From Naegleria lovaniensis (taxonomy: Eukaryota > Heterolobosea > Eutetramitea > Acrasida > Naegleriidae): a DNA stretch of 64,000 bases. Shown here piece by piece: positions 1 to 64,000 of this stretch (position 1 is its first letter; each line of letters begins with the position of its first letter). The stretch covers positions 170,669 through 234,668 of the forward strand of contig NW_025407858.1 of assembly GCF_003324165.1 (NCBI RefSeq), read 5' to 3'. The position numbers were made by a program, and so were the translations under genes. The notes under the pieces were generated by a model. The model did not search any database and had not been told where the DNA came from. It worked only from the letters and a program-made list of their open reading frames with translations.

Positions 1-1463
1 TACTCACCCACACTTGACAGTGTCAATCTTGACATCAGATCCAATATTAATTTTGGTTGCATCTTTTACATTACTTCCATCATTTTCAATTCCTAATTCA
101 CCATTTCGATTCTGGATCATGTGAAATTTAGGATATTCATACATGACAAGGATTGGAATTTCATCATTCACTTACCTTTCCAGCAGCCCATGCTCTCCCT
201 TATCTGTCACTACTACAGAATGAAAACTTCCACATGAAACGCTCTCAATCATTTGTCCTTGTCCTGCCTTATTAATACTCACGAGAGAAATGTTTAACTG
301 TCCAAAGGTATTGTTTCCCAAACAAAAAATGTTTCCCTCTTCAGTTAAATAGATGGTATGTTGATCTGAAAAGTAGAATTATAATAATAATTGTTATTGT
401 TATAACAATTTCAATAAAATATGATAAATAATTTCATTATAGGACATGTAAATGGTTGTTCAAATAGTCAAGTATATATATCCGTGTGTGTGTATTTTCA
501 AAATAATTATACATCCAAATATTTGATCAATATTGTCTCAACTTACATCCTGATGAAACTGATTTAATTTTCTTTCCTTTCAATTCATCAATTTTTATCT
601 TTTCAGGCTTCTTAACCACTTCCTTCTTTTTCGAAGAAATTTGAGAATATGTGTTATCTCCACATGCAATAATTTCATTATCTACAGTTACAAAAATTGA
701 ATGACTAGCTCCACTGGAAATGAGTTTCACTTTTTCCTTAATAGGCACTCGTTTAAATTCTGCAACAGAGTCTGTTGAGGAAAACCCAATTTGATACTTA
801 TCAGAACGTCCACATGCATAAACTTCCCCTTTATCAGATAAGAGCATGGAGTGATAATCTCCACAAACAAGAGATTCAATTTGAATACTTAAATTAACAC
901 TTGTCCAAGAATTACAAGTACGGAAATGACCCAAGCTCTGAATGTCATGATGTATGGAATAAGTCCTTGCTTTCTCAATACTTATTTTCAATAAAAACTC
1001 ACCAATTGGCCATAATCATTGTCTCCGATTGTGTAAAGAAGATGATCATCTGTTGAAACAATAAAGAGCGAGCAATGATGATCGTTATTCCAATAATTAT
1101 TACATGGACATTTCATAAGTAAAAGATGTAAGCCAATCATTCGATGAGATATAATTGCCCATCATTCAGTAACAATGATCAATGAAAATACTGATGGAAC
1201 GAATTCACATACCTGTACATAATACTGTGAATTTATCACCACATCCAACATTGGTAACTTTCTTGTCTTTCAAACGAAGAACTTCTTTCGGAGTAGATAT
1301 TCTCTCATCATTGTCATTGGACAATTGATGGGCCATATTCTCTCCGAGGCTATAGGAGCAACAGATGACACCGAGACAAAAACGTGTTGGCGTGTTGTGT
1401 GATGATGGGTAAAAACTGTTATTAATGTGATAACACATACCCATACACAAGTGTAAAAACCAT
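1..1463 (-). CDS. RCC1-repeat (beta-propeller) protein, C-terminus beyond window
   Basis: Repeated RCC1 blade signatures are visible: YGLGENMAHQL, IGDNDYGQL, VYACGRSDKYQIG, CLGNNTFGQL and NGELGIEND, with intervening V-x-C/S-G motifs (VGCGDKF, LVCGDYHSM, SSGASHS, VSCGSFHS). RCC1-type propellers usually act as protein-binding or nucleotide-exchange modules; the partner here is unknown. Exons read on the minus strand: 1463-1441, 1349-1213, 1049-1003, 937-547, 365-176, then a last visible exon of about 110 to 8, followed by another GTGAG donor, so the gene continues past base 1. The start at 1463 follows an A-run and gives a short first exon that splices in frame into a blade motif. Near 194 the frame slips: before the slip the protein reads DKGE, and one frame over it reads WAAGKNRNGELG. 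One base appears to be missing. Confidence 0.85.
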
Positions 1464-1617
1464 TTTTTTCAGTTGGATTTGACAAATGACGGCAGTTTCA
1501 AATCTTCGAGTGAAAAGGCATCAACACAATAATTAATAGCGACTCAAATGTAACAATAAATTAAGAATTAATTTATATGATTTGTTGCCACTCGTTGGCA
1601 ATTCAAAATTTAAATTT

Positions 1618-2740
1618 CTATCTTCTTCTCTTGGCATTGTTAGGGTTGATTGGATTCAACAAGACAGTATCATGACATTGATCACGGATTGGACAATCAA
1701 TAAAGTTCAAATTCTTGTCAGTACAGAATCTCATTTCAGTAATGTATTGTTCACCATGATAACAAGCAAGAGCAGGAGTTCCATAACCAGCAGCCTTCAT
1801 GGCACTCTTGAGTTGTTGAATATGATAAACCATGCTGTCAGATGGAGTGACACCGCCTTTTTGCAAGTTTGGAAGAACGGACATGCTCTTTCTTAAATCA
1901 AGAGCAGCCTTGAAGAACTTGTATTCAGTGTCCATACGTGGGAGAGAAGCAGCACAGGTTCCGTGCTTTTCATATTCGTGTTGCCAAAATGATGGAACTT
2001 CATTCTTGAAATCTGTTTGTGAAATGGGTTGTAAGTAATGTGATGATATGTTGAATGATAGCATGTGAAAACATCGTTATCGCCATGGTTGAATTGTTGA
2101 TATTCGTGTTATGTGAAATAATTGTAATGAAAAGTGTAAACATGGTGATGATCATAGTCATTTAAAAGAAATTCAATTCAGCAGTTAATACATTGCATTT
2201 TACACTTACCAGTCCAATACTTGTTCAAATCAGGGACTAAATCTTGAATTTGACCATAGTCAAAGGATCCTCCGCAGAAGAATGGACCTTGTGGTCCAGT
2301 GTTACGGCTAGGCCACAAACCATGAATACTGTTATGACATTATCGTAATCACATGTGTGATGAAAATTATGAACACAATTGCATCCGAGCGACAATTAGA
2401 TCATTATCTTCAGTAAAGAGAAGCAAAGCAATCTACGTACGTAAAATCTGAAGTAGATGATGGGATATAACATGGTTGCAATTGACGGCAGGCATTTCCT
2501 GGCCAAGTAAGAGAAAATACCTAGAAATTTCATCATCACAAAGATAATATCACTTAGAATCATCGCGTACTATATTCCAGTACTTACAAAGTAATCAAAA
2601 GAAGAACCACCTCTTTCTCTGTTAATAGCTCCTCTCAATTGGTCCAACACAAAGTTTGGAGTTCTTTGAGCAGTCGATACCACGGAGAAGGCAAGGAGCG
2701 CAGCCAACACGGCAAGCACGAGCAAGGCTTTGGTTTGCAT
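1618..2740 (-). CDS. Secreted RNase T2 family ribonuclease
   Basis: RNase T2 enzymes cleave RNA through a 2',3'-cyclic phosphate intermediate and act in secretory or lysosomal compartments. Both catalytic segments are present: CAS I as IHGLWPSRN in the third exon and CAS II as FWQHEYEKHGTC at the start of the last exon, with the expected histidines. The N-terminus is a clear signal peptide (Lys-Ala-Leu-Leu-Val-Leu-Ala-Val core ending in SVVSTA). Exons are 2740-2588, 2520-2441, 2328-2210 and 2012-1618; phases agree at every junction and give 248 residues, normal for the family. The start at 2740 is preferred over an upstream ATG because it places the hydrophobic core at the N-terminus. The extracellular or phagolysosomal role is inferred from the signal peptide. 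Confidence 0.93.
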
Positions 2741-2985
2741 GATTTTTTTACGGGGTGATGATGGTCTAGCGATGAATTTTTTAACGCATGCGGCAAGTGA
2801 ATCTCGAGGTGAGGGGTTCTTGCTGTAATTATGCGAGGGGGCGTGTTGAGGCAACTACATTGTGATGGAAACGTTCAATCTTGTCTGAGGTCGCTTACTG
2901 ACTTGTTAGATAACTTGCTTGTGGTCGCTTCAGAATTCATCAAAAAATATTCTCGTTCATGATCGATATTGTTGCTGTGTGATTC

Positions 2986-4633
2986 ATGTACGCGGATTTT
3001 GAGACCAGAATTAAATCAAGAGAACATACCAAGGAGGCTCATTTGTGGAAGAGTGGATTGTATGATACCATTCCAATGGATCCGGAAAGTAATGATTGTT
3101 TTGATTTGAAAAAGAGTGAGAGTCATCACCAGGCTTTTTTAATTTCGGGACAACGAATTATTGGCACAGGATCGACTTCTTTAACGAAAACTCCCAAAGT
3201 ATATTTTAAACCAACCCGAATGCATTTTGAACTGTTTGATATGATCAAGTGTGATTCTGATGAGAGAATTAAAAAGATTTGCGCAAATAATATCAGATTT
3301 GTGATACTGACATCAAAGAATAGAGTTTTTTTGAATCAAAAGAAGCATTTAAGCTTGGAAGAGGCACTGAAGATACAAATTGATGGAATAGAGTATATCA
3401 GGTATGACCGTCATTTGTATTTCATGTTTGAAACTTGAAATATGTCTACTTCCCAGTAACTTTAAATGTATTGATGATTTGTTCAAAAAGTCCTCAGAAT
3501 ATGTGGAAGATATTGAAATTACTTTAAAATATGCGTATTTTCTAACTAACAGCGGAAAGTTATATACTTTAGAACTCGACCCACTAACATTTGAACTTGA
3601 GTTAATTTTTAATGGAGGCATTCGATACATTAAATCAACGAAAAGAATTACCTATGCTATTGGATATAATAACACCATACATCGCATCGATGGAGAAGCG
3701 TCAGAGGACATTTCACAATTATTTTCTGATAAGCTGGGAGAAAATGAATATGTGAAATACATTGCTTGTTGTGCCAACCATTGCTTTTTTGTCAGCAACC
3801 TCAACAGAGTTTTGGAATGGGTGACAATCGACAAGGTATGCATTAATGATAATTTCATCATAATAATCGAATGACGTTTGATCAATAATATATAGGACAG
3901 GTAATGTATTGATATTATCATAACATTCAAATGTCATGTACTGATAATAAGTGTTTGTAGTTAGGAGGCGGTCTTCCATTTTCGAAAAATAGAGCCTTAA
4001 CTGAGATTACTCTTCCATTCGAAAATCGTTTGTTCAAGCAAATAGTAACTGGTAATGAACATACCTTAACACTTTCAACAACAGGAGAAGTTTATGGATG
4101 TAAGTATGACATGCTAAATATATCAACGTTGAATGCATCTTTTTTAAGGCGGAGAAGATAAAATGGTGGGCACGAAAAAGAATGTAGTTCTTGCAAATCA
4201 ATGGAAGAAACTAAAAGACAATATTTCTCAAATTTATGCGGATGTTTATTCATCATATATGATATCCAAGAGAAGTAATTATTTTGTATGTGGAAGTAAC
4301 GTTATGGGAAGCCTTGGACTGTCATCTGATGTTCAAGAGGTTGGTGCATGGAGACGAATGACGCTAAGAACTAACAAAATTATTCCTTGGCTGAAATATG
4401 GGTTGCGTTGTGCTTCCTCGACTGTATTATTTTGTCTCGAGTCTCAATTTCCAAATACTGAAAGTTTAAGCATGTTACTTGCAAATTTACAAAGAAGAAT
4501 TTCCGATGGTAGACTTTCTGACTGCATTGTCAGGACAAACCGCTCGCCAGAGAAAAGCGGCTATGTCAACCAAGATTCAAGTAATGGAGGAAAAGATGAA
4601 CAACCATTGAAAAAATCCAAAACCAGTAGATAA
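2986..4633 (+). CDS. RCC1-like repeat protein, divergent
   Basis: Four exons (2986-3401, 3457-3835, 3961-4099, 4149-4633) join in frame to give 472 residues. Blade-like motifs are weak in the first half (FVILTSKNRVF, YFLTNSGKLY, FFVSNLNRVLEW) and clearer later: TGNEHTLTLSTTGEVYGCGED and YFVCGSNVMGSLGL. A polar, Lys-rich tail ends in KKSKTSR. It is probably a diverged paralogue of the RCC1-like gene at the left edge, pointing the opposite way with the RNase T2 gene between them. The first exon lacks a recognisable propeller start, so the ATG at 2986 is the simplest choice, not a proven one. Function unknown. Confidence 0.75.
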
Positions 4634-4724
4634 ATTCAATTATTAGATTTCTTATTTCTAACATTTCAATTTTCCTTATTAAACCTTGTCAACGTACGTG
4701 ACGAACAGTGTATTTATTTACAAT

Positions 4725-6864
4725 TTAATTGTTCAAAACACCCAATCCAATATTGCCACAAAGTACCACCAATAAATAATAATACAACAGTTTGTTTTCA
4801 ATAGCGTGATTCACAAATTGTTTGTATTCACTGTCATTATCGCCCAGTGAGGATGGGTTGAAAAATAAATCTTCTAAAAGTTTCAAATTGGTCTTATCGA
4901 CTTGTGATTCACGACTTGTGTTTTCTCGATGATAATACCCTCCACTGCATTCTTCAAAGCTTAGTAATGTGTGCTTGGTATTGGATTGAATGCTTTTGTG
5001 GTGGTCCAAAATGAATTGAGTTTCAAACGTTGGCAATGGTAAATGTATGGAAGATTCACAAGGGTCTTCTTCTTCGTCTTGTTGAAGATCATCTTCTGTT
5101 TCACATGAATCTTCGTCATCACCAATGTCCACAACTTCATACTCTCCATCTGAGGGATGACTCAACTCATCTTCCTCGTACTCGTCGTCATCATCCGAAG
5201 AAGAATACATGGTTCGAGTAGACAGCATCACTCGCACCATCTTCATCCTGTCCACCCGCTGTGAGACGATTCTTTGAAATGGTAGCTGTGTGAACTAGTT
5301 GAACAGAAATCGCGTTTTGTGGAGTAATTTCCGTCGAAATCTCTCGCTTGCCTATTGCAGATTTGGACGGGAAATTAATGCCACCTCTGAGGTCCAACGG
5401 AGTATGAGGTTGTTGTTGCATCTGTTCGTTTCTTTCATTTGCAACATTCAACATGTTCTGAGGAGGAATTGTCGTGAACTCGGTGCATGATGGCCGTCGC
5501 TGCTGTTCTGCACCATGTTGTGTCGTTCGCTCATTGTAATCATGACGATTGTTCTTAAGGGAGTGATGATGTAATGATGATGAAGATGGCAACCACAAGG
5601 TCTGAACATAAAAGTATAATTCTGCTGTCGTCTCTAGGGAGGTTCTTTGCATGGAGGAATTTGATACTTTTCGGTTTGGTATGTCCATACAATGAAATTC
5701 TCGTTCAAAATCAAAATAAACATGAATCATGTGCGAGTGAGAATGAGGTGGAAATAACACAAGATGGGATTCCATTTGAAAAGACATGGTATCGAAATTC
5801 TTCTCAGTCACAATGATGGGATGATGGTGTTGAGAGGAAGAACTTTGAAAAAGGTTGGAATGGCATGTTTCATGATCCATTTCTTAATACCTTTTCGAAT
5901 GTGCTTTTCAGTGTAGAGATATGGACTGTTGAGCCATGAGTGGACAAATCCTTGTTGCAATTGAGGTTTGAATTTCTCTAAATTTGCTAAAAATGTTAAT
6001 TGATTAAGGTCATCATGTTGGAATGAACGTTCATAATGTTGCAATGCGTGTTTCATGAGATGGATAAGATTGAATGAAGATTCTTCTTTCTATACAGCAA
6101 TGTGTGAAAATATTTAGAGTTATTTAGGAAATTATGCATTCATAGTGTTGTGAATACACACACCCACACCAACAATCATTCGAATCATTGATACTACTAC
6201 TACTACTGAAAATACACTCACCTTATAAATTAACTCTAACATGGTTCTCTTTTGAAAATAAAATCTAAACCAAAAACAATTGGTCCATACATTTTGCTTT
6301 TCGTCTGATACAATGTGTGTGTGAGTGTGTGTATTTTCACAACATGTATGAATAAAGGAATACAATAATGACCGACATCCAAAATTAATATATATACTCC
6401 AAATGAAACCACACAAGCAGCAAGGTGTCACTTACCATCAGTAATTTTCTTATTGAGTGCCCATAATTGAAGATCATGCAAATACCTTCGAGCTAGGGTT
6501 TTTCGATTATTTTGTTGAAAACAACTTGTCTTTCGTACAAAGTTGGAAAACCATTTGCCAGATTATTGCATGAAATACCAAAGGACACTAAAAAATTCTC
6601 ACACCTAGTTGCATGTCCGAATGTTTGATCACAATAATGCTTCCACAAGTTTTGATCGAACCCTCCAATTAAATACCATAATTTACAGACATGGATAATC
6701 GTTGATAGCACTTCCTTTACTGTCAAATATTCTAATACTTTGCATAGAAGCAATTTTCTACTATGACCTTGTTTAGACAAGTCAAGCGTGACATTTGCTG
6801 GTTGTAATTTGATGCCGCCGTTGCTGTCATGACCCATCCAAGAGAAATCGCAATTTTCCATCAT
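4725..6864 (-). CDS. F-box-like protein, frame interrupted in several places
   Basis: The N-terminal part (6864 to about 6500) has an F-box-like helical pattern: LLCKVLEYLTVKEVLSTIIH, then VCKLWYLIGG and LWKHYCDQTFG. F-box proteins usually bring substrates to SCF ubiquitin ligases; here that is inference from a weak motif. A middle exon starts at 6089 (KEESSFNLIHLMKHAL). The C-terminal half is Gln/Ser/His-rich, then strongly acidic (SSSDDDDEYEEDEL at about 5200) and ends in a short hydrophobic helix. A donor lies at 6430-6435 and a probable mini-exon at about 6222-6268. The frame breaks near 6510 (run of A then CCC), near 5830 and near 5260, and phases of the small middle exon do not fully resolve. 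Either one gene with uncorrected bases or a decaying one; two shorter genes cannot be excluded. Confidence 0.5.
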
Positions 6865-7445
6865 CGGAATACATTTTGATTCTCTCTTCCTTCGTGCGAG
6901 TTCACCAAATCAATGCCACTGTTGTTACTGTCAACCAAAATCATCATCTCCCAACAACAACCACGATGCAAATAGGATTCTGTGGCTTGAGAATATTCAC
7001 TGTCGTGCTTGTTCTTCGTTTGACAATGACCAGCACGTGCTCGACCACATAAATTCGGTGGGCTTCGCATTTTTTCTCTTTTATTGCATCGCGCCATGAA
7101 TTTCAGTCGCAGTTTCTAGATGGTTTTGGTGTTCAGGCTTGTACGAAAGAAGCCAAACACAGAGTAAGGTGCGAAGGGAATTAGTGGAAGCAACAACGAA
7201 AAGAAAAGAAGAGATCATTGTCCCGTACTCTGGATTGTTGTGCATAGATACACAGTAACATCAACAAAACACGTTCTCTGAGTGCACTCTCTTTACCAAA
7301 CTACAACAACAACAACATCCTGCACTCTCCGTAGAGTACATGGTTGTTTTGAAGAGAAATAGAGAGAATACACCAATCAAACGAACGTTCTTTTGGGTCC
7401 GAAGCAGTTCAAGTCATCGACAACAAAAAACCTTTCTAGCCACTC
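6865..7445. other. Intergenic region between divergent genes
   Basis: This stretch separates the F-box-like gene (-) from the large unknown gene (+). It holds an open frame on the minus strand, 7097-6861, rich in Cys, Arg and Asn, which ends exactly at the F-box ATG and may be 5' leader or, with one lost base, an N-terminal extension. The right part (about 7290-7440) carries CAA/CAACAA tracts typical of a 5' leader. No RNA gene or repeat element is recognisable. Confidence 0.5.
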
Positions 7446-9769
7446 ATGCGTAAAGTTCAACCCACATTTCATTTACCGAGTAGTACCATGACGAATAATG
7501 ATCATCATGATGACAAGAACAAACGGCCAAGCGATAGAAACTCCTTCATATACCCTGACGGAAACACCTCTAACAACCTCTACTCGAGCATGTTGTCAAT
7601 GATGAACCACATGAGCTCTTCCTCCTCTTCATTTCCGACAACTAGTTCCAACACCTCTTCTACCCCCCACGCTCCTCTCATTTAGCTCCATCGCCGAGCG
7701 TGAATGCATCTTCCATCTCATCAAACTCATCATCCGCGTTCTCCGTAGTGATGAATCCAGCTCATACTCCTCTTGAAGTTCTTCTCCTCGGAAATTCATC
7801 GATTTCCAACAGCACTACAACCACTCCTCCTCTCAACACGCCACACAGCAATCCAACCTACCAAAATGTGTTGCAGTGCTTGTCCTTGTTGTATCCTTCC
7901 TCCTCGAGCTGTAACACTTCCAACAATGTCAACCAAACAACTGCAACGACGTCATTCCCCAATAATAACAACAACAATAACTATTCCATACCACCAGTCA
8001 ACAGCAACACATCCACTTCTTCTTCTAAAACACCACAATACACGAATTTGGGTTCAGATTTTTCCAATTTAACAACTTCTTTCCATTTTCCAAATTCGTA
8101 CACAAACCCCTCTTCTGTTCTCTCTCATGAGTTGGTGACTAGTTTTGATTCTCTCAGTCATCAAATTGTTGTACCCAATAATTCATGCATGAATACATCA
8201 ACATCTTCTGTCACTATTGAAGAAGAAGTGATTGATGAAGACGGCACAAAGAGTTTTAGAAAACGAAAAACCTCTCCACTCAGTTTCGAAACTCAATCTC
8301 TCTACGTCAAAACAGAAGGTCTCAAACAATCCAAAAGTGTCAACAAGTTTAAGAGAGTAAAACTCTGTGACAATGATGAATTAGAGAACGAAGATAAAGA
8401 TGTATCGAAAGAGCTCGATCTTGCAGAGAACCAATCTTCCAATGATCCATTCAATAGCTTCTTTGTCCTGCTCAAAAATCATTTAAATTTTTGTGAACGA
8501 ATGAATAAGAATCTACTAAGAAGTACTGTTGTATTTGATTACACCCATTCCACTTCGTAAGTATTCAATTTTAAAGTGTGACATGCTTACAAAATACTTA
8601 GGTTATGCAATGCTTCCAATGTTGTCAGGGACATGAATTCCATGTCTCCTCCAACCGATTCTGACCTCACATATCCCTCATCAGACTCTATTCCTTTAGA
8701 AAAGTTGTGCTTATTGTATAGCATGTATTTGCACATGTGTCAGAGAAAAGGTTTAACCTCAGAAGCAAAAATCGCCTATGAAAAAACAAGAGCGTTGCTC
8801 AAACAAGTATTTGACAGATACGACAATTACCATGTTGCCTTTACTTATTGTATTCTTTCGATCTATCATTCAAGCGAGGGAGACGATGAGACTGGCAAGT
8901 TTTATTTGGACTTGGTTGACCATTATTTTACCTCTCAAAATAAGAATACAAGTGGAAAGACCACAAATTCATCAGTAAGCTCTCACGAGCAAGAAATGAA
9001 TAAGCTCATTCAATATTGGATTCCAACATCTGAGCTGGACAGAGATTTCTTTTTGGGAAAATTTAAACTTGCTGCTGATATCACCAATGAGGCAGGTAAA
9101 TTAAGACGCTCAGTTGAACTGAGAAGGTTAATCAAAAAGTATTACATTTATGGAACAAACCAACCACAAGTCACTCATCCAGAATTCAAAAATCTTCTAG
9201 AACAGAAGATTGATGGAACAACCTTTGAAGGTTTCTTGAAAATGGTTGACTTTACACTGGAAATGGCTACACTTTCCAGCAAATCCTATAACTTGGATGT
9301 TGAACAACAATTCATTCTAATCCATGGAGGTAAAGGCTACAAACACACAGCATATGCGATGATTTTGCTAGAGTATTTGGATTTTCTGTCCAAACACGAC
9401 TCATCGTTTGATAGTAGTTCCACAATAACTCTCTCCTCTATTAACAATCAAGATCCAAATGTCAACAATGTACTTTCAAGACTTTACATAGAGGTTGACG
9501 CTTTTATGAAAATTAGTTATGAAGAACCTGAAGCTTTGGGAGCCATTATTCCAGCGTATTTTTCTTGCTTTTCCATTGCTTGCCAACTTGATTTGAACGG
9601 CCGTGACATGACCCAAACAGAACAGCTTTCCAAAATATCAAGAGACCTTCATGTCATGCAGTACATGTCGAAAAGATATAAGAAGGTTAAAATTTTGTAT
9701 TCTTCTCTTATGGATGCTCTTGCTCTCAAAAAGGAAGAGCTTACAAAAGAAATAAATTCCTCGTCTTAG
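7446..9769 (+). CDS. Large unrecognised protein: low-complexity N-terminus, helical C-terminus
   Basis: I do not recognise this family. Two exons, 7446-8556 and 8602-9769, join in phase (GTAAGT donor, TTAG acceptor). The N-terminal 250 or so residues are Ser/Thr/Asn-rich with His/Asp runs. A basic stretch (FRKRKTSPLSF, then KFKRVKLCDNDE) looks like a nuclear localisation signal. The C-terminal 390 residues are well-ordered and helical (LCLLYSMYLHMCQRKG, YEKTRALLKQVFDRYDN), reminiscent of TPR-like or of the regulatory half of some transcription factors, but no DNA-binding domain is visible. The frame breaks at the run of six C at about 7664-7669: upstream it runs into a TAG, one frame over it continues smoothly, consistent with one missing C. 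The corrected length would be about 759 residues. A nuclear regulator is a guess. Confidence 0.7.
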
Positions 9770-9888
9770 GATTATAACACTGAGCAACGAAAAATAAATG
9801 TAATTCCGCTGTTCTATTGACGATTTCACACAACAATGAATAACAAACTCACTTGAACCATATGCTAACTTTATTGAACGAAACACAT

Positions 9889-10853
9889 TTAAGCTCTTCT
9901 TGGCTTTCTAGAATGCTTTCTCATAAAAGTAGTCAAGACATTCTTGAGCAATTGTTTGTGAACGAAAAACAATGGCTTTTCTTGTCTTCTTGGAGCTCTT
10001 CTTGAAACTCTTCTTTGTCTTCTATTTCTTGAAACTCTTCTTGGAGCTCTTCTTGGAACTCTTCTTTGAGAACGTCTTTTTTCCATTCTTTCAAGTCTTT
10101 CAACAAGTCTTGCAAGGAAATCAAAATGTTCAACAGCTGCTGGTCTTCTGACAGCTCGCTTTCTTCTTGGTAAACGTCTCTTCTGATTTCTCTTTGGAAC
10201 ACGTCTTGGGAATCTCTTCTTCCAAACAGAAGCAACTTTGACAGATCTGACAAGATTTTCAAGTCTCTTCAAGAACTTTTCAATTGGGAATCTTCTATTG
10301 ACTCTCTTTGGCTTGACATTCTTATTGACAGGAGTAGCAACAGTTGTAGCTGCTGCTGATGGTTGTTGTTGTTGGTGAACTTGCTTGGCCATCATTCTAA
10401 TCTTTTGTGCCAACTTTCTAACCTTTCTTCTCAAAAATCTTCTCAAAATTCTTCTCACCAATCGGACCACTTCATGGAAGTTTTGTGATTTCTTCAACTC
10501 TTCGATATGAGTCTTCAAATCGTCAGTCTTTCCGTCCTTCTTCAATTGCAAGAGATGATCCACAATGACTGAGAGTTTTCTCAAAGTAACTTTAGCATCT
10601 TGTGCATTGTATGGAGCTTGTTCGGAAGTATTCTTCAACAAACCTAATTCCTTCAAGTTTTTGAGAATTTGTCTCAAGAAACGAACTTTGCTTTGTTTCT
10701 TTGGAGTTGTAGCAGAGAGAGTGGAATTGACATTACGGACGAATTGTTGTACTTTTTGAGGTTGTTGTGTGAGAGGTGCTTGTTGAGCGAATGATGTGTG
10801 AATCATGATGGCACACACAATGGCCAAAGACCGAAGATGATCAATGACTTCAT
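9889..10853 (-). CDS. Secreted, extremely Arg-rich cationic protein
   Basis: About 320 residues with a signal peptide followed by a very basic mature chain. The ATG at 10853 starts MKSLIIFG; the frame slips at the T-run around 10826-10828, after which it reads LAIVCAIMIHTSFAQQ, so one T appears to be missing and the two parts together make a textbook signal peptide. The mature part has amphipathic Lys/Leu helices (ILKNLKELGLL, VVRLVRRILRRFLRRK), a Gln/Ala linker, then clusters of RRVPRRAPRRVSRN and RRQRRVSRRAPRRQ near the C-terminus. No cysteines form an obvious disulphide frame. No domain family is recognised; candidates are a granule-matrix, DNA/RNA-binding or membrane-active protein. Nothing in the sequence decides between them. 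Confidence 0.8.
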
Positions 10854-11037
10854 GATGACAGTTGGCAGCTAGTGTTGAATTTTTTTACGGATGAAGGTTG
10901 CAGCACACAGAGCGAGGTTGTGTTCTTCTTGTGTTGCTGATTATAATAATGCGATTTTATCAGAATGTAATCAAGTAAAAAATAATTGACAAGTGACGCG
11001 CTTGTAATGGAACATCATCTCTGCTGTAAACTTGTTC

Positions 11038-12987
11038 TCAATGCTCTCTCTTTGAAACTCTTACTTTCAAATTAGTTGGTCTCTGTACGACACGAACAGA
11101 ACATCCAACTGGATCTTTCTCTTCGTCATTCAATAACACAAAATCATACTTTTGAACAAGTTTGGTTAAAATCATACATGCTTCCAATAATGAGAATCGA
11201 TAACCAATACATTTTCTGAAATTGATCAAAGTTTTTAAAAGTTCCATTCATTTGAAAACGATACAAAACGTTTTGAATGATTCAATGAAACAATTTCCAC
11301 TTGTTAAAACTTACCGATTTCCCATTGAGAAAGGCATCCATGTAAAATCATGTTGAACTCGATCTCTGGTCTCTGCATCTTTAAATCTCTCTGGATCAAA
11401 TTCATCTGCATTCTTCCAAATAGATTCTTTTTTGTGAACATTAAGAATAAATGCATTAATAAAAGATCCTTTTGGAATTTGATATTTTCCAAGAGTAGTA
11501 TCTTTCTTTGCCACTTGTTTAGCAACTCCTACTACGGGTGGATGAGTTCGTAACACTCCATAATGACAGCATTGACATATTCAAGTGAATTGTAATCGTC
11601 ATAGGTTGGATTTCTTCCATTTAACACTCGAGTGACTTCAGTTTGTAGTTTTTTCAGAATTTCAGGTCTTTTAGAAAGTTCAAATGTGGTCCATTGTAAG
11701 AGAGTAGAGGTCGTCTCATGTCCAGCCAATCTATTTGGTGTGTGATGTTTAGAGTGGTTCAATATTAAGCAAAATGGTTGTTCAGAGTGTTTAATATTAA
11801 GCAAAATTGTTAAAAAATTTAAATAACAAGAATACTCGTGTTTTGGAAATTAGAAACATACGTCAAAATAAATGCATTGCTCTTGAGTTCATCATCAGTT
11901 AACAAGTTCTCAATAGTATTGGCTTCAACGAGTAAACTTAAAATATCATTCTTTCCATCGTCGACATCTGAACTGGTTCTGTTCTTCACTTCTTCTCTTC
12001 TTTGATTAATAATCTTGTCTAAAATCTTGGAACATGTTTCCAGTGCTTGTGTTGCTCCTGACCAATTGGAAAGAATTTTATAAAGGAGTGGTAAATGTCT
12101 GACAAATCTTTTTAAAATCATTCCTCTTCTCATAATGATATCCATGGTTTGTCTGAGTTGACGTCCTTCTTCATTAGAAGAAAAGATACCAAAATCAACT
12201 CCAAATCCTACCAGTGACAATTTCGTCATTTTTTTGAATCGAGTGTTTTAAACATTTAAACATTTCACATTCATGAAAACATTTCAGTAAGGAATATTGA
12301 CATCAATCGTCGTGACACGCTCATACCATATATACATCATTACTTACCTGCTTTACCTAAAACATCCAAAGTAATATCCGAATAATCTCCTACATTCAAA
12401 ACAAACTGTGAACATTGTTGTAATTTTTCATCCCATTTCTTGAACATTAAATCCGTCGATTCCACAGCAATTTTACACATGTACTCCAAGTTCTTTGAAG
12501 AGAATCCAGGACTACAAATTTTAAAATGTTTCTTCCATTCTTCGGTATGAGGAGCTGTCAACACATTATTTCCCTTATCAAAAGGATTTAACACTTCATA
12601 GATTTGTTTTGGCTTGGAAAAATTATTGGCTTTGGTCACTAAAAGTTCTTTTAACATTTCTGGATCTGAAACCCAAATGATCGATCTCTGAGCTAGAGAA
12701 ATTCGTAATGTTTGAGTCTCTGCATCTCCCATCATTTGAGCTAATTGAGGAATTGAACCCATAGATCCCAAATATAAATAAGGAGCAAAGAAGGGAATTC
12801 GAAAAGGTGCGAACCATACTTGCCAAGTTCCAGGAATGTGACCTAATTTTGAGCATTGAGAGTAAATACCAATGAAGAGCCAAATGAAATATCCAATGAG
12901 AATGACTCCAAGGGCTGTCAAGAGTGTTGTGTAAAAATCACTCAAACCCCAAAATTGGAACGATGATGCTGGTAGAGAGGAGGACAT
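11038..12987 (-). CDS. Cytochrome P450, membrane-anchored (paralogue 1)
   Basis: A microsomal-type P450 monooxygenase. Visible in order: N-terminal membrane anchor (LLTALGVILIGYFIWLFIGI), proline-rich hinge (HIPGTWQVWFAPFRIPFF), I-helix LAGHETTSTLLQW, K-helix region IME..LRTHPP, PERF-like DPERF, and the heme loop FSMGNRKCIGYR with the cysteine ligand. Exons are 12987-12348, 12207-11862, 11730-11315 and 11215-11038, giving about 526 residues. The frame breaks at about 11557, in the middle of the K-helix ExxR motif, where one G seems to be missing. Substrate cannot be read from sequence. It lies just downstream of, and is clearly similar along its length to, the second P450 on the same strand, so the pair looks like a tandem duplication. 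Confidence 0.93.
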
Positions 12988-13388
12988 TTTTGCTATGGGA
13001 GTGATTCGGAACGTGTCACGTTGACCCGAATACTAATATGATGAATATTATTTTGGAATGATGACTAAAAATTATCAAATAAAATTGTGAATCAGTGATC
13101 AAGCAAGAAATTATTGTCAAATTCTTTCGGAATGAGATATTTACAAGGAGATGAACCGTGATGCCACTTCTTGCTGATCGTGTGTTTTTTACAAGAGAGA
13201 GCGATGAACCTGTCTCGTTGAACGGTAATGAATGGGTTGTAGAGTTTGTTTTTTAATGTGGTAGCGGAGAGAAAAAGAGTCAATTTGATCGATTCCAAGT
13301 AATTTTTATGTGCGTCTTTGAATCATGAACGCCTCAACCATCAAGTCGATGTATGTTTCAAATGACAAGGCTCGAGAATTTCTTCTTC
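12988..13388. other. Spacer between the two tandem P450 genes
   Basis: AT-rich sequence containing the 3' flank of the upstream P450 and the promoter and leader of the downstream one. A 68-codon open frame on the minus strand (13298-13092) has no family features and is not called. No repeats or RNA genes are seen. Confidence 0.6.
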
Positions 13389-15269
13389 TTACTCTCGTTT
13401 AGAAACTGCAATTTTAAGGTTGGTCGTTGGTCGATTCGTCACGCCAGGTTTTGGTCCAACAGGATCTACAGACTCGTCGTTGAGCAGTTTGAATTTATAC
13501 TTTTGGACCATCTTGGTTAAAATCATACATCCTTCCAGAAGAGCAAATCTAAAATATGTTGTTGCACCACGAAATAAATACATTATTGAGAATATACATA
13601 CCTATAACCAATGCATTTTCTAATATTGAGGGATGAACATAGTTTAACAATGATGATATAAATTGTGTGGTTACTAACTTACCTGTTTCCCATTGAGAAA
13701 GGCACCCATGTGAAATCATGCTGAACTCTTTCTTTGACATCGGGATTGTCAAATCTTTCTGGAATGAATTCTTCTGCGTTCTTGAAAACATCTTCATCGT
13801 GGTGAACGGCATCAATCCAACCCACAACGGTAGTACCTTTTGGTACCTTGTATTTTCCAATGGTTGTGTCCTTTTTGGCAACGTGTTTCACAACTGAAAG
13901 AACTGGTGGATGAAGCCTTAAAGATTCCATAATAACAGAATTAACATAGGATAGAACTCCATAATCATCATACGTTGGATCACGAGATCCAATTGCTTGA
14001 GTTATTTCATGATAGAGTTTGTTCTCAATTTCTGGTCGCTTTGATAGCTCATAAAGCGTCCATTGCAACAGAGTTGATGTTGTCTTTAAAAAGTCAATAA
14101 ATGTTGAACAATGAACCAAATCAATAACATGTTATGAATATTTACCTCATGACCAGCAAGTCTTTGGTAATGTCATAAATAATACTTCACTCCTAAATGA
14201 TGAACTACTTACGACATGATGAATGCATTGCTTTTGAGCTCATTATCTGTCAACAAGTTTTCTACCATGTTGGCTTCGACAACAAGCTCAAGATATCTTG
14301 AGTGACACTATCAACTCCGTCTTTCTTAATAATCTCTTTTCTTTGTTGAATAATTTCATCTAATTTATCTCCGCAAAAGTTAATAGCCCGTTCAAGTCCC
14401 AAGATCTTGCTGATCACGGGATAAAAAATGGATTGATCACCAACAAATCGTCGAACAATAACTCCATAGTTAATGACATTTTCCATAGCTTCTCTCAACT
14501 TTGTACCCTCAACATCAGTTGAGAACACTCCGAAATCCACACCAAAAGCTGCCTTTCCCAAAATATCAAGAGTGACATCACTGAAGTTACCAAGAGGTAA
14601 AATAAATGGGCTATTCTCCTTAATTCCCTTATTCCATCTTTGGAAAAGTAGTTCTGAAGATTGTGTTGCTACTTTGCACATGTATTCCAAATTTTTTGAA
14701 GAAAATGCAGGGCTACAGACTCGAAAATGTTTTTTCCATGATTCCGTGTTAAGAGCTGACAAAATATTCTCTCCGTAAACATTAAACATTTGATAGACAA
14801 ATTCAGGTTTTTCGAAACTATTGCCCTTGGTCAAGAAATATTCTTTCAACATTTCAGGATTAACAATAAATACAGTGTTCCTGTCAACCATTGAGACTCT
14901 AACAACTTTGCTTTCTTTATCTCCAAATTGTTTCACCAAGCGGATTGTATCTAAATTATTTCCCATGTAAAAATATGGAGCAAAGAAGGGGATTTTTACT
15001 GGAGAGAAGAAGTACTGCCAACATCCAGGAATATGTTTCACTTTCAAATAACTTTTGTAAATCTTGTAGGTTGCAACGACAAAAATAGAAAGTAAAATCA
15101 CTAAAATTGCAATTCCGCTGGTGAATACCATGTTTGAGATTGAATACATATCACGACCGTCATCACTTTGATGTCCGGTTGCTGCCTCTACGGAATGACT
15201 TGCCTCGAGTAACATCATCAGACAGCTGCAAACAACAGCAGTCAATAATAAGGCTCTATTTTGACGCAT
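13389..15269 (-). CDS. Cytochrome P450, membrane-anchored (paralogue 2), with two micro-exons
   Basis: Same architecture as its neighbour: membrane segment (GIAILVILLSIFVVATYKIY), KHIPGCWQYFFSPVKIPFF hinge, I-helix LAGHE/TTSTLLQW, K-helix IMESLRLHPP, IPERFDNP, and heme loop FSMGNRKCIGYRFALLE. It additionally has an N-terminal signal-like segment starting at the ATG at 15269, which follows seven A. Exons: 15269-14213, 14161-14146 (16 nt, encodes LAGHE), 14083-13683, 13619-13602 (18 nt, encodes the heme-cysteine loop KCIGYR) and 13548-13389. All phases agree, giving about 550 residues. The frame breaks near 14285: before it reads DILSLL, after it, one frame over, VEANMVENLLTDNELKSNAF, exactly as in paralogue 1, so one G is probably missing. 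Confidence 0.92.
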
Positions 15270-16029
15270 TTTTTTGATGGATCGGTGAATACATGTTTCT
15301 TTAATTTTTGATGGGATGTCCGTCATTGAGTGCGACGAGTGAGAACTGGGCCCAGTCCACGGCAAACTAATGCAGGTTTCATGTTAAACACTGGTCTGTT
15401 TCCACTGTGTTTACAAAAATGTTGTTTCTTCTGATCAGACCCACAAGGATTTGTCTTCAAACTAGGAATGAATATCCTACCCACAACTTTTTTTTTATTT
15501 GATTTCCTCATTGTAAAATAGGCTGTCCAATCAAAAACCAAAGAACACGCACCAGTTGCTTGTGGCGCCAAGTTTAATTTAGCTCTTTCATATTCCTCTC
15601 TAAAAAATTGAACAAATTGCATTTCTTTGTTATTTGAACACACTCCTTGTTTTTGAATTTACTTGCACAATTGCATTTCTTTCACCCAACCGTTCGAACT
15701 AGTTATCTGTTTCCACTCAGTGTTTACAAAAATTATTCGGTTTGATTAAATCAACAACGAAACTTGCGGAATATTGAAAATCATCAACTCCAAATTATTG
15801 GAATATTGGAAACTATTATTGTGGTATACGGATCACTACTTACTTCATTTTGTTCCTAGTTATTGAACTAGTGATATCTATTGGACTATTTGAATAATGA
15901 TGACAACGCCATCAAACGACCTCAACCAAAATCCAACCATGGTGATGGCATCATTAACCGCAAATGAAGGGAGTGTTGGCCCTCCAAAATTGGTCTACTC
16001 TTCTCAACATAAAAAGGTGATGGTGTGCA
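15270..16029. other. Intergenic region between P450 and bZIP genes
   Basis: A divergent promoter region of about 760 bases. Two related stretches, at about 15396-15420 and 15704-15731, share CTGTTTCCACT followed by GTGTTTACAAAAAT, the second with two extra bases. The motif TTGCATTTCTTT also occurs twice (about 15617 and 15672). These could be shared regulatory elements. A Ser/Thr-rich open frame from 15897 on the plus strand ends at about 16241 and overlaps the bZIP start in another frame; it may be a disconnected N-terminus of that gene. A 106-codon minus-strand frame at 15643-15323 has no support. Confidence 0.5.
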
Positions 16030-16800
16030 ATGAAAGTCGTTCCGATACCACCTCTCACAGTACGACTACTGGCCCAACCAAAAAACAACATGTTTGTGGC
16101 AAGTGTTTCTCCCTCATCATCACCAGCCTCAACAACAGATACTCATCCTTTTCCGCAAACACAATACCCACTACATGGATTCACTTACAGCTCAGTACCT
16201 CTTCCCGGTTACAATCCGCCATCATCTGTGATGTACAATAACCCTTTCGGAAATTATTTTCCTCCGTTCCCTCATCAAGGCCAACATTATTATACCTCTC
16301 CAAATTCAAGTAGTGGCAGCAATTTGATGGAGAAGAGCAATGTTTTACTGAGCGACGGAGGCTCTAACAGTGAATCTGAATGTAAGGTCATCCTGCCCGA
16401 AAGCCATTCAGATCCTAAAAAGAATGTATTATCGGCAATGCCAATCAAAAAAAGAGCTCTAAGCAATGTCGTGAAGAAACCTCTTGAGGAAAGTAAGCAA
16501 AATGAGGAACCACCTGCTACTAGTACGAATGTTGAAGTTAAAAAGAAGCAGCCTAGAACTAAAGACTCTCCAACAAAATCAGACGAAAGTGAAAAGAAGC
16601 GAAAAAAAGTACGAGACGAAAATGAAGAGTTGAAAAAGAAGGAGAGGAGACTCGTTCGTAACCGTCAATCAGCACAAGCATCTAGAGAAAGAAAGAAGCA
16701 ATACATTCAAAGCTTGGAAGCAAAAGTGGCAGAATTGGAAAACAAAGTTCGTGAGCTGGAAGAGGAAAACATTGAACTCAAAAAGAAACAAAAACCTTGA
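16030..16800 (+). CDS. bZIP transcription factor
   Basis: The C-terminal 70 residues form a classical bZIP: basic region with the invariant spacing RNRQSAQASRERKKQYI (Asn-x7-Arg), followed by a leucine-zipper heptad pattern SLEAKVAELENKVRELEEENIEL. It should bind DNA as a dimer in the nucleus. The N-terminal part is Pro/Ser/Tyr/Gly-rich (typical of an activation region), with a Lys-rich stretch before the basic region. No intron is needed. The start is uncertain: 16030 is the first ATG after an in-frame TGA at 16018, but an upstream reading frame from 15897 in another phase looks protein-like (MMTTPSNDLNQN) and could belong to it if bases are missing. Confidence 0.88.
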   Translation: MKVVPIPPLTVRLLAQPKNNMFVASVSPSSSPASTTDTHPFPQTQYPLHGFTYSSVPLPGYNPPSSVMYNNPFGNYFPPFPHQGQHYYTSPNSSSGSNLMEKSNVLLSDGGSNSESECKVILPESHSDPKKNVLSAMPIKKRALSNVVKKPLEESKQNEEPPATSTNVEVKKKQPRTKDSPTKSDESEKKRKKVRDENEELKKKERRLVRNRQSAQASRERKKQYIQSLEAKVAELENKVRELEEENIELKKKQKP

Positions 16801-17041
16801 ACTGTACCCGTTGAATATTGATGCAAGCAAGACAATGACAAAATTGTTTTGTTGACATATTCACCCAGATGAACCCAATGATATCGAAAGAAGATTCTTT
16901 TGAAACGAAATTGCTTTCAATGGTCAATTTCCAAACCATTAAGGTACAGAGAATGTTGTGAAGAATTCTTGTATCTAACAGCTGTTATCATGATGATGTT
17001 GTAAATAAATTGAAACAAACGAAAACTGCATTCCAAAAAAA

Positions 17042-18078
17042 ATGAACACCCACAAAAAGGGCTTTTTCACACAAAGAAAATGCAAGATGACCACTTCGGT
17101 CTCATCATCACCTTCCGATTATTCAACATGCACGAAAACATTTCAAAGAAGCTACAGAATCAGGCAACGAGGGATTGTACCCAAATTAACCATCGATGAA
17201 GTACTACTTGTGTTATTAAAACGAAAATATCCGCAAATGGTATTAAAACATGATGCTTCATTATTGAATTTTGACTCAAGTCAAGAATTATTGCAACAAC
17301 CAAGTTCTTCCTCAAACAAGGAAATTCTCAATGCTCGTCACATCAAAATTATCAATGAAAATGACAAAACTCTCGTTCAAATACAATACGATTTTCATTG
17401 TTTTAATTGCAAGAAAATTTGGAATAATTTAAATTTATTATTGGAACATTGGATGTATGAACACGTAAATGATTTTTGTGTTCTCAATATTGATCGTACA
17501 CTGCACGGAAATATTGTGGTTGAAGTGAACCTTACCAAATCATTTTCATCGACACGAAATAATCAAAAATTCTATGACGTGCTAACCTTCAAGGAATTGC
17601 CATCCAAGAACATTTTAACATTTGCAGCTGTGAATTTGTTTTACAATTTTTCCTTTGAAGATCAAATTACACAGAACTACAAGTTGCAAATGAAACGATG
17701 GATTGAAAAAACAGAAGAGAATGTGAACAGTAAGTTCTTGATAACATCTTTCAAACACCAGTACAATTGTTCCATTGTTATGCAATTATACTGTTTAACA
17801 ATTGTTTTAACGATAAAAATATGTATTGACATCAATCACATCATCGACTTGAAGAGCAACAAATTGAAACCATTACAGAAATTAACACAACGCCGAGGAA
17901 GGTTCAAACGTTCAACGACTTCAAACATTTTATCTCAACTCATAAGCAAGAATCACATGTTTTCTGGATGGAATATTTGACATTCTTGAGATCAATTTAT
18001 GCTCACCAACACTTACTTTCTCTTACGGAATTGGAAAATCTAGAAATACTGATTTTTGAAAAATTGCGTAGCAGGTAG
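17042..18078 (+). CDS. SUZ12-like zinc-finger / VEFS-box protein (candidate PRC2 subunit)
   Basis: Two exons, 17042-17729 and about 17855-18078, sum to a whole number of codons (303 residues). The middle has one C2H2 finger, CFNCKKIWNNLNLLLEHW followed by MYEHV, which continues as NDFCVLNIDRTLHGNIVVEV. This matches the way the single finger of SUZ12/EMF2/VRN2 proteins runs on: Cys-x2-Cys, leucines, His-x4-His, aromatic strand, then a Gly-containing strand. The second exon, VQTFNDFKHFISTHKQE then FWMEYLTFLRSIYAHQ, has the length, position and Trp/Phe/Leu spacing of a VEFS-box. In the known family this protein scaffolds the E(z) methyltransferase of PRC2. The second exon is in a different frame from the unspliced continuation, which argues for the intron. 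Family assignment is by eye; a generic C2H2 protein is the alternative. Confidence 0.55.
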
Positions 18079-18172
18079 CTACATACTGTAAAGGTAATTG
18101 GCGGGAAAAAATCTCGACGTCTTACTGGTTGAATTCAGGGCAAGCTGTTCATGATTCAAACATCTCTTAAAA

Positions 18173-19331
18173 ATGGAACAAACGCTCTCGATCTATTTAG
18201 TGAAACAACCACCACCCCAACAACAACAACTCAAATCTTCAAGGACGAACCAACAACACATTCAACAACTACGCATGACTCCTTCAACGCTGGTGGTCAA
18301 AAAGATTCCAGCTAAATTAGAGGAGGGGTGAAAGTCAATTCTCGGAAACTTGCAGATCCATCGGAAAATCACTCATCATTTATCCTTGACAATTCGCAAA
18401 ATTATCAAACAAAGAGTATTCCATCATTATTTCCGCTACTTTAAAACCAAGACAAACGTCAGCTCCAATTCAATCTACAAGAAGCATTGGAGATTCAGAA
18501 CTAGGATCATTGACAAGCAGGAAAACTAGCACCTCAAAACTCACGAATATTACAAGCTCAAACCAGAGCGGTGAAAAGAACTCGCATCATAATGGCACAG
18601 TTGACGTCTCGTTAAAGTACTCACAAGAAGCCTTGTTGGAAAACAAACTAGAATTCTTATTGAACGATGACGATATTTATTCAGCTAGGCAAAGTATCAA
18701 AGATGCCTACCTTTTCAAGTCCTATGAACGAGATACATCTAAATTTGCCAGAAAAATATCACTTTCTCAACTTGGAGTTACATTAGTTTTCGAAACCAAA
18801 GAAAGCTTTTACAACTTTTACAATCGATTCAAAACCTCTAGCACTGGGAGCATGAGCAATATTGGTATGGAAGAAATTGAACCGTCAGAGCCGAAGCATT
18901 CTGTTCTTGAGTCTGACTTACCAACAACATTGGAGTGTTAGAGCATACAAACGAGGACCCTCAATTAAGTACAGAACCGTTTATTACAGAAGAAGAAAAG
19001 CTTGAAATCGTTAATACAATGGAAAAGGTTGGAGAACCGTACCTTGTAGAATTATTTAAAACAAAATATAAAACGAGAGAGCTGCTTCATGTTAGTTCGG
19101 CCAACCGTTGAAGCCAAATGAACAAGTACAGCAATTTCTTTCAAAAACCATCACTAAAACACAGTCCTGATGACGCAAGGTTTATTACAAACTCAACAAG
19201 TCAATATAATCAACAACAGTCAGTTCTTGACGAACCATTCATTCATTATTTGAATCAAAAGTGTTGTTTTGGAGGTGGATAAGGAATTGTCAAGGCCGGA
19301 CGAAAAGAATGAATCAAGTTATTCAAATTGA
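18173..19331 (+). pseudogene. Unrecognised gene broken by several frame slips
   Basis: A protein-like reading runs from ATG at 18173 (Gln/Pro-rich: QPPPQQQQLKSSRTNQQ) to TGA at 19331, but it changes frame at about 18328 (run of G), about 18443, about 18938 and about 19260 (run of A), and meets an in-frame TGA at 19109. The pieces between slips look coding: IKDAYLFKSYERDTSKFARK, LGVTLVFETKESFYNFYNRF, EPFITEEEKLEIVNTMEKVG, EVDKELSRPDEKNESSYSN. It is Ser/Lys-rich and probably nuclear, but no domain is recognised. Single lost bases also occur in clearly functional genes here, so this may be an intact gene poorly sequenced; the density of breaks plus the stop codon makes true decay possible too. 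Confidence 0.45.
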
Positions 19332-19807
19332 TAGAGTTTCAATTTGATAAGTCATTCAATACTGATAAAGTTTCAACTCTTGTTGAGGTTTTCAAAAAAA
19401 AAATCAACAACAACCTTAATCTCAACGAATGAAGAGAAGTAGAGAGGATGTGTTGGTCTTCCCACCTTGTGTGCGTTGGCTTTCACTCTTTGAGTGTTTG
19501 CTTGCAAGATCAGCACTTTGTTCGATTTGTTTGTTTTGTTCAAATTGTTGATTTAAATAAGGCGTTAAATAATGAGCAACAAGTTGACCAAATAGTGATG
19601 TCAAGACTTCAAAGACTGCAGGAAACTGATGTAGATGGTCAAAAGGTGGGAGATGTTGGTGATTAGTAAATACTTGTGAGATTTACTAAGAAGGCCCAAC
19701 ATTTTAAAGCATATGTGGTTGAGTAATACAGGTAGTTAAATATATTTATTAAAGTACTCGCCGCTTGCGGTGTAAATTGGTTCAAACAGTCTTATTGTAC
19801 AATCTCG
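19332..19807. other. Gap between broken gene and Myb gene
   Basis: AT-rich. On the minus strand, about 19680-19425 reads without a stop through PAVFEVLTSLFGQL then AHYLTPYLNQQFEQNKQI, a coding-looking Gln-rich helix without a convincing start. It could be a small gene or a 3' exon of the Myb gene, but no splice path was found that I trust. Confidence 0.3.
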
Positions 19808-22018
19808 TCAATCAAACGCATTGTCTCGTTGCTCATGGTCAAAAATCTCTGCTACATAATCTTTGGCATCCTTTTCCGGTCTTGAATCTGGGGTGAATAC
19901 AACATCGAGCTCTGTAGTACTTTCATCTAAACTCGACTGACCTGGAAGTGGCTCAAAAAATTCGTCTTCTTGTTGAACTTCAGGTGTGGCAGAAACCTCT
20001 TGGTAAAATGTTGGAGGAGGAGGATTCACAGGTTGTTGGTACACTGGAATATAGTGATGGTAGATATTGGTATGTGTTGGAGGCACAATAGGTTGTACTG
20101 CGTGAACAGCATGTATTGGTTGTACTGTCTGGACAGGAATTGCGTGGAGTGATTGAACAGGAAGAGGTTGAATTGGTTGAATGGTTTGAATTGTTTGAAT
20201 TGGTTGAACATGTTGGGTAATGGGTTGAAGGTGTTGTATAGGTTGGGGTTGATATTGGTGGACTAATAATTGAGGAGGTACTTCGCCTTCAGCCACCACA
20301 GTTTCTCGATATTCTATTGGAGCATGTTGATACTGAACTGATGTAGGAGCTGTTTGAAAATAAAACTCGGGATAGCCTGTTCCCTGTTGCACTACTGTTT
20401 CTGCTGTGATGCTTCTTTGTTCATCATCTATTAAGGTTTGGTTTGAAGCGGAATTAAGAACAGATTCTTCACGAGTACTCTCTGACGCAGACTTCTTATT
20501 CTTTTTCAGTTGGTTGTACCTGTGTCTACATTGCAGATCTGTCCGACCTTTAAGACCTTGGGAAACCTTTTTCCAAGAACTTTCACCTACTTCTTGCACT
20601 CTATCAAGCAACCGTTGATCTTCGTCTGCAGACCATGGCTGTTTACAAATTTCCGGGTTTAATACTCTCCACCAATGTTGGTTGCATTGATCACTTGTCT
20701 TATTTCCAACAGCTTTTGCAATACTGCTCCAATTTTTTCCGTCATACTTGATGTATGCCTCGAACAACTTTTTGTTTTCTTCCTCCGTCCATCTAGCGCA
20801 TGATCGTTTTTTCTTAACCTTACTGATGTTGGTACCTTTCCCGTTTACAGAGCTGTGCGAATTCGATCTTTTTCTCGCAGGGGATGATGAATGAATTCGT
20901 TCCAAAAGACTCGGTTCTTTTGTAGATGAAAACGGTGAAATTGGAGACAAAGTTTCATGGTCTGAAAGCATGTCTCTACCGCTACTCGGAGATGTAGCAA
21001 CCTCGAGAGGACTCGAACATTCAGGACTGTTGCTCATCGATGACGTGTTGTTATTTTGAACCATCATGTTGGAGTTAGTTGGAGAGGTTTTTGTCTGAGA
21101 GCTACTAAGGGGAGAAACAACGGTTAATTGGTTTGGTGTGGAGGAAAGGTGGTGCTGATGAATGGTGCTCACTGAGCTACCCAAAACAGCTGCTTGTGGT
21201 AATGACGTAGCTTGGGAAGGCACAGAGTAAACTGATGGAGTTTGATGTGCTAATGTTACATGTTGCGGATGAGAGGGTAAGGAATGATAAGCGTTTTGGG
21301 AAAGAACGGGAGAAACAGTTGAGTAGTGATAAGAAGGAGTTTGATATGCCTCGTACCGAACGATGTGGTGATTGGAAGTAGGGTCGTACATGGTGGTAGT
21401 GAATGGATGACAGGTAGTTGGAACATAATTATGGTAAGGATAAGCTTGATGTACATAGGTCGTGGTAGGGTTGTGATAACCAGAAGTATTTGGGTCTTGC
21501 ATCAGTACCAGAGTTTGGTATGCTTCTTCTGTTCCGTTGTTTGGACGATGATGATGAAGAATAAAGTGATGAGGATGAGGAACGTTGCCCGAATAGTGCT
21601 GTTGAGGCTGTTGTTGAAAGGTGGGACCAACGACTGGAATAGTGGTACAAGCGGTATTACTGATTACCGCGTTGGAAGATGTGGATGAGTGGGAAGCCGT
21701 TCCTGGTGTGTTGTGTGTAGTGTTGCCATTCAACGCTTGTGAGTTGGAAAGATCATGTTCTTGCGGTACAGGGTTCATAGCGTTCGTTTCCTTATTTCCC
21801 TCAATTATACGCTCAAAGAGAAGCTTCGCACGAGGTATTGTCTCAATTTTTTTCAATAGGGTTTCGGATGAGCAAACAAGTTTGGAAGCCTCAATCCGTG
21901 TATGTGCGTTGTGTAAGCCCAAGGTTATTAGCCTCTTAATAGAGTTTCTTGGATCCTGAAAATTCCGATGTTTAATTTCACCGACTAGGGTTTGATGATA
22001 CTTGTAACAAGCTAGCAA
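19808..22018 (-). CDS. Myb (two SANT/Myb repeats) DNA-binding protein
   Basis: Two consecutive Myb repeats lie at about residues 410-510: RWTEEENKKLFEAYIKYDG, NWSSIAKAV, QCNQHWWRVLNP, then PWSADEDQRLLDRVQEVG, SWKKVSQGLKGR, QCRHRYNQL. The tryptophan spacing is that of R2R3/c-Myb or SNAPc-type proteins, which bind DNA. Flanks are long Ser/Thr/His/Gln-rich regions, and the C-terminus has QPI/QTIQ repeats (about 20090-20260). The first 80 residues are helical (IKRLITLGLHNAHTRIEASK). No ATG opens this frame: it starts after a TAA at about 22024, so either an exon junction precedes it (a TTTTCAG acceptor occurs inside at about 21960), or the first ATG near 21780 is used, or it is the second half of the AT-hook gene just upstream. 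Confidence 0.85.
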   Translation of the reverse strand: MLACYKYHQTLVGEIKHRNFQDPRNSIKRLITLGLHNAHTRIEASKLVCSSETLLKKIETIPRAKLLFERIIEGNKETNAMNPVPQEHDLSNSQALNGNTTHNTPGTASHSSTSSNAVISNTACTTIPVVGPTFQQQPQQHYSGNVPHPHHFILHHHRPNNGTEEAYQTLVLMQDPNTSGYHNPTTTYVHQAYPYHNYVPTTCHPFTTTMYDPTSNHHIVRYEAYQTPSYHYSTVSPVLSQNAYHSLPSHPQHVTLAHQTPSVYSVPSQATSLPQAAVLGSSVSTIHQHHLSSTPNQLTVVSPLSSSQTKTSPTNSNMMVQNNNTSSMSNSPECSSPLEVATSPSSGRDMLSDHETLSPISPFSSTKEPSLLERIHSSSPARKRSNSHSSVNGKGTNISKVKKKRSCARWTEEENKKLFEAYIKYDGKNWSSIAKAVGNKTSDQCNQHWWRVLNPEICKQPWSADEDQRLLDRVQEVGESSWKKVSQGLKGRTDLQCRHRYNQLKKNKKSASESTREESVLNSASNQTLIDDEQRSITAETVVQQGTGYPEFYFQTAPTSVQYQHAPIEYRETVVAEGEVPPQLLVHQYQPQPIQHLQPITQHVQPIQTIQTIQPIQPLPVQSLHAIPVQTVQPIHAVHAVQPIVPPTHTNIYHHYIPVYQQPVNPPPPTFYQEVSATPEVQQEDEFFEPLPGQSSLDESTTELDVVFTPDSRPEKDAKDYVAEIFDHEQRDNAFD

Positions 22019-22041
22019 GGTTTAATTTCAGAACAGAAGAA

Positions 22042-23538
22042 TCACTGCACGTTCATGCGTGGAGAAGACAATAACTCGCTCGCAGAAGAAGCTAACCGTA
22101 TGCGTTGGGCAGTGAATGCCTGATTCTCAACACTGGGCGGTTGTTGCACCACCATAGCTGTTGCAGCTTCTTCGGTGGGAGATAGAGAATATCTTTGAGG
22201 GGAAATACATTTGGAAACGAATCGAGAAGTGACTGAGTAGGGTTTGGAGGTCGAGAGGGGAGTGGAAGAGCCTTCTGAAGAGCCACTGAGTGCCATTAAG
22301 GCTGTAGTAGATATGTTTGTGACTGTCAAACCAGAGGTCTTGTGACTTGTACTACTTTGGGGAGAAGAGTTGCTTGTAGAGTTTGAATCGGGAACGCTTG
22401 TTGTGGTTTTTGTCAACGACTTGGAATCGGAGAAGAATGAGTTATTGGGTTGCTTTCCATTCATGCTAAGGTTAGCGTCATAGACAGTTTTAAAAGAATC
22501 ATTGGAATAGACAGTGAAGGACGTTTTTGCTCCGCGTTTGCTGCCAGGCTTTGGGCCTCGCTTCTTAGGTATTTTCTGAATGGTCGCTGGTGTTTGATTA
22601 GCACTCGAAGATGTAACTACGGGTATGTAATCACTCTGGAAAAACATAACACCACTACCAGCAGAACTATTGGCTGTAGAAGTGTTCTCTGAGGTCATGG
22701 AGATCATTTCCTTACTCAGGCTCTCTTCAGGTTTTAACTTTCTTTTTCTTCCTCTTTTTGATTTTGGGGGTGTTTCATCATGGTTAATGAAGGTGAACTC
22801 AGATGTAACTGGTTTGTTGATAGTTGAGACTGGTTTTGGATCCCTCATGATTGAATTATTGTCTTGCAGAGGCCGAGTAAGGGTGTTATGATTCGTTGAC
22901 GGTAAATTTAGTAATTTTACACTACAACCTTCATCCATTTCATTGTCCGTCGCCTCATCAGTTTTCTCTCCATCAACATCTTCCATTGGGTAAGTTTGTT
23001 TGCTTGAAGAGGAGTCATGATATGGTTCAGCTGAAGGATCTTTAGGTTCGAATAAGCATTGTTCCTCACTAAAATCGTCATCTGTATCGGTGTCTGTAGT
23101 TTGCTTTGATGTATTTGAATTATGGTTTTTTCGTGTTCTTCTTGGTCTGTTGGAAGCCATAATTTGTTGGTCGTAGACAATTTGAGAAGCCATGTTCCTT
23201 GATTGTTGACTTGATTGATTTAACTTTGACAACTCCAACACAGCTAGCTCCTCTTCATCAACTGAAGGTTTAGAGACAGAAGATATTGTGGAATCCTGGC
23301 GGATCTTTAGCTCTATGATTAAATCCTTTAGGACTTGATTTTGGATTTGAAGGTATTGTATTTGCTTTTCGTGGTCTGAGCTCATTTTGTCAAAGTAAAC
23401 CTCTAAAGCCTGCAACAGCTGATCTTTGTCTCGAATATACCTTGAAACTATTTCGCCCAAATCAAAGAGAGAGCGGCGAGTCATCGTCTTTTTTCCAAAA
23501 TCGGAATAATTAGGTGGGTTGGTACTATTGTTGTTCAT
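22042..23538 (-). CDS. Coiled-coil protein with AT-hook-like motifs
   Basis: From ATG at 23538 (MNNNSTNPPNYSDFG) the protein has an N-terminal coiled coil (DKDQLLQALEVYFDKMSSD, QIQYLQIQNQVLKDLIIELK), an acidic stretch, and two basic AT-hook-like motifs, SKRGRKRKLKP and KKRGPKPGSKRGAK, then Ser/Thr-rich sequence. AT-hooks bind the minor groove of AT-rich DNA, so a chromatin or transcription role is likely. The stop at 22042 is only 24 bases before the Myb reading frame on the same strand. A lost base or unrecognised intron could make the two one protein. A longer open frame extends to 23571 but without ATG. Confidence 0.7.
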   Translation of the reverse strand: MNNNSTNPPNYSDFGKKTMTRRSLFDLGEIVSRYIRDKDQLLQALEVYFDKMSSDHEKQIQYLQIQNQVLKDLIIELKIRQDSTISSVSKPSVDEEELAVLELSKLNQSSQQSRNMASQIVYDQQIMASNRPRRTRKNHNSNTSKQTTDTDTDDDFSEEQCLFEPKDPSAEPYHDSSSSKQTYPMEDVDGEKTDEATDNEMDEGCSVKLLNLPSTNHNTLTRPLQDNNSIMRDPKPVSTINKPVTSEFTFINHDETPPKSKRGRKRKLKPEESLSKEMISMTSENTSTANSSAGSGVMFFQSDYIPVVTSSSANQTPATIQKIPKKRGPKPGSKRGAKTSFTVYSNDSFKTVYDANLSMNGKQPNNSFFSDSKSLTKTTTSVPDSNSTSNSSPQSSTSHKTSGLTVTNISTTALMALSGSSEGSSTPLSTSKPYSVTSRFVSKCISPQRYSLSPTEEAATAMVVQQPPSVENQAFTAQRIRLASSASELLSSPRMNVQ

Positions 23539-24273
23539 GTTTGTGCACACAACCTGAAAACCACTTGCCAATGAATCACGTGGAAAATATCGAATATGCG
23601 GAAACGATTTCCGAAAGTTTCAAGTCAAATGATTTCAGTCTCTAGGTAGCGTTTGAAACTGAGACAAAAGGAGAGAAGAGTTTTACGATCTGGTTGGTGT
23701 GCGCGATAATATTTTTTTGAAAATTAATATACATGTAAATTAAATTATTTCCCAAAAAGGAACAAAGAATAGGCAGACCCCTGTCAATGAATAAAAGTTG
23801 CCATGGCATTCCAGCAGTCTATCCAAGCCTGAAATGTATTATCCTTTGCACAGTATTTCTGAAAAAGCTCCTCACTAATTCCATTCTAAAAAATATTCTC
23901 GGTGGTTGTGGTACAATTCGTTCATCATCACAGGCTAGCTACAATAACAGCCATTTAATCAACGTCATCAACAATCTGGCCACATCAAGAGGGTTCCAAT
24001 CACATCTTGATTCAAGGGAACAATAGTTGTTGATTCTCCTTTAAATTTAAATTTCGGATACGTGTAATAGTATTTTGTGTTGTGGACAGAGTTTATGTAT
24101 TAGATAGTCTTATTATTATCGGTAATATTCACTGTAATAATTGTAACCACATAACATTGTTACAATCATCAACACCATAACATTGCTACAACGACGTTTT
24201 GAGTTGCTTCTATTCCTTCTGCAACTCTCCGTTTACATCCAATACCTTTTAACAATAACCACCATCTTTAAAG
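23539..24273. other. Intergenic region upstream of the AT-hook and SAPS genes
   Basis: About 735 bases between divergent genes. A plus-strand open frame at 23787-24026 (79 codons, MNKSCHGIPAVYPS) and the opposite strand over the same bases are both open for a while, but neither shows a domain or splice support. The rest is AT-rich with no visible repeats or RNA genes. Confidence 0.4.
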
Positions 24274-26488
24274 TTGTCCGAACAAACTCCTTCTCCTGGC
24301 TCACCAAACAACACAACATCCAATTCTCTCAAATTAACAACAAGTTCAATTGAAAGAAAGACAATCAACACAAAGAACAAACAAAAGAATCCACAAAAGG
24401 CATCCCCTTCCGCTCAGCCATCCTATTCGTCAACTTTTGACACCTCCACCAAAGACACTAAAAATCTTTCACAACAACTACAGTATAATAGCAACACCAA
24501 GAAGGAGGATAACCCATCAGCAGCACTTTCAACTTATAAAACAAAGATATTTTCTTCTCTGTGGTCTCTCGTAGAATCTAACATGCTATTTAAATTAGGA
24601 TTTCATAACAAATCACCTGTAGAATTGCTCTTGGAAAATGACGATTGTACATTAGAGCAAATTCTTGATGAAGAAGATGTCATTTCAGAAGCAAAAGCTC
24701 ATTATGGAAAATTGATAGATTTCCTTTCAAAGAGCGAGAACTTAACAAAGATGATTGACTACATTACCATTGAGATTCCTCTCGATCAAATTCAAAATCT
24801 CAAGAATCAAACAAAGAGCGAGGAAACTGAAAAGTCAGACGACGCTACAGAATCTGAAGAAGTTCATTTAAATGAAGAAAAGCTACAAAAGAGAATATTC
24901 AAATATCCAAGAATCGCAGCAGAGATTTTATGCTGCGATATTGATGCTCTTTATACGGCCATTGCATCTGACAAGTTGTTGCTAACATCTCTTTTTGATT
25001 TTATTTCACATGAGAAACAGACACTGAACCCTCAACTGACTAATTATTGGATTCGTGTTGTAACCTGTTTGGTTCAAAGAAAACCCATAGAAGTACACAA
25101 ATTTATAATGTCGCAAGGGGAGTCTTTCGTACTTAACTTTTGTAAACATATCGGAGTACCAGGAATGGATGAACTTTTACTGAAGCTCATTTCATGTGAA
25201 TTGTATGACTTGATAATTTCTGCAGAGACTAATCGATCAGCTAAACAACAACTCAAACTTCGATTAATTGATGCTAGGGATAACTCTGATGCTACAAATG
25301 TAATTAAGAGCTCAGTTAAATGGTGGACTGATGCACAGGTTCCATTCAAACTTATTGAAAAATTATCCCCACAATACTCTTCAGAGTGCCATATTAACGT
25401 GACAAGAGTGTTAAGTGAAATTATTAGACGATCTTTACAATATAATCTAGATATTCAAAAACTTAATCCACTCGCTACCTCCATTTTGTCTGATTCAGTT
25501 TTATGCAAATTAATGGACACTCTTTTGGAAAATGTAAGTTCAATGATGATATTCTTTACTTGAACGATAATGAATAATTGATGATTTAGACCGATGTTCT
25601 TAACGAAGGCATTGCATTGTTGCACACTTTGATAGACACCAGTGTAGATTTGATGGATGCAGATTTCGACGAATGTTTACCAAGTGCTATCAAAGTTATT
25701 CTCACCAAATTACCCCAGTTAGTACAATTACTAGAGAGCCCACCTGCTCAACAGTCTCTTACACTAACATTTGGGTTTTAAATCCTCCTTTAGGTGAAAC
25801 AAGGCTTAAAATCATTGAATTTCTTTCAAGCCTTTTTCATATTAGATGTGAAGTTGTTGAAAAGGCTCTAATATCAAGCAACGTTCTAGGAGTAATTGTT
25901 AACCTTTTTTTCCAATACGAGTTTAACAATATGCTTCACAATTTATTATTGAACATTATTAGCTTCATTTTGGCAAGTGAAAGCCAACCATTGAAGAAAC
26001 ATCTTTTCGTTGATTGTGCAATAGTTGAGCGTATTCTACAGGCATTTAAAGTGAATGAGCAAGCTCAAAATGAAAGCAAAATGCGAAAGGGCTATATGGG
26101 ACATTTAACAATAATCTCAAACACAATTGTTTCAACAGCAAATTCTGATGAAACTGTTGCTTCTCTCACTAAAGATATTTCTGGATGGAAAGAATTTGTG
26201 GAAACATCTCTCTCCGAGAGGAATATGATTGAAACAAGACAAATGGGCTCTGATGACTCTTATCTTTCTTTGGTTGGTGGAGTCATATCAAACACAAATC
26301 ATACTCCCATTTCTGATGACGACAGGAAAGAATTAGAGGATGCATTCCAAGATTTCGATGATGACATGACTGAAGAATACAAGGACGATAGCGCAAAGGA
26401 ACTCATTGAAGAAAAAGCATCCACCAAAGACTCCTCCCCACTCTCTGAATCCGTTCAGACCAATATTGAAATGCAACTAGAACTATAA
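24274..26488 (+). CDS. SAPS-domain protein, regulatory subunit of PP6/Sit4-type phosphatase
   Basis: The SAPS signature is clear: FKLGFHNKSPVELLLENDD, TLEQILDEEDVISEAKAHYG, KLIDFLSKSENLTKMIDY, ILCCDIDALYTAI, LLTSLFDFISHE and, in the second exon, VLNPPLGETRLKIIEFLSSL. SAPS proteins bind the PP6/Sit4 catalytic subunit. Exons 24274-25533 and 25590-26488 join in phase, for about 719 residues. The frame breaks at the run of three G at about 25776-25778: TLTFG runs to a stop, while one frame over VLNPPLG continues, so one G is likely missing. The C-terminus is acidic (FDDDMTEEYKDD). The first codon of the open frame is not ATG, and no in-frame ATG occurs before the SAPS domain (MLFKLGFHN), so a small upstream first exon or a base error at 24274 is likely. 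Confidence 0.9.
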
Positions 26489-26624
26489 AAAAGCTTTTAT
26501 TTATTTTCATCATTCCAATTTGAATTTTCTTGAATAACTAACTTCTCTAGTAATGGATCTTTGGATCAAGCTTAATGTGCTCAAGGATGGTGTCGATGCA
26601 TGATTCGACCATCTTTGGAAAATG

Positions 26625-27110
26625 TTATTTTTGCTCTTGATTTTCGCTTGTTTGTACCACATTGAAAGAATCTTCCTCTAATTTATGCAGATTAGTAAAC
26701 ACTTCAAGAGTTTTATATTTCTCAATGAGCTCTCTTTCCCATAATTATTTTGTATTGTCAATTTCAAAATCCACTTACGATTTTTCTTTGATTTTCACAA
26801 GATTTTCCGAATAAATTTTTGTTTGTTGCTCCAGTGTGAGATCGGCTCCTTCCAAAGAGTTGAGAAAATTCTCAGCCCCTTTCATGGCATCATATAAATC
26901 TTTAACTTTTAAAATTACAGACTCTTCACTGTTTGGTAATTCCTCGACGATGGCCATCATTTTCGGAATAAAATTGAAATATTGTTCAAACTGCTCAAAT
27001 GTCGGCTCCGCATAATTTGTGTTCATGGGTTCCAATGATGTATGTTCAAAGCTCATGGAACGCTCGAGATCCGATGGTGGAGTGCTTGTTGTTGTTGTTT
27101 GATTCATCAT
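26625..27110 (-). CDS. MED9: MED9-like Mediator subunit
   Basis: Two exons, 27110-26779 and 26733-26625, join in phase to give 146 residues. The pattern matches MED9 along its length: FEQYFNFIPKMMAIVEELPN, then VKDLYDAMKGAENFLNSLEG, DLTLEQQTKIYSENLVKIKE, and in the second exon ELIEKYKTLEVF, equivalent to the Ser-Pro-Glu-Gln-Gln and Leu-x2-Lys-Tyr-Lys-Ser region of animal MED9. MED9 sits in the middle module of Mediator and helps RNA polymerase II transcription. The start at 27110 follows an A-run (two ATG in tandem); a more upstream ATG would add a hydrophobic segment unlike the family. It is divergent from the NHL gene with a 55-base gap. The assignment is by eye on a short protein. Confidence 0.65.
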
Positions 27111-27165
27111 TTTTATTCTAATTGCAATTAATTTAAAAATAAATTTTTGAAGACAATAACAAAAA

Positions 27166-28237
27166 ATGATGATGGAAGACTCAGACATGAACACCACTCT
27201 TCATCTTGTCGATTTTGTTGTAGCTTCGTTTGATGAAACAAATCACACAATTATGCGCTTTGAATTATTCGATAAACTCAAGGAAAGGATGAGAAATGGA
27301 AAAAAACGAATTGTAAAGCCATTTGAAATGAAGTTTGAACTGGTTCATACTCTCGGAAAAGTTTCAGAAAGTGGTGACAATTCGGATCTATTTCACCATC
27401 CTTTTGATGTAAAGATATCATATAACTTTGAAATTATATTGATATCGGATTCATCAAATGGAAAAATCAAAGTTTTTGATATGTACACAAAACAATTTAA
27501 GAAATCAATTCGTACGGCCGTAGCCATGCCAATGTATTTAGCTGTTGAAGAAAACTACGACCATTCGAACAGTGATGCTATTATTTTTGGATGTAATTCT
27601 GACAGCACCATCTTCAAATTTGACTTGGGTAAAGAATTAATATGTTCAGATCAAGAAAAATCGTCGCCCCTTATCTTTGGGCTTCGACTGCTGTAAAAAA
27701 TAGTCAAGGAATTACTTGCTCAAACAAATCAGGACATGTTTTTGTATGTGATGCTAGCGATGGTTCCATTAAGGTTTTAAAATCTAGCTCTGGACAATTG
27801 TTACAATCGATCGCCCTTTCACTTCATCCCTATGGAATTGAATTTGCAAATTTTTTTGGTGATGATTATTTAATCGTGAGCCAGTCAAACACTCTCAAGA
27901 ATGGTAACGACCAATGTCAAATTTTCAGGTTGACCCGTACAACAAGTTCAACATTTCAAATCGATCTTGTGACAACTTTTGGAAGAGGAGGATCTTTGGA
28001 ACGTGAGTTTGACTGGCCTTCTTCTCTCACAGTGGATCATGCATCATGAACATTATAGTGGGAGACTATAGAAATCATAGAATCCAAATATTTTCTAAGG
28101 ATGGAACGTTTATTGCTTGTTTAAACGATTTTGGAAGTGATAGAATTTGTTATCCTAATGGTCTTTGTTTGAATGTTGTTCTTGGAGAGCTCATTTCGTG
28201 TGATTGGGCAAACCATGTGGTTCAATTTTTCAAGTAA
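27166..28237 (+). CDS. NHL-repeat beta-propeller protein
   Basis: No intron. Repeats of the NHL/six-bladed propeller type are visible: HHPFDVKISYNFEIILISDS, GKIKVFDMYTKQF, GRGGSLEREFDWPSSLTVD, NIIVGDYRNHRIQIFSKDG, CYPNGLCLNVVLGELISCD, WANHVVQFFK. Such propellers mediate protein or RNA contacts, often as part of larger regulators; here the protein is propeller only (about 357 residues). The frame slips twice, at the run of A near 27655-27660 and near 28044, and each time a single missing base restores the repeat pattern. Partner and role unknown. Confidence 0.8.
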
Positions 28238-28276
28238 AAAACTCAGAGTTCTCTAGACATCGCGAATGAACATTAA

Positions 28277-29109
<833 letters not shown>

Positions 29110-29328
29110 TTTATTTAGCTTCAGTAGTAAATGAATGTACTATTAATAATGACTATTTGGGAAGTCTTCTTTTGTATTGTTTATTATGTCAAATCTGCTT
29201 AACAGATGTTAGAGAACTCAATCGAAGCAAGCCACGTTTGGGTAATTATTCTTTTTGTCAACATCATGTTATGCTGAACTCGCAAATCGAACAACACTAA
29301 AAAAACTGCGTCAACACTGACGACAACA

Positions 29329-31281
29329 ATGCCTTCTGCAGCTTCATCAAAACGACAGCGCATGGGTTGTATTGCTGTTATCCATGTATTTAATGCGTTC
29401 ATCATCATCACAACACTTCTTCTCTACATACATGTGGTGATGGCAAACCTGACTACACCGAATACTAACAGTAACAATCGAATAATAAGGAAGAAACAAA
29501 ACAACTCGAATGACATGCGAATATCTTCGAATCCAACCCAACCCCACTTTGAAACGTCGGACCTTCCAGTGATGATTCAAGGCTTGGACCTCACCGCTCT
29601 CAAATCCGTGTTATATGATCATTCCTCAATGACCTATCCAGTATCAATCAAACCATTAAATGCCCAGTATTCAGAATTTAGAATTGAGGAATTAGAATCA
29701 CCACTTGATACATCCCCAAAAAACGAAAAGATTCGCAGTCAAATGGGAGAATTTGAGCCAACATTTATTGTCTATTTGCACAATGAAAAACAAGTAGATT
29801 TATTGGTGAAAAAAATTGAAACCATTCACCTTGTACGAAACATTGAATCAACCAGTGTTTCATCAAATAAGGACAATCAAAAATTGCAGGTTACAACAAC
29901 AGCAGCAAAACAAATTTACCTTAAACGACTATACAGGGAGCAACCTACAGTTTTACTAAAACGAAGCTCAAATTCGTTGCTTACCTATCATAGTTATGAC
30001 TCTCTGACTGCAAAATTAACTGATCTACATCAACGATATGCGAACATGACAAGCCTCTTCTCCATTGGAAAGTCCGTTGCTCAACGAGAGCTATGGGTTT
30101 TAAAATTGTTCTCAAACACAACCATAGGAGCACCTGATCAATCATCAAAATTAGGATATCAAAAGCCAAAATTTAAATACGTGGCGAACATGCATGGTGA
30201 TGAAACAGTTGGAAGAGAATTGGTATTGTATTTGGCTGAGTTTTTATTGAGCAAGTATCAACAAGGAGATTCACGAATTCGTAAATTATTGGATTTCATG
30301 GATATTTATCTCATGCCTTCAATGAATCCTGATGGCTTTGAAATGGATGATCGTTATAATGCCAATGGAGTTGATTTAAATCGAGATTTCCCAGACCAAT
30401 ACGTGGCAAGTTCATTCTCTAAAACATATCAGCCAGAAACAAAGGCTGTTATGGATTGGCTTGCAAAAGACAAGTTTGTTCTTTCAGTGAATTTTCATGG
30501 AGGTGCTGTGGTTGCAAGTTATCCTTTTGATTCCGTATCTCCAACTGTTTCAAACGCTGAATATGCTTATTACAGTGCAAGCCCAGATGACACCTTTTTC
30601 CGAATGGTTGCTAAAGCTTATGCAGACGCTAATCCCGATATGAAAAATAGTCGTGAATTTACAGGAGGAATTACGAATGGAGCTTATTGGTATGTCTTGT
30701 TTGGAGGAATGCAAGATTACAATTATTGGAGCAATAATTGTTTTGAAATTACAGTAGAGTTGAGTGACTTAAAGCATCCACCAGAATCTCAACTTGATGG
30801 ATTTTGGAACGCCAATAAGGAATCTCTAATTGTGTACATGGAACAAATGAAATATATGGTAATGGGAGTGGTGACTGATTCGAAAGGAAATCCAGTGCCA
30901 AATGCAACTGTTAAAGTGATTGGAAATTCGAAAACAATTACCACCAACTCAGCAGGTGTCTTCTTTAGGTTGCTAACACCAGGAAATTATACTCTCATGG
31001 TTTCACAGAATGGAGCGAGTGTGAACAAAAGTATTGAAGTTCCAACAAATGTGGAGTTTGGAAATCCACCTACAGCATATTTCAGTATTCCTTCAAGTGC
31101 TTCAAATTCTAGTCCTTCAAACCCTTTCGCCTCAATAGTCACCAAAGCATCCTCCTTTCATCAACCTCGTGTTACGTCGTTTGTTGCTAGCTTGTTTATG
31201 ACTTCATTAAGCAACATTTGGCTGATAATAATGCTGTCAGTAATTTCTGCCATTTATGTCTCTGGTAACATGATGTCATGA
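29329..31281 (+). CDS. M14-family metallocarboxypeptidase (N/E subfamily type), membrane-bound
   Basis: A single exon of 650 residues. A signal peptide or signal anchor follows a short basic start (AVIHVFNAFIIITTLLLYIH). The catalytic domain shows the zinc ligands in NMHGDETVGRELVLYLAEFL and VNFHGGAVVASYP, the substrate loop MPSMNPDGFE and NGVDLNRDFPDQY, and the catalytic glutamate in NCFEITVELSDLKHPP. A transthyretin-like beta domain follows (VMGVVTDSKGNPVPNATVKV), which is the hallmark of the carboxypeptidase D/E/M/N group. A C-terminal hydrophobic stretch (NIWLIIMLSVISAIYVSG) suggests a membrane or GPI anchor. It should remove C-terminal residues from peptides at the cell surface or in the secretory route. 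Confidence 0.95.
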   Translation: MPSAASSKRQRMGCIAVIHVFNAFIIITTLLLYIHVVMANLTTPNTNSNNRIIRKKQNNSNDMRISSNPTQPHFETSDLPVMIQGLDLTALKSVLYDHSSMTYPVSIKPLNAQYSEFRIEELESPLDTSPKNEKIRSQMGEFEPTFIVYLHNEKQVDLLVKKIETIHLVRNIESTSVSSNKDNQKLQVTTTAAKQIYLKRLYREQPTVLLKRSSNSLLTYHSYDSLTAKLTDLHQRYANMTSLFSIGKSVAQRELWVLKLFSNTTIGAPDQSSKLGYQKPKFKYVANMHGDETVGRELVLYLAEFLLSKYQQGDSRIRKLLDFMDIYLMPSMNPDGFEMDDRYNANGVDLNRDFPDQYVASSFSKTYQPETKAVMDWLAKDKFVLSVNFHGGAVVASYPFDSVSPTVSNAEYAYYSASPDDTFFRMVAKAYADANPDMKNSREFTGGITNGAYWYVLFGGMQDYNYWSNNCFEITVELSDLKHPPESQLDGFWNANKESLIVYMEQMKYMVMGVVTDSKGNPVPNATVKVIGNSKTITTNSAGVFFRLLTPGNYTLMVSQNGASVNKSIEVPTNVEFGNPPTAYFSIPSSASNSSPSNPFASIVTKASSFHQPRVTSFVASLFMTSLSNIWLIIMLSVISAIYVSGNMMS

Positions 31282-31559
31282 ATCCAACCTAACTTTCATG
31301 GAGATTTATGTGATGAGCCTTATTGCTATATCACTCGAATTTGATCTTGGTTTGGATTCGATTGAAAATACATGATTACAGCATTGTGAACTTCTTCTCA
31401 GCTCAATAATCATCGATTTGCGCAATAAAATTCTTTTTAACGTTAGAATTAACCGTTTATGAGGATCTTAAATTCAAACATTTTATTACTTTTCTTTCTT
31501 TCACCTCATGTTTTGCTAATCGTTTCCAAAACCGCTCCGTTGAATTCTCCGTAAAAAAA

Positions 31560-34500
31560 ATGTCCTATTCTCTCATCACAGGCCTTTTCAGTGGCATGAA
31601 CACGGCCACGGACTTGGCGAGTGGAGCCATTGATATTGTGGTGGTCGAACAACCGGATGGATCACTCAAATGTACTCCTTTTCATGTACGCTTCGGAAGA
31701 CTGAAAGTCTTAAGATCTAAAGAGAAAGTAATTCGTATAATGGTAAACGGAAAACTAACAGAGTTGTGCATGAAGACTGGAGAGACAGGTGAGGCTTATT
31801 TTGTACATGAAGCTAGTGTAGGTTTTTTAATATATTATTTCATTTTACAAACAATTTTAAACCTCCGATGGTGCATGACAATTTTAATTGATCAAATAAT
31901 TTTACTAATATTTGGAAATACAACATTCTCATACTGATCTTTAAATTTAATTCTAATGAAATAATATTTAATAGGGACCCGTGGATAGAGATTTAGTAGC
32001 AAGCCCGATTGATCTTGGTCCAGTCAGTCGTTTCCTTCATTTGATAATTCTTCTTCACTCCTGACACAAAGTCTAATTTCCGATTCATCCTCTTCTTTAT
32101 CTTCAAAAACTTTGTCAACAAATAATTTAGAATCACAAGGCACAACAACCACCTCATCACCTTCTTCACCAACAACAACAAATAATGGACCTTTTTCTTC
32201 AGCAACGAACACAACAACAGTTCCAACGTTTATTCCGACAAGCATGCCAATTGAACAGGCCTATTTTCGTCCAATTACTTCACCTATAGGCTCTCCTAAC
32301 CTTGTTCCAATTTCATCATCATCTCCAAATCAACCCCACTACCAACCAAATTTTGACATTGACGAAGAAGTCATTTACGAAAAATTTATTCCTATTGATG
32401 ATTCTGATTCCGATGAAGAGGAAAGTGTAGTAGCAGGAGTTACTCAAGATGCAAGTAGAGTTGTGGATTTGGAAAGAGAAAAGAAACGAGAAGATGGTAT
32501 TACAACAAGTCACATGTTAAATTCAACTCCACCGCCCTTGGTTAACACTTCTTTCCCACCAACGATTAATATTGACGCAAAAACAATGAGAGACATGAAT
32601 GCTATAACATCTCCATCTTCTCCAAGAGCCAGTGAAATTTCCTCTACAGTTACAGCACCAATAGAAAATCCTTCAAAACCTCCTCCTTCAGAAACTCCAA
32701 CAAAAAAGAGTGGTTGGGGATGGGCGTAAGTATTTTATTTAACATTACACATCATTGAGATCGGTATCCATATATTTTTAGGAGTGGATTAAGTTCTTGG
32801 TTTGGATTTAAATCGAATAATGACACAGATGAATTTCAGGGAATTAAAACGAAAGGAAATAATTCGTTTGTAGAACAGCAATTTCTTGAGGTAATGGCTA
32901 AGCATTACAATTATGATGCTCTTTCAGGACGATATATTAATAATCCTGTTACAACTCCATCTCCTTCAATTACTAAATCTCCACCATTTGAACAAGTATC
33001 TAACAATAATTTATCAATTCCAAGGAATGATTCCTGTAAAAATTTAATTAGTGATACTTCGGATGATGATTTATCCTATGATGCACTTACTTCGGAGCAT
33101 AATGAAAGCAAAGATTCAAACGTTGCGCCCAACGAAAGTGATGATCAAAAAGCAATAACTATGGACAAAAACTTTGACGATGACGCAACAACAACCGATG
33201 AAGAAGATGACTTGGAAAAAAACTATCACTCAGACAATGAATCTTTGTCTTCCCTGAAACCATCACTCCCACCACATATGAGAACCAACAATCATTTTGA
33301 ACTCATGCCACAAAATAGTCCCATTTCTAAAAGTGCTCCAGGAAATTCAACTTCATTTGAGGAACTTTTTAAACAACATCAATTGAGCAAGTTAAAAAGA
33401 CAAATTTCTCCTCCATCAACCACGAGTAACAGTCGATCAAGTTCTCCTGAAACATTTTCTGTAAATAATACTAGCACTCAAACGCTCAGTACTGAAGCTC
33501 TTACAACAACTAACGGTGCAATGGAACTCACAAAGCCAACGATTGTTACCATTACTCCTATTTCACCACCACCTAACTTATCAGATCCAAACTTGCAAAA
33601 GAAGAATGAAAAAACCTATTGGCGATGGTTTTGGACAAGGCCAGGAGCAACAGCAAGTACTGACGCTGTGAATCCAAGTACCTCTCAAATTAACAATGAA
33701 GTGAACCGAGTGACTAGCCAGCCAAAAGTTTTTGATCCAACAGGTGAATTTAAAGTGCTAAAGAAGAGTTTAAGGCCTACATCAGAGGAGTTAAAAGCTC
33801 TTGGACTGAAATATGGAAGGAATGAAATTAAATTCTTGGTAACAAGCAGAATTTTAGGTACTCAGGAAGTGAATGCATATATTTATTTGTGGAAGCATTC
33901 AGATAAAATTGTGGTTTCAGATGTAGATGGTACCATTACAAAGAGTGATGCATTAGGTCATATTTTACCAATGCTTGGTCAAGATTGGTCTCACAGTGGA
34001 ATTGGAAAATTGTACACAAAAATTGTAGAAAACGGGTATCGAATGTTATACTTAACATCACGATCCATTATTCAATCTGGAAGTACCAAGAGATATATTT
34101 TTACTCTTCAACAAGAAGATGCAATGTTACCAGAAGGTCCAGTTGTAATGAGTCCAGATCGATTATTTGCTGCTTTGCATCGAGAGGTTATTCTGAAAAA
34201 GCCAGGTATGTGTACTTTTAAATTTCAAAACATTGAATATTGATCTTTGAATTTTACAAAATAGAGGAATTCAAAAAGGCAGCCCTCTCAGACGTTTTAG
34301 AGTTATTTCCAAAAGACACAAATCCATTCTTTGCAGGATTTGGCAACAGAATTACAGATATTATTTCCTATTCATTTGTTGGCATACCTGATCACAAAAT
34401 ATTTACAGTGGATCCCACGGGTTTGATACAAGTGTATGGCATTAGTCACGAATCTTATTGGAATATTTTTAAGCTTGTGGATGAAATGTTTCCTGACCTT

Positions 34501-34584
34501 AACCAAAAAGTTGATACCTCTAACGACTTTAATAGTTTTGCATTTTGGAGAATGCCCATTCAATCCTCTTCTGATTTTAAGTAA
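31560..34584 (+). CDS. Lipin, phosphatidate phosphatase
   Basis: Lipins dephosphorylate phosphatidate to diacylglycerol. Exons: 31560-31817, 31975-32725, 32782-34205, 34265-34584 (about 917 residues). The N-terminal lipin domain is typical ([33 protein letters not shown]). The C-terminal haloacid-dehalogenase-like domain carries the catalytic DxDGT motif in [20 protein letters not shown], then [30 protein letters not shown] and [15 protein letters not shown]. The region between is long, Ser/Thr/Asp-rich and a plausible phosphorylation zone. A frame slip near 32021, just after DLGP, is followed one frame over by [10 protein letters not shown] and looks like a missing base. The start at 31560 follows a run of eight A. 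Confidence 0.95.
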
Positions 34585-34737
34585 AAAGCATTTTGTAAAT
34601 TACAAGAGAATCACGTTGTTAAGAAAAACACACTTTAGCACCACTCATGTGTTGGTCATACGTCTGTTGGAAGGTTGTCGTTGTTGTTAACATATTCAAC
34701 ACCTTCAGTGAAGGAACACTACAGAATATATGTACTA

Positions 34738-35703
34738 CTAAGAGGTCTTTTTCTGTGTTACTCCAAATTCAGCCAATAACGCACATGGAATAATAATGAC
34801 AAATATTAGAAAGCAACAAAGTGACAAGCACACAGAAGAGTAAAATAACATTGTAGCATATGCTCTGGCTCTTCTTGATTTGTACTTGATCATATCTGAG
34901 CACCAATAAAAGATGCAACAAGGTAAAAAAGACACAACCATTAATCCGGGAATTACACATAAAATAAAGCTAATTAACATGGAAAAGAAAAATAACATTC
35001 TCGCTCGTTGATCTTCCTTAAAGGAGAATGAAAAGGAAGGTGAAAAGTTCTTATTTCCCTTTTCCAGCGAGTCAATAGGATTATCGTTTTGATAATAATA
35101 ATCTTTTAAATATTCATAGGTAATTTCTTCTTCTAGAATTTCATTTGATCTTTTCCCAAAGACCACTCGATCAGAAAGTGAAATTAATTCAGACTCAACA
35201 TTAATGACTTTTAAAATGAGAGAATTTTTAAAATTATGAAGTGTCCGATTGGATGTGACAGTATTAGAATTAACAATGGATGTCACAACGGCATGAGCCA
35301 CTTGTTGTGGAATGGATGGTTGTCCATCTATTTTCTCTTCTTCTGAAATGACAATGGTCGTTGCTGGTTGAGTATGTTCTTCTTTCTTTACTCTCTCTTT
35401 TATATGATTTCCAGAAGAAGATGCTGTAATTCCAGAGGAATGATCGTTATGATGTATTTTTTTGGCGTTGATGGTTGTATGAGAATTATGACCACCCGTA
35501 GCATGATTATTATTATTAATAATTATATTGGAAGTAGCACCTGCATTGCTTGTCGTGTTAACATGATTCGAATGATTCATCTCGTTAGAATCTGTGTTGA
35601 TGTGATGATGAGTTATTAATGTAGAATGATGTGTTGAGGAAGAGGGAAGATGTGTTGGGTGTTCAGAGCCTCCAGCCGTACTGCTCCGAGTCGATGGCAA
35701 CAT
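34738..35703 (-). CDS. Unrecognised membrane protein, His/Asn/Thr-rich N-terminus
   Basis: An intronless frame of 321 residues starting just after an A-run. The first 110 residues are low-complexity (HHSTLITHHHINT, NIIINNNNHATGG). A middle part (LILKVINVESELISLSDRVVFG) may fold. The C-terminal third has two long hydrophobic helices, LFFFSMLISFILCVIPGLMV and FYSSVCLSLCCFLIFVIIIP, with a Cys-containing loop SFLPCCIFYWCSDM between them, suggesting two or three membrane passes near the C-terminus. Family not recognised. Convergent with lipin, 153 bases apart. Confidence 0.7.
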   Translation of the reverse strand: MLPSTRSSTAGGSEHPTHLPSSSTHHSTLITHHHINTDSNEMNHSNHVNTTSNAGATSNIIINNNNHATGGHNSHTTINAKKIHHNDHSSGITASSSGNHIKERVKKEEHTQPATTIVISEEEKIDGQPSIPQQVAHAVVTSIVNSNTVTSNRTLHNFKNSLILKVINVESELISLSDRVVFGKRSNEILEEEITYEYLKDYYYQNDNPIDSLEKGNKNFSPSFSFSFKEDQRARMLFFFSMLISFILCVIPGLMVVSFLPCCIFYWCSDMIKYKSRRARAYATMLFYSSVCLSLCCFLIFVIIIPCALLAEFGVTQKKTS

Positions 35704-35894
35704 TTTTTTTCAATGACAAAAGACTTTTGATGTTTTTTCGAAATGATTTTGATGTTTTTTAGAAATGAATCAATTATGAGGATTAAGATCAAGAAGAGTT
35801 ATATTATTTCACTGAGGTTTTTCATACATTCAATGAAAATTATAACACATTTTTTCCTGTCACTTTTGAATATTCAATAACATTTTCGAAAAAA

Positions 35895-37439
35895 ATGTCT
35901 GCTCTTCAGCAACAACAACAACAACACTCACTCATGAACGAAGAAGATAAAGGCTCATCCACAACAGAAAAATTCAAAAGATGGCAAAAACCATTAATGG
36001 ATGGAGTGATAAACGATGAATCACAAAATTATTCAACTGCTGATGAAACTCACTACATTCCGAATCCATTAATTTCATCAGTTTCAAATCATCATTCAAT
36101 AGAGGACTTGTTATCGAAAAATCAATCCGTGACAGTGTTAGAACAGGGAAATTACAAAATTTATCTAGTAGGCACAGGTGAGTGTAATGAGCTTGCGCGA
36201 TGATGAACATGTGATTACGAGCGTTGAATGAAATATTTTCAAATAGCTCATGTTTCAGAAGAATCTGCAAAGCAAGTAACAGAAGTGATTGAAGAAAAGA
36301 GACCAAGTATTGTCATTTTGGAATTATGTTCAAGCAGAAGATCTTTGTTGGTTGAATCATCAAGTCATGAAAAGAAACAAGTATCCAATAGAGGATTAGT
36401 GGCCTCTTTGATTTTGATATTTTCTGAATATATGAAGAGTATGTGTAATATTACCAAATAATTTTAATATGAAATTTAATCATGATTGAAATGGATATAC
36501 ATGTATGGTTTTCATCAATTCATCACCACACAGGTTCAAACCATTCCAATTTATTACATGCAATTTTAGGTTACTTTATGCAATCCGTATCCAATCAGTT
36601 GAATATCAAACTTGGAATTGAGATGATTGCTGCATATAAAACTGCTATACAGATACAATCAAAAGTAATATTAGGTGATCGACCTATTGATATTACCTTA
36701 AACAGATTATGGTATTCTTTGAGTTGGTTTCAGAAACTCAAATTAATTGCAAATATTGTATATGAATGCACACAACAAATTACTGCCCAAGATATTGAAA
36801 TGTTAAAACAATCTGATCTCTTAACTGAAATACTAGAAGAACTATCAGAGACGTATCCACAATTGTCCAAAGTATTAGTTGATGGTATGTAATTGTATGA
36901 CATGTCATCATCATGTATGTTACAAACAAAAACAACACACAGAACGAGATGCTTATTTGACACATTCCATTCTGAAAGCTATCGAATATTTAGAAAATGA
37001 AAGACAATCCAAAGAAAGAGATTCTGAAGAAGAACATTCGCACAGTGACTATGCCTATATTTCAACAGCATCCAACTTATCCACAAATATGGACTCCACA
37101 AAGAATTCGACAAACATTACTGAGATTTCTAACGATACATCTATAATCGATAATGTGACACAAATATCGTCAAGTGATGCAGATGATGAAATATGGAATC
37201 GTTTTGGCAAAGACGAATTTTCACAGGCTAAGGCCTTATCCGATGATGAGTTAAATCCTCAAGACCAACTTGATCCCAATGCCATAGTATGTGTGGTTGG
37301 TGCAGGACACGTGGCAGGAATATCCAAATACTTTTCAAGCCCAGAAAAAATCAATAGAAGAGAGATTATGAAACGACAAAAAGATTCAAGGAACTTTGTG
37401 TTAATCTTTCTCTTCATTTCATTTTTGTGTTACTTTTAG
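35895..37439 (+). CDS. TraB-domain protein
   Basis: Exons 35895-36177, 36247-36438, 36534-36884 and 36943-37439 join in phase (440 residues). TraB/PrgY features: the N-terminal GT-x-HVS motif, split by an intron (VGT/AHVSEESAKQ), the following RPSIVILELCSSRRSLL, a GIEMIAAYKTA segment and the C-terminal VVGAGHVAGISKY motif. Animal and plant TraB proteins sit on mitochondrial or ER membranes, and the related Tiki proteins are metalloproteases; what this one does is unknown. It ends with a hydrophobic tail (FVLIFLFISFLCYF), consistent with tail anchoring. One lost T in the T-run near 37425 would extend the tail to a TGA at 37468 with residues VTLYLIWY. Confidence 0.88.
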
Positions 37440-37550
37440 CTGTGACTCTGTATTTAATATGGTATTGAGTAAAGTCACAACCATTCTGGAGGATCATATG
37501 TCAAAACATCTAGAAAACATCTTAAGAGGTGTCTGATATCAATCATACAT

Positions 37551-39539
37551 TCACGATTCTTCTCTTTCTGTATTTACATCCATCGTTCTATTCTCCAAAC
37601 TAACATTGATCGTTCCCATTTTTCTCAACTCTTCCTTAATGACTTCCACTAGACTGGTCATGTAATACTTGTCATCAGTATTAATCTTAATTCTATCTTC
37701 ATTGTCATAGGTATAAAATTTCAGCCAATTCTCACCATCGAGTCCTCCCTCTAGTAAATAATTTGTCGTTGCAAATTTGTAATACTTGTCATCTTCTAGT
37801 GGTTTTCCATTAATCTCAAATGAGATAATTCTATGATTGGGTTCTTTCGTACGATCATAAATAATTTGAACTCCTTTTGACACTTGTGGATAGAGACCTG
37901 AGGCATAACCACCTGATTCATTCATGGGTGCTAAACAAAGCTCTACAAATTTTCTAATATATTTTCCTTTGATAGTGACAGAGAGTATTTCATTAATGAG
38001 TGGAAATTCTTTCATAACGTCAATCACTTTCATATGATAATTAACTGCGTACGTTTTGTCACCTCTAATTCCACCTCCATTAAACACAGCTAAATCAGCA
38101 TCATATGCCACTTTCAAAATATCACAAACCAGATTTCCAAATGTGGATTCTCTAAATCGACAATAACTTGTGGCTGAACTTAGAGATGATTCACACACAG
38201 CGAGAACATCATAGGCATCTTTAGGAATTTGTGAGTTCAAGTGATGAATGAGATTTTTCATCTTTTTTACACTTTCATCTCCGTCTTCGTCAGAAAGAGG
38301 AGTTTCGTTACTATCTCTATTGAGAATGAGTCCAACATTGTCCACATAAATCTTTGTGTGATATTGATTGCGTTGTGATTTTTCAACTACGAGTGACATT
38401 TTACCAACGTATTTGGCATCGGATCCGCTCTTTACTATGAGAGTGTTGTTCGTATTATTAATTTCTATAAATGGATAGTGGGTATGACCTCCCAGAATGA
38501 CATCTATCGTTAGAAGGATAAGGAATTAATAAAAGATGAAACAAATTAGAAAATTTGACTTACCTAAATATTTTACAGAACTCAATTCTAAATCTTCTTT
38601 CATGTCTAAATGAGATAAACAAATAATTAAATCACACTTATCAATGTGTTTCAATTCAACACACATTTTCTTAGCAACTTCCATCACAGGATGAATCTTA
38701 ATTCGATGCATATCATTTTTGAGTCCATTAGTCAAAATTGATGTTTGAGGAGTGAGTATTCCAAAAAATCCAACTCTCAATTCATTATTATTCAATGGAA
38801 AAGTCATTACATGCTTTCTATAAAGTAATACTTCACTTTCAGGAGGTGGTTCTGCATCGACTGTGTTTGCACTCACTTCACAACATTGTTTAAATGATTG
38901 ATCTAATAATTCAACATTAGAACAAATCCATTTGAATTTAGATTCTCTCACTCTTTGGATTAATACATCCAATCCATAATCAAAATCATGATTTCCAATA
39001 GTTACTAAATCAATGGGCATGATATTAAATAAATCAACCATATGTTTTCCCTTATATGCGTTTGATAAAAGTCCAGCCGAGAGAAAGTCACCATTAATTG
39101 TTACAATAGTTGGATGACCCAATCTTTTTTCATGTCTAATTAGTTTGTTGAGTAATTTTACAAGTCCAATAAAACCTCCGACACCATCATCGGGCGATTC
39201 ATTGAACTCATAGACGTCATTAATCATGAGAATGGAAATGGGTTTTGTTACTTTTTCAAAGTGACTAGTTGTGGTTGTGATGGCACTGAGAGTGGAGTGA
39301 TTGTGTTCTAGTTGAGGAAGATAGGTGGTGGTATAGTAACATGTAGTAGTTCTACTGGTAAAACGATTGGTAGCACCACAAGTGAAAGACGAAGGGAAAA
39401 ACTTGAATAAATATTTGGAAGAAGAATGGTTGGAAATGTGTGTGGCAACTTGTGAATGAAAGCTCCGAAAAGATGTCAGAGTACTTGCACAATCTCGCAA
39501 GTGAGCCGCAGAAGGCAAGGCGAGCCTCAAATTTTTCAT
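37551..39539 (-). CDS. 5'-nucleotidase / UshA-type metallophosphoesterase
   Basis: Exons 39539-38564 and 38503-37551 (642 residues). Metallophosphatase motifs in order: ILMINDVYEF, TINGDFLSAGLLSN, VTIGNHDFDYG, CLSHLDMKEDLE and, across the intron, ILGGHTHYPF. The C-terminal nucleotidase domain has VFNGGGIRGDKTY and TTNYLLEGGLDG. The family removes phosphate from nucleotides or nucleotide sugars. The first metal motif has Tyr where many members have His (NDVYEF rather than D-x-H), as in some plant and protist homologues. The ATG at 39539 follows a long A-run and gives an N-terminus rich in Arg, Ser and Leu, possibly an organelle targeting signal. Start-to-start distance to the divergent mL49 gene is only 24 bases. 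Confidence 0.93.
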
Positions 39540-39563
39540 TTTTTTTTTGCATCCACACAAAAA

Positions 39564-40152
39564 ATGGTTTTTCATTCACTTCGATCCATCCCAGCCATCA
39601 GCAGGGCTGTAAATGCCCGAGCCACTCCTAACTATATACTCATGAAACATTTGGTGCAACAAGCATTGAATGTTCCTTTACAGAAGGATTTTGTTTCAAA
39701 AGTATTGCAAGAACAATTGGATGCGAAAGAAGGAGTCAAAATACCTGTGTTTCATTTTCCTTTGAAAGAGACTCAAGACTTGCCTTTCCATGTATCACGT
39801 TCGGCCTATGGCTCTCTTCCTGTATATTTGGACTATAAGTAAGTAACAGAATTATTGGTGAAAATAATGATTCAACATGGGATAAATTTGTAATTTTAAA
39901 ATTATTACTTTGGTTCGGAATAATGATGATGAATGATGAAACAATATTTATAATGAATTCAATATCAACAGAAATGGAAGAACAAAAACAATAACAATAG
40001 TTCGCAAAATTAAAGGAGATTTAAACAAATTAAAAGACGACATTTCAAAGATTACAGGAGAGGAAGTAACACTGAGGGCAGGAGACCAACTCGAAGTGAA
40101 GGGAAACCATGCCCGAATTTTGAGATTGTATCTTCGTGCAGTTGGTTTTTAA
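39564..40152 (+). CDS. Mitochondrial large-subunit ribosomal protein mL49 (Img2 family)
   Basis: Exons 39564-39838 and 39972-40152 join in phase to 151 residues. The mL49/Img2 core is clear: LPFHVSRSAYGSLPVYLDYK, then NGRTKTITIVRKIKGDLNKL, and the end EVKGNHARILRLYLRAVGF, matching the family pattern of LPVY-x-D, T-x-I-R-K-I-x-GD and VKGNH. It is a structural protein of the mitochondrial large ribosomal subunit. The N-terminus (VFHSLRSIPAISRAVNARA) is Arg/Ser-rich without acidic residues, as expected for mitochondrial import. Confidence 0.93.
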
Positions 40153-40359
40153 ATAACAATAGGTTTTGGTGTTGCGTTTTGCATCAAATTTTACAGTCGA
40201 TTTGTTGTGCGGATATGTCGATAATCATTTTCAGTTGAATAAGAACTTCACAATCAGAATAAACTTCAAGTGCTTCTTGATTTCATTGATAATTTATTAA
40301 ATTCAAAAAATACAAAAACAGTAGCGCTGTGCCACAACAGCTCGTCGACTTCCAATCAG

Positions 40360-42443
40360 ATGAAATCGGGATCGCCAACTTCAACAACCATTCAACAACC
40401 TGATGTAAAATTCAACAAAACATCATGTTTGTTGTTCGAGCCTAACGTGCTCTTCTTTCCGAGTAGGTGTTCAGAATTCGACCATAATGTTGATGAAAAC
40501 TTTGTGTTTCTGCCTTCTCTTAAATGATCAGTGCCCAACAAGTACAAAACAATACTAACGCTACACATTTTCAATAATCATCTTACAGAATTTGTAGCCT
40601 TCTCAATTAAGAATCCAAACCCTCAATATTTTAAATTCTCTAAAATGTCAGCAGTGCTGTTACCAAAAACCTCAACATGCATTGAAATAACGTTGGAATG
40701 CTTTCATTCTTGGACAATTGGGGAAAGTAATGGTAACGTGGTTGAGTTTCATTACAAACAATCTGATGATCCTCAAGATTTTACTAAAAAAGGTGTAAGT
40801 GATTCTTGCTTTCTGTGTTTGTTGAATCATCATAATGAATCCAGTCATTGACAAGAAATACCCATATTGAAAAACTCGAATACAAAATTTCCTTTCCATC
40901 CAATGATAACTTGAGTGTCAAAATTCTCAACGATACCATTACCATTGCTCCTAAAAAAGTCCACTTTGACGGCATCAGAGATCATGAAGTGAAATACATT
41001 TCGTTGTTATATGGTTGTGAAGAGAATTGTCCAGTAAGTATTTGAAAGATCGACTCGATTGATAAACCCAATCCATGTAGGTACCTGTTTGGGACTTATT
41101 TATGGAGCCAACAGAATTTGTGTTAATCAGTAGAAATCAATTACAGGAAGAAATTCAATCCTATTATTGCCCTTCTTGTTTAATGGAAGTATCTGGATCT
41201 GAAGCCATGTCTAATCGAATGACATGCTCGTATTGCTACGAATGTCCTCAGTGTAATTCCAATTTAACAATTGTTAGCTCTGAGAATGGTACCTATTTTG
41301 ATTGTCCATTCTGTCATTGGAATTCACTTTCTATTGGATTGAATACAGAGGGAAAGTATTCTCAACTCTTTGATCAACTGAAGGATCATGATTTCATTCA
41401 CCAAAACAAGTTTTATATTCTATCAAAAGCATTTGCAGAGTTGTGTCATTCCAGTCAATTCGAATTAAGCAAAACCAGTAATTCCGTTATGGCTTCCAAC
41501 AGTAAGTGGTTTCAATGTTTCAACACTCGAAATATTTCATTAGAAAACCTTCCTATCATTTCCATTGACGAATTTTTAAATGAACGTCATGATGAGGAGT
41601 ATGACAGATTGAGTCCAACTTCATTCAATTACACTTCATTCATATCATTCCCTAATCGATTGTTGCATCCTTCATGCAACGAAATTCATTCTGAACATGT
41701 TTGGCCTTTTCGAAAAACACTCTGTACCAAGAAAATCAAAAAGTATGGAAATACTGTTATTGTCAAAAGATCAGCTGATTCCAATTCATCTTTTGGCCAT
41801 TTTGAGATCAATCATAGTGCCATGTAAGTATTACTCAATTTTGAAATTCAAAGATAGAATCAAATGATTCCTAAGGTTTTATTTACCAAAAGTATCCATT
41901 GTGAACGCTCCAGTCATGTTCCTCAATCACGAAAGTGATCTCTACCTCAATATAACCAATCCACATGAGAACTTTAAACTCAGTCTTACCTTTTCTCAAA
42001 ATTTGAATTACTCAAAAACGAATGCAAAACTCATTCTCTCGGATCGACCAATTATTTTGAGAGAACATTTTGGACTTGATCTTTATTCACATGATACCAT
42101 GGTATTTATTCAAGGAAATGAAGAAGAATATAGATTAAGATCTGAGGATGATACATCTTTTGTGTTAGAACGAAGAGGTAATCAAGTCAAAGTTCGACTT
42201 GGTATCATTCCACAGCAAGCGGGTCCTGTTCAATGTTCTCTGTGTGTGAAAATGAGTATCATACCCAATGAAATGTCCTCCTCAACGGACTCGGATTCTG
42301 GATTCAATGATAATGCCATTCGTCACTCAGAAAAATCAACCTTATTTTACATTTTTCTAACATTGCCTTCAAGTTCGTTGGAGAAGGCTCCCGTAGAAGA
42401 TGAACCTATACCTGTGGATTACTCTCGAATGATATTTTATTGA
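40360..42443 (+). CDS. DCTN4: Dynactin subunit p62 (DCTN4-like) with N-terminal MSP/VAP-type domain
   Basis: Exons 40360-40462, 40532-40794, 40845-41033, 41081-41823 and 41876-42443 join in phase at all four junctions, giving about 621 residues; human p62 is about 460. The C-terminal part is p62: CPSCLMEV, CSYCYECPQC, FDCPFCHWNSLSIG (four Cys pairs), YLPKVSIVNAPVMF and LYLNITNPHENFKLSL. The second Cys pair of animal p62 (Cys-Arg-Lys-Cys) reads LCTKKIKK here, so it is incomplete. The first 110 residues read as an MSP domain: LLFEPNVLFFP, ILTLHIFNNHLTEFVAFSIK, NPQYFKFSKMSAVLLP, TCIEITLECF. p62 belongs to the pointed-end complex of dynactin. The exact ATG is uncertain (open frame back to about 40244). 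Confidence 0.88.
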
Positions 42444-42548
42444 CCTTTTGATTCGTTCGTATTTGAATTGAGTGCAGTGGTAGTCACCTGACTTCTTTTG
42501 GCCACTTCTTTTGGGAACTGTCACTCGTCACAATTTTTTCAAATAAAA

Positions 42549-45500
42549 ATGTTGCAGCCGACCAACAGTACCGGCCATCGACGCATCCACAGTGCCAATG
42601 CCTTTCAATTCTCTCGTCACTCTCCTTTCAAAAACATCTTTGGGCAAGAGCAAAAGAAAGAATTACAATTCACCAATTTAAACAAAATCAACAAGTCAGC
42701 ATGTTCTGCCGAATCCACAGTGATTAGTTGTGATGAAGATTATTTTGCTTTACCCTTCGGAACTTATGGAGGTGTCATTAGTATGTTGTTTTTTAGTGTA
42801 TGATTTGAGGTTTTTCTAATGAGAAATCATGATTGACGATCATAACATGATGAATGTGTCTCTCTCTACATGATTATGATCATCATCCTCGGTGATGATC
42901 TCTCTACATTCTCTACATTACATCACACTTGAACAATATCCATAAATCCATCATCATCATCATCATCACAAACACTTTCATCGGTCCGACTGACTTTCTT
43001 GATGATCCTGACCAACACTCACCGATACGTTCTCAATGTTTTTTTATACAATCTTGTACTCCACAATGATATTCACTTGAATGACCCTTCTGCACACAAC
43101 AATACATTGTGCACTCACCAAACCCATCCTCACACCCATCCTCACACCCATCCTCACACACACACACTTCTCAACATGATGATGATGAACATTACAACAA
43201 TAGTTCTTCGACATTCCAACATTCCACAAGATTCCAAATCGAGACGTGCTCATGCCAATCCACCTCTTCTCTCCGATCACACTGGATTTGTTCATGATCA
43301 TTCATTCTCTCCTCTCAAACCAAGTTATAATGATTCAGAATTTCGTTTATTTTCAACATGTTCTGCAGATTGTACAATTAAAATTTGGAAAATTAGACAA
43401 CATCCTGAACTTGCTATTCATGGTTATTGTGAAAATTCAACCACTGACACGATTACCTTAAAAGGACATGAAAAGAAAGTCAACACTGGTGATTTTCATC
43501 CCAATGTGAATAATATCTTTGTGAGTTCAAGTACAGATAATACATTAAGAATATGGGATATTACAAGTCAAAAAGATTTAATTGTATTGAAAGATGATTT
43601 TGATGATTTGATTCAATCATGGGATTGGTCTGCCACTGCAAGTATCTTGTATACCTCGAGTAGAGATACCATTGCAAGAGTGTATGATCCAAGAACGAAA
43701 TATGCCATTGTGGTAAGTAGTGCACTTTGAACCTTTCTCAACATGAATTCATGAAATGGCTTTCTATATGTTGTTCCTTCTTGACTCTCTCGTTTTTTTT
43801 TAATTGGTTTGTCAAATTCATGATTCATGTACCTCCCTCGACACCCAATTCATGAATCAAAATCAAACACCCACACCCACACATCACCCACACACACATA
43901 ACTTTAAATACCCACACATCACCCACACACACAGTCAGGTAAAGCTCATGATGGTAAAAAAGGTTTTCGAGTGGTGTGTACCAATCCTGATCAATTTTTC
44001 ACTGTTGGATTCAATCTCTCAGGTACTCGTGAATATGCTCTATGGGACTTGAGAAAGGGTATGAGAAAAGGTCCACTTGTACGTGAAACCATCTCGGATC
44101 AAACACCCACTCAACTCTTTCCTTTTTATGATTCTTCTTCTCATTTACTTTATTTAGCAGGAAAAGGTGATACCAAAGTTCGAATGTTTGAAATTGATTC
44201 CAATTCAGAGCCATATGTTCATCCTTTAGGTGAATTTAAATTAACAAGTACCAACACTGGTATTGCCATGTTACCCAAACGAGTGTGTGATACCAAAGTG
44301 TTTGAAGTGGCACGTTTCATGAAACTCAATGTTGAAAGTGTTGAAACGTTTAATTTCCATGTTCCTCGTAAAAAGGAACAACAAGATGTCTTTTCAGATG
44401 ATTTATATCCTCCAGTGCCAAGTGGAAAGCCATCACCATTGACATCGATGGATTGGTTCTCTGGAAAGAGTTGTCTTTGTGATTTGATGAGTATGAGAGA
44501 GAATTATGGTAGTAGTAGTGGTAGTAGTAGTAGTGGGAGTAGTGGCAATGTAGTAGTAGTGGCAATGGTAGTGGCAGTAGTGAAACAAGTATTTCAGGAG
44601 CAACATCATCTACTGGTAGTAGTACTAGTAGTACCAATAATACAACGTCGGTGAAAACTTCTCGAGGAAGATCGTATGCACTCAAATCAGCACCTTCTGT
44701 AGATGTTGGATTGAATACCTATGCAGGTTCTTCGAGTAGTTTAGGTGGAAATTTGGATGAATTTTCTGAAGATTTGACTCTTCTCATCAATTCCTATGGA
44801 TTTTATTTCCATTCGTATTTACATGTTTGGTTTCATAAGGAAATGCGATGGAGGAAATTATTTTGTGCGTTACATCGATCGAAAACACATCCTGAATGGA
44901 ATAGTGTTCTCATCTATGGAGAGAATGCACAACAAGTGAAATCCATACGAGATGAAATTGCGAAAAAGGATCATCAAGAGAATTTCAATCGAAATGAATT
45001 CATTTCCTTGTATTCCAAGTCCAAGACGAGTGGAGTGATTTTCATGGCTCAATTGTTTTATGTACACAAAGGTAGGTTGATCATGTAATATATGATTCAC
45101 TTGTCATTGATATATACACTTGTATGATTCACTGATGATACATACACTTATATGATTCACTTGTCATTGATACATACACTTATATGATTCACTGATGATA
45201 CATACACTTGTAATATATGATTCACACTTCTCATATTCATTCATCATTAGCCTATCAATTGGGAGATGAACATTTTTCAGATCATGAAACTATGGAAATT
45301 CTCTATTATGATTTAATTTCAAATGAAATTGTTTCATTATTCCTAGCCTCAAGTACAAGTGGTATTGGTGGCGGTGGTAGCACGAACACTCGTCATAGTG
45401 TTGGTACCAGTGGTGATCTTGGAGGTGATTCAGAATTAATCAAAACATGGGCAGATACTCTCAAAAAACTTTGTCATCGAGATTTGGTACGAAATCGTCG

Positions 45501-48500
45501 AATCTTTAAGGGATTTGTTCTTCAATTGAAAGATTCTTCTGATTCTTCTGGTAAATTGAATACGAAACAACAAAATAGTGTGGATGTAGATATTCCAGCG
45601 TATTGGGCCAAACGTTGGTGTGTCATTACTGAAGAATTTCTCTTTTTATATTCACATCGTAAATCACCATTGCCCGAGAGTGCATTCACATTAATACCCA
45701 AGAAGAAGATTTCTCTACCAGGAGTGACCAATATGGATTTTGCATTACCACAGTATCATCGATTTGAAAGTATTGATTCTTTGGCAGAGAATGAATGGTC
45801 AAATTCCAATAATAATAATAAGAGTACTAGTAGCAATAGTAATAGTAGCAGTAATAGTAGTAATATAGCAATAGTAGTAACAATCGTAATAGTACTATTC
45901 ATACACTCCTTTCACAAACTCTGAGTGGTGGCAATGATGAAAAGAATTTATGTTTTACTTTGAAATTTGAGAGAAATCCTACTTCTACGAACAAATCCAA
46001 CCCATCTCTGATCTATTTCTTGGCAAATAATGAACAACAAAAAGAATCTCTCTTTGAAACGATTCAAATCAATAGTGGTCTCATTAAGGTTGGTTCCTCT
46101 GAAGAAGAACGATTATTAGAAAAATTAGGATTACCCATTGAAACTCATTCCGATTCTGATATGGGAATTAGCAGTGCTACGACTCCCTCCGATTCAAAGA
46201 GTACAAATGCATCGACGATGATGACAGAGGAAGGTATTGGTAAAATTCAAGTATGGCCCATTTCATCGGATTCCATCTCGAAAGAAGACTTGGAAGATTT
46301 ATTTGGAGTTTTTGGCGCCATTGATCAAATTGAATTATTTTCAAAAGAACATCGAGCCGTAGTGACTTTCCATAAAAAGAGTTCAGCCATGAATGCACTC
46401 GTATTGAACCATACGAATTTGGATGCCACAAAAATCAATGTCCAGGCTCTTTCGGAGGAACAACTCTATGAACCAGGTTATTTGAAAGTTGAGAATATTT
46501 CACCTCAATGTTCCAAACAAGACATTCGAGTGATTTTTGCAACATTTGGTGAAATTCAAAAAATCAAACTGTGGCGTGATCCCAATGCCAAGAATCATTC
46601 GTTTTGTGGAATTATTAAATTCAAAACAGTGGAACAAGCGAAAATGGGACTCGTATTCCATGGATCGAAATTGTATTATGAAGAAATTAAGGTAACCTTT
46701 TTAGAGAGTGGTGATTCCACACTGAATAGTAACAATAGTACTAGTGGTAACAACTCGAATAGTAACAACTCGAATACTACTAGTAATGACCATTCTCTCT
46801 TCCTATTGGGTGAAGATAAATTATTCAATAATGAATATGATCCCAATGAAGTCAAAGCCAATCGACAAAAAGTTCTCATTCAAATCAAGGGAGACAAAAA
46901 GATTCGTTCTCGTCAAGTTGAACTCTCACCAAAATCCATCAATTCAGGAGATGTCTTTATATTGGATTGTGGTAGTTTGATTTATGTATGGAATGGTAAA
47001 CACACTTCAAGATTCAAAAAAGCACGTGGTTTAGATGTTGCTACTAATTTGAAACTCAAAGAACGAGGTGGTAATGCTAAAATTATCATTATTGATGAAG
47101 GTCCAAGTACTAGTACTACAACTACTGCTACTGCTACTACTAGTACAACTACTACTATACGTGAAGATGAACGTGAAATGGAACGACAATTTTGGAATGC
47201 ACTCTTTTCTGAATATAGAGATCCTTCCTTTGTGCGGGAAGAGTTTTTGAATCACATTCCCAGCACAGGAGGAGATGATAAAGAATTTGAAGAAAAGATG
47301 GATAAGAATACCATTTTATATCGAATTAATTTCACGGAACATTTATTTGATTTTTCAGAGGGTGGTAGTAATAGTACTGGTGGTGGTCATGGTAATAATA
47401 GTAATAATAGTAATAGTAGTAACACTAGAACGAGTGGAAAGTATCAATTGAAAATTGTACATCGACACTCACAACCAGCACTCTCTGATTTGAAATCTCA
47501 ATTTGTCTATGTATTGGATTGTTTGAGTGAAATTTATATTTGGGAAGGAAAATACTCATCGAAACAACAACGCTTGTTTGGTCGAACCTTTGCCTCCAAA
47601 ATTGAACAACAAGATCATCGACCCATTTGGACTCGTGTCTGTAAAATTGTGGAACACTCTGAACCTATACTCTTTAAGGAAAAGATGAGTGATTATGCAG
47701 GTGTGTTACCAATTGCAGTTTCACAAGCTGCCATTGATGAAAAACAAGGAAAGGGTAATGTGGCAGCCAAGAAAGAACAACATGAAATTAATGTCAATGA
47801 CATGTTGAATGTAGAGAAGACATTAACTCAATCACTACTACAAACTCAAACACAATCACTACTACTATTACCCACGAGAACCCATGTTTCACAATGAAAC
47901 CAATACAGAAGTATTTATATGGAAAGTAGAAGGTTTTGAAAAGGTAGATTACAATGATGATTATTATGGACAACTCTTTAGTGGAGATTCATTTGTGATT
48001 TTATTCAAATATTACAAATCGAATAAGGCCAAACATTTGATTTATTTTTGGCAAGGAAGAGATTGTTCTGTGAATGAGAAGGGTGCTTCTGCATTGTTGA
48101 CCATTGATGTTTCAAATATTAATTTACAAGGTGATGATGCACCACAAATTCGAATGATTCAACAGAAAGAGACTCGACACTTTTTAAGTATGTTTCAATC
48201 CTATTTGGGATTGGATGGATTGGTAATTCCTTTGGGTAAATTTAATTCAAGTGGTGATAGTAGTTCGAGTGGTATTGGTAGTAGTTCGAGTGGTAGTGAA
48301 ATGGGAGGTAGTGCCATGAAAAAACCACAATTCTCAAAATCTACCATTGGTAGTCATACAAGTAGTAGTAGTGGTCATCTCGCAACGACAGAAGAATCTT
48401 CAAAGAGAGTGTTCCAACAAGCACTTTCACAATTATACATTTATGACATTCGATGTGTCAAGTCATTGATAGCAAAGAGTGATGATCGTTCAGAATCATT

Positions 48501-49449
48501 CTGTGAAAAGACAAGGGCCGTTCAAGTAGACACGAGTGAGTTTAAGAGTATTGAACAAATTTCTCGACTCTTCAATTCCAATCATACACTCTTAATTGTT
48601 ACCAAAGATAAGAAAGAAGGATATTTATGGAAAGGAAAATATCATCATCAAGAGAAGGAGTTGGCTCTTGCTCGTCACGTTTCCAATCATGTATTGAAAT
48701 TTCCAGATTCTAAATTAATACAAATGGATCAAAATGCAGAAAAAGATTCATTATGGAAATTGTTTGGATTGAATGCCATGAATGCTACACCTATCAAGAA
48801 GGTTATCAAATCTCAACTTGATTTACAAAAGAAGAGAACAGATCCAATTTTATATCAATTCTCTGGTGCAACTGGAGTGGTCGACGTGGAGCGAGTTTAT
48901 AATTTTTCACAAGACGACTTGGACATATTTAACGTGTTTTTATTGGATGCACAAGAGTTGGGTTGTTTCTTGTGGTTTGGCTCAAATTCATCCCATAATC
49001 TCCAAAAGGTTGCACTTGAAACTTCTCTCAGATATTGCATGACACATTATGCAACTGTTAACAATACCAAAAATCAAGAAGACTACACTGACGTGAATTT
49101 ATTCGTGACTTATACAGGTCAAGAACCAGCCACATTCAAAACTCATTTCCATGCATGGGGTACATACAGAGACAAATACATTGTCAATCACTTGAATTCC
49201 AATACCAGTAACCTTTCCAAAGAAGTGTTAATTCCTGCAAGTGATTTGATGAAAGAGTATGCAAGAAAGACCTATTCTTACAAGACACTTCTTTCTGAAC
49301 AGTTACCACCTGGAGTGGATGCAACGAAATTGGAAGAATACTTGAGCAATGAAGAATTCCAATTAGTATTCTCCATGACCAGAGATGAATTTAATCAACT
49401 ACCAAAATGGAAACAAGAAAGCGAAAAAAGAAAGGTCTATCTTTTCTAG
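42549..49449 (+). CDS. Villidin-like protein: coronin-type WD40, PH, two RRM-like, five gelsolin-like domains, villin headpiece
   Basis: Exons 42549-42780, 43204-43712, 43935-45071 and 45251-49449, about 2026 residues. Order by approximate residue: coronin-like WD40 propeller 60-420 (TCSADCTIKIWKI, SSTDNTLRIWDITSQKDLIV, REYALWDLRKG, VFEVARFMKL); PH-like region 510-650; second PH 680-800 (IFKGFVLQLK, WAKRWCVITEEFLFLYS); RRM-like 950-1030 (KIQVWPISSDSISKEDLEDL, FGAIDQIELF); RRM-like 1034-1110 (LKVENISPQCSKQDIRVIF, NHSFCGIIKFKTVEQA); gelsolin-like segments near 1160, 1360, 1510, 1690 and 1830 (GDVFILDCGSLIYVWNGKH, TEVFIWKVEG, YFWQGRDC); headpiece 1965-2026 (SYKTLLSEQLPPGVD, WKQESEKRKVYLF). Except for the RRMs this is the plan of Dictyostelium villidin, an actin- and membrane-associated protein. 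Frame slips near 44553, 45861 and twice in 47830-47880, all in AGT/AAT or ACT repeats. Confidence 0.9.
43117..43166 (+). repeat. Short C/A-rich tandem repeat in first villidin intron
   Basis: CCCATCCTCACA is repeated three to four times and runs into a CA tract. A similar CCCACACATCACCCACACACA array fills about 43866-43935 just before exon 3. Both lie in introns. Confidence 0.85.
45088..45232 (+). repeat. Intronic tandem repeat, dimer unit of about 60 bases
   Basis: The third intron of the villidin-like gene (45072-45250) is filled by alternating TATGATTCACTTGTCATTGA and TATGATTCACTGATGATA units, each followed by TACATACACTT; about two full dimers plus a partial copy. No coding effect. Confidence 0.85.
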
Positions 49450-49459
49450 AATAAATAAT

Positions 49460-52400
49460 TTAATCCAAATATTGTCGAAATGCACAACAAATTCCATTAA
49501 TCAATCCAACATGATTCAGATAAGCTGTATGATTCATCTTTTTGGTAATTCGATCTACAAAAGATTGAGATTGAATCTTTTTCTTTGAGCCATCAAAGGC
49601 GCTCTCCTTTTCGTCTTCGCTACTGTCTTCTCCACTTTCTTTTTTTCTAAAAGATAACGCTCCAAATGAAGATACATCATCAAATGTGTCTTCCATTGTT
49701 GTCGTATGATGTTTCTTATTGAAAACTTGCACAGTAGAACAAAACTCCTTTTTCTCATGATTCTTAAAGAGGTAGGTCATGTCACATTTGCATCGAATCA
49801 ATTTGGTATTAGCAAAAGTCTCCGATAGATTGGAAATCATTCTTGAGAGTATACTTTTCGATGTTTTCTTTTTTGTTAAAATGAGAGGTTTTAAACTTGC
49901 TTCATAGTAAATCAATGCAGATTCCATTGGAACATAGGTATCTTGTTCAGAACCAATGAGAATCACTTGTTTGAACCATGCTAAATCATTGGTCATTGAT
50001 AACTGAAAGAGTAAACATTGCTCCAACTTGTGAGCATCACCTGTACATGCTTTTTCATCATAATCTTCCATCGCTAATTCTTGAAGACACTTTTCTCCTT
50101 TGAGTGATTTTAAAAACCATATTCCTGCTCGAACCAAACGATTAGAATACTCTGGTTCTCTACTTTTTAACTTTTTAATAGGTCCAATTCCCAAGTGAGG
50201 AACAGACAAACTCATAAAAGTATATAGATATGGGAATATCTTTCTCCATTCTGAACGATAATGATAAAATGCAGCTCTTAGAATTATTCCTCCAAGTGAG
50301 TGGCATACAAAGCTAATCTTATGAAAAAAGAGTTCACTGTCATTGATGTGTGTATTCACTTCATCAGTTACAAGTTTTGCCATCGTCTTGATAGAGGAAT
50401 TATTGTAATTGTGCGACTCTTTGGAATGTAATTTGTCAAGAGACTTGACAATGAAAAATTGATGCTTATCGTCATGAAAATGCATAGAAAGTATAGTTTT
50501 GAAGGTAACAAAGTCATAGTGACTTGATTTGTAGCCTGGAATGAATACTAATAATAGAAGTATGAAAAGCTAAGAAAACTTCAAAATATCAGTATAAACT
50601 TACCAATTAAATGGTTCCTATTGAGTTGTGCATGAATTCCATTTCTAGAAATAGATTTAGATCCTGCAAGAGGTAAACTCGCAGTACTGTTTTGAGGAAT
50701 GTCCAGAGTGCTGAAACGATCTTCTTTGGACTCTTTCGGAAATAACACAGGTTCTAATGGTTCATCACCCATAATGTCTGCTACTGATAACTCTTTTTCA
50801 GAAGGCTCTGAAACTTCAGAAATTAAACTAAATGGTGAAAATCTTGGATAAAAAAACATATTCGTGTCAATCAAGTTATTGATAGAGTTGATAAGGTGCT
50901 TTTGTTCTTGAACTGTGTCTGTTGTTTGTGTGGGTGTCGAGTCATGGTTATATTCATTAATGTGTTCCAAAGATGACAAACTCTCTCCGCTCCATTCTTT
51001 CCCCATTCTTTCCAACATGAATGTTTCAAGTTTTTGTAAAACAAATTTTGGTTGATCTACAATTAATTTCTGTTGATTTTTCCACAAATCTTCAATGGTC
51101 TCTAAAAGTGGTTTAAATTCACTACTAATGACATCAGGGATGAGATCAAAGTCATTCATATCATTATCAAACTTTTGATTCAAAGTTCTAATAAAGGTTT
51201 CTACTTCTCTATTTTTCTTCTTTTCATTGTATTGATAAGGATTAGAAAGCAAAGAGCGAGATGAACAAGTTTCTTGCAAGCCTCCTACAGGTTTCAATTG
51301 TAGTAATTTTGCACTTGGAGAATTGTAAAGAAATGGATTGGAAAGAGTGGATTTTGGTGCGAGAGCTTCAATACTATATTTTGAATCAGTAACATCTGAA
51401 AAAGACTTTCTTCTGAGTGATGAGATTAGAGATTTCTTTTCATGTGTGTTGGTAGGAGTGGATGACTTTTCACAAAGATCATTAATAAGGTATGTCAGTG
51501 CATCTCTAGATCCCATTAAACATGTTACAATTTCTCTTGCGAATTCAATACTATGAGAAATAACATCAGCTCTCTTCCATGACCTGTTTCTAGCAAGTAC
51601 ATTTGGATACAATTCTGTTAGATCAAGGATGAGGTTTTTCTCATAGGAAGAAACTGAAGAGAACCATGTTTCATCAAACAAAGTCTCTGCATTACCTTCT
51701 TGATCGAGAGTAGCATCTATTTGGGAGGTACAGCTTGCTCCTCCACTCTTTGTATTGGATTTAAGAATGATTGGAGAAGAAAGAGTTTGTAATTCACTAT
51801 TCAGTCTTCGTGGTGGAAGAGTATTATAGGACACATCGAGTAACACGATATGAATGGATGATTTGAGGATACTGTAATACCAATTTTCAAAAATGGCTGG
51901 ATAGTATAAATTAAAACCTCTAATTGCCTTTCTAATAGTAATGGATCGATCAGCTACTTTTACAAAATCATTGACATCAAATTGTTTCACTTGATATTCA
52001 TATTTTTTCATTCTTTCAAATTTCTTTTCTTCCTTTTGAATTCCTTCCTTATCTTTTGGTAAGTGAAATAATTGGAAATCAATATCAATTAAATTATACT
52101 TGAGCAGAGTGGACATGTCAGCAGAGATGTCAAAAATAACAATTTCATGAAGCATAACTTCTTGTTCTCTATATCTGATATAAAATACTTGAGATTGCTT
52201 TGAGTTGTTGTAAACCTTTCTAGAATCTTCCTTAAATTGCTCATTCATCATCATATCAATTTTTATGTTGTTTTGATGCGGTAATAAAGGGTGTGTCGAT
52301 GACATGCCCAAAATGGCGTTAGAGTCTACAAATCTAACTGAAAAGTCTGATGCCGAGTTATTATGTACATGATTTGCATCGTATTTTCCTTGTCGTCCTT

Positions 52401-52677
52401 CTGTTGAAGAATGTAATACAAACGAGTTGATTAGAAACTTTTCACGAACTTGTTCCTTATTTCCGCTGTAATGTGCTGATGAAGACTTTTTTCTGGAATG
52501 ATCACGCATTGATGTTGCTGTTGTAGAAGAAGGGCTTGATGCAAAAGCATTCCGTGCAACGCATTGCTCTCGAGGGTTTACTTCAATTCGGACGTAATAA
52601 TATCCTTTATGTAGCATACCAGAGTTGATGAATCGCTCCAAATTCACCATCAATCTTATTTTGCCTTTGAACGTCAT
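49460..52677 (-). CDS. FAM135-type lipase-like protein (DUF676 serine esterase)
   Basis: Exons 52677-50604 and 50547-49460, 1053 residues. The N-terminus (LERFINSGMLHKGYYYVRIE) matches the N-terminal FAM135 domain. The C-terminal alpha/beta-hydrolase has the oxyanion segment split by the intron (NHLI/VFIPGYKSSHYDF), the nucleophile elbow FVCHSLGGIILR, the acid loop GSEQDTYVP and the histidine in YLNHVGLINGI, so a Ser-Asp-His triad is complete. Long Ser-rich linkers separate the two. Animal and plant FAM135 proteins are poorly characterised; lipid ester hydrolysis is inferred from the fold. Its stop is 10 bases from the villidin stop (convergent). Confidence 0.88.
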
Positions 52678-52837
52678 GGTAGAGATTTATGAATTTTTTT
52701 TTGAATTCAGTACGTCGTGGCGGGAACTCTGCTGTTTGGAGTTCTTTCAAGGAAGCCGCAGAGAGAGAATCATATTGACAAGTGTTTGTAATTTTTTTAA
52801 TAATAAGATCATCGAGTCAGGTGACATGATGATATCC

Positions 52838-53544
52838 CTAATAATCAGCCATGTCGTCCGTCCACAATCCACAATCAACAATCTTGACAGGAGCTACAGG
52901 CTTATCATGACCGTGTGTCTTGACCATTTCAATCTTTCTCACAACGTCCATGCCTTCCAAAACCTTTCCGAACACAACATGTCGACCATCCAACCATGGA
53001 GTAGGACCCAAAGTAATGAAGAATTGAGAGCCATTGGTATCCTTTCCAGCATTGGCCATTGAAAGACATCCCACAAAGTGATTGATCTTAAAGTTTTCAT
53101 CTTCAAATTTTTCTCCGTAAATGGATTTACCACCCATACCATTGTGATGAGTAAAATCACCACCTTGAATGACAAAGTTAGAGATGATTCTATGAATGCT
53201 TGATCCTTTGTAGCCAAAGCCTTTAGCATGAGTGGCCAATTGCTTGAAATTTTCGGCAGTCTATAGTGTGATGATTTCATCGGGAGTATCATCAAATCAT
53301 CATAAATTTTCAGATTAATACATTCAACGTTACACCAAACAATGCATTGATGAAATGTACTTACCTTTGGAACAGTCTTACCAAACAATCCAAACACAAT
53401 CCTGCCAGCAGGTTTATCACCAATTTGCATATCAAAATATACTTTATCAGTAACTTGTTTCAAATCATCATCGGCCGATCCAGCAAGAACAACACCACAA
53501 AAGCACACAAGCAAACACACCAAGGAGAGGGCAAGTTTTGTCAT
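52838..53544 (-). CDS. Secreted cyclophilin-type peptidyl-prolyl isomerase
   Basis: Exons 53544-53365 and 53260-52838 (200 residues). A signal peptide ([19 protein letters not shown]) precedes a complete cyclophilin: [20 protein letters not shown], then [60 protein letters not shown]. Catalytic and cyclosporin-site residues (Arg, Phe, Gln, Trp, His) are present. It resembles cyclophilin B in layout but ends DDMADY, with no KDEL-type signal, so secretion or another endomembrane site is likely. It assists proline isomerisation in folding. Confidence 0.96.
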
Positions 53545-53704
53545 TTTTTTGAAAATTATTGTCGATCGGATTACTGTATTGGAAAATACGTGTTTCTCTT
53601 CAGTGTATTCAACTGACCTCTTCACACAATCTTCACAACCATTCAACGTTACAACAATTTGTCATTCTCTAAATCATATCTATGGTCATCATCATCCATC
53701 ATGA

Positions 53705-56498
53705 CTATGGTGTGATCATTGAATTTTCTGTGAGCGAGTAAGGGCGATGATCCTTACCAACCCTTAGTGGTTCTTCTGTAGTATTGGCAGCACTAGCACC
53801 AGAACCAGCAACACCAACAACACCAACACTACTCTGGTTCGAATCCGTATGGATCTGATTACTACTCGTCACCAGGTGGTCTGAGGTGGTCTGCTCTCGA
53901 GAGTGAGGCACCACACCAAATTCTCGACGCAACGTTTCGAGATCAAACGGTAACGTTAACTGAATTTTCAAATTTGGTCTCTTGGCATTCTCTCTTCTCA
54001 ATCTCTCTAATTCTTCTTCGTCAATGATCCAAATATCTTCATCATCCACAGCATCACCTCGACCAAAACATAAAAGCATGGACTTGGCCATTTCCATTAC
54101 CTTACGAGCCCATGAAGAGGCTTTGTCATGAGAGGTCTTTTTCAAATCCATATAAAAATTCTTCTTGGATTGTACTTGTTCAATTCGATTACTGGTCGTG
54201 GTGGTATCAAAGGGAAGTGGAATGTCTTTGGTTGCTCTATAATTTTCAATATTTGCCAAATTCTCATGTTCCACTCGAAAGATATTCCAAACAAATCTTC
54301 TCAATAATTCCAAAGTAATGAACATGTAGAGAATCCATTCAAGAGTACTTGGTTCAATGAATACAAAAGCCTTTACAAATACAAATGGTAACCATGCCCA
54401 TCTCAATATAATATTTCCAATCATGGCCAAATAATAATAGAGTGGAGAGAAGATTAATTTTCTTCTCAGAAATAAATGAAAAGAAGAAGATGACGAAGAT
54501 GACCATGGCCATGACAACAAGGAAACTCCATTTTCAAAGAGACCCATATCAATTTTCAAATCCCAATACAATTTCAAACAGGTCGAACACATGTTACCAA
54601 TGAGCCAAACAATTCTTAAAAAAGTCCAATAAGAATCATGCGTTCCTCGAGTCATCATCATTAACTTGTCGATAAATGCAACAATGACAACGATACAACT
54701 CGATGCATATTTCAATGCATTTAAAAGATGCATTTTCTGACGAGTATCATAATACTTTCTCAAACATTGCATAAATCTACAATGATAAGGAATGTAATTG
54801 AGAATTGGAATTCCAATCGATTTCGTAGAATCACAAAATAATTTCATTACATTCGATTGACTGGTTGCTGGATAAATACATGCAATGAATTGTAATTCAA
54901 ATAAAACATCTCCTAAACTTGTTAATTGATCTGCAATGAAAAAGTCACTAAATCGAACAGCAGTGAAAGGTGAGGCTAACATTCTCAACACACATTTCAA
55001 AAACCAATATCTAAATTCAAAGTTCAATATTTTGAATGGATTGAATAAATAGAGTAATAATAGAATCCATAAAATGATTGGATGCCAATATGCATACTTT
55101 CCAATATTCATGATACCATACAAGTACGAGACAGTATTCATCATGTACATGAGTTGAGATACAAATATAATATTTAACATTAATAGGTAATGGTTAGAAA
55201 TCGAAAAGTTTGTAAACTCATCAATGGATTCAATCCTAAAATAAAGATATAATTAATAGAGTGGCTAGACCAAATTCTAATATTCACTGCAATGAGAAAT
55301 GCTAACATGACTGGAAATAGAATTAATCGATAGAGTGAAAAGGATTGATCACTATAATCAATACTTGATAAATTTGGTGCAAATTCATAGGTATGAAAAT
55401 AATAGAATATATTCACACCAATGAGAATGAACAAGGTACCTAATAATATACCACTGTAGAAGACATCTTTTGATGATGAATGGAAGAATGTGCCACCATA
55501 ACTGCCACCATAACCACCTGAAGCACTTCCTAGAATACCTCCTCTCATCTTTCCCAATGCTGCAATGGCTGCCTTAGTATCTTTTTCAAAGAAATATTCA
55601 GCATAATATTCAACAGTATCACGAATATGATGTTCAACAATTTTAGAATCTTTGAAATATTGAGATTTGATAAATTTGTTGGTTGAAAGTTTAAAATCAT
55701 CCTCTTCATTCAAAGATTGGTTGAATTGAGAGTTGATTTGAGAAGTCATACCAATGGTACTGTGTGTTGTTGTTGTTGTTGTTGTGGTTTCATGATCATT
55801 TCGAATCTCTGCAGAGTGATGATCATTCGTTGATGGATGAATCATTTCATTCATTTCATAAAAACTCCATTTCACTTTTCGTCCAACAATTTCTTCTAAT
55901 CTAGTACACAAATAAATCAATGCATTGAAATTCACCAATCTATAATTCAATAATAAATTTAAATTATAATAGTGTTCTTCAAGACCTTCTTTCAATTTTT
56001 GTCGTTGATTAAATGTTAAAATTTGTAACTTGTTGTTGTTGTTTGAAGATGTATTGAAAGTAATGATGATGCATATTGTCGATCATGAAACATTTCATTA
56101 ATCTTTTCAATTTGTTCTAATAAACGATCATGTTCAATGATCATTGCATTTTCTTGTTGAGTATAAAAAGAATTGATCTTATTCAATTCCTTGTAGAGTA
56201 AATATTTGAAATCATGAATCAATTCTTGAATGTCATGATCGAATGGATGATGACCCTGTGAAGTGGTACTGTCATTCTCACTTGTGTTACTACTACTACT
56301 CGTTGCTAAAACACGATCGACAGCGAATCGATACAAACTAGCGCCAATTGATCTTCTTCTTCTATGAGTACGATCATGAGAAGTTATTTGATTCGTCGAG
56401 GATGATCTTTTCAATTGTTTCAATTCCTCTTGAATGTTCTTCAATCGATCATTCACAAATTTAAAATCAATATATTTCAATTGCCATTCAACGACCAT
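53705..56498 (-). CDS. SPX-EXS phosphate exporter (XPR1/PHO1/SYG1 family)
   Basis: The SPX part has WQLKYIDFKFVNDRLKNIQ, FKYLLYKELNKINSFYTQQ, LNYRLVNFNALIYLCTRLEE and, later, DTKAAIAALGKM. The membrane part has several hydrophobic helices (VFYSGILLGTLFILIGVNIF, LFPVMLAFLIAVNI), and the EXS domain shows SPFTAVRFSDFFIADQLTSL, YHCRFMQCLRKYYDTRQK and RRFVWNIFRVEHENL. SPX binds inositol pyrophosphates; the family exports phosphate. Frame slips between about 56020 and 56000 and near 55180 each need one extra base; the corrected length is about 931 residues. The cytosolic tail is acidic then Ser/Thr-rich. The N-terminus is uncertain: the frame stays open upstream of 56498 to about 56610, and a Gln-rich reading continues to about 56720. 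Confidence 0.92.
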
Positions 56499-57062
56499 AC
56501 TCGAATAGAATTGTTGTTGGAGAGTCGAGTCATCATAGGAAGAGGCTAAAATATTTAGAGAAGATGCATTCTCTTCATTGAGTGATGTTGTTGGAGAATC
56601 CCATCCTCCGAGAGATTACTGTGTGAAGAATGATAATGATGATAGTGAATCATGAGGATGATCAGATGGGCGAGGATGATTGGCGACTTGTTGTTGTTGT
56701 ATTTGACTTTCAATGAACTATCGCGGGTTTTTTTGTGTAAATAACTGAAACATTACCGCCCTATTTCATGTTGAATCTCAAATTGGGAAATTGTTCATCA
56801 TGCATCCTTGTCATATGCATACACACAAGTCATATCGCGTCGATGCCATTCGCACAGTCAATAACATGTTTACCAACACCCTAGCATTCAACATGGGTGT
56901 TGAACCACAAAAAAAATTACCTCGTATTCTATCAGCGAAACAACAGCTTGTTTGAATCAATCAATATACATTCCGACAACCACACTCACACGTTAATCTA
57001 TAGACTCATCCATTTCACAGCATCTCATTGAAACTCTTCACATCTCATTGAAACATTTAGAA
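56499..57062. other. Divergent promoter region between SPX-EXS and XRN genes
   Basis: The left 220 bases may still encode the N-terminus of the SPX-EXS protein (FIESQIQQQQVANHPRPSDH on the minus strand, about 56720-56660, then a TAA, then GGWDSPTTSLNEENASSL). The rest, about 56730-57062, is AT-rich leader and promoter without repeats or RNA genes. Confidence 0.5.
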
Positions 57063-60000
57063 ATGGGTGTTCCATCGTTCATGTCTCAACTCAATTCCAT
57101 CATTAATTCTCTCTATCAACAAGAACACATTGGTGCTCGATATCAACAAATTATTTCCAATGTTACCAATGAAAGAAAGAATAATGTAAAGAAAGGTTCA
57201 AGCCAAAGTAGTAGTAGTAGTTCTACTAGTAATAATAATTCAATAATAATAATTCCAATAATAATAATAACAAATCAAATGAAACTAAATTTCAACCTCC
57301 ATTCATTAGTAATCGTATTCATTCCAAAGTATTTGATTGTATCTATATTGACATCAATCCATTAATTCATGGTGTGGTTCGAGGAGTTCAAAATTCCATC
57401 GATGCAACCAATAGTAGTACTACTGAAACTAGTCATTCTAAAAAATCATCTTCTCAAAATAAGAGTGAAAGTAGTAGTAGTCAAAAAGATTCTAAAAAAT
57501 CATCCTCTTCTCGACCACAAGATTCTAAAAAATCATCTTCTCAAAATAAGAGTACTACAACTGACAACACTTGTGATGATAAAATTGTGAGAGGTGTCAT
57601 TAAAAGTCTTGAAGAAGTCATGACTAATTTTAAGGCTCAAACTCATTGGTTTATATCTTTTGATGGAGTTGCAACAAAATCAAAAAGAATTAAACAACGA
57701 AGTAATAGAGCTAAAGAATCTAAAAAGAGAAATGGAGAGAAGAAAAATATGTCGTCTAGTGATTCTGTAGATATCACTGAGAATCATCATAATCCTGTAG
57801 ATATTCATACCAATAATCCTGTAGATATGAATCATACCAATGATCCTGTAGATATCAGTGAGAATCATACCAATCATCCTATGGATATCACTGAGAATCA
57901 TACAAATGTACCCAATGATGAAATCATGTTGGATTTAGCAGATGAAGAAATGAGTGATGATGAAAATAATGACAATGGCACACTACCACAACTGTGAACA
58001 TGGAAAAGGATCATTCACCACCACTCTTTGAAATTCCTAAAAAACGATCTCTCTCCGTTGAAATCTCACCAGGTACTAATCTCTCTAAAAAGATTTATGA
58101 AGCAGTATTGAATTTAGCTTTTCATTATTCAAAGACTCATAATGTTACTGTTTATGTTTCTTCATCTTGTCGATCAGGAGAAGGAGAAACTAAAATTATT
58201 GAACATTTAAGAAAATACATGCAAACTACTACTAGTAAAAAGAGTAATCGTAGTAGTAGTAATAATAGTAGTAGTGGTAATAATAATAATAATGGTAATA
58301 GTAGTAGTAATAGTAGTAGTAATAATAGTCATAACAATACTAGACCTTCCACTTCTGTATTAATCATTTCACATGATTCTGATATGGTATTAATACCATT
58401 ATCAAATCCAGAATTGAATTGTTCCTTCAATGTACTTGTACCCAATGGAACACGTTGTTCCTATGGAACTATGATTGATATTACTGGATTGAAATTATTA
58501 TTATATCATTTATTTAAAATGAATCAAGTGACAAGTACGATGAATCCACAGAATGCTTCAATGACGAGTTCCTCTTCGATACCTTCCTCTTCCATCATGA
58601 ATCAAATCTCCTCTTCAATACCTTCCTCTTCCATCATGAACAACAATGATAACAACAATCATCAAATCTCTAATCATCATGATAACAACAATCATCAAAT
58701 CTCCTCTTCAATACCTTCCTCTTCTATAAATCCACAACCATCCATTCTACCCAATAGTAATGAAATTATTCAACAATTATGTTTGGATTTTGTTTGTATT
58801 TCATTACTTGCAGGTGGATGTGATTATTTCAATCCATTTGCCAAAACCTTGGAACATCGATGGAGAAGATATTTTAAATTAATTCAAACTGAAAAAACAA
58901 ATTATTCAATATTTACATTGAAACATGATGAAAAGACCAATGAATATATTTTAAATATTAATACCAATAATTTACTATTTGTATTTGGTAATTATGTAAG
59001 AGATAAGAGAAGTACCATAGCACCTAATCCAGACAATGCTATTCAATTCTTTAAACAATTGACAGCATGTGTACTTCAATTCAAAGGACAATTACCAATT
59101 ATGGAATATTTTAGTCGTAAATTATCAATGGTTGATTTGTTAGCCTTAATTGAAAGAGAAAAAAAAGCAAATAACTATGGAACTAGTACTCAAGCAAATG
59201 ACCATGGAACTAGTACTCTTTCCAATAGTACGATGGAGGAGGATGGTAGTACAAGCATCATGATTCAAGATTTGAACCATACTATGAATGGTACCATGAG
59301 TGGAAGTAGTAGTAGTAGTACTATTACTATTAATGGTAGCAGTAGTAGTACTAGTTCAACAATGACTACTCCACTCAACACAATTGAAAATCAAAGTAAC
59401 ACAACCACCAAAACCAACAACACTCCAAAGAAATCATCCATCAATCCTACTTTCAAGATTACTACATCCTTTCAAGAACTTGTAGATACTTATCATTTAA
59501 CACCACTGGAATGTCTCTTTTCAATGATTACTTCTCACAACTCACATGCACTTCCACATGACAAGTTAATTGAATTATTTTCATTCTCTCCTAAATTATG
59601 TGATTTATTACATATTGATTCTAAATTTAATTATGAAAATGGAAATGATAATCATTGGATTGCATCGAATGAACCCTATGAATTGATACGACAAGGTATT
59701 ATGGAATGGAAAGAGAAATATCCTACCATTACTGATGAAGTTATTAATAACAAACATATTGGAACGATACAATTTACATGTGTTGGTTCTGGTAGTAGTA
59801 GTAATACTGTGTTATTGAAACATTCAGGTGGTCTTGTTGGAGGTGCTGTTCAAAATGATGCAAAGACAAAGTCGACAACAACTACGACAACAATGACGAC
59901 AACAACTTCAAAGAGTAGTAGTAACAACAACAACAACAACAACAATAGCAATCATTCAAAAGATCGTCAAAACAAATCATCCAATGAAAAGGAGAATAAT

Positions 60001-60677
60001 CAAATTCAAGTGTTAGAAGAAACCATTCGACCCTTTGAAGCTTGTGTACCCTATCCATTTGTACCTGGTATTTACACGTTATCAAGATTAAGATTTGCCA
60101 ATGACAAGATTCGATATCAACGAGCCAATACTCTCAATCAATATACTCTTGGTGAAGAATTTGATCGAACTGTATTGGATATTCCTCTAACATCCAAACA
60201 AGTCAAGATTGTAAAGAAGAAACAATTACCACCACCACCTAATCCTTTGAAGAAAAAGAAATCAATGCAACAACAATCAATGGCTACAACAACATGTGAA
60301 TCACTGTCTGTTACCGAGAGTGAGGTGAATAGAAGTGGAATTTTACAAGCCTTGTTACAGAAATCAAACAAGTTACCAGAGTCTATTGCAGTGAATATGG
60401 ATACCAGCAATGGTAGTGAAAACAGTCTGAAGAAACGAAAATTGAATCAACTTTCACCATCCAACAATCTGAAAGAAAACCAAAAACAGTCAAATTAGAG
60501 CAAGCGAGTACTCCAGCTGGACAAGGACAGACAACAAAACAAACAAGTAGAAGATCAAAGAAAAAGAGTAGTGCATCTTCAAATAACCCAAGTGAAAACA
60601 CTGTTTCTTTACCCACTGCAGAACCTGGGGCGACAAGAACACAAAAGAATAAAGATGTTGAACCAACTCAACGTTGA
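57063..60677 (+). CDS. XRN-family 5'-3' exoribonuclease, divergent, with low-complexity insertions
   Basis: The start is set by the family-typical MGVPSF at 57063. Catalytic motifs in order: CIYIDINPLIHGVV, HWFISFDGVATKSKRIKQRS, VSSSCRSGEGETKIIEHLRK, LIISHDSDMVLIPL and DFVCISLLAGGCDYFNPF. The metal-binding acidic residues (Asp, Asp, Glu/Glu, Asp/Asp, Asp) all seem present, so activity is plausible. Long Ser/Asn/Lys-rich inserts interrupt the nuclease core, and the final 200 residues are basic. Frame slips near 57240 (ATA/AAT run), near 57990 and near 60487 (run of A) each need one base; the corrected protein is about 1205 residues. XRN1 degrades decapped mRNA in the cytoplasm and XRN2/Rat1 acts in the nucleus; the sequence does not say which this is. 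Confidence 0.82.
58560..58740 (+). repeat. Coding tandem repeat in the XRN gene
   Basis: Units of TCCTCTTCAATACCTTCCTC plus TTCCATCATGAA, alternating with AATCATCAAATCTC and GATAACAACAATCA, repeat three times. They encode Ser-Ile-Pro-Ser-Ser and Asn-Asn-His-Gln-Ile repeats inside a linker. A second coding array, about 57770-57905, repeats a GTAGATAT..AATCATACC unit (Pro-Val-Asp-Ile / Glu-Asn-His-Thr). Confidence 0.8.
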
Positions 60678-60706
60678 AAGCTTTTTGACATCTCAATTTA
60701 TTTCGC

Positions 60707-63700
60707 TCAATAATATCCTCTCTTATAATTAAATCTAACCTTCAACAAGTATTTGATGTTCACTTGAGCAATATCATAGACAATATATTCATTGTACAAC
60801 AAAGAAGCATGACGTGGTACATTGGAGCTTGTTGCTGTTCCAAGTGGTACTTTCACTTTTCCATCACAAATGTATTTGGCCATGGAATCATTGGGCTCTG
60901 TCTTACCATGTCCGAAACAGCTATGATAACCTTTTGGCAACTTTTCAATATAATCAGCTTGGAGACGTTCATACATGTTACCGAGTGCAACATCACACAA
61001 TAATAAAACACCAACATTGGCATCAGGGCTAGTTCTACAATAATTGGCTGATTTGGAGGACATGTCGGCCTGTGATTTTGTTATTCCAACAACATAATCA
61101 GTCTCTGTTGAAAAAAAAACAACACACTCTCTACTTACAAAGTAAATACCCTTACCAAACATGTAACCAGTGGCTGGAGCTTCAGGTGGAGCAATTCTCA
61201 AACCTTAATTTGAAGGGGGTGTAGAATCAAAATACATTCCATCAATAGGTTATGGAATGAATACATGGACATGAATAAATTAAATTCCATTCAAAAATAA
61301 ATTCAAAAATAAATTCAAAATATTCCATTCAAAAATAAATTCAAAAATAATTCAAATTCAAAAATAAATTCAAAAATATTCCATTCCACACAATATGCCA
61401 TTCATTCCACACACACCAAATACAACTTACCTTGTGATAAAATACCACCAAAATTACTCACTCTACTACCATGCCACAACAATTGTCGATTATGTAAATT
61501 CTCAAATGTTTTAAATCTTTCATTTTCACCCAAACGTTCCACTTCAAATGCATCAATCAATTCAAGTGAATATTCTCTATGAGTGGATGCATGAGTATTT
61601 TGTAAATATTCATTCACCATTGCAAACATATCAGAATCCTTTTTAAGAGGAGTGAGATTGGTAGCAAGTTTCTTATAATAACCATCCAATGGATCTGATT
61701 CACCTTCATTAGAATCACTTTTAAGAAGTGAAGTTGCAATTTCCATTTCTTGTAATGCTTCAATCATTTTATCTTCTCTTTCAATAAATTTTCATCATCA
61801 ATAATTTCAGGATTACTGGTTGGAATGATGGTATAGAATTTGTTCGATAGAGTAAGAAATTGTTGTTTAAATTGTTGATGAATGGAACTCTTTGGAGTTG
61901 GAATAGTTGGAGTAGTTGTAGTACCAGTCGTAGTAGTAGTACCAGTCGTAGTACCAGTCGTAGTACCAGTCATAGTACCAGTCATAGTTGTAGTAACCAC
62001 ATCATCATCATTGGAAGTGTCCATAATCACACTGGTTGGAGTGTTGTTGTTGTTGTTACCAGAGTAACAACTTGTATTCATTACCATTGGCACAACAATT
62101 CCCTCTCGTTCTTCCTTCTCACGAACTTGTTTCAATACATTTTGAATTTCATTCAACACTTCATATCCTTTTGAAATGTGAGACTTTTTCAATCGTCCAA
62201 GTGGCATCTTGTCCGTATCAATTTCCATTTCTTTCAATGTTTGTTTCATGGTCTTGACATCAAATATTAACTTGACCAAGGATGCTACTTCAGGATGTAA
62301 TAATTTACCATGATATTCTTGATTCATCTTCTTTTCAAGTGCATCTAAATCAGTTTGAGAATCATCTTCACCATAATCAACATCAATTGGAAAGAATCGA
62401 CCTGGTTTCTTTTCAAAGGAATGTCTTTGAGACCACTGATTACCAGTTTTATCATAATAAGTGGTTGTAAATTCATGAAGTGCATTGGATAAAGAGGAAT
62501 GTTCAGTCAATTTGTTTGAACCAATAGATGAATTCAATCGACCCCATTTTCTAAAACAATAATATTCTTTGGTATGATCATGTTCCAATAATTGAATAAT
62601 ATAATAGGAATTGATACCAGTTTGGAGATCAGTCAAATTCAAATGAACAGAATAGACATCATCACCACTTTCATAGACATGAAGATTTTCAGCATCTTCG
62701 CAATCTTCATCGACTGCTGCTCTTCCCTTAATCGTCAATTTCTTCTTTTTTGGTTTAGATTCTTCTTCAAGGCTTGAAGACTCATCCGAGGTCTTTCTCT
62801 TCTTATCTGCAGGATTATAGAGAATGTAATCCTTATATTCAGATTCATCTAATTTCTTTTCCTTTTCAGCACTCATATGAATGAAATCTTCATCCATAAT
62901 GAGAATGTTGAGTTTTTTAGCCTTCTTGACTTTGGTTGTATCCTTATCATATTCCTTTGAGGTACAGACCAGATGTGTACATCCTTTAACTACATCACTC
63001 TTAAAGATACCACCATTTTCTTCAATAATGTCTTGAATTTCATTTTGTTTCATACTCAATTTACCAGATAAGGCAATTCTATAATTACCCAATGGAAGTT
63101 TTTCCTTTTCTGGATCAATTTCATCTTGAGCCTCATCAGTAGTAGTATCATTATTTTGAGAAGATTCTGCATTGGTAGTATTTTTCATGATATTCTCCAA
63201 AACATAATCACACTTTTTGTGTTTGACAAATTTGAAATTAGCAAAATAGTCATCATCTTCTTGTAAGGATTCTGGAATGACCCAATCAGTAGCCTTTTCA
63301 AAGGCTTCATCAACAGTAAGTGAATAATCACATTTGGTCCATTCTAATTTACCATGACCTATATGATTCATATATAAAGATTAGAGGAATGACAGCAGGC
63401 ATTTGTCCATTGATTCATGAACGTACAAGTATGAAGTGGAATACAAATGATTATTGAATGAAAAGGGTTATATGAGTTATGAACAATTTGGAAAAAAAAA
63501 TTGAATGTCGAGTTATTTGGAAGATAACTGTATCTCTACTGATCAGTCAGATGACTTACATTTAAATTTACCACCTGAGAATGTCATGTATCCATCTTGA
63601 CAAGTATCATTAGGACATGAAGGTAAACATCCAAACAACATTCCCAAAGCACATCTTTCAATCAATAAATCTTCACCACCCTTTTCAATTTGACCATTCT

Positions 63701-64000
63701 CTGAGAGCATTTCACGAAGAGAGGCTAAACGTAATTGTTTCAAATGATCTTTGATGGCCCAAATCTTTTTGTTTTCTTCTTCAAATTCTTTCTTTTTTTG
63801 TGCTTGTTCAGGAGATTCTTCCGAACCACCACCACCACCACCACTCGAAGAACCCAATGCTGTCGAGGAATTTCCAGAAGATGCTACCATCAATTGTTGA
63901 ATCTTTTCTTGATCTTCCATACGGAGCTTGCTCAAACCCCAAACTTTTTTACATTTGGTTTGAAATTCCTTGACAAGTTTCTTATCGTCTTTCCAATCTG
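60707..64000 (-). CDS. PARP1: PARP1-type poly(ADP-ribose) polymerase, N-terminus beyond window
   Basis: Exons: >64000-63560, 63358-61431 (one frame slip near 61785), 61203-61139, 61069-60707. In order: PADR1 zinc domain split by an intron ([33 protein letters not shown]); BRCT ([34 protein letters not shown]); WGR ([20 protein letters not shown], then WGRLNSSIG); regulatory helical domain; ADP-ribosyltransferase with the HYE triad in [24 protein letters not shown] and [10 protein letters not shown]. It makes poly(ADP-ribose) at DNA breaks in the nucleus. The upstream zinc fingers would lie beyond base 64000. A Thr-Gly/Thr-Met repeat sits between WGR and the catalytic part (about 61915-61995). 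Confidence 0.96.
61270..61385 (-). repeat. Tandem repeat inside a PARP1 intron
   Basis: The intron 61430-61204 contains repeated AAAAATAAATTC units interspersed with TATTCCATTC, about nine short copies. It lengthens an otherwise typical short intron and is not coding. Confidence 0.85.

Follow-up and report, generated by a model that had tools for sequence, protein, structure and literature searches.

Genes and domains at the locus

The window analysed here, a stretch of 64 000 nucleotides from Naegleria lovaniensis, contains a forward-strand gene that, by its predicted domains, looks like that of a class-4 coronin (villidin), with a propeller, weak PH signals, five gelsolin repeats and a headpiece (Table 1). 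Two adjoining RRM segments sit about where the last PH domain or villin's lost first gelsolin repeat would lie. The upstream neighbour (41102-41827) resembles dynactin subunit p62 (Pfam Dynactin_p62, E 1.1e-10), and the downstream neighbour (49460-52677, - strand) has the look of a FAM135-type protein, matching DUF3657 (E 1.9e-6) and, in an esterase part, DUF676 (E 1e-18). Elsewhere in the window, 57994-60498 gives a partial match to the N-terminal part of XRN 5'-3' exonucleases (E 5.7e-7) amid long Ser/Asn-rich stretches, and the product of 61764-63371 (- strand) is of PARP type, its domains being BRCT, WGR and PARP regulatory. A 312-codon frame at 9889-10827 (- strand) is very rich in Arg and Lys, with repeated RRxPRR-like stretches, and has no Pfam match at E up to 0.01.

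Table 1. Features of the villidin-like gene (positions in the window)
Feature	Position	Strand	Evidence
Coronin N-terminal DUF1899 motif, first exon (from ATG 42549)	42609..42773	+	PF08953, E 8.8e-11 on 42549-42782
WD40 repeats, coronin propeller	43344..43700	+	Pfam WD40, E 1.7e-12 on 42999-43727
WD40_4, propeller end	44343..44471	+	PF16300, E 1.9e-12
Expected first PH place, barely supported	44750..45070	+	PH_26, E 0.005, 17.0 bits (cut-off 27)
Weak PH match	45553..45738	+	Pfam PH, E 8.7e-4, 20.2 bits (cut-off 25.1)
Frame with RRM pair and two gelsolin repeats, 645 codons	45960..47897	+	Open from 45864 to 47894
RRM1	46239..46451	+	RRM_1, 33.0 bits, E 5.4e-8 (query 46230-46469)
RRM1 RNP2 site IQVWPI	46245-46262	+	Canonical contact position non-aromatic
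RRM1 RNP1 site EHRAVVTF	46347-46370	+	Canonical contact positions non-aromatic
RRM2	46479..46703	+	RRM_1, 41.3 bits, E 1.5e-10 (query 46458-46709)
RRM2 RNP2 site LKVENI	46482-46499	+	Contact position K
RRM2 RNP1 site SFCGIIKF	46599-46622	+	Contact positions C, I
Gelsolin repeat aligning with repeat 2 of gelsolin and villin	46842..47168	+	Horse gelsolin chain 128-238, chain E 7e-24
Gelsolin repeat, third by position	47481..47675	+	Pfam Gelsolin, E 3.6e-10; weak PDB match, fragmin E 5.1e-5
Gelsolin repeat, best aligned with villin repeat 4	47914..48279	+	Villin chain 403-518
Gelsolin repeats aligning with villin 5 and 6	48565..49212	+	Villin chain 9jus 543-819; Villin-1 chain 3fg7, query 226-443
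Villin headpiece	49339..49446	+	Pfam VHP, E 4.3e-16

Introns with GT...AG ends were placed by eye; one starts near 42782 and two others lie at about 43714-43935 and about 45072-45250. The reading frame changes within 44543-44651, 45864-45921 and 47827-47894, in each case in simple repeats, and each of these three changes could reflect a sequencing slip, a short intron or true damage. The slips were left unmended and the pieces were searched apart. The part that runs from the RRMs through the first two gelsolin repeats is free of them. Because the pair and these two repeats share one open frame, the link between the RRM and gelsolin parts is obtained without mending or splicing.

The gene had been described in an earlier note as encoding a villidin-like actin regulator, and this description is supported: DUF1899, WD40, WD40_4, gelsolin repeats and VHP were all matched by Pfam. 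Gelsolin matches were returned in two plus three stretches at E up to 10; two of the latter three were at E up to 0.01. The gelsolin segments were numbered by position. In the text of a comparative study (Eckert et al. 2011, PMC3203266), class-4 coronins are described as having an N-terminal coronin domain, four to five gelsolin repeats without the first repeat of villin, and a headpiece. All of these were found here, and the layout of the gene is close to the one given there. The number of PH domains is stated in that text both as 'three to four' and as 'two to three', a third one being ascribed to the majority of class-4 coronins, and Naegleria gruberi is listed with one class-4 coronin (PMC3203266).

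The PH domains placed ahead of the RRMs in the earlier note are retained as weak signals. The PH_26 match in the expected first place is outscored by an unrelated match to TetR-C_39, also below its cut-off (E 0.0026). The second signal, a match below the Pfam PH cut-off, covers profile positions 16-57 of 105 (query 45448-45861), and the rest of the domain may follow the Asn/Ser-rich stretch that holds a frame slip. Searched in pieces that were not joined across the slip, 45921-46217, the expected place of this remainder, gave no PH match in Pfam. A third PH domain was not found in the gene with Pfam; the idea that one is masked at 46230-46709 was rejected, no PH model being among the Pfam matches there.

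The RRM pair

Two RRM-like domains had been proposed at 46220-46710 from short strings in the translation, all of which are present (LKVENI, FATFGEI, HSFCGIIKF, KIQVWPI, LFGVFGAI and RAVVTFHKKSSAMNAL), with an RRM_1 profile search and structure prediction suggested as checks. Pfam RRM_1 matched the pair (query 46218-46709) with 70.4 bits (E 1.2e-19). When each domain was cut out and searched singly, both scored above the RRM_1 cut-off of 20.7 bits (Table 1), in agreement with the proposal. RRM1, which had been called the weaker of the two, does score lower; it is still above the cut-off and is modelled as an RRM. The pair also exceeded the Pfam cut-offs of RRM_occluded, RRM_PARP14_3 and RRM_3, and was matched by Nup35_RRM_2 below its cut-off. 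The two domains are 29% identical over 68 columns (E 6e-7 in a single comparison).

A separate profile came from 118 stretches of bacterial and viral contigs collected around an RRM motif; one or more of these stretches is not an RRM. Among the 1073 stop-to-stop pieces of at least 30 amino acids in the whole window, the frame of the pair was the sole match to this profile at E up to 10. In 2000 shuffles of each domain the real score was never reached; the margin is thin for RRM1 (10.5 versus a best shuffle of 8.7, with 1885 of the 2000 shuffles giving a reported score) and wide for RRM2 (16.4 versus 5.9, with 1766). Codon preference in the frame is 0.27 and 0.28 for the RRM parts, close to the 0.31 and 0.34 of the gelsolin parts; the last gelsolin part gave 0.33, although it belonged to the training set. 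No relative was found in viral contigs, genome contigs or phage records (the last by tblastn), collections that by their descriptions are viral or prokaryotic and uninformative on other villidins.

Structure prediction gave a reliable model for RRM1 alone. AlphaFold2 was run on RRM1 with an alignment that held RRM2 and 62 RRM rows from bacterial and viral contigs, out of 91 non-redundant ones. It returned a strand-helix-strand-strand-helix-strand model with a pLDDT of 87.4, in which the β-α-β-β-α-β order is supplemented by one more strand and an end helix, both short. Because the input rows were themselves RRMs, the result is partly circular and indicates compatibility with the fold rather than independent proof. 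For the pair, including RRM2, the single-sequence model reached a pLDDT of 36.5. A Foldseek search with the RRM1 model retrieved 502 chains of solved structure within an E limit of 0.001 (best E 3.1e-6), and entries near the top of the best 50 of 1710 matches include RRMs of Npl3, RBM39, THOC4, Fox1 and PABPC1; PTB was absent from these best 50. The loop between strands 2 and 3 of RRM1 is short in both the alignment and the model. On profile evidence both segments (46230-46709) are predicted, firmly, to be genuine back-to-back RRM domains.

RNP sites and the role of the pair

According to a review of PTB (PMC10342978), RNA bases stack on position 2 of RNP2 and position 5 of RNP1, and the residue at RNP1 position 3 contacts the sugar. 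In a gap-free alignment these positions (in the order RNP2 2, RNP1 3 and RNP1 5) hold Q, R and V in RRM1 and K, C and I in RRM2, such that six of the six canonically aromatic positions across the two domains are non-aromatic, one of them uncertainly: RNP1 position 3 of RRM2 is in doubt because the phmmer alignment to PABP shifts by one residue and gives F rather than C. Both domains therefore lack, with that one position in doubt, the aromatic residues by which a canonical RNA-binding RRM is recognized at these three sites, and neither has the look of a canonical binder of RNA. The strands had been called RNP-like; the sites can be located in both RRMs, but with the canonical aromatics missing (one position uncertain) the label was generous. 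All 108 readable RNP2 sites in the 118 comparison stretches have Y or F at position 2, in a set that was picked by canonical RNP1 and is biased towards canonical sites. U2AF-homology type RRMs carry an Arg-X-Phe motif; this type was considered for the pair and dropped, as the motif is absent from the last loop of RRM2 (GSKLYY).

These sites bear on whether the pair binds RNA at all. It is quite possible, at somewhat less than an even chance, that the pair is a protein-docking or structural module whose sheets bind a partner or pack on villidin itself. The loss of every canonical aromatic in the gap-free alignment points this way, as do the acidic character of RRM1 (net charge -5), its short loop between strands 2 and 3, and the matches to RRM_occluded (above cut-off) and Nup35 (below it), RRM types that are not known as ordinary RNA binders. 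The other recognized domains of the protein are likewise cytoskeletal or PH-like. Against docking, RRM2 is slightly basic (net charge +2) and retains basic and aliphatic residues at its sheet sites as well as the N of RNP2, and the RRMs of PTB replace the RNP aromatic residues, yet the replaced positions still contact RNA, according to the text of PMC10342978. From this behaviour of PTB, RNA binding by the pair is possible.

A different origin for the juxtaposition, in which the RRMs belong to a separate protein, either through the presence of two or more genes or because the RRM stretch is spliced out, appears very improbable. The long frame is indeed broken by three slips and there is no PH match between the second slip and the RRMs, but the slips lie in low-complexity repeats, and the uninterrupted 645-codon frame holds the RRMs together with two gelsolin repeats of similar codon preference. 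Gene boundaries at the slips would also separate gelsolin repeat 3 from repeat 4 at the third slip and would cut a PH domain at the second, if the weak match before it is PH. That the segments are a divergent PH domain or an unrelated fold can scarcely be upheld: the third PH domain of most class-4 coronins (PMC3203266) is not found here, but RRM_1 was above its cut-off twice and RRM1 was modelled as an RRM (pLDDT 87, from an alignment made of RRMs).

What can be read directly from the sequence is the RRM identity of the pair and its linkage to gelsolin repeats in one frame. The reading that we prefer, with a probability of roughly 0.45, is that the pair is an RNA tether in a class-4 coronin, taking up RNA in the manner of PTB and placing RNA or RNPs on actin. 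RNA tethering is given a narrow edge over protein docking, as RRMs in tandem usually bind RNA and PTB offers a precedent for binding by non-aromatic sheets. In the tether mechanism the propeller, gelsolin repeats and headpiece would hold F-actin, and phospholipid-binding or PH-type parts may hold membrane. The sheets, with aliphatic or polar/basic residues at their contact sites, would most likely bind short single-stranded RNA as in PTB. In this way the protein would anchor RNA or RNPs on cortical or membrane-bound actin, with the RRM pair as an added docking site on an actin-placed protein. In the text of PMC3203266, membrane association of class-4 coronins is ascribed to phospholipid-binding parts common with villin, and their gelsolin domains, without the first repeat, should not cap, nucleate or bundle.

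A more specific form of the RNA-tether reading, in which this single protein links RNA, F-actin and possibly membrane and, by a non-aromatic, PTB-like sheet with no separate adaptor or motor, localises specific mRNAs or RNPs on the cortex or on vesicles, seems to us rather unlikely. Links between mRNA and actin usually run through adaptors and motors; if the pair binds RNA, a villin-family protein would itself connect RNA to actin, directly and physically. If it binds protein instead, the RRM would have been reused within the cytoskeleton.

Comparison with known proteins

Villin and gelsolin have the same gelsolin repeats 2-6 by position, and the headpiece is as in villin. Both possess the first gelsolin repeat, and to our knowledge neither has a coronin, PH or RRM part.

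PTB (hnRNP I) is a splicing factor with four RRMs and, as far as we know, no cytoskeletal domains. Like the pair, it has the RRM fold, and most of its RNP contact sites carry residues that are not aromatic; the RNP1 sites of its second and third RRMs, given in PMC10342978 as QFQALLQY and KENALQVM, resemble those of the villidin pair. In the PDB, the four sequences that villidin RRM1 matches best are chains of PTB1 and PTB2 (E 5.4e-4 to 1.6e-3), and TIGR01649, the model of the hnRNP-L/PTB family, aligns with residues 18-77 of the pair at E 5.3e-4. The likeness of RRM1 to PTB is nevertheless weak, with E 5.4e-4 at best in the PDB and a family-model score of 19.1 bits versus a cut-off of 287.4, which places the pair outside the PTB/hnRNP L family as defined by TIGR01649.

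By sequence, RRM2 and the pair as a whole are matched best by PABP, CELF1 and PUF60. For the pair, these were PABP (PDB entry 6r5k, E 1.1e-10, summed over four RRMs), CELF1 (PDB entry 3nmr, E 4.8e-8) and PUF60 (E near 7e-7). Most of the RRMs aligned from these proteins have an aromatic residue at RNP1 position 5, whereas villidin RRM2 has I. RRM2 of CELF1, a close match of villidin RRM2, also has C in its RNP1 site but F at position 5.

RRM proteins near actin are common, since RRM_1 is among the most abundant domain families in the text of a census of human actin-associated proteins (PMC10175787). The unusual point is the fusion of RRMs to coronin, gelsolin and headpiece domains, not the presence of an RRM near actin as such. 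No fusion of this kind was found in a literature search made partly by title and the start of abstracts and mostly outside subscription papers. The terms 'RRM' and 'RNA' do not occur in the main text of PMC3203266, although SMART and Pfam were used there, consistent with the statement in the earlier note that known villidin has no RRM. The RRM-bearing villidin is an architecture variant that is new relative to the text of this comparative study. Whether RNA or protein is bound, class-4 coronins gain a domain that is unmentioned in that text. In Dictyostelium villidin and the class-4 coronins as described there, PH, gelsolin and VHP domains are named, whereas in the present gene RRMs precede the gelsolin repeats and the PH signals are weak.
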